A DNA stretch of 43,593 nt from Candidatus Poribacteria bacterium (GTDB lineage: Bacteria; Poribacteria; WGA-4E; WGA-3G): contig JAPPFM010000033.1 in the NCBI GenBank assembly GCA_028821605.1, forward strand, positions 29,916 to 73,508. Direction: 5' to 3'. A model generated the notes under the pieces. It saw only the letters and a list, made by a program, of their open reading frames with translations, was not told the DNA's origin and made no database searches. A program made the position numbers and the translations under genes. The stretch's first letter is position 1. Each line of letters starts with the position of its first letter. Positions 1 through 43,593 of this stretch are shown piece by piece.

Positions 1-35
1 TTCGGGCTGAGAATTCTATTGGCATTTTTGTCTGC

Positions 36-1451
36 TTAACGAGTTATCAAATGGCTATGTAAAGAGACCTTACGAATAGCATCCAAAATTCCTGACACAG
101 CACCTGCCACCGGTTCCGTCAACAGCGGCAAAAATATGAGCTGCGCACAAGCCTTTTCAGTTACAGGTAAATCTCCAGCGGCATAACGTTTAAATGTTCC
201 ACCCATGTCCTCGGTGCAGAGAGAACCTCGACCATTCATATAGATATCAAGCCCATGTGTGAAGAGCGGCAAAGTATGCAGAAGTGGATACGGATTGCTA
301 TTCGTCGGCAGACTTCCTGAAAAAAGTGGCACCCCATCTCCAACAAGGAGTGGATAGGGGTTATTGTTTGCCAAAATGCCTTCTTTTCTCAGAGCTTCCG
401 CGAACAGCGGTGCTGGCATTCCATGCATCTCTTCCTCGTGGTAATGGATAGGGAAACCATAGAATCCAGCAGGTTCAGCACCTGGATATGTTTCAATAGG
501 AGAAACGCCCGGAATTTCGCGTAATCCATCGGATATTTCTTTTATATAGGAGCGACGGCCCTCATTAAGTTCATCAAGTTTTTTCAGCTGCACAGAAGCG
601 ATACCGATAGCAAGCGGATGGGCACGAAATTTAACACCAAGTCCCATCGGTGGAAGATGTGCGTACTGCAGTGCTGCCGCTGCATCTCCGACAACGTCAG
701 GAGCTCGATTGACTTGACCGAGTAGACATGCGCGCTCAAAAATTGCCACGTCGTTGGTAGCAAGTACCCCACCTTCACCGCCGCTAATTGACTTGTTGCC
801 TTGTAAACTCCATGCGCCTGCCTGTCCGATACTTCCACAGGTTACGCCTTTGTAAGATGCCCCGTGGGCGTGTGAACAGTCTTCTATGACCGGTACACCT
901 GTCTCCTCGCTGAGTGCCATCAACGCATCCATGTCACACACATTGCCCCACAGATGTACCGCTATAATTGCTTTGGTTCGTGATGTAATACGCCGCTGAA
1001 CGTCAGCCGCATCAATCAGCAATGTCTTCGGATCAACTTCACAAAAAACCGGTTTCGCCATCAATGTCAACGCTGGTGTAATTGAACCCATCCATGTATA
1101 TGTCGGACAGATAACCTCATCACCGGGACCGACACCAAGCCCAAACATTGCGCTATGTAAGGCTGCTGTCCCGTTGGTAAGGCTCAATGCATATTCGGTT
1201 TGGTGGCGTTCACGCCAAGTTCGCTCAAATTCCTGAACGGTCGGAGATATACCAGAGAGTTCGTTCCGAAGGGTCATCTCATAAACAACCTGTGCCTCTT
1301 CCTCTGTCATCTGAGTCCACTGCTCCAGTTTCGGAAAAGGCATATCAGGTGTCTTTTCAAAGACTGGGGTTCCTCCTAAAAGAGCAGGAAGATTCGTTGC
1401 GGTAGCTTCATTTTTTTTAACATGAGATGACTTCACACTGCTTCTCTCCAT
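36..1451 (-). CDS. DegT/DnrJ/EryC1/StrS-family PLP aminotransferase
   Basis: This is a 471-residue pyridoxal-phosphate enzyme of the sugar aminotransferase family, which transaminates keto-sugars for surface glycans or related metabolites. Visible family marks are the substrate/PLP loop TNGTAALHSA near residue 93, the PLP aspartate in VIEDCSHAHG (Asp191), and the Schiff-base lysine in QGNKSISGGEGG (Lys220). The ATG is preceded by AAGGAG at good spacing. The length is somewhat above the usual 370-420 residues, with about 25 polar residues at the N-terminus. It diverges from the ABC permease genes on the other side of a 120-bp gap, so no operon partner is visible; its downstream side lies at the window edge. 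The exact substrate cannot be read from sequence, and a non-sugar substrate is possible. Confidence 0.9.
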   Translation of the reverse strand: MERSSVKSSHVKKNEATATNLPALLGGTPVFEKTPDMPFPKLEQWTQMTEEEAQVVYEMTLRNELSGISPTVQEFERTWRERHQTEYALSLTNGTAALHSAMFGLGVGPGDEVICPTYTWMGSITPALTLMAKPVFCEVDPKTLLIDAADVQRRITSRTKAIIAVHLWGNVCDMDALMALSEETGVPVIEDCSHAHGASYKGVTCGSIGQAGAWSLQGNKSISGGEGGVLATNDVAIFERACLLGQVNRAPDVVGDAAAALQYAHLPPMGLGVKFRAHPLAIGIASVQLKKLDELNEGRRSYIKEISDGLREIPGVSPIETYPGAEPAGFYGFPIHYHEEEMHGMPAPLFAEALRKEGILANNNPYPLLVGDGVPLFSGSLPTNSNPYPLLHTLPLFTHGLDIYMNGRGSLCTEDMGGTFKRYAAGDLPVTEKACAQLIFLPLLTEPVAGAVSGILDAIRKVSLHSHLITR

Positions 1452-1487
1452 GTCAATCTCCTTGTAGTCTTTCTCTCAACCGGTAAA

Positions 1488-1516
1488 TTGTTTTAATCCG
1501 ACACCTGTGCTATACT
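1488..1516 (+). promoter_or_regulatory. Candidate sigma70 promoter for the ABC permease pair
   Basis: The sequence is TTGTTT, 17 bases, TATACT, reading toward the permease genes and ending 55 bases before the TTG start at 1572. The -10 matches consensus at 5 of 6 positions and the spacer is ideal. No promoter experiment supports it. Confidence 0.5.
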
Positions 1517-1571
1517 CAAGGTGTATTCCACGTAGATTCAGCACTATCCATAATAACACGTTCGAGAACCT

Positions 1572-2693
1572 TTGTCAAATTTTAGTGAGAAGATTGAGAA
1601 CATCTTGAATATCCGAAAAGTGTCCATCTCGCTGTTCCGGGACAGCACTCCCCAAGTCAAACGCCTATTCGTTAATTGTATACCCACGCTGCTCGCGCTG
1701 GCTGGATTCTTTCTTCTGTGTGGACTCGTCCTCTATCTCCGCGGACAGAATCCACTGGAATTCTATAGCATCATCTTCGTCAGTGGGTTCGCAAGCTTTG
1801 ACGACTTCGGCTACGTTCTTTTTAACGCAACGCCGCTTGTGTTTACCGGACTCGCCGTTGCCATTGGCTATAAAAGTGGACTGTTTAACATCGGCTGCGA
1901 AGGACAACTCTACATCGCCGCGTTCGCCGCTGCATGGATAGGTATACACCTGAACCTTCCCGCTTTCCTGTTGGTACCTTTCTGTATAGGCGGAGCAATG
2001 GTTGCCGGTGCTGGATGGGGTGCGATCCCTGGGCTCCTAAAGGCAAGATACGGCGCACATGAAGTTATCAATACGATTATGATGAACTTCATCGCCTTTG
2101 CTCTCATGAACTACCTTGTCACGTCTGTCTACCAAGAACCCGACCAAATGATCCCACATACACGGCAAATTTACGAAGCAGCACAGTTCCCACGATTGGC
2201 ATCTTTGCTCCCCGGTCTTCCGCAAAGCAACCCGCTAAACGTGAGTTTCCTGCTTGCCTGTGGATGTGTGGTGCTTTGCTACATTTTCTTAACCTACACC
2301 CGTTGGGGATACGAACTCCGCTTGGTAGGAAACGCGCGAGATGCTGCATCTTATGGAGGGATAAATCCTCACGCGGTGACGATATGGGTAATGGCGTTGA
2401 GCGGTGCAGTCGCAGGGTTAGCCGGTGTTGCTGACGTGATGGGATACCGTTATCGGTTTTTGGACAACTTCTCATCAGGATGGGGTTTCACTGGAATTGC
2501 AGTCGCACTTCTGGGTAGAAACAATCCTTTCGGCATCTTAGCCGCAGCCATCCTGTTCGGATTATTGAACAAAGTCGCTTTGGACATCGAAATTTTGTTG
2601 GAGGTTCGGCGCGGTTTATTCCTTGCGGGTCAAGGTCTGCTCATTATTTGGTTAGTGAGCACAGAAGGTATTTTACGAAAAAAAAATGATTGA
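1572..2693 (+). CDS. ABC transporter permease (BPD_transp_2, nucleoside/sugar type)
   Basis: This 373-residue polytopic inner-membrane protein has about ten hydrophobic segments. The GYKSGLFNIGCEGQLY motif near residue 104 and the GLLKARYGAHEVINTIMMNF loop are typical of permeases paired with Bmp-type nucleoside or simple-sugar binding proteins. It would form half of a heterodimeric channel with the next gene, whose ATG overlaps its stop by 8 bases. The start is a TTG with only a weak GA-rich ribosome site, and no ATG lies early in the frame, so the exact N-terminus is uncertain. The ATPase and substrate-binding genes usually found with it are absent from both sides. Imported substrate is inferred only from the family. 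Confidence 0.9.
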   Translation: MSNFSEKIENILNIRKVSISLFRDSTPQVKRLFVNCIPTLLALAGFFLLCGLVLYLRGQNPLEFYSIIFVSGFASFDDFGYVLFNATPLVFTGLAVAIGYKSGLFNIGCEGQLYIAAFAAAWIGIHLNLPAFLLVPFCIGGAMVAGAGWGAIPGLLKARYGAHEVINTIMMNFIAFALMNYLVTSVYQEPDQMIPHTRQIYEAAQFPRLASLLPGLPQSNPLNVSFLLACGCVVLCYIFLTYTRWGYELRLVGNARDAASYGGINPHAVTIWVMALSGAVAGLAGVADVMGYRYRFLDNFSSGWGFTGIAVALLGRNNPFGILAAAILFGLLNKVALDIEILLEVRRGLFLAGQGLLIIWLVSTEGILRKKND

Positions 2694-3516
2694 ATTGATT
2701 CCAAGCACTTTACGAATGGCAACACCGTTAGGATTCGCTGCACTCGGCGGAATTTATTCGGAGCGCGCCGGTGTAATTAACCTTGCCTTAGAAGGTATGA
2801 TGCTCATAGGAGCTTTCGGTTATGTTATCGGGACACAGGCTTCGGGGTCAGTATGGATTGGGTTACTTGTAGGGATAAGTTTCGGGTTAGTGTTAGCCCT
2901 ACTTCACGCTGTTGCAACGATTACCTTTCAGGCGGAACAGATCGTCACGGGAGTTGGCATTAACATCCTGGCATTAGGGATTACAGAATACCTTTTACCC
3001 ACCTCTGAACAAGTCAGCGGTCTTCCACATTGGCAGGTGCCACTTATCGGTTCCTACGGTTTTATCGTCTATTTACTACCTGTCCTGATGGTAATAAGTC
3101 ACATCTTCCTGTTTAAAACACCGTGGGGCTTGCGCTTACGTGCTGCTGGCGAATCAACAGAAGCACTTGAAGCACTCAGTCTGAGCCGAGTAAAATGGCA
3201 ATATTTTGGGGTGCTATTCAGTGGCATCTTGGCAGCAACCGGCGGCTGTTTTCTGGCATCTGAAGTTCACTATTTCACAAAAGGGATGACGGCAGGGCGG
3301 GGCTATCTCGCACTCGCGGCTGTTATCTTTGGAAACTGGCGTCCGTTGAGCGGCGTAGCAGCATGTTTCCTTTTCGGATTTGCCACCGCTTTAGAACTCG
3401 CGAACCGATGGAACATTCCGGGACAACTGCTAAACAGTTTACCTTATGTCTTAACAATGATCGTCCTCGCTGGACTGGTAGGCACGTCGCGTCCACCCGC
3501 GAGTTTAGGGAAATGA
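2686..3516 (+). CDS. ABC transporter permease (BPD_transp_2), second subunit
   Basis: This 276-residue permease has about eight hydrophobic stretches. The opening STLRMATPLGFAALGGIYSERAGVINLALEGMM region is the signature of the second membrane subunit in nucleoside/guanosine-type importers. The ATG lies inside the last codons of the upstream permease (8-base overlap), implying translational coupling and a heterodimer. The gene ends immediately before a purine-rich dispersed repeat. No ATP-binding or periplasmic binding protein follows; downstream genes are on the other strand. Confidence 0.9.
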   Translation: MIELIPSTLRMATPLGFAALGGIYSERAGVINLALEGMMLIGAFGYVIGTQASGSVWIGLLVGISFGLVLALLHAVATITFQAEQIVTGVGINILALGITEYLLPTSEQVSGLPHWQVPLIGSYGFIVYLLPVLMVISHIFLFKTPWGLRLRAAGESTEALEALSLSRVKWQYFGVLFSGILAATGGCFLASEVHYFTKGMTAGRGYLALAAVIFGNWRPLSGVAACFLFGFATALELANRWNIPGQLLNSLPYVLTMIVLAGLVGTSRPPASLGK

Positions 3517-3520
3517 AATG

Positions 3521-3590
3521 AGAAGGGATTGGAAGGAAGAAGGCGGGAGGCAGAGTCCCAACTTTCCAATCTTCCATCCTTCCATACATA
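3521..3590. repeat. Polypurine/polypyrimidine dispersed inverted repeat, copy 1
   Basis: A GGAAGG-rich arm (AAGGGATTGGAAGGAAG) is followed after a short centre by its pyrimidine-rich complement (TTTCCAATCTTCCATCC). Related copies lie at 16483-16570 and 40270-40350. It fills the gap between convergent genes. Confidence 0.7.
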
Positions 3591-3603
3591 AACCTTCTAT
3601 TCC

Positions 3604-5961
3604 TCAACCCTCATTCTCTTCATCAGTAAGATCGGCGTAATTACCATGGCGGCTGTAGTATCCATAAGACTTCGCGTGTCTTGGATTAATCATATTGCAA
3701 AGCACACCGATACCTTTCATAGGGAAAGCGTCTGTCAAATGACGGATACCCGTAAGGATATCAAAGCGACGGGTTTTCGTGATGTCAAACACATAAACGA
3801 TAGCATCAACGATATTTGCCAAGATCATCGGATCGGCAACAGCACGTACAGGCGGTGAGTCGATCACAATCACGTCATACTCCGATTTTGCGAGTTCCAA
3901 CCACTCTGTCATCATTTCTGAGTTCAGAAGTTCAATGGGATTTGGCGGTACTGTCCCACTCGGCACTAGATGTAAGTTGGGAATGTCGGTCTGCTTAACC
4001 GTCGCTTGGAGTACATCGGCTCCGTTTTCAGAGTTCAAGTGGATAAGGGCTTCACTCAAGCCCGGTTTACGGACACCCACGCGAACGATAGGAAATTCAA
4101 AATCAGATGTTCCTTCCACGTCCTCTACCTGAGGCGGTTGTTGCTCTCCGGGGAAAGTGTTGTGTTGCGAGGGACGGCGCATATCGGCATCTATCAACAA
4201 AACTCGATTTCCTCTTTCCGCAAGCGCGACAGCAAGATTAGAGGAGATCGTGCTTTTCCCTTCCCCGCGCGTCGCACTTGTAACGAGAATTGTTTGCACA
4301 GGTGCCCCTGGATTCAGAAACGGCAATTTCGCTTGTAGGACGCGAAATGCTTCGGCTGACCTCGATTTAGGAGCATCGTGAACGATCAGTGGCAGTCGGT
4401 AGGCACTACGCTTTTTAATAGATGGAAGCACGCCAAGAAAACTCGGTGATTCCGGTAGCGCATCCAATTGACGCACAGCCTCTTCCAACCGGAGATAAGT
4501 ATCTTTGAAGTAATTTTTGGCGACAGCAAACGTCATGGCAAGTAGCATACCCACCATAGCACCCAAAGCGAGATTGAGTTTCAGGCGCGGCTTCAGGGGT
4601 TCTTCCGGTGCCCGTGCTTTATCCAAAACCTTGATACTTTCTGAGCGCGCCTGGGCAAAAATTTCTGCTTCCCGCATCCTCGTTTCCAAAGCGACAACTT
4701 GGGCGTTGTTAATCTCAACATCTCGTTTGAGACGATAGAACTGTAGCTGCTCGTCTGACCAACCACCGAGCTTCGCATGGTGTTCGTCAATTTGCGAAGC
4801 GACATTCGCTTGCTGTTGCTTAAGACTCGTAATAGATGCCTCGGTCTCATTTACTTTCTCCGTGAGTACTTGATGAAGCGGATTGTAAGAAGAAGTCGTG
4901 CTTTTTATATCCTTCTCCTCTTTAGCGAGACGCGCCGCTGTCTCTTTAATTTTTTTATTTTTCGCCGTCACTTCAGGATGCGTTTCATCGTATTTGCCAA
5001 GCAATTCCGCCCTCTCAATTTCATATTCGTTTAAATTATCTTGTAACTTGGAATATGAAGGATTTCGAGCGATCGTTTCTGATATGACCTCTTCTGACAA
5101 CTTTTCTAACTCCGCTTGATAGGTTGCCAGTCTCAATTCAGCACCTGCCAAGAGATCTATCAATTCGTTTTCTTTAACCTGAAGTGCTAAAATGATTTGT
5201 GCTTGTGTTGCCCCCTCTGCATTTAAAGTTATCTCCGGGTACTCTTGTTGAAATTTAAAGAACGCCTCATCAGCCTTTGTGAGGTCATCCCTTGTCTGAT
5301 TCAGCATCATTTGGGGGAGAGGCTTTTCCCACCACTCCATTCTTTCAGCGGCTTCTGCTTCAACAGCCGCTTGAAACACTGCAGCAATCATATTGGCTAA
5401 ATTCTGTGCCCGTTCTGGAGTCGGTTGTTGCACGGTAACGGTGATTATGCTACCATCCGGCGTTTCTTCGATCTTCAGCTGTTCGTCAATAAGGGTTTTC
5501 ACAAAGAAATCTTCCCACTCCGTGAGGGTAAGATCGCCTTGCTCTGTTATATCAGGATCAAGTTCAATATTTAACAAGCTTGCGAGCCACACAACAGTTT
5601 GCCCACGATGCACAGGTAAGGGATCGAGCAGCCCTTCTTCTCTAAGCCGACGAACCGCAGGCGCGATCACAAAGTCGCGCGATTGTATCTGTGCAGCGTA
5701 AGCCCCCAACGACGTGCTACCCAATAATCCTGATATCGGTAACTGTGAGAGCAACGAAGGAGTGGGTTGACCATCTAAGGTGCGAAGTGTTGTTTCAGAT
5801 TGATAAACTGGTGGGGTGAGATCGGTAATGAGGAACGCACCGAAAACGGAAAGCAAAAAAATGAGAAGGACACTCCACTTATTCCGAAAGAGGATCCAAA
5901 AATAGTCTGACAATCGAATTTCTCTCACTTCCTCAAGGCGCCTATCGGCTGTCTCTGGCAT
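3604..5961 (-). CDS. Wzc-like polysaccharide co-polymerase / tyrosine autokinase
   Basis: This is a 785-residue inner-membrane protein for capsule or exopolysaccharide chain-length control. Transmembrane segments at about 31-47 and 463-481 bracket a periplasmic Wzz/GumC domain rich in coiled coil (about 225-440). The C-terminal cytoplasmic BY-kinase domain has Walker A TRGEGKST (about 564-571), Walker A' LLIDADMRRP (588-597) and Walker B VIVIDSPP (697-704). A short tyrosine cluster at the tail (Tyr766, 768, 769, 775) is the expected autophosphorylation site. The kinase carries an unusual acidic insert of about 35 residues between A' and the GLSEAL region. The gene follows the Wza-like exporter on the same strand, separated by a repeat-filled 140-bp gap. 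No phosphatase gene is seen. Confidence 0.92.
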   Translation of the reverse strand: MPETADRRLEEVREIRLSDYFWILFRNKWSVLLIFLLSVFGAFLITDLTPPVYQSETTLRTLDGQPTPSLLSQLPISGLLGSTSLGAYAAQIQSRDFVIAPAVRRLREEGLLDPLPVHRGQTVVWLASLLNIELDPDITEQGDLTLTEWEDFFVKTLIDEQLKIEETPDGSIITVTVQQPTPERAQNLANMIAAVFQAAVEAEAAERMEWWEKPLPQMMLNQTRDDLTKADEAFFKFQQEYPEITLNAEGATQAQIILALQVKENELIDLLAGAELRLATYQAELEKLSEEVISETIARNPSYSKLQDNLNEYEIERAELLGKYDETHPEVTAKNKKIKETAARLAKEEKDIKSTTSSYNPLHQVLTEKVNETEASITSLKQQQANVASQIDEHHAKLGGWSDEQLQFYRLKRDVEINNAQVVALETRMREAEIFAQARSESIKVLDKARAPEEPLKPRLKLNLALGAMVGMLLAMTFAVAKNYFKDTYLRLEEAVRQLDALPESPSFLGVLPSIKKRSAYRLPLIVHDAPKSRSAEAFRVLQAKLPFLNPGAPVQTILVTSATRGEGKSTISSNLAVALAERGNRVLLIDADMRRPSQHNTFPGEQQPPQVEDVEGTSDFEFPIVRVGVRKPGLSEALIHLNSENGADVLQATVKQTDIPNLHLVPSGTVPPNPIELLNSEMMTEWLELAKSEYDVIVIDSPPVRAVADPMILANIVDAIVYVFDITKTRRFDILTGIRHLTDAFPMKGIGVLCNMINPRHAKSYGYYSRHGNYADLTDEENEG

Positions 5962-5977
5962 CTCTAACCTCGTTTAA

Positions 5978-6085
5978 TAGTTATCAGTCATCAGTGGCCA
6001 GTCATCAGTTAAGAGGTCTCTTGTGGCAGCCACAACACCTCTTGTGGCTGAAAACTGAAAACTGAAAACCGATAACTGATCCGCG
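5978..6085. repeat. GATAACTG-type composite intergenic repeat
   Basis: One end reads AGTTATCAGTCATCAGT and the other carries ACCGATAACTGAT in inverse sense. Inside are an AGAGGT/ACCTCT pair and a TTGTGG-CAG-CCACAA hairpin. Related end sequences occur at 14536-14549, 21559-21569 and 22608-22627. It lies between the wza-like and wzc-like genes. Confidence 0.6.
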
Positions 6086-6101
6086 TGCGTATATCCGGTA
6101 A

Positions 6102-7349
6102 TTAATTCCTGTACCTAAACAGAACAGTGACAAGTAGATTCACAAATGATGTTCCGAAGGTAATAACCCGCCAATCTAAACGTGTCCGTTCACGAACTCG
6201 GAGCTGATCTTTTGGATTCAAATAAACCTCCGAGTGCACCTGATCAAAGTTCAGTTCTTCCTCAGTCCCATCTGCGCGTGTTAGTAGGCATTTTTTTGGG
6301 TTTGCCCTTTCCTCGTTGAATCCACCGGCCATCGCGATGGCTTGTCCCAGAAGCACCGGCTCGGTAATCACATATTGTCCAGGCTTTTCTACAGCCCCCG
6401 TGACACTTATTTTCGCTTCCGCCAAGGGCACGTACAATGTATCTCCCGGTCCCATCATCGCCTCAACATTCTCCGCGGCGAGATCGACTAAAACGCGCTC
6501 TTTACTGGTGAGAATTTCCGATTTGTGCAAGTCCGCGAAATCAGTTCTGGACCCCCCTGCAATTTTCAACACTTGCGTTGCTGGAATCTGTGGTGCCATT
6601 ATAGGGTACACACCAGGTGCCACCACTGCACCTATAACACGCACGGGGCGTTGTTGAAAGATAGACGGAATGTAGATAGTATCGTAATCTTTCAACGGAA
6701 TATCCGGTCCGCCTGAACTCATGAGCTGGAGGTAATCAATCCTTTTGTAAAGTTTTCCAGTTCGCCAGATAGAAATGTCCGTAAGATCTGCAGCTTCATA
6801 GTTGATTCCAGCGGAGGCGAGTGCTTGAAGGAGATAAACCTGTCCGACTTCAAAGACGTGGAGGTTTCCGCGTGGCCGTGGTTCAACCGCACCAAATACG
6901 AGAATGCTTCGTTTCGGTTTCATGAGCGTTACAAACACACGTGCTGTCGGAAGGTGTTTTGAGAAAGCAGACTGCATCCGAGCCTCAAGTTCAGAAACCG
7001 TAAGACCCGCCACCTTGATGAGTCCAATCAGCGGATAGGAGACATAACCATCTTCTTGAACAGGCACAGGGATCCGTTCTTTGCTATACTCTGGATATCC
7101 GTCTACAGTGACGACGAAACTGTCCCCAACTTCCAATTTATATGTAGACAACTCCGGGGTCTCTGCGGCTTTCGGCGTAACTTCTGTGTTGGTCGTCGGA
7201 TTTTCGGGAGGGGAATCCGCTGCAGAAACGGGAAAGGAAAAACTGAGAAGTGATACACCCAGCAAAAACAGTAAAAAACTTTTAATAGAAAACTTTAGAA
7301 ATTCGCAAACGCCACCAAAAAACCGTTTTTGTAAAGAAAATATGCTCAT
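6102..7349 (-). CDS. Wza-like polysaccharide export protein with SLBB domains
   Basis: This 415-residue secreted protein should form or gate the outer-membrane channel for a surface polysaccharide. It has an N-terminal hydrophobic export signal ending near PVSA-ADS (about residue 43). A poly-export domain follows (YKLEVGDSFVVTVDGYPEY onward, about 70-155), then two or three SLBB-type segments (IGAVVAPGVYPI and VTGAVEKPGQYVI). The C-terminal helix (about 390-415) ending LVTVLFRYRN resembles the terminal amphipathic helix of Wza. There is no lipobox cysteine after the signal, unlike E. coli Wza. The ribosome site is weak. It precedes the Wzc-like kinase on the same strand, and the two probably act as one export complex. 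Confidence 0.9.
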   Translation of the reverse strand: MSIFSLQKRFFGGVCEFLKFSIKSFLLFLLGVSLLSFSFPVSAADSPPENPTTNTEVTPKAAETPELSTYKLEVGDSFVVTVDGYPEYSKERIPVPVQEDGYVSYPLIGLIKVAGLTVSELEARMQSAFSKHLPTARVFVTLMKPKRSILVFGAVEPRPRGNLHVFEVGQVYLLQALASAGINYEAADLTDISIWRTGKLYKRIDYLQLMSSGGPDIPLKDYDTIYIPSIFQQRPVRVIGAVVAPGVYPIMAPQIPATQVLKIAGGSRTDFADLHKSEILTSKERVLVDLAAENVEAMMGPGDTLYVPLAEAKISVTGAVEKPGQYVITEPVLLGQAIAMAGGFNEERANPKKCLLTRADGTEEELNFDQVHSEVYLNPKDQLRVRERTRLDWRVITFGTSFVNLLVTVLFRYRN

Positions 7350-7496
7350 GGAAATTCACTGTCAACCTTTTTCAGAAGATTTTGTCTCTTTTGTTGGTTC
7401 TCGGGATCAAGTCCTTTGTTAATTTTTAAAACCACCGAATATTTTAACAGAGATTTGCCGAAAATACAAGGGAAAAATCGCACTGACATAAGGCAT

Positions 7497-8057
7497 TTAT
7501 AGACTATTGGCGATACGAATTTCTTCCTCACTAAAGGCTTCGTCATGCCACTCGGCTATGCGCCATTCATCATTTCTTTTTTCAAAGATAAAGAGGTTAT
7601 CACCTTCAGCGTATACGCCGCTAAATCCACCCTCAAGGGAGTGTCCATCTGATATAAAAAGTTGGATTCTATAATGATTCCGCACTTCTGCTCGTGTGCC
7701 GTCCTCATTCATACGAATCTCTGGTGGAACAGAGAGTTCTATCTCAATATCCTGAAACTTCTCAAAGACTCGGATAGCGGCATCCTGTTCCTGCCGAATG
7801 TCATCAAACTCCAGGTCGTCCGTTTTATCTCCATCTGTTCCCCAATCGGAAACATAGAGGAAACCCTCTTCCCAGAAGGTATCAATGTAAGCATTAACAT
7901 CCTCTGTCTCATACCCCTGTCGCCATTGGTCTAAGACTTTATTAATTTCAAGCAGTACTTTAGGTGGAGCCTGATCATATCTTTCAGCGTCCCCACACCC
8001 CATAAAACCTATAAGTAAGATAAGGAAACTGATGACTTTTGCAAAAGTTATGAACAT
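7497..8057 (-). CDS. Predicted lipoprotein with SnoaL/NTF2-like fold
   Basis: A hydrophobic leader ending in LLIGFMGC gives a clear lipobox, so the mature protein is probably anchored by a lipidated cysteine. The remaining ~165 residues (INKVLDQWRQGYETEDVNAYIDTFW...) look like a SnoaL/NTF2-type small cone domain, with a closing NDEWRIAEWHDEAF strand typical of that fold. I chose the ATG at 8057, preceded 13 bases upstream by GGAGG. A longer frame from a TTG at 8117 would put 20 polar residues before the leader. It lies 147 bp upstream of the exporter gene on the same strand. Function is unknown. Confidence 0.75.
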   Translation of the reverse strand: MFITFAKVISFLILLIGFMGCGDAERYDQAPPKVLLEINKVLDQWRQGYETEDVNAYIDTFWEEGFLYVSDWGTDGDKTDDLEFDDIRQEQDAAIRVFEKFQDIEIELSVPPEIRMNEDGTRAEVRNHYRIQLFISDGHSLEGGFSGVYAEGDNLFIFEKRNDEWRIAEWHDEAFSEEEIRIANSL

Positions 8058-8206
8058 AACAATTAAGTATCCTCCTATTATACTACGTTTGTTGTAAATC
8101 GTTTCGGTTCTCTTCAAAAAATATCAAGATCTGCTGAAAATCAAACGAAGGTAGAACGATATTTTCAGAAAACCTAATGTATTCCGAAGAATGTTTATCT
8201 AATCTT

Positions 8207-8249
8207 CCGCTACAAAACCCCATCCTTTAGGTTGGGGATGTCGTAGCGG
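8207..8249 (+). repeat. Left-end hairpin of the tnpB element
   Basis: CCGCTAC (8207-8213) pairs with GTAGCGG (8243-8249). Inside, CCCCATCC and GGTTGGGG flank a TTTA loop. The internal AAAA on one side and ATGTC on the other form an asymmetric bulge, as expected for a TnpA-recognised imperfect hairpin. The same layout is found inverted at 27427-27467. Confidence 0.7.
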
Positions 8250-8275
8250 TTAATGGGTTGTGTTAAGAAATAAAC

Positions 8276-8304
8276 TTGACATTCGTCTAAAAGTATTGTA
8301 TGAT
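8276..8304 (+). promoter_or_regulatory. Promoter for tnpB
   Basis: TTGACA, 17 bases, TATGAT. The -35 is perfect and the -10 is 5 of 6. It ends 99 bases before the tnpB ATG and overlaps the start of a TGATAC-TT-GTATCA palindrome (8301-8314). Confidence 0.6.
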
Positions 8305-8403
8305 ACTTGTATCACGTTGGAAACCGACATTATGAACGTTACCGCTTGGCAATGTGTCTGCCTTCCACTCATAAGGGGCTAAAAGCGTGATACGTGATAT
8401 ACC

Positions 8404-9534
8404 ATGAGAACTTTCAAATATGAGTTTCAAGATCAATCTAATGTGGTACGTATAGGCAACTTGCTTGATGATATGTGGCAAGTGCATGTGTATTTCCATA
8501 AGTGGCAACGTCAGCGACATAAAGACAGGCTGCCGTATGCGAACTATTATGCTATGGATGCACACTTTAAGGTGTTGAAACGAACCACGCATCCCTATTG
8601 GCGCATGTTGCCAAGTCAAGCGGTGCAACAAGAGTTGATGCGTATTGACGAGGCATACCAGCGGTTCTTTGATAAACTTGGTGGTAGACCACATATCAAA
8701 CGGCGGCATAAGTTCAAATCTATTACCTATCCAGGCACTGCGGGGTGGAAGATAGAAAATAACCGTATCACGTTGACTTTCCGTAAATGGAATCCTAAAA
8801 CGCGAAAGTGGCAGTTTGATAAAGTTCCGTTTACCTTTTTCAAACATCGTAAATGGATAGGTGATATACGCACTATCACCATCAAGCGTGCCGCTTGTGG
8901 CGATTATTGGCTCTGTATCACAACGAATGCGACTGACATTGAAGTGCTGCCGACAACAGGTGAAAGCGCTGGGGCAGACTTCGGCATGAAAGACGCATTT
9001 TTGACGTTGAACACAGGTGAGAAGATACAATCGCCACAATTTCTGAAACAGTCCTCGAAGCAACTTCGCAAACTCAACAAAAGTCTTTCTCGTAAAGTGA
9101 AAGGCTCTGGCAACTATTGGCGTGATGTCCTGGCACTTGTGCGACTGTATCGCAAAATCTCTAACCAACGCCTTGATTGGCAGTGGAAACTTGCCACAGA
9201 CCTCTGCCGAAGATTTGACATTATAGTGACGGAAACGCTGAACCTTGAAGGCATGAAACGCCTCTGGGGACGCAAAGTCTCCGATCTTTCCTTTGGACGG
9301 TTTGTTGAAATATTGGAATATAAGTGTTCCAAACATAATCGTGACTTCCGTCAAGTTGGACAGTGGACAGCGACAACCAAACCGTGTTCGGATTGTGGTT
9401 ATCACAACGAAAATCTAACACTGAATGATAGACAGTGGAGGTGTCCTGAATGTGGTTCACACCACGATAGAGACGTAAACGCTGCTATCAACATCTTACG
9501 GGCAGGCTTAGCTGCCCCTGTGGAGCAGACGTAA
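8404..9534 (+). CDS. tnpB: TnpB, RNA-guided nuclease of an IS200/IS605-type element
   Basis: The 376-residue protein belongs to the TnpB family, the RuvC-type, omega-RNA-guided nucleases related to Cas12. RuvC acidic positions are visible as Asp in GADFGMKDAF, Glu in VTETLNLEGM, and Asp in HDRDVNAAINI. Between the last two is a four-cysteine zinc ribbon (CSDCGYHN ... CPECGSHH). The basic N-terminal half (YFHKWQRQRHKDR, PHIKRRHKF) fits RNA binding. Length and all catalytic residues are normal, so it may be active. Its frame is uninterrupted and its ends are intact, suggesting recent acquisition. No tnpA gene accompanies it. A 372-residue frame on the opposite strand is only a shadow. Confidence 0.92.
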   Translation: MRTFKYEFQDQSNVVRIGNLLDDMWQVHVYFHKWQRQRHKDRLPYANYYAMDAHFKVLKRTTHPYWRMLPSQAVQQELMRIDEAYQRFFDKLGGRPHIKRRHKFKSITYPGTAGWKIENNRITLTFRKWNPKTRKWQFDKVPFTFFKHRKWIGDIRTITIKRAACGDYWLCITTNATDIEVLPTTGESAGADFGMKDAFLTLNTGEKIQSPQFLKQSSKQLRKLNKSLSRKVKGSGNYWRDVLALVRLYRKISNQRLDWQWKLATDLCRRFDIIVTETLNLEGMKRLWGRKVSDLSFGRFVEILEYKCSKHNRDFRQVGQWTATTKPCSDCGYHNENLTLNDRQWRCPECGSHHDRDVNAAINILRAGLAAPVEQT

Positions 9535-9600
9535 GACGTTTCCTCGGAAATGCGAACTGCTATGAAGCACAAGCCCCACGCTTTAGCGTGTGGGTACTTT
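9535..9600 (+). ncRNA. Right end and presumed 3' part of the TnpB omega RNA
   Basis: After the tnpB stop, about 65 bases lead to a right-end hairpin: CCCCACGC (9574-9581), TTTA loop, GCGTGTGGG (9586-9594) with one bulged T. In this family the guide scaffold overlaps the 3' end of tnpB and runs to the right end, with the guide taken from flanking DNA. The 5' boundary is not determinable here. RNA identity is inferred from family knowledge. Confidence 0.45.
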
Positions 9601-9607
9601 GACTGCC

Positions 9608-9635
9608 TTAACTCTCGGATTTATGCTAATATAAT
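9608..9635 (+). promoter_or_regulatory. Candidate promoter for the heptose gene group
   Basis: TTAACT, 16 bases, then a perfect TATAAT at 9630-9635. Transcription would begin at or just after the GTG start (9639), giving an almost leaderless mRNA. Part of this region abuts the right end of the tnpB element. Confidence 0.45.
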
Positions 9636-9638
9636 GTT

Positions 9639-10676
9639 GTGAACTTAAAAGCCGTTTTTGAACAACTTCAAGACAAACGGGTAATGATCATCGGTGATGT
9701 CATCGTGGACAAATATATCTGGGGGGATGTACAGCGAATTTCGCCCGAAGCTCCCGTGCCAGTGTTTGAAACGAGGATAGAAGAGACCGGATGTGGTGGT
9801 GCTGCGAATGTCGCACAGAACGTCGCAAGTTTAGGCGGCAACGCCATCTTGGTCGGTGTCATCGGCAAGGACACGGAAGGCGAAAAGTTAGTCCAGATGC
9901 TAACCGAAACGAATCTCGTTACCACCAAGGTCTGTATCGATGCCGAACGACCGACAAGCACGAAAACGCGTGTGATTGCCCGTGCCACGCTGCCTCTCAC
10001 AGATTGCGCGTCGGATGCGGGACACCATCTGCTCCGCATTGACAGGGAATCCAAACAGGAAATCTCTTCCCTGATGCAAGAGCGTCTATTGGACGCGGTC
10101 ATTTCTCAATTGCCAACGAGTGATGCAATTATCTTCGCAGACTACGACAAGGGAGTTGTGAATGCCCAACTCATCAAAGGTGTGATGAAACACGCGCAGT
10201 CGTACGGTATACCGATTATAGCCGATCCAAAGCAAAACAACTTTTGGCACTATGAAGGGATAACCGCCGTTACGCCGAATCACGAGGAAGCGGGCACCGC
10301 GGTGCATGAAGAAATCACGGATGTACCACATCTTGTTGCTGTCGGTGAAAAGATCTTAAATCAGTTATCACTCCAAGCATTGTTAATTACGCGCGATGCA
10401 AAAGGGATGTCTCTTTTCCAGCGCAAGTCGGATGGCGCACTCAAAGTGGAGCATCTACCCCCGAATTCAAGTGTCGTGACGGATGTGACAGGTGCAGGGG
10501 ACACCGTTGTTGCTGTTTTCACGCTCGCGCTCGCGGCAGGCGCAGAATTTCAGAGTGCTGCGATATTGTCGAGCCTCGCGGGAGGAATTGCCGTCGGTAA
10601 AATGGGCTGTGCGACCGTCACATCAAAGGAACTGCTAAGTGCAATTGAGACCGTGGAATCTGTTTCTGAAATGTAA
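9639..10676 (+). CDS. hldA: D-glycero-beta-D-manno-heptose-7-phosphate kinase
   Basis: This 345-residue PfkB-family sugar kinase phosphorylates heptose-7-phosphate at C1 for lipopolysaccharide inner-core heptose. The family start VMIIGDVIVDKYIWGDVQRISPEAP aligns closely with the N-half of HldE/RfaE. CGGAANVAQNVASLGG is the PfkB substrate loop, and VTDVTGAGDTVVAVF (about residue 285) holds the anion hole and catalytic Asp. The nucleotidyltransferase half of bifunctional HldE is missing, so a separate HldC would be needed. An insert of about ten residues (TLPLTDCASDAGHH) interrupts the region before LLRIDRE. The GTG start is chosen from alignment. gmhB follows 137 bp downstream. Confidence 0.92.
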   Translation: MNLKAVFEQLQDKRVMIIGDVIVDKYIWGDVQRISPEAPVPVFETRIEETGCGGAANVAQNVASLGGNAILVGVIGKDTEGEKLVQMLTETNLVTTKVCIDAERPTSTKTRVIARATLPLTDCASDAGHHLLRIDRESKQEISSLMQERLLDAVISQLPTSDAIIFADYDKGVVNAQLIKGVMKHAQSYGIPIIADPKQNNFWHYEGITAVTPNHEEAGTAVHEEITDVPHLVAVGEKILNQLSLQALLITRDAKGMSLFQRKSDGALKVEHLPPNSSVVTDVTGAGDTVVAVFTLALAAGAEFQSAAILSSLAGGIAVGKMGCATVTSKELLSAIETVESVSEM

Positions 10677-10690
10677 TGGAGGGGTTTTTG

Positions 10691-10742
10691 CAATGTAATA
10701 CAAGGAACGGATTTAGTCTAACCCCAGACTAAATCCGGTGCT
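10691..10742. repeat. TAATACAAGGAA hairpin repeat, copy 1
   Basis: ATGTAATACAAGGAAC leads into an 11-bp perfect stem, GGATTTAGTCT (10709-10719) with AGACTAAATCC (10726-10736), and a six-base loop. A second copy at 21738-21781 has a changed stem base pair with compensation. It lies between hldA and gmhB. Confidence 0.7.
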
Positions 10743-10813
10743 TCTTCAGATTTAAGAAATGCAAATCAAAGGTTCAAAGTCACGTCGTTTCTCCGCAAGG
10801 TAAAATTAAAAAA

Positions 10814-11374
10814 ATGAAAACTGTCTTTCTGGATCGGGATGGCGTTATCAATCGGAATCCCCCGAATAAAGGCTACGTCCGAAAATGGACAGAATTCACC
10901 TTCATTCCGAACGCCCGGAAAGCGATCCGGCAATTAACAGAAAGCGGTTATCGCATCATCGTGGTAACGAATCAAGCAGGAATTGGAAGAGGTCTCTATT
11001 CAGAAGAGGATTTAACAGATATTCACGCACGGATGGTCGCTGAAATTAACAAAGCGGGCGGAACAGTGAACGCTGTTTATTATTGTCCACACCACCCTGA
11101 GGCGGGGTGTGAGTGCCGAAAACCGAAACCCGGTATGCTAACACGTGCTGCACGCGAACACAACATCGAACTATCAGATGCCTACTTGATCGGCGATACA
11201 ACGACAGATATTGAAGCAGGGCAAAGTGTCGGAGCCACAACATTTCTCGTTTTAACCGGACTTGGACAGGAGAGTTATTACCACTATATTAGACGTACGG
11301 ATCAGAATGGATACCGTCCCGAAAAAATTTTCACAAATCTTTACGCAGCAACGCGCTGGCTCAGGGAAAACTAA
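10814..11374 (+). CDS. gmhB: D-glycero-D-manno-heptose-1,7-bisphosphate 7-phosphatase
   Basis: This 186-residue HAD-superfamily phosphatase removes the C7 phosphate after the HldA step. Motif I is FLDRDGVINRNPP (residues 5-17), motif II is VVTNQAGIGRG, and motif IV is YLIGDTTTDIEAG. The GmhB zinc loop is present as YYCPHHPEAGCECRKPKPG. Length matches the family. It lies in line with hldA and the UDP-sugar dehydrogenase, consistent with a surface-glycan precursor group. The isomerase GmhA and nucleotidyltransferase HldC are not in this window. No strong ribosome site precedes the ATG. Confidence 0.93.
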   Translation: MKTVFLDRDGVINRNPPNKGYVRKWTEFTFIPNARKAIRQLTESGYRIIVVTNQAGIGRGLYSEEDLTDIHARMVAEINKAGGTVNAVYYCPHHPEAGCECRKPKPGMLTRAAREHNIELSDAYLIGDTTTDIEAGQSVGATTFLVLTGLGQESYYHYIRRTDQNGYRPEKIFTNLYAATRWLREN

Positions 11375-11527
11375 AAAAATAAAAAGCTGAAATTGTAGTC
11401 CGTAGCGTAGTGGAGGGGTGTTTTTGATAGGGTGTTTCTGTGTATTGCTTGGGTGTTTCTTCAGTTCTACAGGGAAGATCGCCACATCTCCAACTTGCCT
11501 GACCGAACCGCAAGGAAAATTGAAAGA

Positions 11528-12853
11528 ATGATTCTTGAAAAGATAGAAACCCGGACGGCTCGCGCTGGCGTTATCGGACTTGGATATGTCGGGCTGCCAC
11601 TTACAGTCGCTATTGCACGCGCGGGGTTCCGAGTTACAGGTATTGACATCTGTTCAGAAAAAATAGAACGATTGAAACAGGGCATCTCCGATGTGCCTGA
11701 TGTCACCAATGAAATTCTCGCGCCACTTATTAGGTCCGGGCAAATTCAGGTAACAACGGATTTCGGTATGCTTCGGGAACTCGATACGGTCAACATCTGC
11801 GTGCCGACCCCTTTGCGTGAAAATCGAACCCCCGATATGCAGTTTATTACTGCAGCAGTAGAACAGGTCGCGCAACATCTTCATCCCGAACAATTGATTA
11901 TCCTCGAAAGCACCACCTACCCCGGCACAACCGAAGAAATCATCCTACCCGAACTCAACGCCCATTTTAGCAAAAATACATCTCCTGACACCACACAAGT
12001 CGGACGCGATTTCTATCTCGCTTTCTCGCCGGAACGCATTGAGCCGGGAAATAGCACCTACTCTATGACAAATACCCCCAAAATTATAGGCGGTGTTACC
12101 CCGCAATGCACACATGTCGCTGAAACCTTCTATGCGCAGTTCATCAATAAAACACATACAGTATCCTCGCCCCGAACGGCAGAAATGGTGAAACTCCTTG
12201 AAAACACGTTCCGGAGTGTCAATATCGGCTTAATCAATGAGGTCGCGCTCATTTGTGATCGAATGGATCTGGATGTTTGGGAAATTATTGATGCTGCTGC
12301 CACGAAGCCTTTCGGATTTATGCCGTTCTATCCAGGTCCTGGGCTTGGAGGGCACTGCATCCCGATTGATCCGCACTATCTCTCTTGGAAAGCACAGATG
12401 TATCAGTATCACGCCCGATTCATCGAACTCGCCACTGAAATCAATAGCGAAATGCCGAAATATGTGGTAGACAAAATCATCCATGCCCTGAATCTCCAGC
12501 GCAAACCATTGAATGGCGCGAAATTACTAATCTTAGGGATTGCGTATAAAAAAGACATCGGTGACATTCGCGAATCGCCTGCACTTGAGGTAATTCGTTT
12601 AATTCTTGACAAAAAAGCAGATTTTCTATATCATGACCCGTATGTAAAAGACCTGTCTCTTGATGACAGAAACATCTATCACTCGGAACCCTTGACAGCC
12701 AATCTGGTAGAAGAAGTCGATTGTGTTGTCATCCTAACCGACCACGATGTCATAGACTACAACTGGCTCGTGGAACATGCTCAATTAGTTGTTGACACGC
12801 GCAACGCGACGCGTGGTGTGAAGAAAGGACAGGAAAAAATTATTAAAATTTAA
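11528..12853 (+). CDS. UDP-N-acetylhexosamine 6-dehydrogenase (WbpA/WecC type)
   Basis: This 441-residue NAD-dependent enzyme oxidises the C6 of a UDP-sugar to a uronic acid for surface polysaccharide. The Rossmann motif GVIGLGYVGLPL sits near the N-terminus. The catalytic cysteine lies in GPGLGGHCIPIDPHYLSWKA, and GIAYKKDIGDIRESPALEVI marks the C-terminal UDP-binding domain. The opening MILEKIETRTARAGVIGLGY resembles WbpA-type UDP-GlcNAc dehydrogenases more than UDP-glucose dehydrogenase. I use the ATG at 11528 with AAGGA 11 bases upstream; the GTG at 11432 would add 32 residues lacking family similarity. It probably serves the same glycan as the Wza/Wzc group, but that link is inference. 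Confidence 0.9.
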   Translation: MILEKIETRTARAGVIGLGYVGLPLTVAIARAGFRVTGIDICSEKIERLKQGISDVPDVTNEILAPLIRSGQIQVTTDFGMLRELDTVNICVPTPLRENRTPDMQFITAAVEQVAQHLHPEQLIILESTTYPGTTEEIILPELNAHFSKNTSPDTTQVGRDFYLAFSPERIEPGNSTYSMTNTPKIIGGVTPQCTHVAETFYAQFINKTHTVSSPRTAEMVKLLENTFRSVNIGLINEVALICDRMDLDVWEIIDAAATKPFGFMPFYPGPGLGGHCIPIDPHYLSWKAQMYQYHARFIELATEINSEMPKYVVDKIIHALNLQRKPLNGAKLLILGIAYKKDIGDIRESPALEVIRLILDKKADFLYHDPYVKDLSLDDRNIYHSEPLTANLVEEVDCVVILTDHDVIDYNWLVEHAQLVVDTRNATRGVKKGQEKIIKI

Positions 12854-12869
12854 TCTTATTTCGGTGTAA

Positions 12870-12912
12870 CTCGCAACGCCGGGGTCCCCACTCGTTACAG
12901 GGAAGGGACAAC
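12870..12912. repeat. GGGGTCCCC dispersed repeat, copy 1
   Basis: CCGGGGTCCCCACTCGTTAC followed by AGGGAAGGG matches, in inverse orientation, the sequence at 20636-20668. A GTGTAAC lies upstream in both. It occupies the gap before the NYN gene. Confidence 0.6.
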
Positions 12913-12938
12913 TTGCTGTAAAAAATCGGAGCATAATA

Positions 12939-14531
12939 ATGTCAAATCCAAATCTAAAATTGCATATACAGCGGGACCAATTCACGTGGTTTTTAGACCT
13001 ACTTCTGGATGAAAAGGAAATTTTCCAATTAAGTGCTTCCACCGGCATCGTCCTTGATGTGGATCGGCTTCATGCCTTATCAAGACGAGAACTACTCGTA
13101 AACCTTGCGGACGTGTGTTTGGGTGCGGTTGGCATAGCAAAACCTGAGATAAAAGATCCGGGAATCTCAGTTGAAGTGCAAGTGAACCAATTTCTTACCG
13201 AAAAGGCACAGGATGCAATCTCACGCGTCGGCTATATGGAAATTTCCGAAATCGAAACATTCTTCAAAACGTCCGATGTTCTCATAGAGGGTGGTGACTT
13301 CGGCGAAGTCGTCTGGGCACTTCTCACTGATGAACGTACTGCAGTTGCTGAACACGGCTACAAACTCCTCAATACAACATACGAATCCATAGAAGTCGCA
13401 CATACAAATGGGCAGGCGGATCTCTCAAGCATTGAGCAATTAGAAGAAACAGGCTCTCAGTACGCCCACAGCTTAGAAGACGAACAGCAACAGACAGAGA
13501 CACCCGACCCAGAGATCAAGCACCTTGAACAGCAGTTAGCCGACTCTAAAGCAGACTACACCTCACTTGAGCAGAAACATAACCGATTAGATCAACAGCG
13601 CGCTTTTCTGTTAGAGGAAAACAAGGGACTGAAAACAAGAGCGGAAGTGCATGATGGAAACGAGAGACGATTGAAGGCTCTTGAACAAGAAAATCAAATA
13701 CTCCGTGAACAGGTAGCACAATATATTGAAGACACCACTGAGTTACAGCAACTTGCCAACGAACGCGACCATGTCCTTGCTGAAAAGGAACGGATGGTAG
13801 AACAACTGAAAGAATATGAACAAATTAAGTCTGCCAAGGAAACATTCACGACCGACCTCAAACTGGTTGAGGAGGCAATCTACAAAGGGCACCAAGGACT
13901 TGAAGACTTTCAAACCACTTTAGATAATCACTTCGACATCTTGGAAAATTGTCATCAAACGGCGCGAAGTGCGCTGAACCAAATTCGCCAAACCCTCACT
14001 TATTTAGATGATACACAGCAGCTCTCTGAAGGCGAGAGCCCGTACAGTCTAACGACTGAACAACCTCGTGTTGGTGTCTTCGTTGATGTCCAAAACATGT
14101 TTTACGCTGCCAAAGATCGGTACGGAAGAAGGGTCGATTACATCAAACTACTTGATCTGATCGTCGGTCCGCGCTATCTTATGGGTGCTTATGCATACGT
14201 TGTCCAGATACCGGAAATCGACCAGGCACCTTTTCTGTCACTTCTTCAACACAACGGATATACCATTAAGAGCAAAGATTTACGCTTACGCGGCGACGGT
14301 TCCGCAAAGGGTGATTGGGATGTCGGTATCGCGGTGGATGTCGTTTCAATGCTCGGTTCACTGGATGTCGTCATCTTAGCGAGTGGTGATGGTGATTTCT
14401 GCCCACTTGCCGAACTCATCAAGCAACAGAGTAAACGGGTGGAGGTTGTCGCTTTTGAACACAACACCTCCATGGATTTACAACAAATCGCAGACCAGTT
14501 TTACCCAATCGGAGACGAACTACTTATCTAA
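12939..14531 (+). CDS. NYN (LabA/DUF88-like) domain protein with coiled-coil middle
   Basis: The last ~155 of 530 residues form a NYN/PIN-like putative ribonuclease domain. VGVFVDVQNMFYAAKDRYG carries the first catalytic Asp, KGDWDVGIAVDVV the middle acidic pair, and ILASGDGDFCPLAELIK the last ones. These match the LabA branch. Residues about 180-350 are a long coiled coil with Glu/Gln heptads (EQENQILREQVAQYIEDTTELQQLA). The first ~150 residues are a compact, mostly helical domain (FLDLLLDEKEIFQLSASTGIVLDV...) that I do not recognise. All acidic NYN residues are present, so nuclease activity is plausible but unproven. It is followed 19 bp later by the propeller gene. Confidence 0.85.
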   Translation: MSNPNLKLHIQRDQFTWFLDLLLDEKEIFQLSASTGIVLDVDRLHALSRRELLVNLADVCLGAVGIAKPEIKDPGISVEVQVNQFLTEKAQDAISRVGYMEISEIETFFKTSDVLIEGGDFGEVVWALLTDERTAVAEHGYKLLNTTYESIEVAHTNGQADLSSIEQLEETGSQYAHSLEDEQQQTETPDPEIKHLEQQLADSKADYTSLEQKHNRLDQQRAFLLEENKGLKTRAEVHDGNERRLKALEQENQILREQVAQYIEDTTELQQLANERDHVLAEKERMVEQLKEYEQIKSAKETFTTDLKLVEEAIYKGHQGLEDFQTTLDNHFDILENCHQTARSALNQIRQTLTYLDDTQQLSEGESPYSLTTEQPRVGVFVDVQNMFYAAKDRYGRRVDYIKLLDLIVGPRYLMGAYAYVVQIPEIDQAPFLSLLQHNGYTIKSKDLRLRGDGSAKGDWDVGIAVDVVSMLGSLDVVILASGDGDFCPLAELIKQQSKRVEVVAFEHNTSMDLQQIADQFYPIGDELLI

Positions 14532-14550
14532 AATAGTTATCGGTCATCAA

Positions 14551-16062
14551 ATGTATTACCTTCTTCAGCATATACAGGAGATTGTCGGTGCCCTGCGCCA
14601 TATTGAAAAGTCAAATCACAGTTCTCTTCTACAGTCCTTGATATGCCTCGCTTGCACGATCCTTTCTGCGCTTACCGTAATGGAAATCTCAAGCGCGGAA
14701 TGGTCCCCTTCAGCAACACAAAACCTTCCGTTATGCACAGCACAGAACGAACAACACTTTCCTGTTCTCATCTCTGACGAACAAGGTGGGGCTATCGTGG
14801 CATGGAGTGACGCACGACATGCGAACCGCGATATTTTCGCACAGCGCATTAGCGCAACAGGTGATATTCACTGGAAGGCAAACGGCATCCCGATCTGTGA
14901 CCTACCCTCATCACAAAGCTGGCCCCTGATAGTTGAAGATACAGAGGGCGGAGCGATTCTCGTTTGGGGCGACACCCGCCACGGCAATCAAGACAGTTAC
15001 GCACAGCGCATTGATGCAAACGGCAATAAATTGTGGGATACCGAAGGTATACCTGTCTGTACGCACCCAACACTGCAAGACGACCTGAATGCTATCGCAG
15101 ACGGGAAAGGTGGCGTAATTGTCGCATGGGAGGATTGGCGAAACGGCAATCAGGATATCTATGCGCAAAGAATCGACAGCACTGGAAAACCGTTATGGGA
15201 AGCGAACGGCGTTCCCGTCTATAGTGGCGACGGTGACCAGTACGATCCGGTTCTAATCGCAGATGGACAAGGCGGTGCTATTTTCGCATGGTGGGACATC
15301 AGCACGCCGGATTGGAATATCTTCGCACAACGGCTGTCAGCAGACGGTAGCCTGATGTGGGATTCAACCGACGACACAGAAAACGCTCCTATTCCTATCT
15401 GCATAGCAATCGGGAACCAAGGCGCACCGGCTGTCGTTAGCGATGAGAACGGTGGTGTGTTTTTCGTCTGGTCGGACTACCGTAATGACCCAAACTTTTA
15501 TACAAGTGCGCAGCTATACGCACAACACATAACCCCTGAAGGGAACGCTTTATGGGAAAAGGACGGTATCCCTATCTGTGAATTGCGCGTCAACCAACAA
15601 CAACCCTTTTGTATTCCCGACGGGAGTGGTGGCTTCATCGTTACATGGTGGGATGAACGTGATATTTTCGCTGACATCTACGCACAACGTATTAACAAAA
15701 ACGGTGAGATGTTGTGGAACGACGAAAACGCACCTTTGCAAAAAAGCGGGGTCCCTGTCTGTACCGGAGCGGGCGTTCAACGTCTCCCTCAACTCGTTGC
15801 CACCGATGAGGTAGGGGGAACCATCGTCTATTGGCTGGATTATCGCGAGGATTTCGGGGATTCAACTGAGGATGCAATCTATGCACAACGGCTTGATGCT
15901 GATGGGAAGCCGCTTTGGGAAATCAATGGCATCCCTGTCTGTCACGCACCGAAAGCGCAAATCACACCGCAAGCTGTATCTACAGATGGTGGCGCGGCAA
16001 TCGTCGTCTGGAGCGATGCCCGCGGACAAGATTACGACATCTATATTCAACGTGTTCCATAA
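14551..16062 (+). CDS. Secreted beta-propeller repeat protein
   Basis: The 503-residue protein has an export signal (SLLQSLICLACTILSALTV, ending before SSAEWS) and then eight repeats of about 50-60 residues. The consensus is GGxIVAWxDxRxxxxDIYAQRI, then DGxxLWexxGIPVC. The eighth repeat stops after DIYIQRVP and lacks its last strand. The N-terminal NLPLCTAQNEQ segment matches that strand, so the ring likely closes by N-terminal strand exchange. I chose the ATG at 14551; an upstream frame runs inside the NYN gene. No good ribosome site is seen, and the start lies against an AGTTATCGGTCATCA repeat. Function is unknown; a surface or periplasmic binding role is likely. Confidence 0.75.
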   Translation: MYYLLQHIQEIVGALRHIEKSNHSSLLQSLICLACTILSALTVMEISSAEWSPSATQNLPLCTAQNEQHFPVLISDEQGGAIVAWSDARHANRDIFAQRISATGDIHWKANGIPICDLPSSQSWPLIVEDTEGGAILVWGDTRHGNQDSYAQRIDANGNKLWDTEGIPVCTHPTLQDDLNAIADGKGGVIVAWEDWRNGNQDIYAQRIDSTGKPLWEANGVPVYSGDGDQYDPVLIADGQGGAIFAWWDISTPDWNIFAQRLSADGSLMWDSTDDTENAPIPICIAIGNQGAPAVVSDENGGVFFVWSDYRNDPNFYTSAQLYAQHITPEGNALWEKDGIPICELRVNQQQPFCIPDGSGGFIVTWWDERDIFADIYAQRINKNGEMLWNDENAPLQKSGVPVCTGAGVQRLPQLVATDEVGGTIVYWLDYREDFGDSTEDAIYAQRLDADGKPLWEINGIPVCHAPKAQITPQAVSTDGGAAIVVWSDARGQDYDIYIQRVP

Positions 16063-16071
16063 CCGATAGAT

Positions 16072-16100
16072 TTGACTTTTTCTCTTTTCTATGTCATAAT
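16072..16100 (+). promoter_or_regulatory. Promoter for the small coiled-coil gene
   Basis: TTGACT, 17 bases, CATAAT (5 of 6 in each box), ending 25 bases before the ATG at 16126. Confidence 0.55.
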
Positions 16101-16125
16101 AGATACAGCAAAGGAGGACGAGAAT

Positions 16126-16401
16126 ATGTCAGACCAAGATTTCAGAGAAAGAGTATTAAGTGCTATTGCAGACCTCAAGCACACGACCGAACGCGTAGAA
16201 GACAGAATAGAGCGCGTGGAAGACAAAATAGAACGCGTAGAAGACAAAATAGAACAAGTGAACGAGAAAGTAAATAGTAGATTGGCAGCCGTGGAAAAAG
16301 ATATGAGTAATCTTCACGGTGACGTTAGATGGATTCGCGGTAAACTTGAGGGAAGGCAGGAAGCGACATCAAACCAAGACGTAAAACTGCCATCTGGATA
16401 G
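16126..16401 (+). CDS. Small coiled-coil protein, C-terminal anchor displaced by a frameshift
   Basis: The 91-residue frame has an excellent AAGGAGG eight bases before its ATG. Residues 20-45 are heptads built by a near-perfect 21-base tandem repeat (ERVEDKI units). The ending RWIRGKLEG resembles XhlA-type small proteins, which normally finish with a membrane helix. Here the frame stops at 16401 after a polar tail. A different frame then encodes RRKTAIWIALGSALAAIVSL plus IKSFWP, a convincing basic-flanked transmembrane anchor ending at 16457. A single-base indel between about 16345 and 16380 would join the two. It may be a natural frameshift mutation, a programmed shift or a sequence error. 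Confidence 0.7.
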   Translation: MSDQDFRERVLSAIADLKHTTERVEDRIERVEDKIERVEDKIEQVNEKVNSRLAAVEKDMSNLHGDVRWIRGKLEGRQEATSNQDVKLPSG

Positions 16402-16482
16402 CATTGGGATCGGCACTCGCAGCGATCGTATCGCTGATTAAGTCGTTTTGGCCCTAAGCAATATTAAGAAATTAATATCAGG

Positions 16483-16570
16483 TTTTGAGGAAGGGTGGAA
16501 GACAGGAAGACTGGCAGCAACACCGTATCCTCTATCTTCCAACCTTCCTATCTTCCAACTTTCCACCCCA
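16483..16570. repeat. Polypurine/polypyrimidine dispersed inverted repeat, copy 2
   Basis: GAGGAAGGGTGGAAGACAGG on the left is answered by CTATCTTCCAACCTTCC and CTTCCAACTTTCCACCCC on the right. Same family as 3521-3590. Confidence 0.7.
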
Positions 16571-16618
16571 ATTGCGGACGCAAAACTTAAACTTTAATTC
16601 AATATAGAAGGAGTTTTT

Positions 16619-18574
16619 ATGACAAAACGCACGCAGCTCGCCCCCGCAAAACGCGCAATTGTTATCGGAATGGATGGGGCAAGCATGGAACTGGTAAAAA
16701 ATATGATTGATTGGGGGCATGCACCCTCTATGGCGAAATTGGTCCAGACGGGTGTCTATCGTCCGATGATCGGTGTATTTCCGACTTTGACACCGCCGGG
16801 GTGGACGGCACTATCTACCGGTTCATGGCCCGGCACACATCAGGTGATGGATTTTAATATCCGAGCGTTGGGGGAACGCCTTGATAAAACAACGTGGGGC
16901 ATCAACACGGGTTTATGTCAATCCGAATATCTCTGGAACCTCGTAGAACGGGTAGGCGGAAAACCGATTTTGGTGAAGTGGGAAATGTCCTGGCCTCCCA
17001 CCGTCAAGACTGGAATTCAGGTGGAAGGAACGGGACCGGGGGTCTCGAATCACCATCAGGTTGCTGGCTACCACCTCTTTGTCGCAGGAAAATGGGCAGC
17101 GCGTCCCATCGGTGGACAGCGCGACCCTGAGACACTCGATCCGAGCGCGTTACAGAAAGTCCGACACATTGACCCTGTTACTATTGAACCGATTGAGAGC
17201 GGTGAATGGGAAGCCGTGCCTGATTCCACAGAACCGGTGCAAGAGGTTCAGCTGACGATCCAACCTTTAGCACGCGGTAGAGAAGATGTGATGCCTTCAG
17301 TCTACGCAAAAGGTGAAGCCTCCGATGAGACACGCGTTCCAAAACCCTTTTACGGATTGATTTATGCCTCTGGTGATAACGGTTACGACCGAGTACGAAT
17401 CTGTCGAAGTCGGTCTGGAGACGATTCCGTTGCAGATTTAGGTGTCGGTGAATGGAGCGAATGGTGGCTGGATACGTTTGAGATTGATAAGGTTGAAGTG
17501 GAAGGCTATGTCCGAATGAAACTCGTGACGCTCACGCCGACAGCGGACGCTTTTGAACTCTTTGTACCACAGATTTGGCCGAGGAAAGGCTATACAACAC
17601 CGGATACAGTCGCCACTACGATTGACACAGAAATCGGGTCGTTCCTTCAAAATCCGGCGCGCGATGCACTTGGACAGATGGACGATGATACCTACTTCGA
17701 GTTGTTAGACTACCACCACCAACGCCTCGCAGATGTCGCGACGCATCTCGCAACAAACAATGATTGGGACATCCTAATGGTGGAGAGCCACGCACCGGAC
17801 TACGCCAGCCATTTCTTCCTGAGTCAAGCAGATGAAATCAGTGGCGCAGCTCCTGAGACAATTCATCGGTGTCGCGAGGGTTTGCGGCGGACGTATGAAT
17901 CCGTGGATCGGATGATTGGGAGACTGATGGAACAGGCGGATGAAGAGACAGTCGTTCTCGTCTGCTCCGACCACGGTGGCACCCCAAACCAATTTCGTGC
18001 CGTAGACATTGAAGACGTGCTGGAGGAAACAGGGTTCATCGTTAAAGATGCAAACGGAGCGATAGATTGGACGAAAACCCGCGCAGTCAATGTTGGATTG
18101 GTGCATATCTTCATCAACTTAGCCGGACGCGAGCCTGATGGAATCGTCGCACCTGAGGACTACGAAGCAACACAGCGTGAACTTATCGCAGCACTGCATA
18201 CTTACAAGGACGAAAAAACCGGGCGACATCCCTTTACCTTAGCGGTAACGCGGGCAGATGCAGAGATGTTCAACCTACACGGTGATTTAGTCGGCGATGT
18301 CGTCTATGCGTTGCGTCCTGAATTCGACGGTGCCCACGGCAAGCAGTTGCCCTCCGTGAGTTTCGGTATTGGTGGACAACACTCTACATTTATTCTATCG
18401 GGTGCCGGGGTTCGGCAAGGGGTTGCATTACAGCGGCAGGTTCGTGTCGTTGATGTCGCACCGACGCTCTGTTATCTCTTGGGACTACCGATGCCTAACA
18501 ATGTGGAAGGTGGGGTCGTTTATGAGGCGTTAGTGGATCCGAATTGGCATTTGACCGAACTTGCAGCCATGTAG
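16619..18574 (+). CDS. Type I phosphodiesterase/nucleotide pyrophosphatase-like enzyme
   Basis: This 651-residue member of the alkaline phosphatase superfamily hydrolyses a phosphoester or related ester with two metals. The opening AIVIGMDGASMELV supplies the first metal Asp. PTLTPPGWTALSTGSWPG carries the threonine nucleophile. Later metal ligands appear in ESHAPDYASHFF, VLVCSDHGG and GGQHSTFILSG. The length is above simple NPP domains because of a ~150-residue beta-rich insert after the nucleophile region (about 200-330). There is no signal peptide, so it is probably cytoplasmic. AAGGAG precedes the ATG at good spacing. The substrate cannot be predicted; sulfatase activity is less likely without the CxPxR motif. 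Confidence 0.88.
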   Translation: MTKRTQLAPAKRAIVIGMDGASMELVKNMIDWGHAPSMAKLVQTGVYRPMIGVFPTLTPPGWTALSTGSWPGTHQVMDFNIRALGERLDKTTWGINTGLCQSEYLWNLVERVGGKPILVKWEMSWPPTVKTGIQVEGTGPGVSNHHQVAGYHLFVAGKWAARPIGGQRDPETLDPSALQKVRHIDPVTIEPIESGEWEAVPDSTEPVQEVQLTIQPLARGREDVMPSVYAKGEASDETRVPKPFYGLIYASGDNGYDRVRICRSRSGDDSVADLGVGEWSEWWLDTFEIDKVEVEGYVRMKLVTLTPTADAFELFVPQIWPRKGYTTPDTVATTIDTEIGSFLQNPARDALGQMDDDTYFELLDYHHQRLADVATHLATNNDWDILMVESHAPDYASHFFLSQADEISGAAPETIHRCREGLRRTYESVDRMIGRLMEQADEETVVLVCSDHGGTPNQFRAVDIEDVLEETGFIVKDANGAIDWTKTRAVNVGLVHIFINLAGREPDGIVAPEDYEATQRELIAALHTYKDEKTGRHPFTLAVTRADAEMFNLHGDLVGDVVYALRPEFDGAHGKQLPSVSFGIGGQHSTFILSGAGVRQGVALQRQVRVVDVAPTLCYLLGLPMPNNVEGGVVYEALVDPNWHLTELAAM

Positions 18575-18663
18575 CTATCAAAGCAATCGTAGAAGGCTTT
18601 GCTTGCAGTGTTTCTGCGGATTTCTTCAAGGTCACCTCGCCCGTACAGAGCCGAAAGCCACGC

Positions 18664-20562
18664 TTAGCCGATACCACATTTCTCGCGCAATTCCTCTAAA
18701 GCATAAGTGTTGATGACCTCGTCTTTTGTCAACCACCCGCGACGCGCAACATTCAACCCAGATTGACGGTGTGCTAACTGTTGAATACCGTGTGCATCGG
18801 TATTGACAGCCAATAGCACGCCTGCGCTTTTCGCCATCCGAACAAATTCAGGGTCGAGATCCAATCGACTCGGCGAGCCGTTAATCTCTAAGACCGTTTT
18901 ATTTTCTGCAGCTGCCGCAATAACTTCCTGAAGATTGAGTGGATACATCGGTCTACGTCCGAGCATCCTACCTGTTGGATGACCAATGATGTTGACGAGC
19001 GGATTCTCAATCGCACGAATGATACGCTTTGTCATCTCTGCTTCGGTGAGCGTGAAATGGCTATGAACGCTTGCGACAACAATATCGAGCTGCGCTAAAA
19101 TCTCATCTGGGAAATCAAGTTTCCCAGATCGCCGAATATCCACCTCAGAACCCGCAAGCACTGTGATACCCTCGACCCCCGCATCGAATTCGCGAACTCG
19201 CTCCACTTGTTCAAGGAGTCGTTCCTGATCCAAACCGTTTGCAACAGTAGAAGAGACAGAGTGATCCGTAATAGCGAAGTATTCAAGACCTTCTGCTTTT
19301 GCTGCCGCCACCATCTCTTGAAGCGTATTTCGTCCATCACTCCAGTCAGTATGGGCGTGCAAGTCGCCTCGCAAATCCGTGAATTCAATGAGAGTTGGTA
19401 AAGTGCCTTCCGCAGCGGCTGTGACTGAAGCACCGTCCTGTCGAAGTTCCGGCGGAATATAGGAGATTCCGAACTTCTCATAAATCCCCACTTCTGTTAT
19501 ATCACGTGTTAGATGCCAAAAGTCAGGCGACTCCAGGGAAACCGCGTCAAGAAGTGCTTTGAAGTGGGCATCAGTCGCTGTTGTTAAGAAGAGCGTGGCA
19601 TCGTAGGTGGCAGCAGTACATAAATAGAGAGATACAGGAAAATCCTTGTCAACATAGAATTGAATTACAGGAAGCACTTGGCGTACATCACCTATCGGCT
19701 CACTTTGTTCTTTTTCAACGAGAGCCTCGCGTTCGCTGTTATACGCGTACTGAACCCCATTTTTCGCTCTGAAAAGTATCAGCGAACCCAGATCATCCGA
19801 TGTTTGTTGCAGAACCGTTGGACCAAATCGGGCTTGTGAAAGGCGCGCAAGGATTGACTGTAGCCGAGGTGGCGCAGTGTCATTCTCAAATCGGAACGCT
19901 GTTTCGTCCCCACATTCAACAATCAATTCTATGCTTTGACAGACCTCCTCATGCCGCCGTAAATCTCCTGTGAATTGACAGCGTTTTATCCATCCGTCAC
20001 CCGCCAACGCTTCTAAGTGATTCAGGATGTCTTGGGCAGTGGGCAAAATACTCCAGAGCGGACGCTTTTTTCTCTGTTCCGTGTGGAACGCCAAACCCTT
20101 AGTTATCATCTGAAGGGTTTTCCGTCCGATGCCCTTCATGTTTTGAATCTGTCCACTCTCAATCAACACGCGAAGGTCTTCAAGATTTCTGACACCGAAC
20201 TCTTGATAGAATCTCCCTACGGTTTTTACACCAACACCCCGGATGGCAAGCAATTCAAGTATCTCCGTTCCCATCTCTGCCGTGAGTTCATCATAGAATT
20301 TGCAGCGTCCAGTTTCCAGCATCTCAACGGTTTTGTCCTCTATCGCTTTCCCGATGCCGGGTGTCGCCCGAAGTTTTTCTACCGCTTCCTTATTATAACC
20401 CAGTATGTTCGCTTCGGAATCTTCAGGAGCCAACTTATCGGGGAATTCCTCAATTATATCGGCTGCTCGCTCATAAATTCGCGAGCGAAATGCGTCTTCA
20501 CCTCGGATCTGTAGGAGAGATCCGATCGCTCGAAACACAACACTGATGTCACGGTTTGTCAT
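18664..20562 (-). CDS. polX: PolX/PHP protein with degenerate polymerase active site
   Basis: The 632-residue protein has family-X polymerase architecture: an 8-kDa-like helical domain (1-90), helix-hairpin-helix segments (TPGIGKAI, IRGVGVKTV, MKGIGRKTL), a nucleotidyltransferase palm (160-375) and a C-terminal PHP domain (396-632). The PHP metal residues are intact (HAH 402-404, Asp409, ITDH 431-434, Glu473, HSH 500-502, GHPTG, NTDAH). In the palm the usual GSLRR...DxD becomes TGDLRRHEEVCQSIELIVE, with Ser210 and Glu212 replacing both aspartates. The third aspartate position, by alignment near 299, is Val. The polymerase is therefore probably inactive while the PHP nuclease/phosphatase remains. 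No close operon partner is seen; ftsX lies 132 bp upstream. Confidence 0.9.
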   Translation of the reverse strand: MTNRDISVVFRAIGSLLQIRGEDAFRSRIYERAADIIEEFPDKLAPEDSEANILGYNKEAVEKLRATPGIGKAIEDKTVEMLETGRCKFYDELTAEMGTEILELLAIRGVGVKTVGRFYQEFGVRNLEDLRVLIESGQIQNMKGIGRKTLQMITKGLAFHTEQRKKRPLWSILPTAQDILNHLEALAGDGWIKRCQFTGDLRRHEEVCQSIELIVECGDETAFRFENDTAPPRLQSILARLSQARFGPTVLQQTSDDLGSLILFRAKNGVQYAYNSEREALVEKEQSEPIGDVRQVLPVIQFYVDKDFPVSLYLCTAATYDATLFLTTATDAHFKALLDAVSLESPDFWHLTRDITEVGIYEKFGISYIPPELRQDGASVTAAAEGTLPTLIEFTDLRGDLHAHTDWSDGRNTLQEMVAAAKAEGLEYFAITDHSVSSTVANGLDQERLLEQVERVREFDAGVEGITVLAGSEVDIRRSGKLDFPDEILAQLDIVVASVHSHFTLTEAEMTKRIIRAIENPLVNIIGHPTGRMLGRRPMYPLNLQEVIAAAAENKTVLEINGSPSRLDLDPEFVRMAKSAGVLLAVNTDAHGIQQLAHRQSGLNVARRGWLTKDEVINTYALEELREKCGIG

Positions 20563-20631
20563 ATTTTTATTTTCCTTGCGGTTTGATTAAGTGGGTTGTG
20601 TCAAGAACGATCTCTTCCGTTCATCCAGCGT

Positions 20632-20693
20632 GCCCGCCCCTTCCCAGTAACGGGTGGGGACCCCGGTTGCGCTTGCGTGCGTCGGTATAGACC
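20632..20693. repeat. GGGGTCCCC dispersed repeat, copy 2 (inverse)
   Basis: CCCTTCCCAGTAACGGGTGG followed by GGACCCCGG is the reverse complement of the copy at 12880-12908 with two differences. A shared GTGTAAC flank (in reverse sense) extends the match discontinuously. Confidence 0.6.
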
Positions 20694-20694
20694 G

Positions 20695-21552
20695 TTACAC
20701 AAATTTCCGGTGTGCGGCAAATCCCACAAGAAACCCTATTCCCATTCCGGCCATAACGATCAAGATAAACTGATAAATGGTTAGAAAACTGACTGCACCC
20801 AATTGAGGTTTGAATACATAAAACATCCCATAGAAGCAGCCGAGTCCACACAGAGCACCAAGCCCTCCGAGGAAAAGTCCGTGGACAATAAAAGGAACGA
20901 GGAGATAACGGCGTACCATACCGAGGAGCTTCATGAGGGCTATCTCCTCAGCGCGAGCAATCGTCGTTTTTTTAATAACAGAACCGATAATGAACCAGAC
21001 CGCAACAACCGCCGCTCCGATAGCGATGAAAGTTGTGCGCTCTGAATCGCGTATGCGGTCCTTCAGCTGTCCCTGTCCTGTCAATAACACGTCCTCAATT
21101 TCGTCGTATGCTTTAATATCCAAAGCGATCTGTTCTAATGCTTTACGTGTTATCAATTCTTCATCTACATAGATTTTGAGGGATGCTGGAAACGGATTTA
21201 CGCCCCTTGTTTCCGCAAACGCTTCTTTAATGAGGACACCTAAATCCTGAAACTGGATTTCACCACGAGCGAGGCTCTCTGCTTTTGAAGCATAATTAAC
21301 AGCGAGCACCTGCCCGCTTTTCTCAATCTGACTAACTAAGGCGCGTCCTGTTGACTCATTGACAGTATCTTTTAGAAATGCAACAAGGGTAGGCGCGTGG
21401 CTTTTAAACTCAGATTGTTGTAATATGAACGAGTGATTTAATAGTAAGGTAGCAAGTAGGACAGTAACGAAACCGATCCCAATGAAACTCATCATACTCG
21501 CACTGCCAGCACAGGCTATATGGGATATGGCATTCTTGAAATGGTAACGCAT
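20695..21552 (-). CDS. ftsX: Cell-division ABC permease FtsX
   Basis: This 285-residue protein has FtsX topology: a first transmembrane helix at about 20-40, an extracytoplasmic domain of ~130 residues, then three helices in the C-terminal half (about 170-192, 218-240, 255-278). The opening RYHFKNAISHIACAGSASMM and the cytoplasmic motif RAEEIALMKLLGMVRRYLL are family hallmarks. FtsX couples FtsE to peptidoglycan hydrolase activation at the septum. The partner FtsE lies upstream on the same strand but is separated by 249 bp of hairpin repeats instead of the usual overlap. No Shine-Dalgarno is seen before the ATG; a long hairpin ends 18 bases upstream. Confidence 0.88.
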   Translation of the reverse strand: MRYHFKNAISHIACAGSASMMSFIGIGFVTVLLATLLLNHSFILQQSEFKSHAPTLVAFLKDTVNESTGRALVSQIEKSGQVLAVNYASKAESLARGEIQFQDLGVLIKEAFAETRGVNPFPASLKIYVDEELITRKALEQIALDIKAYDEIEDVLLTGQGQLKDRIRDSERTTFIAIGAAVVAVWFIIGSVIKKTTIARAEEIALMKLLGMVRRYLLVPFIVHGLFLGGLGALCGLGCFYGMFYVFKPQLGAVSFLTIYQFILIVMAGMGIGFLVGFAAHRKFV

Positions 21553-21569
21553 TTTTTATAGTTATCGGT

Positions 21570-21625
21570 TTTGACCAAGAACGCGCGCCTTAGCAAAATT
21601 ATCTGTAGACGAGTTCTTGGTCAAA
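21570..21625 (-). repeat. Covarying leader hairpin A, in front of ftsX
   Basis: TTTGACCAAGAAC (21570-21582) pairs perfectly with GTTCTTGGTCAAA (21613-21625) around a 30-base loop. On the gene strand the loop contains ACAGATA, TTTTGCTAAGG and CGCG. The same loop with different but still complementary arms occurs in front of ftsE (22459-22514). Confidence 0.75.
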
Positions 21626-21737
21626 GTTGTCAGTTCGAGAGGGTTCTGATTTAACAAACACATTTCTTGTTTGGTTACCAGTTGCCGGTTAAAAGAGGTT
21701 TTTGGTGAAACAAGACACCTCTGTAAGGGCGAGCCAT

Positions 21738-21781
21738 GTAATACAAGGAATGGATTTGGTCTATTCAAAGACCAAATCCCC
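21738..21781. repeat. TAATACAAGGAA hairpin repeat, copy 2
   Basis: ATGTAATACAAGGAAT leads into GGATTTGGTCT (21752-21762) paired with AGACCAAATCC (21769-21779). Compared with the copy at 10691-10742, one stem pair has changed A-T to G-C on both sides. It follows the ftsE stop. Confidence 0.7.
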
Positions 21782-21801
21782 TCACCCCTACCGATGACCA
21801 T

Positions 21802-22449
21802 TCAATGGATACCACCATCCCGTAGTTCGATAATCCGTTTATTGCATTTCTCAGCAAGTTGCCGATCACTCGTCGCTACGAAGATAGTCATACCTTGAAA
21901 GTTAAGCGCATCAAGAAGCGTCATTACCTCCAGCGAAAGACGCAAATCTAAGCCCTCCGTGGGTGCATCCGCGAGTAATAACAGAGGATTGTTGATAACG
22001 GCTCTTGCTATAGCAAGCCGTCGCCGCTCGTTGCCAGATATTTCTGTTGGAAGTGCTTTTTGATGGTGAAGCAATCCCATCTGATTCAGAAGCTTGTGTA
22101 CGTTCTCTTTGATTGTCTGTGGTGGGGTCCCCACCAATCGCTGCGGCAGTGCCAGATTATCCTGGACCGTTTTATCTGCCAAGAACTTAAAATCTTGAAA
22201 AACAAGCCCTATCTTCTGTCGAAAGTAGGGTAGACTGACTTTGTCCAACCGTGCAAGTTGCTGCCCAACGACACTCAAATCACCACCGATCGGTTCCAAA
22301 TCAGCATATAACAACCGCAACAGCGTTGTCTTCCCTGAGCCACTCGGACCGAGAAGAAACACAAATTCACCGCGTTCCACGCGAAAGCTCACCTTCTCAA
22401 GTACGCTAAGATCGCCATAACTGAAACTAACCTGGTGTAACTGTATCAT
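21802..22449 (-). CDS. ftsE: FtsE-like ABC ATPase lacking catalytic Glu and His
   Basis: The 215-residue protein aligns along its whole length with FtsE, the ATPase partner of FtsX at the division site. Walker A is GPSGSGKTT (34-42) and the Q-loop is VFQDFKF. The signature motif is ISGNERRR rather than LSGGEQQR. Walker B reads LLLLADAPTEGLD, so the catalytic glutamate is Ala162 (codon GCA). The switch histidine is Ser194 in FVATSDRQ. It can probably bind ATP but hydrolysis should be poor or absent. I use the ATG at 22449 (MIQLHQVSF); an ATG at 22467 and a TTG at 22485 are alternatives lying inside the leader hairpin. FtsX lies downstream on the same strand. Confidence 0.85.
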   Translation of the reverse strand: MIQLHQVSFSYGDLSVLEKVSFRVERGEFVFLLGPSGSGKTTLLRLLYADLEPIGGDLSVVGQQLARLDKVSLPYFRQKIGLVFQDFKFLADKTVQDNLALPQRLVGTPPQTIKENVHKLLNQMGLLHHQKALPTEISGNERRRLAIARAVINNPLLLLADAPTEGLDLRLSLEVMTLLDALNFQGMTIFVATSDRQLAEKCNKRIIELRDGGIH

Positions 22450-22458
22450 TTTTTTCGT

Positions 22459-22514
22459 TTTAACCATCAACTCGCGCCTTAGCAAAAGTATCTGTAAGCG
22501 AGTTGATGGTTAAA
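22459..22514 (-). repeat. Covarying leader hairpin B, in front of ftsE
   Basis: A perfect 17-bp stem, TTTAACCATCAACTCGC (22459-22475) with GCGAGTTGATGGTTAAA (22498-22514), encloses a 22-base loop nearly identical to that of hairpin A. It ends ten bases before the chosen ftsE ATG and contains two alternative start codons. Confidence 0.75.
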
Positions 22515-22515
22515 G

Positions 22516-22627
22516 TTATCATGCCTCGCAGTGAGAGCGGTTGTCAGTTAATGTGCTATGGTATTCAGATATGCTGTAATGTGCACAAAACTTTTGGTGC
22601 CACAACGAGGTAACTGATAACCGATAA
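22516..22627. repeat. Intergenic repeat tail between topA and ftsE
   Basis: The segment holds AGTTATCATGCC, GTTGTCAGTTAATG and, next to the topA stop, AACTGATAACCGATAACTA. These are the same end sequences as the repeats near 5978-6085 and 14536. No gene is visible. Confidence 0.5.
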
Positions 22628-24913
22628 CTATTCCTTTGTATAGTCACAACCCCGTGCTTGACAACTCAGTGACACGGTTACAGTCTCACTGCCTTTCGGT
22701 TTTCTGGTTTTTTCAACAAGAAAGGGTGCGTTACACTTCGGACAAGGTTCCGGCACAGGTTTATCCCATGTAGAGAATTCACACTTCGGATAGTTGCTAC
22801 AACCGTAAAAGACTCTTCCACGGCGACTGCGACGTTCACCGAGGTAACCATCGCAATCAGCCTCTGGACAGTCGATGCCCATTGGGACCGGCTTGGCATT
22901 TTTGCATTTTGGATATCCGCTACACGACAAAAATTTTGCACCAGCGCGGCTCACCCTAATAACCATGGGTTCACCACACTTATCGCATGCGGTATCCGTC
23001 GGTTCCGGTTCCGCAGTGGGGGTATCGTCAGCGGTTAAACGTTTGATATTCTGACACTCTGGATAATTAGCACACCCCAGAAACCGCCCATACCTGCCCC
23101 ACTTCACGATCATATTGCCCCCACATTTTTCACAGGTCTCGTCTGACTGCTCTTCCATCGCTTTTCGAGCCTCATACATCTTATCGGGGGCTTCACTGAG
23201 TGCGGTTTGGAAATCTGGATAAAATTCCTCTAACGTTTGGACCCATTCAATTTCGCCATCAGCAATCGTATCAAGTTGTTCTTCCATTTTTGCCGTGAAT
23301 GCAACATCAACAATAGTGGGGAATCCATTTATCAGGAGTTCATTAACGAGCCTCCCAACATCTGTAGGTAAGAGTCGCGCACGCTCTTTGGTGATATACC
23401 CTCTGTCCTGAATCGTTGACAGAATAGAAGCATAGGTACTCGGACGTCCGATCTCCTTTGCTTCCAGCATCTTGACAAGCGTTGCTTCGTTATAGCGAGG
23501 TGGCGGTTGTGTAAAATGCTGTTTCGGTGCTAATTTGCGCAGATCCAGCGGATCACCCTCTTTAACAACGGGCAAGCTGATGTTCTCTTCCTCCGATTCA
23601 GACGCATTAACAATCGGGTCATCTTTACCCTCCATATAGATACGCCTGAACCCATCAAACTTGACAACTGAACCGGTGGCTCTGAAGAGATAGGTACCTG
23701 CTTTGACATCAATTGTCGTTGCATCAAGGATCGTGGGGTTCATCTGACTCGCGATGAAACGCATCCAAATCAATTCATAGAGTCGATACTGTTCATCATT
23801 CAGATAAGGCTTCAACTCAGCAGGCGTTCGCAACGGCACAGTGGGACGGATTGCCTCGTGTGCATCCTGTGCACCTCTTTTGCTTCGATAATTAACAGCA
23901 CGGTTCGGTAAATATTCTCCGCCATACGTCGTTTCGATATATGATCGTGCTGCCTGAAGTGCCTCTTGGGCAACACGCGTCGAATCGGTACGCATGTAGG
24001 TGATTAGCCCGACCGAACCTTCGCCGCGAATCTCTAACCCCTCGTAGAGCTGTTGGGCGACAAGCATCGTCCTTTTGGCAACGAAACGAAGTTTCCGAGA
24101 CGCTTCCTGTTGCAAGGTACTCGTGATAAACGGAGGAACTGGATTCTGTTTCCGCTCCCGTTTTTGGACCTTTTCGACAAGATATGTTTGCGTCTTTGCA
24201 TCCGCAGCGAGCTCGTTCGCGCGTTCTTCATCTATACGGAACCCGTAGTTATTGATTTCGCCCTTCTTTGTCCCAATCTTATGTAACTTTGCGGGGAACG
24301 GATGCTCAAACTCGGTTGGGGTCAATGTTGCTGTGAGCGTCCAATATTCTTCGGGTTTAAACGCCTCGATTTCCGCCTCACGTTCACAGATAAGACGCAC
24401 TGCGACAGATTGGACCCTTCCTGCACTCAGTCCGGGTTTAACACTCCGCCACAAAATCGGACTAATCTGCCACCCGATGAGACGGTCCAAGACACGACGC
24501 GCTTGTTGGGCATCAACGAGTGCCATATCAATATCGCCCGGATCTTCGATTGCTTCTAAAATTGCGTTTTTGGTGACTTCGTTGTAGGTTATCCGGTAGA
24601 TCGGTTTTTTTGCTTTCTTGAGTTCTTCAGCCAGATGCCAACAAATAGCCTCACCTTCGCGGTCGGGATCCGCAGCAAGATAGATATTATCAACCTTACG
24701 TGCCTCGCTCTGGAGGGACTTCACGACCTTCCCTTTCCCGCGAATCAAGACATACTTCGGTGCAAAGGAATTCTCAATGTCAACTCCAAGGTCCTTCTTT
24801 GGGAGATCCCGGATATGTCCAACAGAGGATTCAACGATGTAATCCTTACCTAAAATCTTTTTGATAGTTTTCGCTTTCGCCGGCGATTCAACAACGACGA
24901 GTGACTTTGGCAT
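22628..24913 (-). CDS. topA: DNA topoisomerase I (type IA)
   Basis: This 761-residue enzyme relaxes negative supercoils by single-strand passage. The Toprim domain opens SLVVVESPAKAKTIKKILG, and its acidic triplet is in AADPDREGEAICWHL. The active tyrosine is in GLITYMRTDSTR, and GRPSTYASILSTIQDRGYI is the domain IV hallmark. Four C-terminal zinc ribbons follow, each with paired cysteines: CEKCGG...CANYPEC, CDKCGE...CSGYPKC, CPEADC...CSNYPKC and CPKCNA...CQARGC. The count and length are normal. AAGGAT sits six bases before the ATG. A 400-bp non-coding leader with inverted repeats lies upstream. Confidence 0.97.
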   Translation of the reverse strand: MPKSLVVVESPAKAKTIKKILGKDYIVESSVGHIRDLPKKDLGVDIENSFAPKYVLIRGKGKVVKSLQSEARKVDNIYLAADPDREGEAICWHLAEELKKAKKPIYRITYNEVTKNAILEAIEDPGDIDMALVDAQQARRVLDRLIGWQISPILWRSVKPGLSAGRVQSVAVRLICEREAEIEAFKPEEYWTLTATLTPTEFEHPFPAKLHKIGTKKGEINNYGFRIDEERANELAADAKTQTYLVEKVQKRERKQNPVPPFITSTLQQEASRKLRFVAKRTMLVAQQLYEGLEIRGEGSVGLITYMRTDSTRVAQEALQAARSYIETTYGGEYLPNRAVNYRSKRGAQDAHEAIRPTVPLRTPAELKPYLNDEQYRLYELIWMRFIASQMNPTILDATTIDVKAGTYLFRATGSVVKFDGFRRIYMEGKDDPIVNASESEEENISLPVVKEGDPLDLRKLAPKQHFTQPPPRYNEATLVKMLEAKEIGRPSTYASILSTIQDRGYITKERARLLPTDVGRLVNELLINGFPTIVDVAFTAKMEEQLDTIADGEIEWVQTLEEFYPDFQTALSEAPDKMYEARKAMEEQSDETCEKCGGNMIVKWGRYGRFLGCANYPECQNIKRLTADDTPTAEPEPTDTACDKCGEPMVIRVSRAGAKFLSCSGYPKCKNAKPVPMGIDCPEADCDGYLGERRSRRGRVFYGCSNYPKCEFSTWDKPVPEPCPKCNAPFLVEKTRKPKGSETVTVSLSCQARGCDYTKE

Positions 24914-25268
24914 GTTTTATCCTTATTCTTGTGTATTTGAATTGCGAGGCGCATCGGTTTCGTGCGCTTCAGTTTCCGATTTGATAGTAGCAGTTCTCGT
25001 CAAAAGCGAAATGTGTAGGGGGCAATGCCAGAGGCACTCAGTATTTAAGCACGCAATATTGCATAACTACACATTTCTGTTAACGTCTCATGTTGATAAT
25101 GGTTTCACTGGCAGGGTTTCTAACCGCAGCGGAACCACACCTATATGGCAGTTTTATCAGACACACAGAAGCGATAGGTGTATAGTATAGTAACTGAAAT
25201 TCCAGTGGGTTTTCAAGGAGAAATGGTGTTTATAGCAAAATATATAATCTAATTAGACGTTGACGGTG
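24914..25268. other. Non-coding region upstream of topA with inverted repeats
   Basis: No credible gene is present. GAAATGTGTAG (25008-25018) and CTACACATTTC (25068-25078) form an 11-bp inverted repeat enclosing the palindrome GCAATATTGC (25053-25062). ACACCTAT (25137-25144) pairs with ATAGGTGT (25174-25181). At 25106-25132 is a degenerate reverse copy of the GGCGAGGTT hairpin family. The first structure lies 95-165 bases before the topA start. Confidence 0.5.
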
Positions 25269-25289
25269 GGCGAGGTTAGAAACCTCGCC
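25269..25289. repeat. GGCGAGGTT hairpin repeat, copy 1
   Basis: GGCGAGGTT and AACCTCGCC form a 9-bp stem with an AGA loop. It lies 44 bp past the accD stop codon. Copies occur at 26156-26176 and, with an extended 13-bp stem, at 32181-32207. Confidence 0.75.
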
Positions 25290-25332
25290 AGCGGCAATGG
25301 GGACCTTGTCTGCTGAAAAAATAAAGAAAAGA

Positions 25333-26106
25333 TTAAGCGGCGAAGGCAATTAGATCTGTAAGCATTTGCCGCATCTCTGAGCGGTGAACAACAGCATCAA
25401 CAAACCCATGTTCCAGCAACGACTCCGCTTTCTGAAAGTTTTCGGGGAGTTCTTCGCGAAGGCTGGCAACAGCTAACGGACCTGCGAAGCCGATTCGCGC
25501 ACCCGGCTCAGCGACAATTACATCGCCGAGCGAAGTATAACTGGCGGTTGCACCACCAAACGTCGGATCGGTGACAACGGAGATATAAAAAAGTCCGGAT
25601 TTCGCATACTCAGCGCAAGCAGCAGCGGTTTTCGCCATCTGCATCAAAGCGAGTGTGCCTTCCTGCATCCGCATTCCACCACTTACAGAGACGATCATCA
25701 ACGGTAACCGGTTTTCAAGGGCACGCTCGATACATCGGGTAACCTTTTCACCGATGACAGAGCCACATGTGCCGCCTATAAATCCCACATCACCAATCGC
25801 AATAGCAGTTGAATACCCACCGATATTGGCTATGCCGGAAAGCATCTCGGATCTGAGACCTGTTTTGGCGACATCTCTCTCCAACTTCTCCGGATATTCT
25901 GGGAACTCCAGCGAATCAATCGAGTAAAGGTCTGCATCGTATTCCTCAAAACTGTCCGCATCTACAATGAGATCGAGCCGCTCATAAGCACTCATATAGT
26001 GATGGTGGTCGCAGTGCGGGCAAACCTTGAGATTTTTAGCGAATGCCTTTTCCGTAATCTGTGCATCGCAATTTCTACATGAAACTTTTTTTGAAGTTCG
26101 GGGCAT
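25333..26106 (-). CDS. accD: Acetyl-CoA carboxylase carboxyltransferase beta subunit
   Basis: The 257-residue protein forms, with AccA, the carboxyltransferase that makes malonyl-CoA for fatty acids. An N-terminal C4 zinc ribbon is visible (CRNCDAQI ... CPHCDHHH, residues 10-33). The crotonase-like core contains VSVSGGMRMQEGTLALMQMAK and DPTFGGATASYTSLGDV, and FAGPLAVASLREELPENFQKAESLLEHGFVD closes the family signature. It is slightly shorter than E. coli AccD (about 300), with a short C-terminus. accA is not in the window. Hairpin repeats flank the gene on both sides, and no operon partner is adjacent. Confidence 0.96.
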   Translation of the reverse strand: MPRTSKKVSCRNCDAQITEKAFAKNLKVCPHCDHHHYMSAYERLDLIVDADSFEEYDADLYSIDSLEFPEYPEKLERDVAKTGLRSEMLSGIANIGGYSTAIAIGDVGFIGGTCGSVIGEKVTRCIERALENRLPLMIVSVSGGMRMQEGTLALMQMAKTAAACAEYAKSGLFYISVVTDPTFGGATASYTSLGDVIVAEPGARIGFAGPLAVASLREELPENFQKAESLLEHGFVDAVVHRSEMRQMLTDLIAFAA

Positions 26107-26123
26107 TTTTCTCTAATTGGCAG

Positions 26124-26176
26124 GGCGCGCTGAGAAAGCGCGCCACTCGAAAAGAGGCGAGGTTAGAAACCTCGCC
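26124..26176. repeat. Two adjacent hairpin repeats between LamG gene and accD
   Basis: The first is GGCGCGCT (26124-26131) with AGCGCGCC (26137-26144); a relative lies at 29524-29547. The second is GGCGAGGTT/AACCTCGCC (26156-26176), identical in stem and loop to 25269-25289. Neither is followed by a T run, so they are not classical terminators. Confidence 0.7.
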
Positions 26177-26218
26177 AGCAAAATAAATTATCTTACGAAT
26201 TCCGACTTTAAGCCTATC

Positions 26219-26995
26219 TTAAAGTCCTGCTTTAAGACGGCTCCAGGTTGTGGAAAGTTTCCCAGTTGCTTCAACAGCGAGTGCCTCTACGCCCTGATCC
26301 ATAAACGTATTGATTTCATCCTCGCTCAATGCACGATTCCAGAGGCGAACTTCGTCGATAATCCCTGCAAAAACATACTGGAGACGGTCGCAATCCTGCC
26401 CAACCCGCCACGGATCATCGTTGGCTTTGAGTTTACCGGGCGTATCTCCCTCCTGCACCTCTTTGCCGTCATAGTAGATTTTGGTTTTCTTGGTATCGTT
26501 GGTGAAAGCGATATGCACAAATTCCCCAGTCTCAGGCAAATCGGTTGCAATATCGGCGCGCCCCGATTCGGTTTCAAGACGGATTTTGAAGACACCGCCT
26601 TCACTGAACACGCCGTATTGGACCCTACCGCCGCATCCGCCATGAACGGATTTACCGACGATTTGACGGACACCGTTCCATTCCTCGGAGTTGATCCACG
26701 CCATAAACGAGAATTCATCCACGTTCAACTTGGCGGTGCTTTCAACGGTGACAAAAACGTCACTGCCTGGACCCCCAAATTCCAACGCCTTTCCGAATTT
26801 TCCATTAACCCATTTCGGGTTGTCAATTACACCCTCGTGTTCGTTTTCACTCAAATCCTCAGCCTTAGCCCCTTTCCCTTCATCATAGGGATGGTATAGC
26901 ACCAAGCCGTCCAGAAATTCTGCTGGACCAATGGACATAACCAAGGGTGTCGCCATCAAAAGTAATGCGATGGATAAACAAATAGCCAATTTCAT
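26219..26995 (-). CDS. Secreted LamG-domain protein, paralogue 1
   Basis: The 258-residue protein has a signal peptide (KLAICLSIALLLMATPLVM, cut near residue 22) and one concanavalin A-like LamG domain. GLVLYHPYDEGKGAKAEDLS opens the domain, FSFMAWINSEEWNGVRQIVGK is the core strand pair, and GIIDEVRLWNRALSEDEI closes it. Conserved GGCGGRVQYG and a second Cys (GQDCDRLQ) suggest a disulfide. AGGAGG precedes the ATG. It is very similar over its whole length to the LamG protein at 29567-30355, so the pair arose by duplication. Ligand unknown; carbohydrate or surface binding is the family expectation. Confidence 0.88.
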   Translation of the reverse strand: MKLAICLSIALLLMATPLVMSIGPAEFLDGLVLYHPYDEGKGAKAEDLSENEHEGVIDNPKWVNGKFGKALEFGGPGSDVFVTVESTAKLNVDEFSFMAWINSEEWNGVRQIVGKSVHGGCGGRVQYGVFSEGGVFKIRLETESGRADIATDLPETGEFVHIAFTNDTKKTKIYYDGKEVQEGDTPGKLKANDDPWRVGQDCDRLQYVFAGIIDEVRLWNRALSEDEINTFMDQGVEALAVEATGKLSTTWSRLKAGL

Positions 26996-27043
26996 CGTTA
27001 GGGTTCCTCCTTAAATAAATAGGTAAAGATGAGGTATTGTGAT

Positions 27044-27470
27044 AGACCTCGCCCTAAAGGGCGAGGCTTCCGCAAAGTTATGCGAAAGCAATTGTGGGTT
27101 CAAGCGACATTGCTTTGTCTTGAGAATGTCAAAAACGAAAGTCTTACTATGCCTAACCGCAAAGGACACTAACCTGCCCTCACACCGAAGTGCCTTACGA
27201 ACATTTTGATCTGTTGTGAGAGACTCTTAATCTCTTTACATTCTCATGGGATACAACATTACTTGGATTTCCCGAACAGATGTCAAGCATATTTTAGATA
27301 TTTATGAGGTGTATAGGTTTTTACGTAGTTGTCTCAATATCAAGCAATATACCAGTGCATCAACTCACAACCTATGCCGAATACGCTTACTATTATAGCA
27401 GATTTCACAACTTCTATCAACGGAAAAGCGTCTACATCTCCGACCTAAAGGACGGAGTTTTGACGCTGAA
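27044..27470 (-). mobile_element. Decayed non-autonomous IS200/IS605-type remnant
   Basis: On the minus strand a left-end hairpin lies at 27427-27467: AGCGTC/GACGCT outer stem, CTCCGACC/GGACGGAG inner stem, TAAA loop (TTTA on the element strand). It repeats the AAAA and ATGT asymmetric bulges of the tnpB element at 8207-8249. At the other end CCTCGCCC-TAAA-GGGCGAGG (27047-27066), preceded on the element strand by AAG, matches the right-end hairpin. Between them about 360 bp hold a promoter but no tnpB frame. It is a miniature derivative lying between the AAA gene and the second LamG gene. Most of 26996-27542 is explained by it. Confidence 0.65.
27392..27420 (-). promoter_or_regulatory. Promoter inside the IS remnant
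   Basis: Reading on the minus strand: TTGATA, 17 bases, TATAAT. It occupies the same place relative to the left-end hairpin as the tnpB promoter at 8276-8304. It points at the LamG gene at 26995. Confidence 0.55.
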
Positions 27471-27542
27471 GGATATGATAACAAACGAAGAAATACCTGT
27501 CAAGAAAAAATAGCAGAATAACTATGAGAGGATTGTTAGGTA

Positions 27543-29453
27543 TCAAGTATTCAAGCCAAGTTGGCTGCTCAGTTCCATCAAACGCCTATTAATCCCTGTT
27601 TTATCAATCCGATTGTCATCGACAAATTCTTGGTACTCTGGTAACAAACCGTCCGGAACCATAATACGCGAATTCGCTTCTCGCAATGCTAACAACCCCA
27701 TGAAGATTTGCATCTCCCGTGAATAATCCGGGATGAAGTCGTTGAGTGCTTGACGGAGTTCAGCTTCAGTGAAGGTATCGCGTCCATTGCGTTTTGCGAG
27801 GTTACTCGCACGTTGGACAATCAAAAACAGGTCTCGCCAAGTCAACCCATCTGTTTCTGAGCCACCGACGAGCGATTGAAAATTGATGTTGCCTGATGCT
27901 TGTCCTTGGCAGAATATTCTTAGAATTTCCGCTCTGCCTGCACCGATAGGGGGTAGCATGATTAATTTGGTATCAAAAACGCCATACCGTCGAAAGATTG
28001 GGGGTATTAAGTCTGGACGTTGCGATGCCCCGACCCATATTACTCTGCCGTGTAACGATGCATCATTCATCGCATTCACGAGGGCTTGAGGAAACGCTTG
28101 TTCGTAATCATCGGGATTCATTGTGGTACGTGGCGATACCTGCTCAATCCCATCCATAAAGACAACCGTCGGTGAAATACCTCGGATAAAATTAATGGCG
28201 GCATTTAGATTCCGATCATAAGTGTTCCCGTTCTCATTGATATTTATCGTCACCTCACCCATCTGACTGGCGTAGCGGAGTTGGACGAGCGTCATGTTTG
28301 CCTCACCAGCGAGCACCCTTGCGGCGTAATCCTTACTCGTCCCAGGAGGTCCAAGAAGGAGCATACCTCGTGGGACACGCCGCAGATCCCGATGTCTCAT
28401 ACCGTCTGCGATATCCCGAATTACCCGCGTTACATACCAACCATCACCGGAGGGATTTGTCTGGGTTTCGCCGAGTTCAAGTACCCCGTGACTGAAAGCC
28501 TTGAGATTCTCACGCCGGTAATGTACAAGCGACTCACCACCGGCTTTCTGCTCTGTAGATTCCGCCTGTTGAACAACATCGTGAATACCGAAGAGGTTCA
28601 ATCCTATTGTCTCACGTGCCAAAACTTCTCTGTCCCGTGCATCACCGAGACTCCTCCGCATTTGCGATGAAACATCTGAAATGTTATGGAGGTACTCAAT
28701 AAAATGGTGGCGTTGGTCATAGTCAGGGAACGGAATTTCTATGAGAGGAATCTCAGGATTTGTCGTGAGATTTGAATGGACATCAAACGTATTATGAGTG
28801 AGGAGCAGAATGATATGTTTCCGCTTTCGGATCTCCAAGTCGGATGCCCAATTCTGTATCTGATTGAAAAAGCGCTGCAATTCATCGTTAGAGGCACTGC
28901 TCAAGGATGGATCGTTCGGTGCGAGCTGCTCCAGAAAGTTGATAATCAATCCAACCGTCGCTCTGTCTTGATGCAAGAGATGATTAAGTTTCTCTTGCAA
29001 CTCCTCCGAAGGTGCGGGATCAAGACTGACAAATGGGTCTTCATGGGGTTTGTCAAATGCTAAAGTGGCATTAATTCTTCGACGCGCTATTTGCGGATCC
29101 ACGTCGTGTTCAATAATATCTACGTCTTCCGCTTCTCGAAAACGCCGAAATGTCTCTATCCATGTCGCTATACTCTGGAAATGGAAGGCACCTGTCTTTT
29201 CATACTTTGGGATTACCTCTAACATTCTTTGGGTGGCTCGCCACCGTCCAATATTGGGGAAATGAATACCTTGCGACGTATTATACCCGAGGACAAGATT
29301 ACATCCCAACACATTGAGTTGTTCAGAGAGATATTCAGCGGTAGGCAAGTATCCGTAGACATCGTCGTGTAACAAGTCTTGCACATTAAAATGGAGCAGA
29401 AATTGATGTGCAGACCCGGCTTGATAGTGTTTTTTTACTTCTTCCCAAAACAT
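27543..29453 (-). CDS. Double AAA-type protein with degenerate nucleotide sites
   Basis: The 636-residue protein has two AAA-like halves. The N-half (about 45-290) lacks a Walker A; GLIINFLEQLAPN (168-180) and HIILLLTHNTFD (213-224) look like eroded Walker B and sensor 1. The C-half (about 345-600) has GPPGTSKDYAARVL (368-381), where the usual Gly and Ser/Thr are Ser373 and Asp375. Its Walker B is VVFMDGIEQV, with Gly435 in place of the catalytic Glu, and sensor 1 is GASQRPD. The layout recalls Ycf46-type proteins. The ATG at 29453 has GGAG seven bases upstream. It sits between two LamG paralogues on the same strand. A scaffolding or nucleotide-sensing role is possible; I do not know its function. 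Confidence 0.8.
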   Translation of the reverse strand: MFWEEVKKHYQAGSAHQFLLHFNVQDLLHDDVYGYLPTAEYLSEQLNVLGCNLVLGYNTSQGIHFPNIGRWRATQRMLEVIPKYEKTGAFHFQSIATWIETFRRFREAEDVDIIEHDVDPQIARRRINATLAFDKPHEDPFVSLDPAPSEELQEKLNHLLHQDRATVGLIINFLEQLAPNDPSLSSASNDELQRFFNQIQNWASDLEIRKRKHIILLLTHNTFDVHSNLTTNPEIPLIEIPFPDYDQRHHFIEYLHNISDVSSQMRRSLGDARDREVLARETIGLNLFGIHDVVQQAESTEQKAGGESLVHYRRENLKAFSHGVLELGETQTNPSGDGWYVTRVIRDIADGMRHRDLRRVPRGMLLLGPPGTSKDYAARVLAGEANMTLVQLRYASQMGEVTININENGNTYDRNLNAAINFIRGISPTVVFMDGIEQVSPRTTMNPDDYEQAFPQALVNAMNDASLHGRVIWVGASQRPDLIPPIFRRYGVFDTKLIMLPPIGAGRAEILRIFCQGQASGNINFQSLVGGSETDGLTWRDLFLIVQRASNLAKRNGRDTFTEAELRQALNDFIPDYSREMQIFMGLLALREANSRIMVPDGLLPEYQEFVDDNRIDKTGINRRLMELSSQLGLNT

Positions 29454-29523
29454 TTTTTTCTCCGCTGTACAGTGTATTTTTTCTGAGCAGGTGTGATCCG
29501 AAGTGATGGCAGAGAAAGAGGTG

Positions 29524-29547
29524 GGCGCGCTTGCACGAAAGCGCGCC
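29524..29547. repeat. GGCGCGCTT hairpin repeat
   Basis: GGCGCGCTT (29524-29532) pairs with AAGCGCGCC (29539-29547), nine perfect pairs with a six-base loop. It lies in the 113-bp gap between LamG paralogue 2 and the AAA gene. Related to 26124-26144. Confidence 0.7.
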
Positions 29548-29566
29548 TTAAAGCACCTACAATGTT

Positions 29567-30355
29567 TTAATGAGCAGTTTTGATACTGCCCCAAGTGGTC
29601 GCCAATTTTCCGCGAGCGTCAACAGCAACGGCTGAAGGCATTAGCTCACCAATATCAGCAGTCGTCAACGCACGGTTCCAGAGACGTACTTCGTCTATAG
29701 CACCTGCGAAGACGTAGTTGAGACGTTCACAATCCTGTCCGATACGCCACGGATCGTCGTTGGCTCTCAGTGGACCCGGGACCGCGCCTTCAACAACTGA
29801 GCTACCATTAATATAGATTTTCGCCATTGCACCATCGTTGGTAAAAGCGACGTGAACCCATTCACCGGTTGGCGGGAGATCCGTTGAAATGTCGGCTCTG
29901 CCGTTTTCAGTTTCAAAGCGGAGTTTGAAAACACCACCTTCACTAAACAGTCCGTATTGCGTTCTACCACCGCAACCACCGTGAACGGACTTGCCAACAA
30001 TTTGGCGTACCCCATTCCAATGATCGGCGTTAATCCACGCCATAAACGTACACTGGTTCACATTCAAGGCAGCGGTACTCTCAACGGTGACGAAAACGTC
30101 GCTGCCTTCACCACCAAACCTGAGTGCTTTCCCAAATTTACCATCAACCCACTCTGGATTAGAAATTTCGCCATCGTGCCCATGTCCACTCGCATCCGCG
30201 GCGAGTGTGCCTTGTCCCTCATCGTAATGGTGATTCAGGACGAGTCCCTCTTCAAAGTTAGCTGAGACAAACGGCGCGAAGATCATGGACAACGCTACCA
30301 AGAAACACACAATCCCGTAACGCGAGAATTTGTAAGTCAATACTGCATTCTTCAT
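29567..30355 (-). CDS. Secreted LamG-domain protein, paralogue 2
   Basis: The 262-residue protein has a signal peptide (YGIVCFLVALSMIFAPFVSA, cut after SA near residue 32) and one LamG domain. The domain matches the protein at 26219-26995 nearly motif for motif: GLVLNHHYDEGQGT, FMAWINADHWNGVRQIVGKS, GGCGGRTQYG, AFTNDGAMAKIYING and GAIDEVRLWNRALT. The same two cysteines are conserved. AGGAGG is six bases before the ATG, and a perfect sigma70 promoter lies upstream. The AAA gene follows 113 bp downstream on the same strand and may be co-transcribed. Function is likely extracellular binding. Confidence 0.88.
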   Translation of the reverse strand: MKNAVLTYKFSRYGIVCFLVALSMIFAPFVSANFEEGLVLNHHYDEGQGTLAADASGHGHDGEISNPEWVDGKFGKALRFGGEGSDVFVTVESTAALNVNQCTFMAWINADHWNGVRQIVGKSVHGGCGGRTQYGLFSEGGVFKLRFETENGRADISTDLPPTGEWVHVAFTNDGAMAKIYINGSSVVEGAVPGPLRANDDPWRIGQDCERLNYVFAGAIDEVRLWNRALTTADIGELMPSAVAVDARGKLATTWGSIKTAH

Positions 30356-30381
30356 ATTCTGCCTCCTAAAAAATATAGAAC

Positions 30382-30411
30382 ATTATAACAGGTTTCTAAA
30401 GATTCTGTCAA
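30382..30411 (-). promoter_or_regulatory. Strong sigma70 promoter for LamG paralogue 2
   Basis: On the minus strand: TTGACA, 18 bases, TATAAT, both boxes perfect. It ends 27 bases before the ATG with AGGAGG between. Confidence 0.7.
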
Positions 30412-30740
30412 AGAAAATATCTGTGAACTCTGAACGCAATTCAAACGCATATCAATTAAACGTCTAAGTTAGGATGAACGGAACATGAAATATCACACCT
30501 TCAATATGAACATCACCTCAGAGGTACTCATTAGTTCGACCCAAGAAGATTTCCAAATCCGATTCCCCTTCTGTAGAAGCACTCTCCTGATCGCGACTCC
30601 CACTTTCCTCTTGACACCCAAACAGAATTCCGCTATAGTAGAACCCAGAAACACCACATCCGAAAGTACTTATCAGATTCAATTCAGTAAGGGGATCGAA
30701 ACTCAGACAGACCAGACAGGACTCACGAAAAGCCGAAAAT
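30412..30740. other. Intergenic region without a convincing gene
   Basis: An ATG frame starting at 30485 runs into the MATE gene in another frame and lacks family features. I see no hairpin repeat and no clear promoter for the MATE gene here. Confidence 0.5.
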
Positions 30741-32117
30741 ATGAAAAAAACACGGGGCGATTTAACCCGAGGGAGTCTGCTGCGCCACCTGCTACAACTC
30801 GCAGGTCCCATCACACTCAGTTACATTCTCCAAGAAGCATTCAACATTGTTGATATGATTTTCGTTGGCAGATTGGGAGCTGGCGCGATAGCAGCTGTTG
30901 GTGTGAGCGGGAATCTAATTCGGTTAATCGGGGTTTTCTCGCTCGGCATCTCAACGGGTGCCGGGATTATGGTGGCACAGAACCTCGGTGCGAGGAACCT
31001 CGCGCAAGCCGAACACATCGCCATGCAGTCAATCTTGTTAGCCGTTTTTTTTTCCATCGGTGTCACGCTCGTTGGTTATCCGTTGGCGGAACAGGGCTTG
31101 CTCGCTGTCCGAATGGTGGATCCAGAGGTGCTAAGGCTCGGCACCACTTATATGCACATCATTCTCGCCGGTATTAGTACAATGTTCGTTTCGATGACAC
31201 TCGGCTCTATCTTCCGTGCAGGTGGCGACACAGTCACACCAATGATGGTACTGATCTTCTCAACGCTAATTAACATCGGACTTGATCCGTTGCTGATTTT
31301 TGGGTTGTGGGGATTCCCGAAACTTGGGGTAGCAGGTTCAGCGTATGCGACCCTTATTGGACGCGGGGCAGGTGTAATTGTTCTACTTTATCTCTGTTGG
31401 AGTGGACGCGCCCCTATTTCATTGCGGCGCGTTCGGTATCAGGTGGACCCGGTGGAAATGGTTGATATTTTAAGGCTCGGCGTTTATAGCTCGATGCAAG
31501 GGTTTTGGCGGCATATTTCGAGACTCGGTTTTCTATGGGTCATCGGACCGTACGGTAAGACGGTCGTCGCAGCATATACGATCTGTATGCGACTCAGAAT
31601 TCTGGTAATGAACCCCGGTTTCGGCATCGCAAACGCTGTTGTGCCATTAGTCGGACAGAATTTAGGGGCAAACCAAGTAGAACGCGCCGAAAAATCGACG
31701 CGAGTGGCAAACCTTGTAGGTGCCGCAATTATGGCAGTGGTTGGCGCAGTTTTCTTCCTTTTTCCGCAAACCTTCATTCGGATTTTCACACCTGAAACAG
31801 ATGTTATTGAAATTGGCATCGTTTATCTACGATTTCTCGCACCAACGTTTGGATTCATTGCTTTTTCGCTTATCTTAGGAAGAGCACTCAACGGTGCTGG
31901 AGATACCTTCTCTCCAATGGTGATTACGCTCGCAGCACAGGTAGGTGTTGGTTTGGGACTCGTGATCCTACTTTCACACTTCATTGGACTTAACGGCGTT
32001 TGGTTGGGTATCGCTCTCTCAAATGTTGTGCAAGGCATCGCGATGTGGTTCTGGTATCGTACTGGAAGATGGAAAGCAATAAAACTCGTCAATAAAAAGA
32101 AGCCAAGGGCGGCGTAA
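30741..32117 (+). CDS. MATE-family multidrug/toxin exporter
   Basis: The 458-residue inner-membrane protein has about twelve hydrophobic helices in two similar halves. The opening GSLLRHLLQLAGPITLSYIL and NIVDMIFVGRLGAGAIAAVGV match the MATE family, which exports drugs or metabolites using Na+ or H+ gradients. The second half repeats the theme with LGVYSSMQGFWRHISRLGFL and VVPLVGQNLGANQVERAEKS. The length is normal. There is no clear ribosome site before the ATG. The next gene on the strand is 149 bp away beyond a small inverted-repeat element. Substrate unknown. Confidence 0.93.
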   Translation: MKKTRGDLTRGSLLRHLLQLAGPITLSYILQEAFNIVDMIFVGRLGAGAIAAVGVSGNLIRLIGVFSLGISTGAGIMVAQNLGARNLAQAEHIAMQSILLAVFFSIGVTLVGYPLAEQGLLAVRMVDPEVLRLGTTYMHIILAGISTMFVSMTLGSIFRAGGDTVTPMMVLIFSTLINIGLDPLLIFGLWGFPKLGVAGSAYATLIGRGAGVIVLLYLCWSGRAPISLRRVRYQVDPVEMVDILRLGVYSSMQGFWRHISRLGFLWVIGPYGKTVVAAYTICMRLRILVMNPGFGIANAVVPLVGQNLGANQVERAEKSTRVANLVGAAIMAVVGAVFFLFPQTFIRIFTPETDVIEIGIVYLRFLAPTFGFIAFSLILGRALNGAGDTFSPMVITLAAQVGVGLGLVILLSHFIGLNGVWLGIALSNVVQGIAMWFWYRTGRWKAIKLVNKKKPRAA

Positions 32118-32160
32118 GACGCAAACACGACAAACGCGGCTTACAAAAAATTAGAAGGAC

Positions 32161-32250
32161 AGGACTTGCGCAGCTTCATCGCTGGCGAGGTTTTAAACCT
32201 CGCCAGCGGCGTGTGGTAGTCGTTGTTCGTAAGAAAATTGCGTAAGTCCT
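32161..32250. mobile_element. 90-bp miniature inverted-repeat element in front of the sulfurtransferase
   Basis: AGGACTTGCGCA (32161-32172) and TGCGTAAGTCCT (32239-32250) are terminal inverted repeats matching at 11 of 12 positions. The centre is a perfect 13-bp hairpin, GCTGGCGAGGTTT/AAACCTCGCCAGC, of the GGCGAGGTT family. An element with the same termini lies at 40239-40373. It ends one base before the AAAGGAG ribosome site of the next gene. Confidence 0.65.
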
Positions 32251-32266
32251 AAAGGAGTTATAACGA

Positions 32267-33106
32267 ATGATGGAAACCTATAAAGGTTATGAAAATCCAC
32301 AGCTGGTTATCTCTGCGGAGGAATTGAAAGGCACACTCGACGAGCAAACGTACTGCATCGTCGATACCCGACCAACTTATGAATATATCCAAGGACACAT
32401 CCCTGGGGCACTTCATTTAGATTTGTTCGGATTGAGCCTCATTGACACTCGAAAAGAGAGTTTTGATACCTTTATGTGGATGATAGCATACCTATTTCAG
32501 CAACGCGGACTCGATCCGAGCAAGCCGATTGTATGGTATGAAGACATCTCAGGAACGCGTGCCTCGCGAGGGTTTTGGTTCTGCGAGTACTTAGGGCATC
32601 CCGAAACCCGTTTATTGGACGGCGGCTTCAAGGCGTGGTTAGCAGCAGACGGACCTGTGAGTACAGCCGGTGTTGAGCCACCGGAGGTACCGCCTTTCCC
32701 AATAAACGCTCAACACGATATACACATGGATGCTGACGTGATCCGCGTCCTCCTAAACCGAAACGACTTTGTCCCACTCGATACCCGAACCGATGATGAA
32801 CACTATGGTAGGGTCGCTCGCGCAGAACGCGCAGGTGCGATTCCGGGTTCAATCCACATTGAGTGGCTCAATAATCTTGATGATGCAGGGGCTTTTAAAC
32901 CGGCTGACGAACTTCGGCAGATGTACGAAAATGTCGGTATTACACCGGAAAAGCAGGTCATGTGCTACTGACAGGGTGGATACCGCTCTTCACAAGCCTA
33001 CTTGGCGTTGCGACTCTTGGGCTATCCAAAGATAAGCAACTACATTGGCTCGTGGAAAGAGTGGGGTGACCGGCTGGATCTGCCGGTCGAAATTCCAGAA
33101 GTTTAG
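32267..33106 (+). CDS. Rhodanese/thiosulfate sulfurtransferase with UGA at the catalytic cysteine (probable selenoprotein)
   Basis: The frame encodes a two-domain rhodanese of 279 residues if UGA is read through. The N-terminal domain (about 15-130: [30 protein letters not shown]) has no active cysteine, as usual. The C-terminal domain (about 150-275) has the substrate loop [13 protein letters not shown] and [13 protein letters not shown]. The catalytic motif, normally YCQGGYRS, reads Y-UGA-QGGYRS: codon 235 (32969-32971) is TGA. The frame continues with [20 protein letters not shown] and [14 protein letters not shown] to a TAG at 33104, exactly the family C-terminus. AAAGGAG precedes the ATG by nine bases. 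Selenocysteine is the best reading; a recent TGC/TGT-to-TGA mutation is the alternative. No selenocysteine machinery lies in this window. Confidence 0.8.
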
Positions 33107-33130
33107 CAAGTTTCTAATGCGCGTATATCA

Positions 33131-33151
33131 GGGCACCTTCAATAGGTGCCC
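33131..33151 (+). terminator. Stem-loop after the sulfurtransferase
   Basis: GGGCACCT (33131-33138) pairs perfectly with AGGTGCCC (33144-33151) around TCAAT. It lies 24 bases past the TAG that ends the readthrough frame. There is no T run, so it may act as a 3' stabiliser or Rho-assisted terminator. Its place supports translation and transcription continuing to 33106. Confidence 0.5.
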
Positions 33152-33958
33152 TATAGGTTGGGTTGAACGTAGTGAAATCCAGCAGCTCCAGTGGGACGAA
33201 AGGTTTATAGAATTTACTCGCCGTAGAAAGAGTTCTTCGCCGATGTGCGCATTGTAAAGTATACTCTAAATCCCTCCTTATACATCCTTTTATTTTCTTA
33301 TACCATTTCTAATTGAATACTTTTCGATTACTAAAGTTTGGACAATTTCTGTCCATTTCATGTTGAGTTTTCAAGTATTTGTCGATTTTTCAATGAGTTT
33401 GACCCCTATTGTAACGTGAGTTTGAAAAAGTTTTAGGAATTATAGTAAAGCCCGAAAATACGTCAACATTTCATCGAGAACTCCCCATCGCAGAACCCTT
33501 CCCCGGTAGGGGCGGTTTCCCAACTGCACTCGGCACCAAGTGTACACTTAACTATGGACTTTACTATTTTTTACCGGTAAAGACGACAATGTATTTTACC
33601 AAGTTTTGTGCCAAGTCTCTAACAGCTCCGCGTCTATATCACTCCCGTTAGTCCCAAAGGTACTTTCAAGCGAAATTAGCGATTTTTATGGATATAATTC
33701 GCTTTTTCCCTGAAAATATTATATAATTCCGAGTTACATATAGTCTTTATTATTTAATATTGATTAAAAATAAAAATTAACCTATTGTAACTTAAGAAGT
33801 GTGTCAATTACCTCGTGATGGATCGCGATGACCTGTAGGAAGCAGAATATCAAATATTCACTCCACAGGTTAACGGTTGACTACGGTTCATTCTCAAACT
33901 CACGTTTATTGTAACTTAATATAGGGTGCCACCTAAAAGATTTTAAAATAAAGGTGAG
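33152..33958. other. AT-rich non-coding region with ATTGTAAC repeats
   Basis: About 0.8 kb with no credible gene. ATTGTAAC occurs at 33408, 33784 and 33908, the last two extended to ATTGTAACTTAA. AACGTGAGTTTGA (33413-33425) is repeated inverted and exact as TCAAACTCACGTT (33894-33906), bounding about 490 bp. Base composition is clearly more AT-rich than the flanking genes. Confidence 0.55.
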
Positions 33959-34069
33959 ATGATGCGAAACGGATTCATTGATGTAAACATTGACGTAGCA
34001 ATTTCCCGGGCGACTGCTGTGGGTATCTTCCAAAGCGAAGATGCACGCTGCGTCGGCAGGTTTTCACCT
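33930..34069 (+). other. Possible structured leader with alternative pairings
   Basis: AGGTGA (33952-33957) can pair with upstream CACCT (33930-33934) or with downstream TCACCT (34064-34069). ATCTTC-GAAGAT (around 34025-34042) and CTGC-GTCG-GCAG (34048-34059) form hairpins in between. I do not recognise a known riboswitch. The same stretch can also be read as a small protein, so the two interpretations compete. Confidence 0.25.
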
Positions 34070-34117
34070 AAGTGTTTAAGCAGAAAGTTAGGGTATACCC
34101 AACTACTCATAAATTAA
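33959..34117 (+). CDS. Possible small protein, 52 residues
   Basis: An ATG-ATG start with AAAGGTGAG directly upstream opens a frame beginning MMRNGFIDVNIDVAISRATA and ending near LGYTQLLIN. No domain or signal is recognised. It could be a remnant of a larger gene or a chance frame in a structured leader. The ribosome site spacing (about 3-5 bases from the end of GGTGAG) is rather short. Confidence 0.25.
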   Translation: MMRNGFIDVNIDVAISRATAVGIFQSEDARCVGRFSPKCLSRKLGYTQLLIN

Positions 34118-34306
34118 GCATTTGTATTTATAGAGCGGCATGGGCTGTTATCGGTGTGCTGCAGTCGCGCCTGCGCTCGTTCCCTTTTGCTTGGAGTGTC
34201 TCTTCGCGGGCTATTTTTATTTTCATATCGGCTTTCGGCGGGTGTGTTGTTTCCGTACCGATGTCTGACCGGTTGGTTAAAATCCTCATCACACAGGAGG
34301 ATTTAG

Positions 34307-34372
34307 ATGCATAAAAGAATGAACCCCTTTTTTCTTACAATTTTCGCGAAGGGATTGTCTCAAATTGCTTGA
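34307..34372 (+). CDS. Short leader frame, possibly the displaced start of the next gene
   Basis: AGGAGG six bases upstream and an ATG at 34307 open a 21-residue frame starting MHKRMNPFFLTIFAKG. Its TGA overlaps the next ATG (TGATG). Joined in frame by a one-base shift, the two would make one continuous export signal. It is therefore either a translation-coupled leader peptide or the 5' part of a frameshifted gene. Confidence 0.4.
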   Translation: MHKRMNPFFLTIFAKGLSQIA

Positions 34373-34794
34373 TGTTTTCCCTAATTTGTATGTTTTTATT
34401 TAGTGCTGTATTTGCACCCATCACAACAGACGAGGAGCCTCCTCCTGCGGCAGCGGAGCCTCCTCCTCGGCTTGATGAGACGGGTAATACACCCGACGCA
34501 GCCGAGCAACAGGAACCCGATAGCAACCCAGCGACTTCCACGGGGAATGGAGTCGTCGCTTCTGGTAACGCAGGTGCCATAGAAGTGACCGCTCCGATCT
34601 TATCGCGGTTAGAAGTGCGGGGTGAGAGTCGCCAATCGGTGTTCGTTGGCAAACGGATTGCCACGCCACTGGTGGTCCCGGTGTTAGATACCGATAACGC
34701 CCCGGTTGCGGATGTGCGCGTCACTTTCACTGTGGTGTCTGATAGCATGGGCACCGAGAGACCTCTGACGCGGTACGTTCAGAGTAACGCATAA
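34372..34794 (+). pseudogene. Truncated secreted protein with proline-rich linker and partial Ig-like domain
   Basis: This 140-residue frame starts with a hydrophobic signal (FSLICMFLFSAVFA), followed by a linker rich in Glu and Pro (EEPPPAAAEPPP). It ends with the first strands of a bacterial Ig-like (Big_1-type) domain: RQSVFVGKRIATPLVVPVLD and VTFTVVSD. The domain breaks off after about 45 of the usual 90 residues, and the tail SMGTERPLTRYVQSNA does not fit the fold. The only good ribosome site belongs to the short frame before it. I read it as the decayed 5' end of a larger repeat protein, but a short expressed protein cannot be excluded. The next gene begins 24 bp later with its own signal. 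Confidence 0.5.
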
Positions 34795-34818
34795 TTTTTG
34801 AAAAAGGATAACCGATTT

Positions 34819-37800
34819 ATGAGAAGAACACGCTTTTGGATATTGGCTCTTTTTTTTGCTTTAACATGCCTCTCTGTACCGACAGGTTTTGCCCAAAGTG
34901 GCGATTCCGAACCGATCGTGAAACTAATCTACTTTCTGCCACGTGGCAACACGCCTCAACCAGATATAGATACAAAGCTTGACGAGGTGTTAAAAGGTTC
35001 TCAAAAGTTTTTTGCCGACGAGATGGAACGCCACGGGTTCGGTAGGAAAACCTTTAGGTTTGAAACCGATAGACGCGGAAATGCTGTTGTGAACCATGTA
35101 AACGGGAGGTTCAGAGATGCCCATTATCTGACTGAACCTTGGGTGAAAGTCTGGAACGAAATCGAGGAACGTTTTGATAGATCACAGAATATCCATCTTG
35201 TTGTTGTAGAACTCACCGGTGAGTCTAATTTGTGCGGAGTCGGGGGTGACCGTGATGCGCTTGGCGGAGATCTGATGATGCGTGCTTCTTCCTGTTTTAA
35301 CATTCTCGTTACCTCTCATGAGCTCGGACACGCCTTTGGATTGGAACACGATTTTCACAATAACGCTTACACCATGTCTTCCGGACCCTACGACGATGAA
35401 TTGTCGCCGTGTCACGCCGAATGGTTGAACGTTCATCGCTATTTCAACAAGAGTCGAGGAAATTTCAATTCCAATACAGCGGTTGAGATGTCCCCGCCAG
35501 CGACATCCCCGCCGCATGCTATCCGCCTCCGTTTTGTGATAACCGACCCCGATGGACTTCATCAAGTACAGTTATTGATGCCAGAAAACCATTATGACCC
35601 CGTATCCAGATCGGGAACAGGTGGATTTTTGGCGTGTAAATCCTTAACAGGTCAAAGGACTACTATTGAATTTGCCACAACGAAATTAATACAGGGACCA
35701 GCGAATCGGATAATGCTTCAGGTGATGGATGTGCACGGAAACTTCACATGGCACGAGTTTCCGATCGATGTTCCCCGCCTGCTGCCGCGTAGCGAGGTTG
35801 TGTCAATACCCGATGCGAACTTGGTGGCAGTCGTAAAAGAAACCCTCGAATTGCCACTGAAAACCCCTATCACACAACTCGATATGCTGAAACTAATATC
35901 CCTTAGAGCTCCGGAACATCAGATAACCGACCTCACGGGTCTTGAACATGCGAAGAACCTAAAGTTTTTAATACTTGCGGGAAATCAGATTCGAGATGTC
36001 ACACCGCTCACAGGGTTAACGCAATTAAAAATCTTGGAGCTCCAGCAGAATCAAATCAAGGACATCACACCCCTCGCTGGATTACTACACCTAACAGACT
36101 TAGATCTTGTTAGCAATCAAATCAGCGATATTCGTCCTCTTATCGGGTTGACTCAATTGAAGTTCTTAAAGTTGGTTGACAACCCGATTCTGGATACGGG
36201 ATCGCTTCAAAGCCTATATGAAAGTAATCCGGATCTGTTATCGGATACTGCTCCGAAAATAGAGGGACCCTGGCTCTGGATAATTGTCCCAACGGACGGA
36301 AGACCAGGCGCAGAAACTGCACTTTCATGGAACGATTGGCTCGCCGCCGCCAGCAATGGCTCCGTGACAGAACAACAGATTGCCACGGAGGGCGCAACCG
36401 CTGGTGAACGCCTCCAAAACAGCGTATGGACGTTGGGGAGACTCGCACCGACAGGCGGAGATAACATCGGTAGAATGGTGAACACCATCGGCTTGGGACT
36501 GGGCACCATAGACAACCATGTTGCCTACGGGTCGATTGTTTTGGATTCATCTCGGGAACAAAACACGTGGATGTATGCCGGGAGTGATGATAACCACAAG
36601 GTCTGGCTCAATGGAGAGGTAGTCCATCAGAAACTCAATTGGAATTGGACTCCGGATTACCAGGTATCCTTCCCAGTTATCCTGAAAAAGGGAAAGAATG
36701 TATTGTTAGTTGCTGTGGACAATGCAGGCGGGGCTTGGAGTGGTTTTTTCGGGTTGAGAGGTGACGCTGTGTATAGTATTATGGGTGATACCCTACCGGA
36801 GACTGTCATTAGAGCCGATCCTGTCGAAGCGGGTTCAAAAATAGAGGGACCCTGGCTCTGGATGATCGCTCCGACGGACCCCCGAGCAGGTGCACGAGCC
36901 GCTTCATCGAAAGATTGGCTCGCAGCTGCTAGCAATGGCTCTGTGACAGAGGCACAAGTTGCCACCAACGGGGCAACTGCTGGCGAACGCGTCCAAGACA
37001 ACGTATGGACTTTGGGGAAACTCGCACCGACAGGCGGAAATAACGTCGGAGAACTGATGAATACCATCGGCTTCGGAAGGGGCTATATAGACAACCATAT
37101 TGCCTACGGGTCGATTGTTTTGGATTCACCGCGGGAACAAAACACGTGGATGTATGTCGGGAGTGATGATAATCACAAAGTCTGGCTCAATGGAGAGTTA
37201 GTCCGCGAGCGACTCGATTGGCATTGGGCACACGATTATCAAGAATCTTTCCCGGTTACGCTGAAGCAGGGAAAGAATGTGTTGCTTGTTGCTATTCAAA
37301 ATGAAGGGGGACCATGGGGCGGTTACTTTGGGTTTGAAAATGACACTGTATATAGTATCATTGAGGACGCTGTCGTGTCTGTCGCAGCAGCGAACCGTCC
37401 GGTGATGTACTGGATAGACAACGGTGCGCTCTATCGTCTCGCCGATGCGGAAGTGGAACGGATCGCTGCACGTGCGAACGATGTCGCTGTTGATACGGCG
37501 GGCAGAAAGGTCTACTGGACAGCGCAAACCGAGGCAAATGCTGGTACGATCAATAGAGCAAACCTTGATGGCACAAACGTACAGGTGCTTCGGAGCCTCC
37601 GAAGCGTGCCGTTCGGTATCGCTTATGATAATGCTAACGGTAAACTGTATCTGGCAAACAGTCAGAATAGGATCCAACGGATAAACGCCGATGGCACAGG
37701 GTTTGAATACAACTTCATTCCAAATGTGAGTGCGCCGATGAGTATCGCCGTTGTCTCGGGGAACGTCTATTGGACAGATGCAGCTGGAAACGTTCGGTAT

Positions 37801-38478
37801 GCAAACACCGAAGGCATAAAGATGGTTCGCAATATCGCGGTAGGCGCGACTACCATCGGTGGTATCGCTGTCGGCAGTAATAAAGTCTACTGGGTAGAGC
37901 AGACAGGCACTAACGGCGGCAGAGTCCGAAGCGCAAACTTCGACGGTTCTGGTGTTGAAGATGCATTCACCACGAGAGCGGTCCCCTACGGTATTGCTAT
38001 TGACACTGCAGCTGGCAAAATCTATTGGTCGGACGGCGTGGGGAATATCCAGCGAAGGAACCTTGACGGCACGGGGTACGAAGAAATCGTCTCTAACTTG
38101 ATGGCCCCGGGTGCTGTTGCGATCGGTGGTGGGGATGATGCCGCAGCAATTGCCGCCGCTCCGGCAAGGGTTGTCGCGGCACCAGACGCGAATCTCCTTC
38201 TTCCGAACTATCCGAATCCGTTTAACCCTGAAACGTGGATTCCATACCAGTTGGCGGTCGATACGCGCGTCCGTATCACGATTTACGATACACAAGGTGT
38301 CGTCGTTCGCAGATTAGAGCTTGGGCATCAGTCGGCGGGCTACTATACAAGTCGCGATCGTGCGGCGTATTGGGATGGTCGTAATGGGTTAGGTGAAAGT
38401 GTTGCGAGTGGTGCATATTTCTACCGGTTAGAGACAGAGAAAATGTCTCAGATGCGGAAGATGGTTATCCTGAAATAG
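34819..38478 (+). CDS. Large secreted modular protein: metzincin-like domain, LRRs, paired repeats, YWTD propeller, PNPFNPE C-terminal domain
   Basis: The protein has 1219 residues. A signal peptide (FWILALFFALTCLSVPTGFA-Q) is followed by a peptidase-like domain with the metzincin zinc motif HELGHAFGLEH (167-177) and a plausible Met-turn YTMSSGP. Leucine-rich repeats follow at about 350-455 (LKFLILAGNQIRDVTPL-type units). Next come two ~194-residue copies of a module opening KIEGPWLWxIxPTD and containing DDNHKVWLNGE. Then YWTD-type propeller repeats run at about 860-1115 (KVYWTAQTE, NLDGTNVQ, KIYWSDGVGN). The C-terminus (1130-1219) has NYPNPFNPETWIPYQL and ends MRKMVILK, resembling type-IX-secretion or FlgD-like sorting domains. 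It is probably exported to the cell surface. The ATG at 34819 has AAGGA upstream. Confidence 0.88.
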   Translation: MRRTRFWILALFFALTCLSVPTGFAQSGDSEPIVKLIYFLPRGNTPQPDIDTKLDEVLKGSQKFFADEMERHGFGRKTFRFETDRRGNAVVNHVNGRFRDAHYLTEPWVKVWNEIEERFDRSQNIHLVVVELTGESNLCGVGGDRDALGGDLMMRASSCFNILVTSHELGHAFGLEHDFHNNAYTMSSGPYDDELSPCHAEWLNVHRYFNKSRGNFNSNTAVEMSPPATSPPHAIRLRFVITDPDGLHQVQLLMPENHYDPVSRSGTGGFLACKSLTGQRTTIEFATTKLIQGPANRIMLQVMDVHGNFTWHEFPIDVPRLLPRSEVVSIPDANLVAVVKETLELPLKTPITQLDMLKLISLRAPEHQITDLTGLEHAKNLKFLILAGNQIRDVTPLTGLTQLKILELQQNQIKDITPLAGLLHLTDLDLVSNQISDIRPLIGLTQLKFLKLVDNPILDTGSLQSLYESNPDLLSDTAPKIEGPWLWIIVPTDGRPGAETALSWNDWLAAASNGSVTEQQIATEGATAGERLQNSVWTLGRLAPTGGDNIGRMVNTIGLGLGTIDNHVAYGSIVLDSSREQNTWMYAGSDDNHKVWLNGEVVHQKLNWNWTPDYQVSFPVILKKGKNVLLVAVDNAGGAWSGFFGLRGDAVYSIMGDTLPETVIRADPVEAGSKIEGPWLWMIAPTDPRAGARAASSKDWLAAASNGSVTEAQVATNGATAGERVQDNVWTLGKLAPTGGNNVGELMNTIGFGRGYIDNHIAYGSIVLDSPREQNTWMYVGSDDNHKVWLNGELVRERLDWHWAHDYQESFPVTLKQGKNVLLVAIQNEGGPWGGYFGFENDTVYSIIEDAVVSVAAANRPVMYWIDNGALYRLADAEVERIAARANDVAVDTAGRKVYWTAQTEANAGTINRANLDGTNVQVLRSLRSVPFGIAYDNANGKLYLANSQNRIQRINADGTGFEYNFIPNVSAPMSIAVVSGNVYWTDAAGNVRYANTEGIKMVRNIAVGATTIGGIAVGSNKVYWVEQTGTNGGRVRSANFDGSGVEDAFTTRAVPYGIAIDTAAGKIYWSDGVGNIQRRNLDGTGYEEIVSNLMAPGAVAIGGGDDAAAIAAAPARVVAAPDANLLLPNYPNPFNPETWIPYQLAVDTRVRITIYDTQGVVVRRLELGHQSAGYYTSRDRAAYWDGRNGLGESVASGAYFYRLETEKMSQMRKMVILK
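36256..37370 (+). repeat. 582-bp in-gene tandem duplication
   Basis: Two copies of the KIEGPWLW module are offset by 582 bases (194 codons). Near-identical stretches such as ATAGAGGGACCCTGGCTCTG occur at 36258 and 36840. High DNA-level similarity suggests a fairly recent duplication. Confidence 0.8.
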
Positions 38479-38613
38479 GCAAAGGTGATTGCGGTTGTCA
38501 GGTTGGGATTGTATCTGTTGGAAAAGTGTGAGAGATATGGGAGGCTTTATTCCGATGTCACGCAACCTGAGGGAAACACCCAAGCAAAACACCTACGTCT
38601 ATATTTTTATTTT

Positions 38614-39330
38614 TCAAGTCACGTTGTTTATAACTTGGGTAATTTCAGTTGGACATTCATGTGGTAGGTAATGTCCAGCGTTGGGTATCCATACCCATCG
38701 AATATGTGGATTGGACGGAATACGTAACTTTTGTTCGGTTAAATCATTCCGTCCCATACCGCCAAAGACTTCATAGATAGGAATAGATGCGCGCTGCAAG
38801 TAGGTATGGGCATCGAAATTCTTGACAGACTCCCAGAAATCGTGCCAGACTTCGGATTGAAATTGATTTCGTGTCCCTTCAGACTTCCGCTGAATCTGTG
38901 CAATCGCGGTTTCGGACAGTGAACCGTAAAACCGTCCGGGGTCGAAAGCACTGCCTGCATTAGCAAGACTTGTCCATCCCTCCAGCAAAACAAGCCCAAC
39001 AACACAGGATGAACGCTGCGCGACCTCCATCGCCACCATGCCGCCAAGACTATGCCCAACAACCACCAATTCCTGAATTCCCAAAAAGTCTGCAAGGTAC
39101 AATACATCACCAGCAAGATCCGCCAATGTAAATGGTTGGGTAGGCACAGCACTCTGCCCATGTCCGCGAAAATCGGGAGCAATACAACGCTGCTCACTCG
39201 GCAATCTTTCAATCACCGGTGCCCAATCAGAGGCATCGCAGCCAGTTCCATGCAAGAACAGCAGAGGGCATCCCGAATTACCTGAATCAAGGTAAGCCAT
39301 CTCACCCCAATCTGTTGCGATTGTTGTCAT
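38614..39330 (-). CDS. Alpha/beta-hydrolase fold enzyme
   Basis: The 238-residue enzyme shows a complete alpha/beta-hydrolase pattern. The oxyanion loop is LFLHGTGCDASDW (27-39), followed by DFRGHGQSAVP. The nucleophile elbow is VVGHSLGGMVA. The acid is likely in VFGGMGRND, and the histidine in IPNAGHYLPHECP. No signal peptide is present. Members hydrolyse esters, amides, halides or C-C bonds, and the substrate cannot be chosen here. It shares a strand with the amidohydrolase 42 bp upstream, so the two may be co-transcribed. Ribosome site unclear. Confidence 0.88.
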   Translation of the reverse strand: MTTIATDWGEMAYLDSGNSGCPLLFLHGTGCDASDWAPVIERLPSEQRCIAPDFRGHGQSAVPTQPFTLADLAGDVLYLADFLGIQELVVVGHSLGGMVAMEVAQRSSCVVGLVLLEGWTSLANAGSAFDPGRFYGSLSETAIAQIQRKSEGTRNQFQSEVWHDFWESVKNFDAHTYLQRASIPIYEVFGGMGRNDLTEQKLRIPSNPHIRWVWIPNAGHYLPHECPTEITQVINNVT

Positions 39331-39372
39331 AGTCGCGTTTTTCCAACGGGGTTCTTTCTACAAAGAGATATT

Positions 39373-40218
39373 CTACGTCGCCAAATTCCAGATGTGCGCG
39401 GCAGTCCCACCCAAGATTCGTTCTCGGTCAGCATCTGTAAGGAATGGAAGCCCTTCGCGGATGAGTTGGAGTTCCTGTTCTAAAGATGGCCAGTTGTGCT
39501 TTTGCCGATGGTGTCCGGGGTAACCTGTGCCCCAGACCGTCCGCGCCGACCCGAAAACTGAGAGCAATTTTTCAATGAACGAATGTACATCCCTGTACGG
39601 GAAATCCTGGTGAGAACGTCCAGCAACATCTGACAGTTTGAAGTGAACATTATCGTATTGGGCAAGTTCCACAATCGGTTGAAACGCCGCAGGGTCCGCC
39701 TCTACCTGCGGGTAACCCATGTGATCAAGAATCAGTTTCAGATGCGGGTACTGCTGTGCGATAACAGCGACTTGATCGGCAAACTCAGCACGCAGATGAA
39801 ACTGGATGACTGCGTCCAGTGCCGCAATCTCTTCCCACATCGGTCCGTTCTGTTGGGTGAGCAATATCTTTTCATCGGGGTAGTACATTGGATGGAACCG
39901 AAAGCCTACCAAACCCCGTTCCCTTATCCAATAACGGACGTGATCGGCGTTATCTGGGTCCTGTGGATCGATTAAGCCGTGTCCAATAAACCGGTCTGGA
40001 AAACGCTCTACGGAATCCGCAATATAGCCATTATCCCAAGTAGACCAACTCGTTTGAACCAACACAGTCCAGTCAACACCGTGCTCATCCATTTCCGCCA
40101 AGAGTTCATCAGCGGTCCCCGGTTCATCTGGATAGGAATTCCAACTCGGTGCGGTGGGACCGACAGGATATTTCGGGGGATCTATTTCCCAAACATGAAC
40201 ATGCGTGTCTACAACCAT
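39373..40218 (-). CDS. Amidohydrolase-2 family metal-dependent hydrolase
   Basis: The 281-residue protein is a TIM-barrel amidohydrolase. The metal motif DTHVHVWEI is at residues 4-12. Further family positions are FRFHPMYYP, IQFHLRAEFAD and LILDHMGYPQ. The segment that usually reads WGTDYP is WGTGYPGHHRQ (GGT codon), so the catalytic aspartate position is Gly. I chose the ATG at 40218 with GAGGAG six bases before it. An in-frame extension to 40356 translates only repeat DNA (DIERWKDGRKGRMED). The start lies 20 bp from a miniature inverted-repeat element. Members include lactonases, decarboxylases and amidases; activity here is uncertain. Confidence 0.85.
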   Translation of the reverse strand: MVVDTHVHVWEIDPPKYPVGPTAPSWNSYPDEPGTADELLAEMDEHGVDWTVLVQTSWSTWDNGYIADSVERFPDRFIGHGLIDPQDPDNADHVRYWIRERGLVGFRFHPMYYPDEKILLTQQNGPMWEEIAALDAVIQFHLRAEFADQVAVIAQQYPHLKLILDHMGYPQVEADPAAFQPIVELAQYDNVHFKLSDVAGRSHQDFPYRDVHSFIEKLLSVFGSARTVWGTGYPGHHRQKHNWPSLEQELQLIREGLPFLTDADRERILGGTAAHIWNLAT

Positions 40219-40238
40219 GGAAAACTCCTCAACGCTAT

Positions 40239-40373
40239 TAGGACTTACGCAAAATCCCTTAGTTTCTTGCGGGATCGGAAGATTGGAAGGGTGGAAGCGT
40301 GGAGGCAGGTCTTCCATCCTTCCCTTCCTTCCGTCCTTCCACCGTTCAATATCCACGTTGTACGTAAGTCCTA
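40239..40373. mobile_element. Miniature inverted-repeat element with purine-rich core
   Basis: TAGGACTTACGCA (40239-40251) and TACGTAAGTCCTA (40361-40373) are terminal inverted repeats (12 of 13). The interior is a GGAAGATTGGAAGGGTGG / CTTCCATCCTTCC polypurine repeat like those at 3521 and 16483. A stray half terminus, TGCGTAAGTCTTG, follows at 40388. Confidence 0.65.
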
Positions 40374-40407
40374 TTCTTATTTTGTGCTGCGTAAGTCTTG
40401 TCTATAT

Positions 40408-41610
40408 CTAAAATAGGAACTGAGCATCGACCGCTTCGCCAGCCTGCAACGTTACACCGGATGGAATCGTGATTAAGCCGTTCGCCAACACAAGTGAGTG
40501 CAAAATACCAGAACCCTGTGGACCCGTTGTTTCAGCAGTATATTGACTATCAGACTCTTTGAGAATTGCGCGCATATAATTAACGCGTCCGTCTCTGTTG
40601 GTAACGGGTTCGGCTAAGGTGGCTTTGAAGGTCGGACGCAATAATTCTGTACGTCCTGCCATTTTGAGGAGCGCGGGTCTGACAAAAAGTTCAAACACAA
40701 CCAGTGAAGAAACTGGATTGCCGGGCAATCCGAAGATAGGTTTTCCGTCTGCTATACCGTAAGCCTGAGGTTTTCCGGGCTTCATCGCGACGCGCCAAAA
40801 GTTAATTTCGCCTAATCTCTCCAATACACTTTTCACAAAGTCGTGCTCGCCTACAGAGACACCACCACTGGTAATCAGCGCATCAGCACTTGCGAGCGCG
40901 TGCCGAAAGATGCGCTCTATTTCTGGTTCATCGTCAGGCGCGATTCCCATATCAATCGGTATGCCGCCCGCTTCCTCGACCTGTGCATAGAGACCATAAC
41001 GGTTGCTCTCTCGAATTTTTCCCGGTTCAAGCGGGTCACCGAGTAGCAGGAGTTCATCCCCCGTCGAAACAATCGCAACGGTGGGTTTACGATAGACTGT
41101 AACCTCTGGGCGATTAAGGGAGGCGAGCATTGAAATTTCCGGTGGACGTAGGTATTTCCCTTTTCCCATGACCTGCTGTCCCTCCGCGACACTCTCACCC
41201 GTGAAACGGACGTTCCCAGTTTTGTCAATACTCTCAAAAATTTTGACTTCATCTCCGTCTTGCTGAGTCACCTCTTGCATCACAACCGCATCGGCACCTT
41301 CCGGCATCATGGCACCTGTCATGATACGCGACGCTTGCCCGGCTGCGACCTGTTGTGTTGGGGCATATCCGGCGGCTATGGTTTCTACAACCGAAAGAAC
41401 AGCAGGTTTCGCTTCGGAAGCGTTTTGAACATCTGCTGCACGAACCGCATACCCATCCATCGCTGAATTGTCGAACGGCGGAATGTTTTCTTCGGCATGC
41501 AGTGCCTCTGCGAGAACGTAGTTTGCACAACTTAGAATTTCCCGTTTTTCTGTGGGTAAAACCGGAATGGTATTTAGCATTTGTTGGCGGGCTTCTTTAA
41601 CACTTAGCAT
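40408..41610 (-). CDS. moeA: Molybdopterin molybdenumtransferase MoeA
   Basis: The 400-residue enzyme inserts molybdate into adenylylated molybdopterin to complete the molybdenum cofactor. Family features are PPFDNSAMDGYAVRAAD near residue 40, IMTGAMMPEGADAVVMQE, and STGDELLLLGDPLEPGKIRESN. The C-terminal half has TSGGVSVGEHDFVKSVLE and KPGKPQAYGIADGKPIFGLPGNPVS. Length is normal. AAGGAG lies ten bases before the ATG. No other cofactor gene or molybdoenzyme is adjacent in this window. The 3' side borders repeat DNA. Confidence 0.95.
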   Translation of the reverse strand: MLSVKEARQQMLNTIPVLPTEKREILSCANYVLAEALHAEENIPPFDNSAMDGYAVRAADVQNASEAKPAVLSVVETIAAGYAPTQQVAAGQASRIMTGAMMPEGADAVVMQEVTQQDGDEVKIFESIDKTGNVRFTGESVAEGQQVMGKGKYLRPPEISMLASLNRPEVTVYRKPTVAIVSTGDELLLLGDPLEPGKIRESNRYGLYAQVEEAGGIPIDMGIAPDDEPEIERIFRHALASADALITSGGVSVGEHDFVKSVLERLGEINFWRVAMKPGKPQAYGIADGKPIFGLPGNPVSSLVVFELFVRPALLKMAGRTELLRPTFKATLAEPVTNRDGRVNYMRAILKESDSQYTAETTGPQGSGILHSLVLANGLITIPSGVTLQAGEAVDAQFLF

Positions 41611-41767
41611 CTAATTATGTCTCCTTTGGGTAATCTCATGGTGAATATGATAAAGCATCGCGCCGATAAGTGCAAGCCTATCTTTTCTGAGAGGGTGTCA
41701 GCAGTCGGAATTCGGGGATCCCTCCTACAAGAAAACTAAATGGTTCTGGTATGATTTCCACTTTTAT

Positions 41768-41801
41768 TTGACATTGACATAATCGTATGATATAATATAT
41801 C
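41768..41801 (+). promoter_or_regulatory. Consensus promoter with overlapping palindromic operator
   Basis: TTGACA (41768-41773), 17 bases, TATAAT (41791-41796) is a perfect sigma70 promoter. A second TTGACA follows the first directly. A perfect 13-base palindrome, GATATA-A-TATATC (41789-41801), covers the -10 box and could be a repressor site. A metal regulator of the Fur/Zur type would fit the operon, but the site does not match a Zur box I know. Confidence 0.6.
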
Positions 41802-41849
41802 GCAAGTTTGTTGGCAATCTGAGCTTTGATAATAACATAGGCATAGGTT

Positions 41850-42197
41850 ATGAGAAACGGCATCGCTTTTCCAAACACGCTTGCCTTTAGGCGTAGTTTA
41901 AAAACCGGCATTTTAATAGGTTTATTTTGTTATGTTGCGTTGCTGAGTGTCATCACGCTCATGCACGATCACGATCATTGTGAACACGCGCATTCTGCAG
42001 AAACCTGTGCAGCCTGTTTCTACATAAGCCAACACGTCGGAGAGGAAATTGAAGTTGTAGTACTCACCTCTCCGTTTCTTCCAAGTACGACACTTCCGCT
42101 GTATGAAACCGTTTTTCTTCCTTTAAAATTTACCACGACAGCTTGGAGTCGTGCCCCGCCTATATTCTTCACTGAACTCGCAAATTTCGCCTTTTAA
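41850..42197 (+). CDS. Small His/Cys-containing membrane or secreted protein
   Basis: The 115-residue protein has one N-terminal hydrophobic segment (GILIGLFCYVALLSVITLM, about 20-38). It is immediately followed by HDHDHCEHAHSAETCAACF, a histidine and cysteine-rich motif. Small proteins with this layout (DUF2946-like) often accompany metal or TonB-linked uptake genes. The rest is a hydrophobic-proline tail ending SRAPPIFFTELANFAF. It lies 48 bp downstream of the strong promoter and is the first gene of the histidine-rich group. Function is unknown; metal handling is inferred from composition and context. Confidence 0.65.
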   Translation: MRNGIAFPNTLAFRRSLKTGILIGLFCYVALLSVITLMHDHDHCEHAHSAETCAACFYISQHVGEEIEVVVLTSPFLPSTTLPLYETVFLPLKFTTTAWSRAPPIFFTELANFAF

Positions 42198-42538
42198 AGG
42201 CAGATTTTGTTTTTCCTTTATATCTCCTATTGTACAAAGATCGCGGGGGGTACCTATTACGCGTCCGGCGCTTTGTACATCTCTGTTTTGCAACATATTG
42301 TAGTGTTTCTTCTATAGTAGATGCCACCTGATTGTGTATCAATGAATGGTACGCTTTCAGGAAGTCTATAGGTACATCTATTATTTTAACAAAGCATGAG
42401 ATACTCACGGCATGTCAACGCGCGTTTTATATCTTTCGCGTGGCATGTGCGTTGTTAAGTGCAATTCCATTTTAGAAGCAATGGGCACATACTGTGTACC
42501 ATCAGATTAAAAAAGTTTAAAAAAATTGGAGAATACAA
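42198..42538. other. Non-coding gap within the histidine-rich gene group
   Basis: No gene seen. TGTACAAAG (about 42232-42240) and CTTTGTACA (about 42272-42280) form a 9-bp inverted repeat just after the small gene. Near 42410-42455, CAACGC and GCGTTG enclose CGCG...CGCG and two GGCATGT copies. Either could be a 3' or leader structure. A clear GGAG site leads into the lipoprotein gene. Confidence 0.4.
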
Positions 42539-43129
42539 ATGTTTACCTATTTTTTTCGGTGCGACTTTTCTGTCGCTATTTCACGATTAATGTTAATAAG
42601 TTTTGTAGCAGTGCTCCCGCTTATGGGAGGTTGTGGCGAAGATGACAACCCTATTGTTGACGATGAGCATGACCACGAGCAAGAAGCGGATGCCCCCATT
42701 CACGCCGATGTCGACGGCTTTACTTTGGAAGTCGGAGAGGAGCAGGTCTATCGTCAGTTTCAAGGCACGCATGAGGGCGGCCTCACCGTCGGCGTTGGAG
42801 AAGAAATTGAGGTCCATGTCGTATTTCTTGATGCAACCGGTGCCGAAGCCCACCTCGATGAAGTAGAGGCTGTGGATGAACATGGACATGAGGAAGTCTT
42901 TGCCTTGGGCTTATCGGAGTACGATTCCGCTATGATTGAGATCCATCTGGAACATGAAGAGGGACACGCCGAAGATGAACACGCACACGGTGAAGAAGAA
43001 CACGGTGAAGAATTAGGATTTGGACTCGAGGGATTGAAGGCAGGCGAAACGAGCATCAAACTTCAACTCCTTCACGGGGACCATCCAGATTTCACGGGAG
43101 CACTTCTGATACCGGTAAAGGTTGAATAA
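42539..43129 (+). CDS. Histidine/acid-rich lipoprotein, probably metal-binding
   Basis: The 196-residue protein has a signal ending in LPLMGGC, a clear lipobox. The mature part opens with an acidic His cluster (DDEHDHEQEADAP). It ends with a long Glu/His tract (HLEHEEGHAEDEHAHGEEEH, about 134-153). Between them is a beta-rich core, and ITLQLLHGDHPDF-like strands close the domain. Such tracts bind zinc, copper or nickel. GGAG lies eight bases before the ATG. The TonB receptor gene starts 10 bp after its stop, so the two are in one operon and the lipoprotein may hand metal to the receptor. The metal is not determinable. Confidence 0.8.
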   Translation: MFTYFFRCDFSVAISRLMLISFVAVLPLMGGCGEDDNPIVDDEHDHEQEADAPIHADVDGFTLEVGEEQVYRQFQGTHEGGLTVGVGEEIEVHVVFLDATGAEAHLDEVEAVDEHGHEEVFALGLSEYDSAMIEIHLEHEEGHAEDEHAHGEEEHGEELGFGLEGLKAGETSIKLQLLHGDHPDFTGALLIPVKVE

Positions 43130-43139
43130 GGGGACTCCC

Positions 43140-43593
43140 ATGTTAAGCACTTGTTCAAGCACTTGTGCCTGTCCGCAGAGGTCTCCCACGGTAGGGATGC
43201 TTAGAAAGCGTCCCTATCTATTCGTGTTTGTGTCTGGGATAATAGTATGCCTATTTTGCTATCTCAAGGATTCCCAAAGTGCTCGGAACTCAACGCGATC
43301 CTTGGAAGGGGAAGTTATCGAAGTACGGACGCATGCTCGACTTGGTGGCGTGAGAGTCCAGATTACGGGACTTGAAGGAAGCGTCCGGACCGATGCAAAC
43401 GGTCGGTTTAAGTTTGACGCAGTGCCGGAAGGACAGCAAACGCTTCAGTTTCTGAAAGTCGGTTATCAGCGGCTTGAACAGGTAATTGATGTCAATGCCT
43501 CCACGCTTTATCTCAAAATTGAACTCGAGACGTTGCCGTTTCAACTGCAAACCATCAGGGTATACGGTTCAAATCGCTCTCTTTCACAGTTTG
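43140..43593 (+). CDS. TonB-dependent receptor, N-terminal part (cut by window end)
   Basis: An ATG at 43140, with AAGGGG six bases upstream, opens a frame that runs 151 codons to the window edge without a stop. A hydrophobic export segment (YLFVFVSGIIVCLFCYL) is preceded by an unusual cysteine-rich stretch (CSSTCACP). A carboxypeptidase-regulatory-like beta domain follows: GEVIEVRTHARLGGVRVQIT, TDANGRFKFDAVPEGQQTL. Then LPFQLQTIRVYGSNRSLS looks like the approach to a TonB box and plug. The barrel lies outside the window. With the His-rich lipoprotein 10 bp upstream, a metal or metal-chelate substrate is the likely role. Confidence 0.7.
   Translation, partial: MLSTCSSTCACPQRSPTVGMLRKRPYLFVFVSGIIVCLFCYLKDSQSARNSTRSLEGEVIEVRTHARLGGVRVQITGLEGSVRTDANGRFKFDAVPEGQQTLQFLKVGYQRLEQVIDVNASTLYLKIELETLPFQLQTIRVYGSNRSLSQF

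Follow-up and report, generated by a model that had tools for sequence, protein, structure and literature searches.

A conserved in-frame UGA at the catalytic position of a poribacterial two-domain sulfurtransferase and a candidate distal SECIS element behind a proposed folded spacer

Gene content of the locus

The window analysed here is a stretch of 43,593 nt from Candidatus Poribacteria (assembly GCA_028821605.1, contig JAPPFM010000033.1, positions 29,916 to 73,508 of the forward strand), and all unprefixed coordinates refer to it. It contains a reading frame that starts with ATG at 32267 and is interrupted by a sole in-frame TGA at codon 235, after which 44 conserved codons follow up to the TAG (Table 1). 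With UGA read as Sec the product has 279 residues, with UGA read as stop 234 residues. Pfam Rhodanese is matched in two stretches of the protein, and PDB 1e0c, Azotobacter vinelandii RhdA, aligns over nearly the full length (E 5e-40) with the TGA opposite the Cys of CQTHHRS. Both assignments of the first-pass annotation, a two-domain sulfurtransferase and a TGA at the catalytic cysteine in a frame that continues to TAG, are borne out by these alignments and by closer Cys homologues, which carry TGC or TGT at this codon. Two rhodanese domains with the catalytic loop in the second place the protein with SseA/RhdA (COG2897). As the score for the 3-mercaptopyruvate sulfurtransferase model NF008557 of NCBIfam is 98.4 bits and thus under the curated cut-off of 250, no substrate is assigned. 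The neighbouring genes (MATE transporter, LRR protein, hydrolases, MoeA) give no clue to the function of the sulfurtransferase. A second two-domain sulfurtransferase of Cys type, about 29% identical, is encoded in the same genome (G000:C44:37565-38395, L071).

The stem-loop that had been noticed downstream of the stop codon is indeed perfectly paired; it has no T run, and we do not call it a terminator. The gap that precedes the gene contains the palindrome CGCTGGCGAGGTTTTAAACCTCGCCAGCG (32180-32208), which occurs as a single copy in the window. Another inverted repeat borders it on either side (32161-32172 with 32239-32250). Palindrome and flanking repeat together look like a small repeat unit.

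Table 1. Features of the sulfurtransferase locus. RNA positions in brackets count the U of UGA as +1.
Feature	Position	Strand	Basis or remark
Two-domain rhodanese/sulfurtransferase gene	32267..33106	+	Pfam Rhodanese in two stretches; PDB 1e0c match
In-frame TGA, proposed Sec235 in CYUQGGYRS	32969..32971	+	catalytic cysteine position by alignment
11-nt spacer from UGA to long hairpin	32972..32982 (+4..+14)	+	same length in all Sec forms
Long extended hairpin, 82 nt	32983..33064 (+15..+96)	+	consensus fold, z -4.57, pairing, third bases
Base stem of long hairpin	CCGCUCUU 32983-32990 with AAGAGUGG 33057-33064	+	helix 1 98.9% paired; covarying +18/+93
Distal hairpin GACCGGC-UGGAUCU-GCCGGUC	33068..33088 (+100..+120); loop 33075-33081	+	z -3.32; 99.5% paired; wobble bases
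TAG stop codon	33104..33106	+	open reading frame
9-bp perfect stem-loop, 24 nt past stop	33130..33152	+	no T run

Conservation of the TGA and Cys/Sec history

All close relatives in the searched collection belong to Candidatus Poribacteria, which are sponge-associated bacteria. At a cut-off of E<=1e-40, a homologue of the gene is present in 71 of 85 genomes of the phylum. Exactly one TGA and no other stop is found in 67 of these 71 genomes, while four lack the TGA and have Cys instead. At the catalytic column, relatives down to an identity of 66% all have TGA. One family, at 54-61% identity, contributes three members with TGC or TGT, and the distant homologues all have Cys. The in-frame UGA stands where homologues, the outgroups included, have Cys. 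The occurrence of TGA at the catalytic position is far beyond chance. The earlier argument that a random nonsense mutation would hardly strike this one codon is strengthened by the 67 genomes, and relatives with other nonsense or frameshift changes, which would have spoken for decay, did not appear.

Under translation table 11 the TGA is a stop codon, and a pseudogene, a sequencing error or a true stop yielding a 234-residue protein would each fit this reading. We consider such an origin very improbable. The same single TGA recurs in 67 genomes from many assemblies and is accompanied by no other lesions, the C-terminal part of the protein is conserved while many third bases vary, and truncation would remove the catalytic loop.

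In the maximum-likelihood tree, the Sec forms lie on one side of a branch (support 93/91) and are nested among Cys forms, a topology that favours a single Cys-to-Sec change in the history of this rhodanese. The three Cys-rhodanese genomes retain a TGA-containing selD and therefore probably decode Sec, although their rhodanese uses Cys.

Selenocysteine machinery and other UGA genes

The complete set of genes on which the first-pass annotation had made its proposal depend is present in the source assembly, with SelA at 600 bits, SelB at 353 bits, SelD at 359 bits and a tRNA-Sec with anticodon UCA located within about 400 nt of selB. The genome thus holds the full machinery for decoding Sec. Its selD contains one TGA itself; this TGA at the Sec position (CAGUAS) is found phylum-wide, the Cys-rhodanese genomes included (source genome: G000:C30:71201-72241, L012).

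Besides SelD, three families of UGA genes were checked. Single in-frame TGA codons occur in the source assembly in a SelW-like gene, in a carboxymuconolactone-decarboxylase (CMD/AhpD)-like gene and in several that are peroxiredoxin-like, at least six in number (G000 contigs C10, C50, C2, C16 and C41; L195, L197, L199, L200, L202, L203 and L206). The selenoproteome of the source genome is sizeable. In the SelD, peroxiredoxin-like and CMD-like genes, the SECIS loops read CGGGU, CGGUG, CGGGAU and CGGGCA at 16, 20, 21 and 24 nt, where the SelD and CGGGAU hairpins were identified by eye from the sequence.

A frame that stays conserved past a stop codon would also be expected if UGA were read as a different amino acid, by suppression or through an altered code. 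This possibility is more remote still than a pseudogene or true stop, as TGA serves as final stop in 6 of 61 homologues of the gene, the remaining UGA genes are members of classic selenoprotein families and the Sec machinery is complete. Pseudogene, sequencing error and code change were all rejected. That UGA 32969-32971 directs the insertion of Sec at the catalytic position of the sulfurtransferase is, judged from sequence, highly probable.

Conserved RNA structure downstream of UGA

Consensus folding yielded two hairpins downstream of UGA, the long hairpin and a distal hairpin with the consensus GACCGGC-UGGAUYU-GCCGGUC. Folding was expressed as z relative to synonymous-codon shuffles in which protein and codon usage were held fixed. 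Over the 123 nt that follow UGA, each of 24 Sec genes folds far better than its shuffles, with a mean z of -3.90, whereas the same 123-nt window of Cys genes gives -0.06. Five windows of the gene upstream to UGA range from -0.16 to 0.49. Divided into parts, the signal is strong for each of the two hairpins (Table 1) and amounts to just -0.88 for +1..+60.

Across 28 sequences, 97.9% of the cells of the structure are paired, compared to 29-44% when the partners are slid. The pair +18/+93 varies between C-G, U-G and U-A, and the pair +102/+118 changes from C-G to U-A. Two-sided changes are confined to these two pairs and correspond to few evolutionary events on the tree, which is why third codon positions were given more weight. 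Counted over degenerate codons with conserved amino acid, the third base is invariant at 0 of 114 codons before UGA and at 10 of 34 after it (Fisher p 1e-7). Three of the invariant bases fall into the base stem (+15, +21, +90), one into the inner long hairpin (+42), three into the distal stem (+105, +114, +117) and two into the distal loop (+108, +111); +6 alone lies outside. The distal loop contains an invariant UGGA, including G+108, and is nearly invariant as a whole. Both hairpins are lost in the Cys forms. The RNA following UGA is structured, conserved beyond the needs of the protein and tied to Sec.

Insertions or deletions between UGA and the distal hairpin are found in none of the Sec forms, and consequently there are no natural length variants that bear on the spacing idea developed below. 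A covariance model of the element, run on 60 genomes, recovered orthologous sites only and no second gene; its matches reached down to the Cys forms and, further out, to a single Cys homologue.

Candidate SECIS element and proposed folded spacer

The canonical bacterial SECIS has a loop of 3-9 nt with an early G on a stem of 4-16 bp, at 16-37 nt from UGA (PMC13188914). A simple stem scan detected a G-loop hairpin at 16-37 nt after UGA in 0 of 58 Sec genes. In 57 of 58, the distal hairpin is located 103 nt from UGA. Its loop UGGAUCU, its stem of 7-8 bp and its energy of about -14.6 kcal/mol agree with the SECIS rule, and the UGGAU in its loop is of the N-G-G-N type seen in the other SECIS loops of this genome. 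On the basis of this loop likeness and of the fit in loop, stem and energy, we name the distal hairpin as the probable SelB-binding site. Against this stands that the U-U of the distal loop does not make the N1-N2 pair which belongs to the published SECIS consensus. Some bacterial SECIS elements depart from the standard rule in ways that still lack a classification (PMC13188914), which leaves room for other readings of the structure.

One of these readings takes the long hairpin itself as the SECIS, with SelB touching part of it and the distal hairpin as an accessory that would cause pausing, stabilise the mRNA or guard against termination. In favour of this reading, the long hairpin begins a mere 11 nt past UGA, its folding signal is the strongest, and its apical loop, at about 49 nt, is often G-first. 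However, apical loop and apical stem are unconserved, with third bases +48, +54, +57 and +66 varying freely, and it is the distal loop and not this apex that is nearly invariant and similar to the other SECIS loops of the genome. We therefore regard this reading as unlikely.

A SECIS close to UGA, as the first-pass annotation had suggested with two short hairpins, is less probable again and has only a small chance of being correct. One of them, CAAGCC/GGCGTTG, is paired in just 79.8% of cells and was not upheld as the conserved element. The other, AGGGTGG/CCGCTCT at +5..+21, pairs in 98% of cells and includes the invariant third base G at +6, but shows no two-sided changes and loses a central pair in 4 of 28 sequences. 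Its loop starts just 8 nt past UGA, a position inside the mRNA channel when UGA occupies the A site. Against any near element stand the z for +1..+60, scarcely better than shuffles, and the lack of a hairpin that satisfies the 16-37 nt rule. The +5..+21 hairpin and the better-supported long stem share +15..+22 and are mutually exclusive. The +5..+21 hairpin (32973-32989) can almost always form and may represent an alternative fold before the ribosome arrives.

We prefer the distal hairpin as the site of SelB recognition. The catalytic thiol of the sulfurtransferase would be replaced by selenocysteine, with UGA decoded by the SelA/SelB/SelD/tRNA-Sec system of the cell. SelB would bind the distal hairpin through the loop UGGAUYU, and the 82 nt beginning 11 nt after UGA would fold as one long hairpin. 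With this hairpin folded out, the linear distance of 103 nt between UGA and the distal loop shrinks to an effective 21 nt, and the folded spacer would in this way bring the distal hairpin into the usual 16-37 nt. From these patterns we infer that Sec is inserted, that SelB contacts the distal hairpin and that the long hairpin acts as a spacer. Taken as a whole, a Sec sulfurtransferase with a distal SECIS delivered by a folded spacer is, to our assessment of the sequence data, fairly likely; the distal-hairpin mechanism of Sec insertion, considered on its own, we favour with slightly more reserve. That bacterial Sec insertion reads spacing in the folded rather than the linear RNA, and that a two-part class of SECIS elements thereby escapes standard predictors, has somewhat better than an even chance.

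Prediction of bacterial selenoproteins presumes a hairpin near UGA. If folding of the spacer can put a distant SelB site within reach, there would be genes that predictors have overlooked, and the way in which SelB gauges its distance to the ribosome would become directly testable. Selenoprotein engineering would also be less limited, as the SelB hairpin need not adjoin UGA. The single Cys-to-Sec change, together with Cys relatives in Sec-decoding genomes, offers a before-and-after view of the birth of a SECIS in coding sequence. The persulfide chemistry of a sulfurtransferase may moreover differ when selenium takes the catalytic position.

Comparison with known systems

Sec-containing COG2897 sulfurtransferases were reported from the Sargasso Sea in 2005 (PMC1088965) and from GOS metagenomes in 2008 (PMC2398784), and a 2026 review lists a rhodanese 'form 4' with the motif UxxG (PMC13188914; example record MCY3690685.1). 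The protein family is therefore not new. Of the initial description as a probable new selenoprotein, Sec at the catalytic position holds, and the novelty is that of a lineage within a known family. In the literature searched, with incomplete coverage, Poribacteria are not named among the sources of Sec sulfurtransferases, and no paper turned up that treats both Poribacteria and selenoproteins; within a similarly partial coverage of the bacterial SECIS literature, no folded spacer between UGA and SECIS is described. The COG2897/cd01449 Sec sulfurtransferases share with our protein the two-domain SseA type and Sec at the catalytic Cys within UxxG (here UQGG). For the Sargasso Sea member, a bacterial-type SECIS is reported (PMC1088965), whereas the poribacterial element is distal.

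The Azotobacter vinelandii protein (1e0c) is a full-length homologue in which Cys of CQTHHRS aligns with Sec, but it is a Cys enzyme with the loop QTHHRS in place of QGGYRS. Compared to the canonical bacterial SECIS, the poribacterial element has a similar 7-bp stem, a loop of 7 nt in which positions 2 and 3 are both G, and, once the long hairpin is folded out, an effective distance of 21 nt; it differs in its linear distance of 103 nt and in the conserved 82-nt hairpin in between. A recoding hairpin far from UGA is also known from archaea, where SECIS elements mostly reside in the 3'-UTR and tolerate distance, as in fruA of M. maripaludis with 88 nt (PMC9622424). In contrast to these, the poribacterial element is devoid of the archaeal GAA_A motif, lies within the coding region and occurs together with bacterial-type SelA/SelB.
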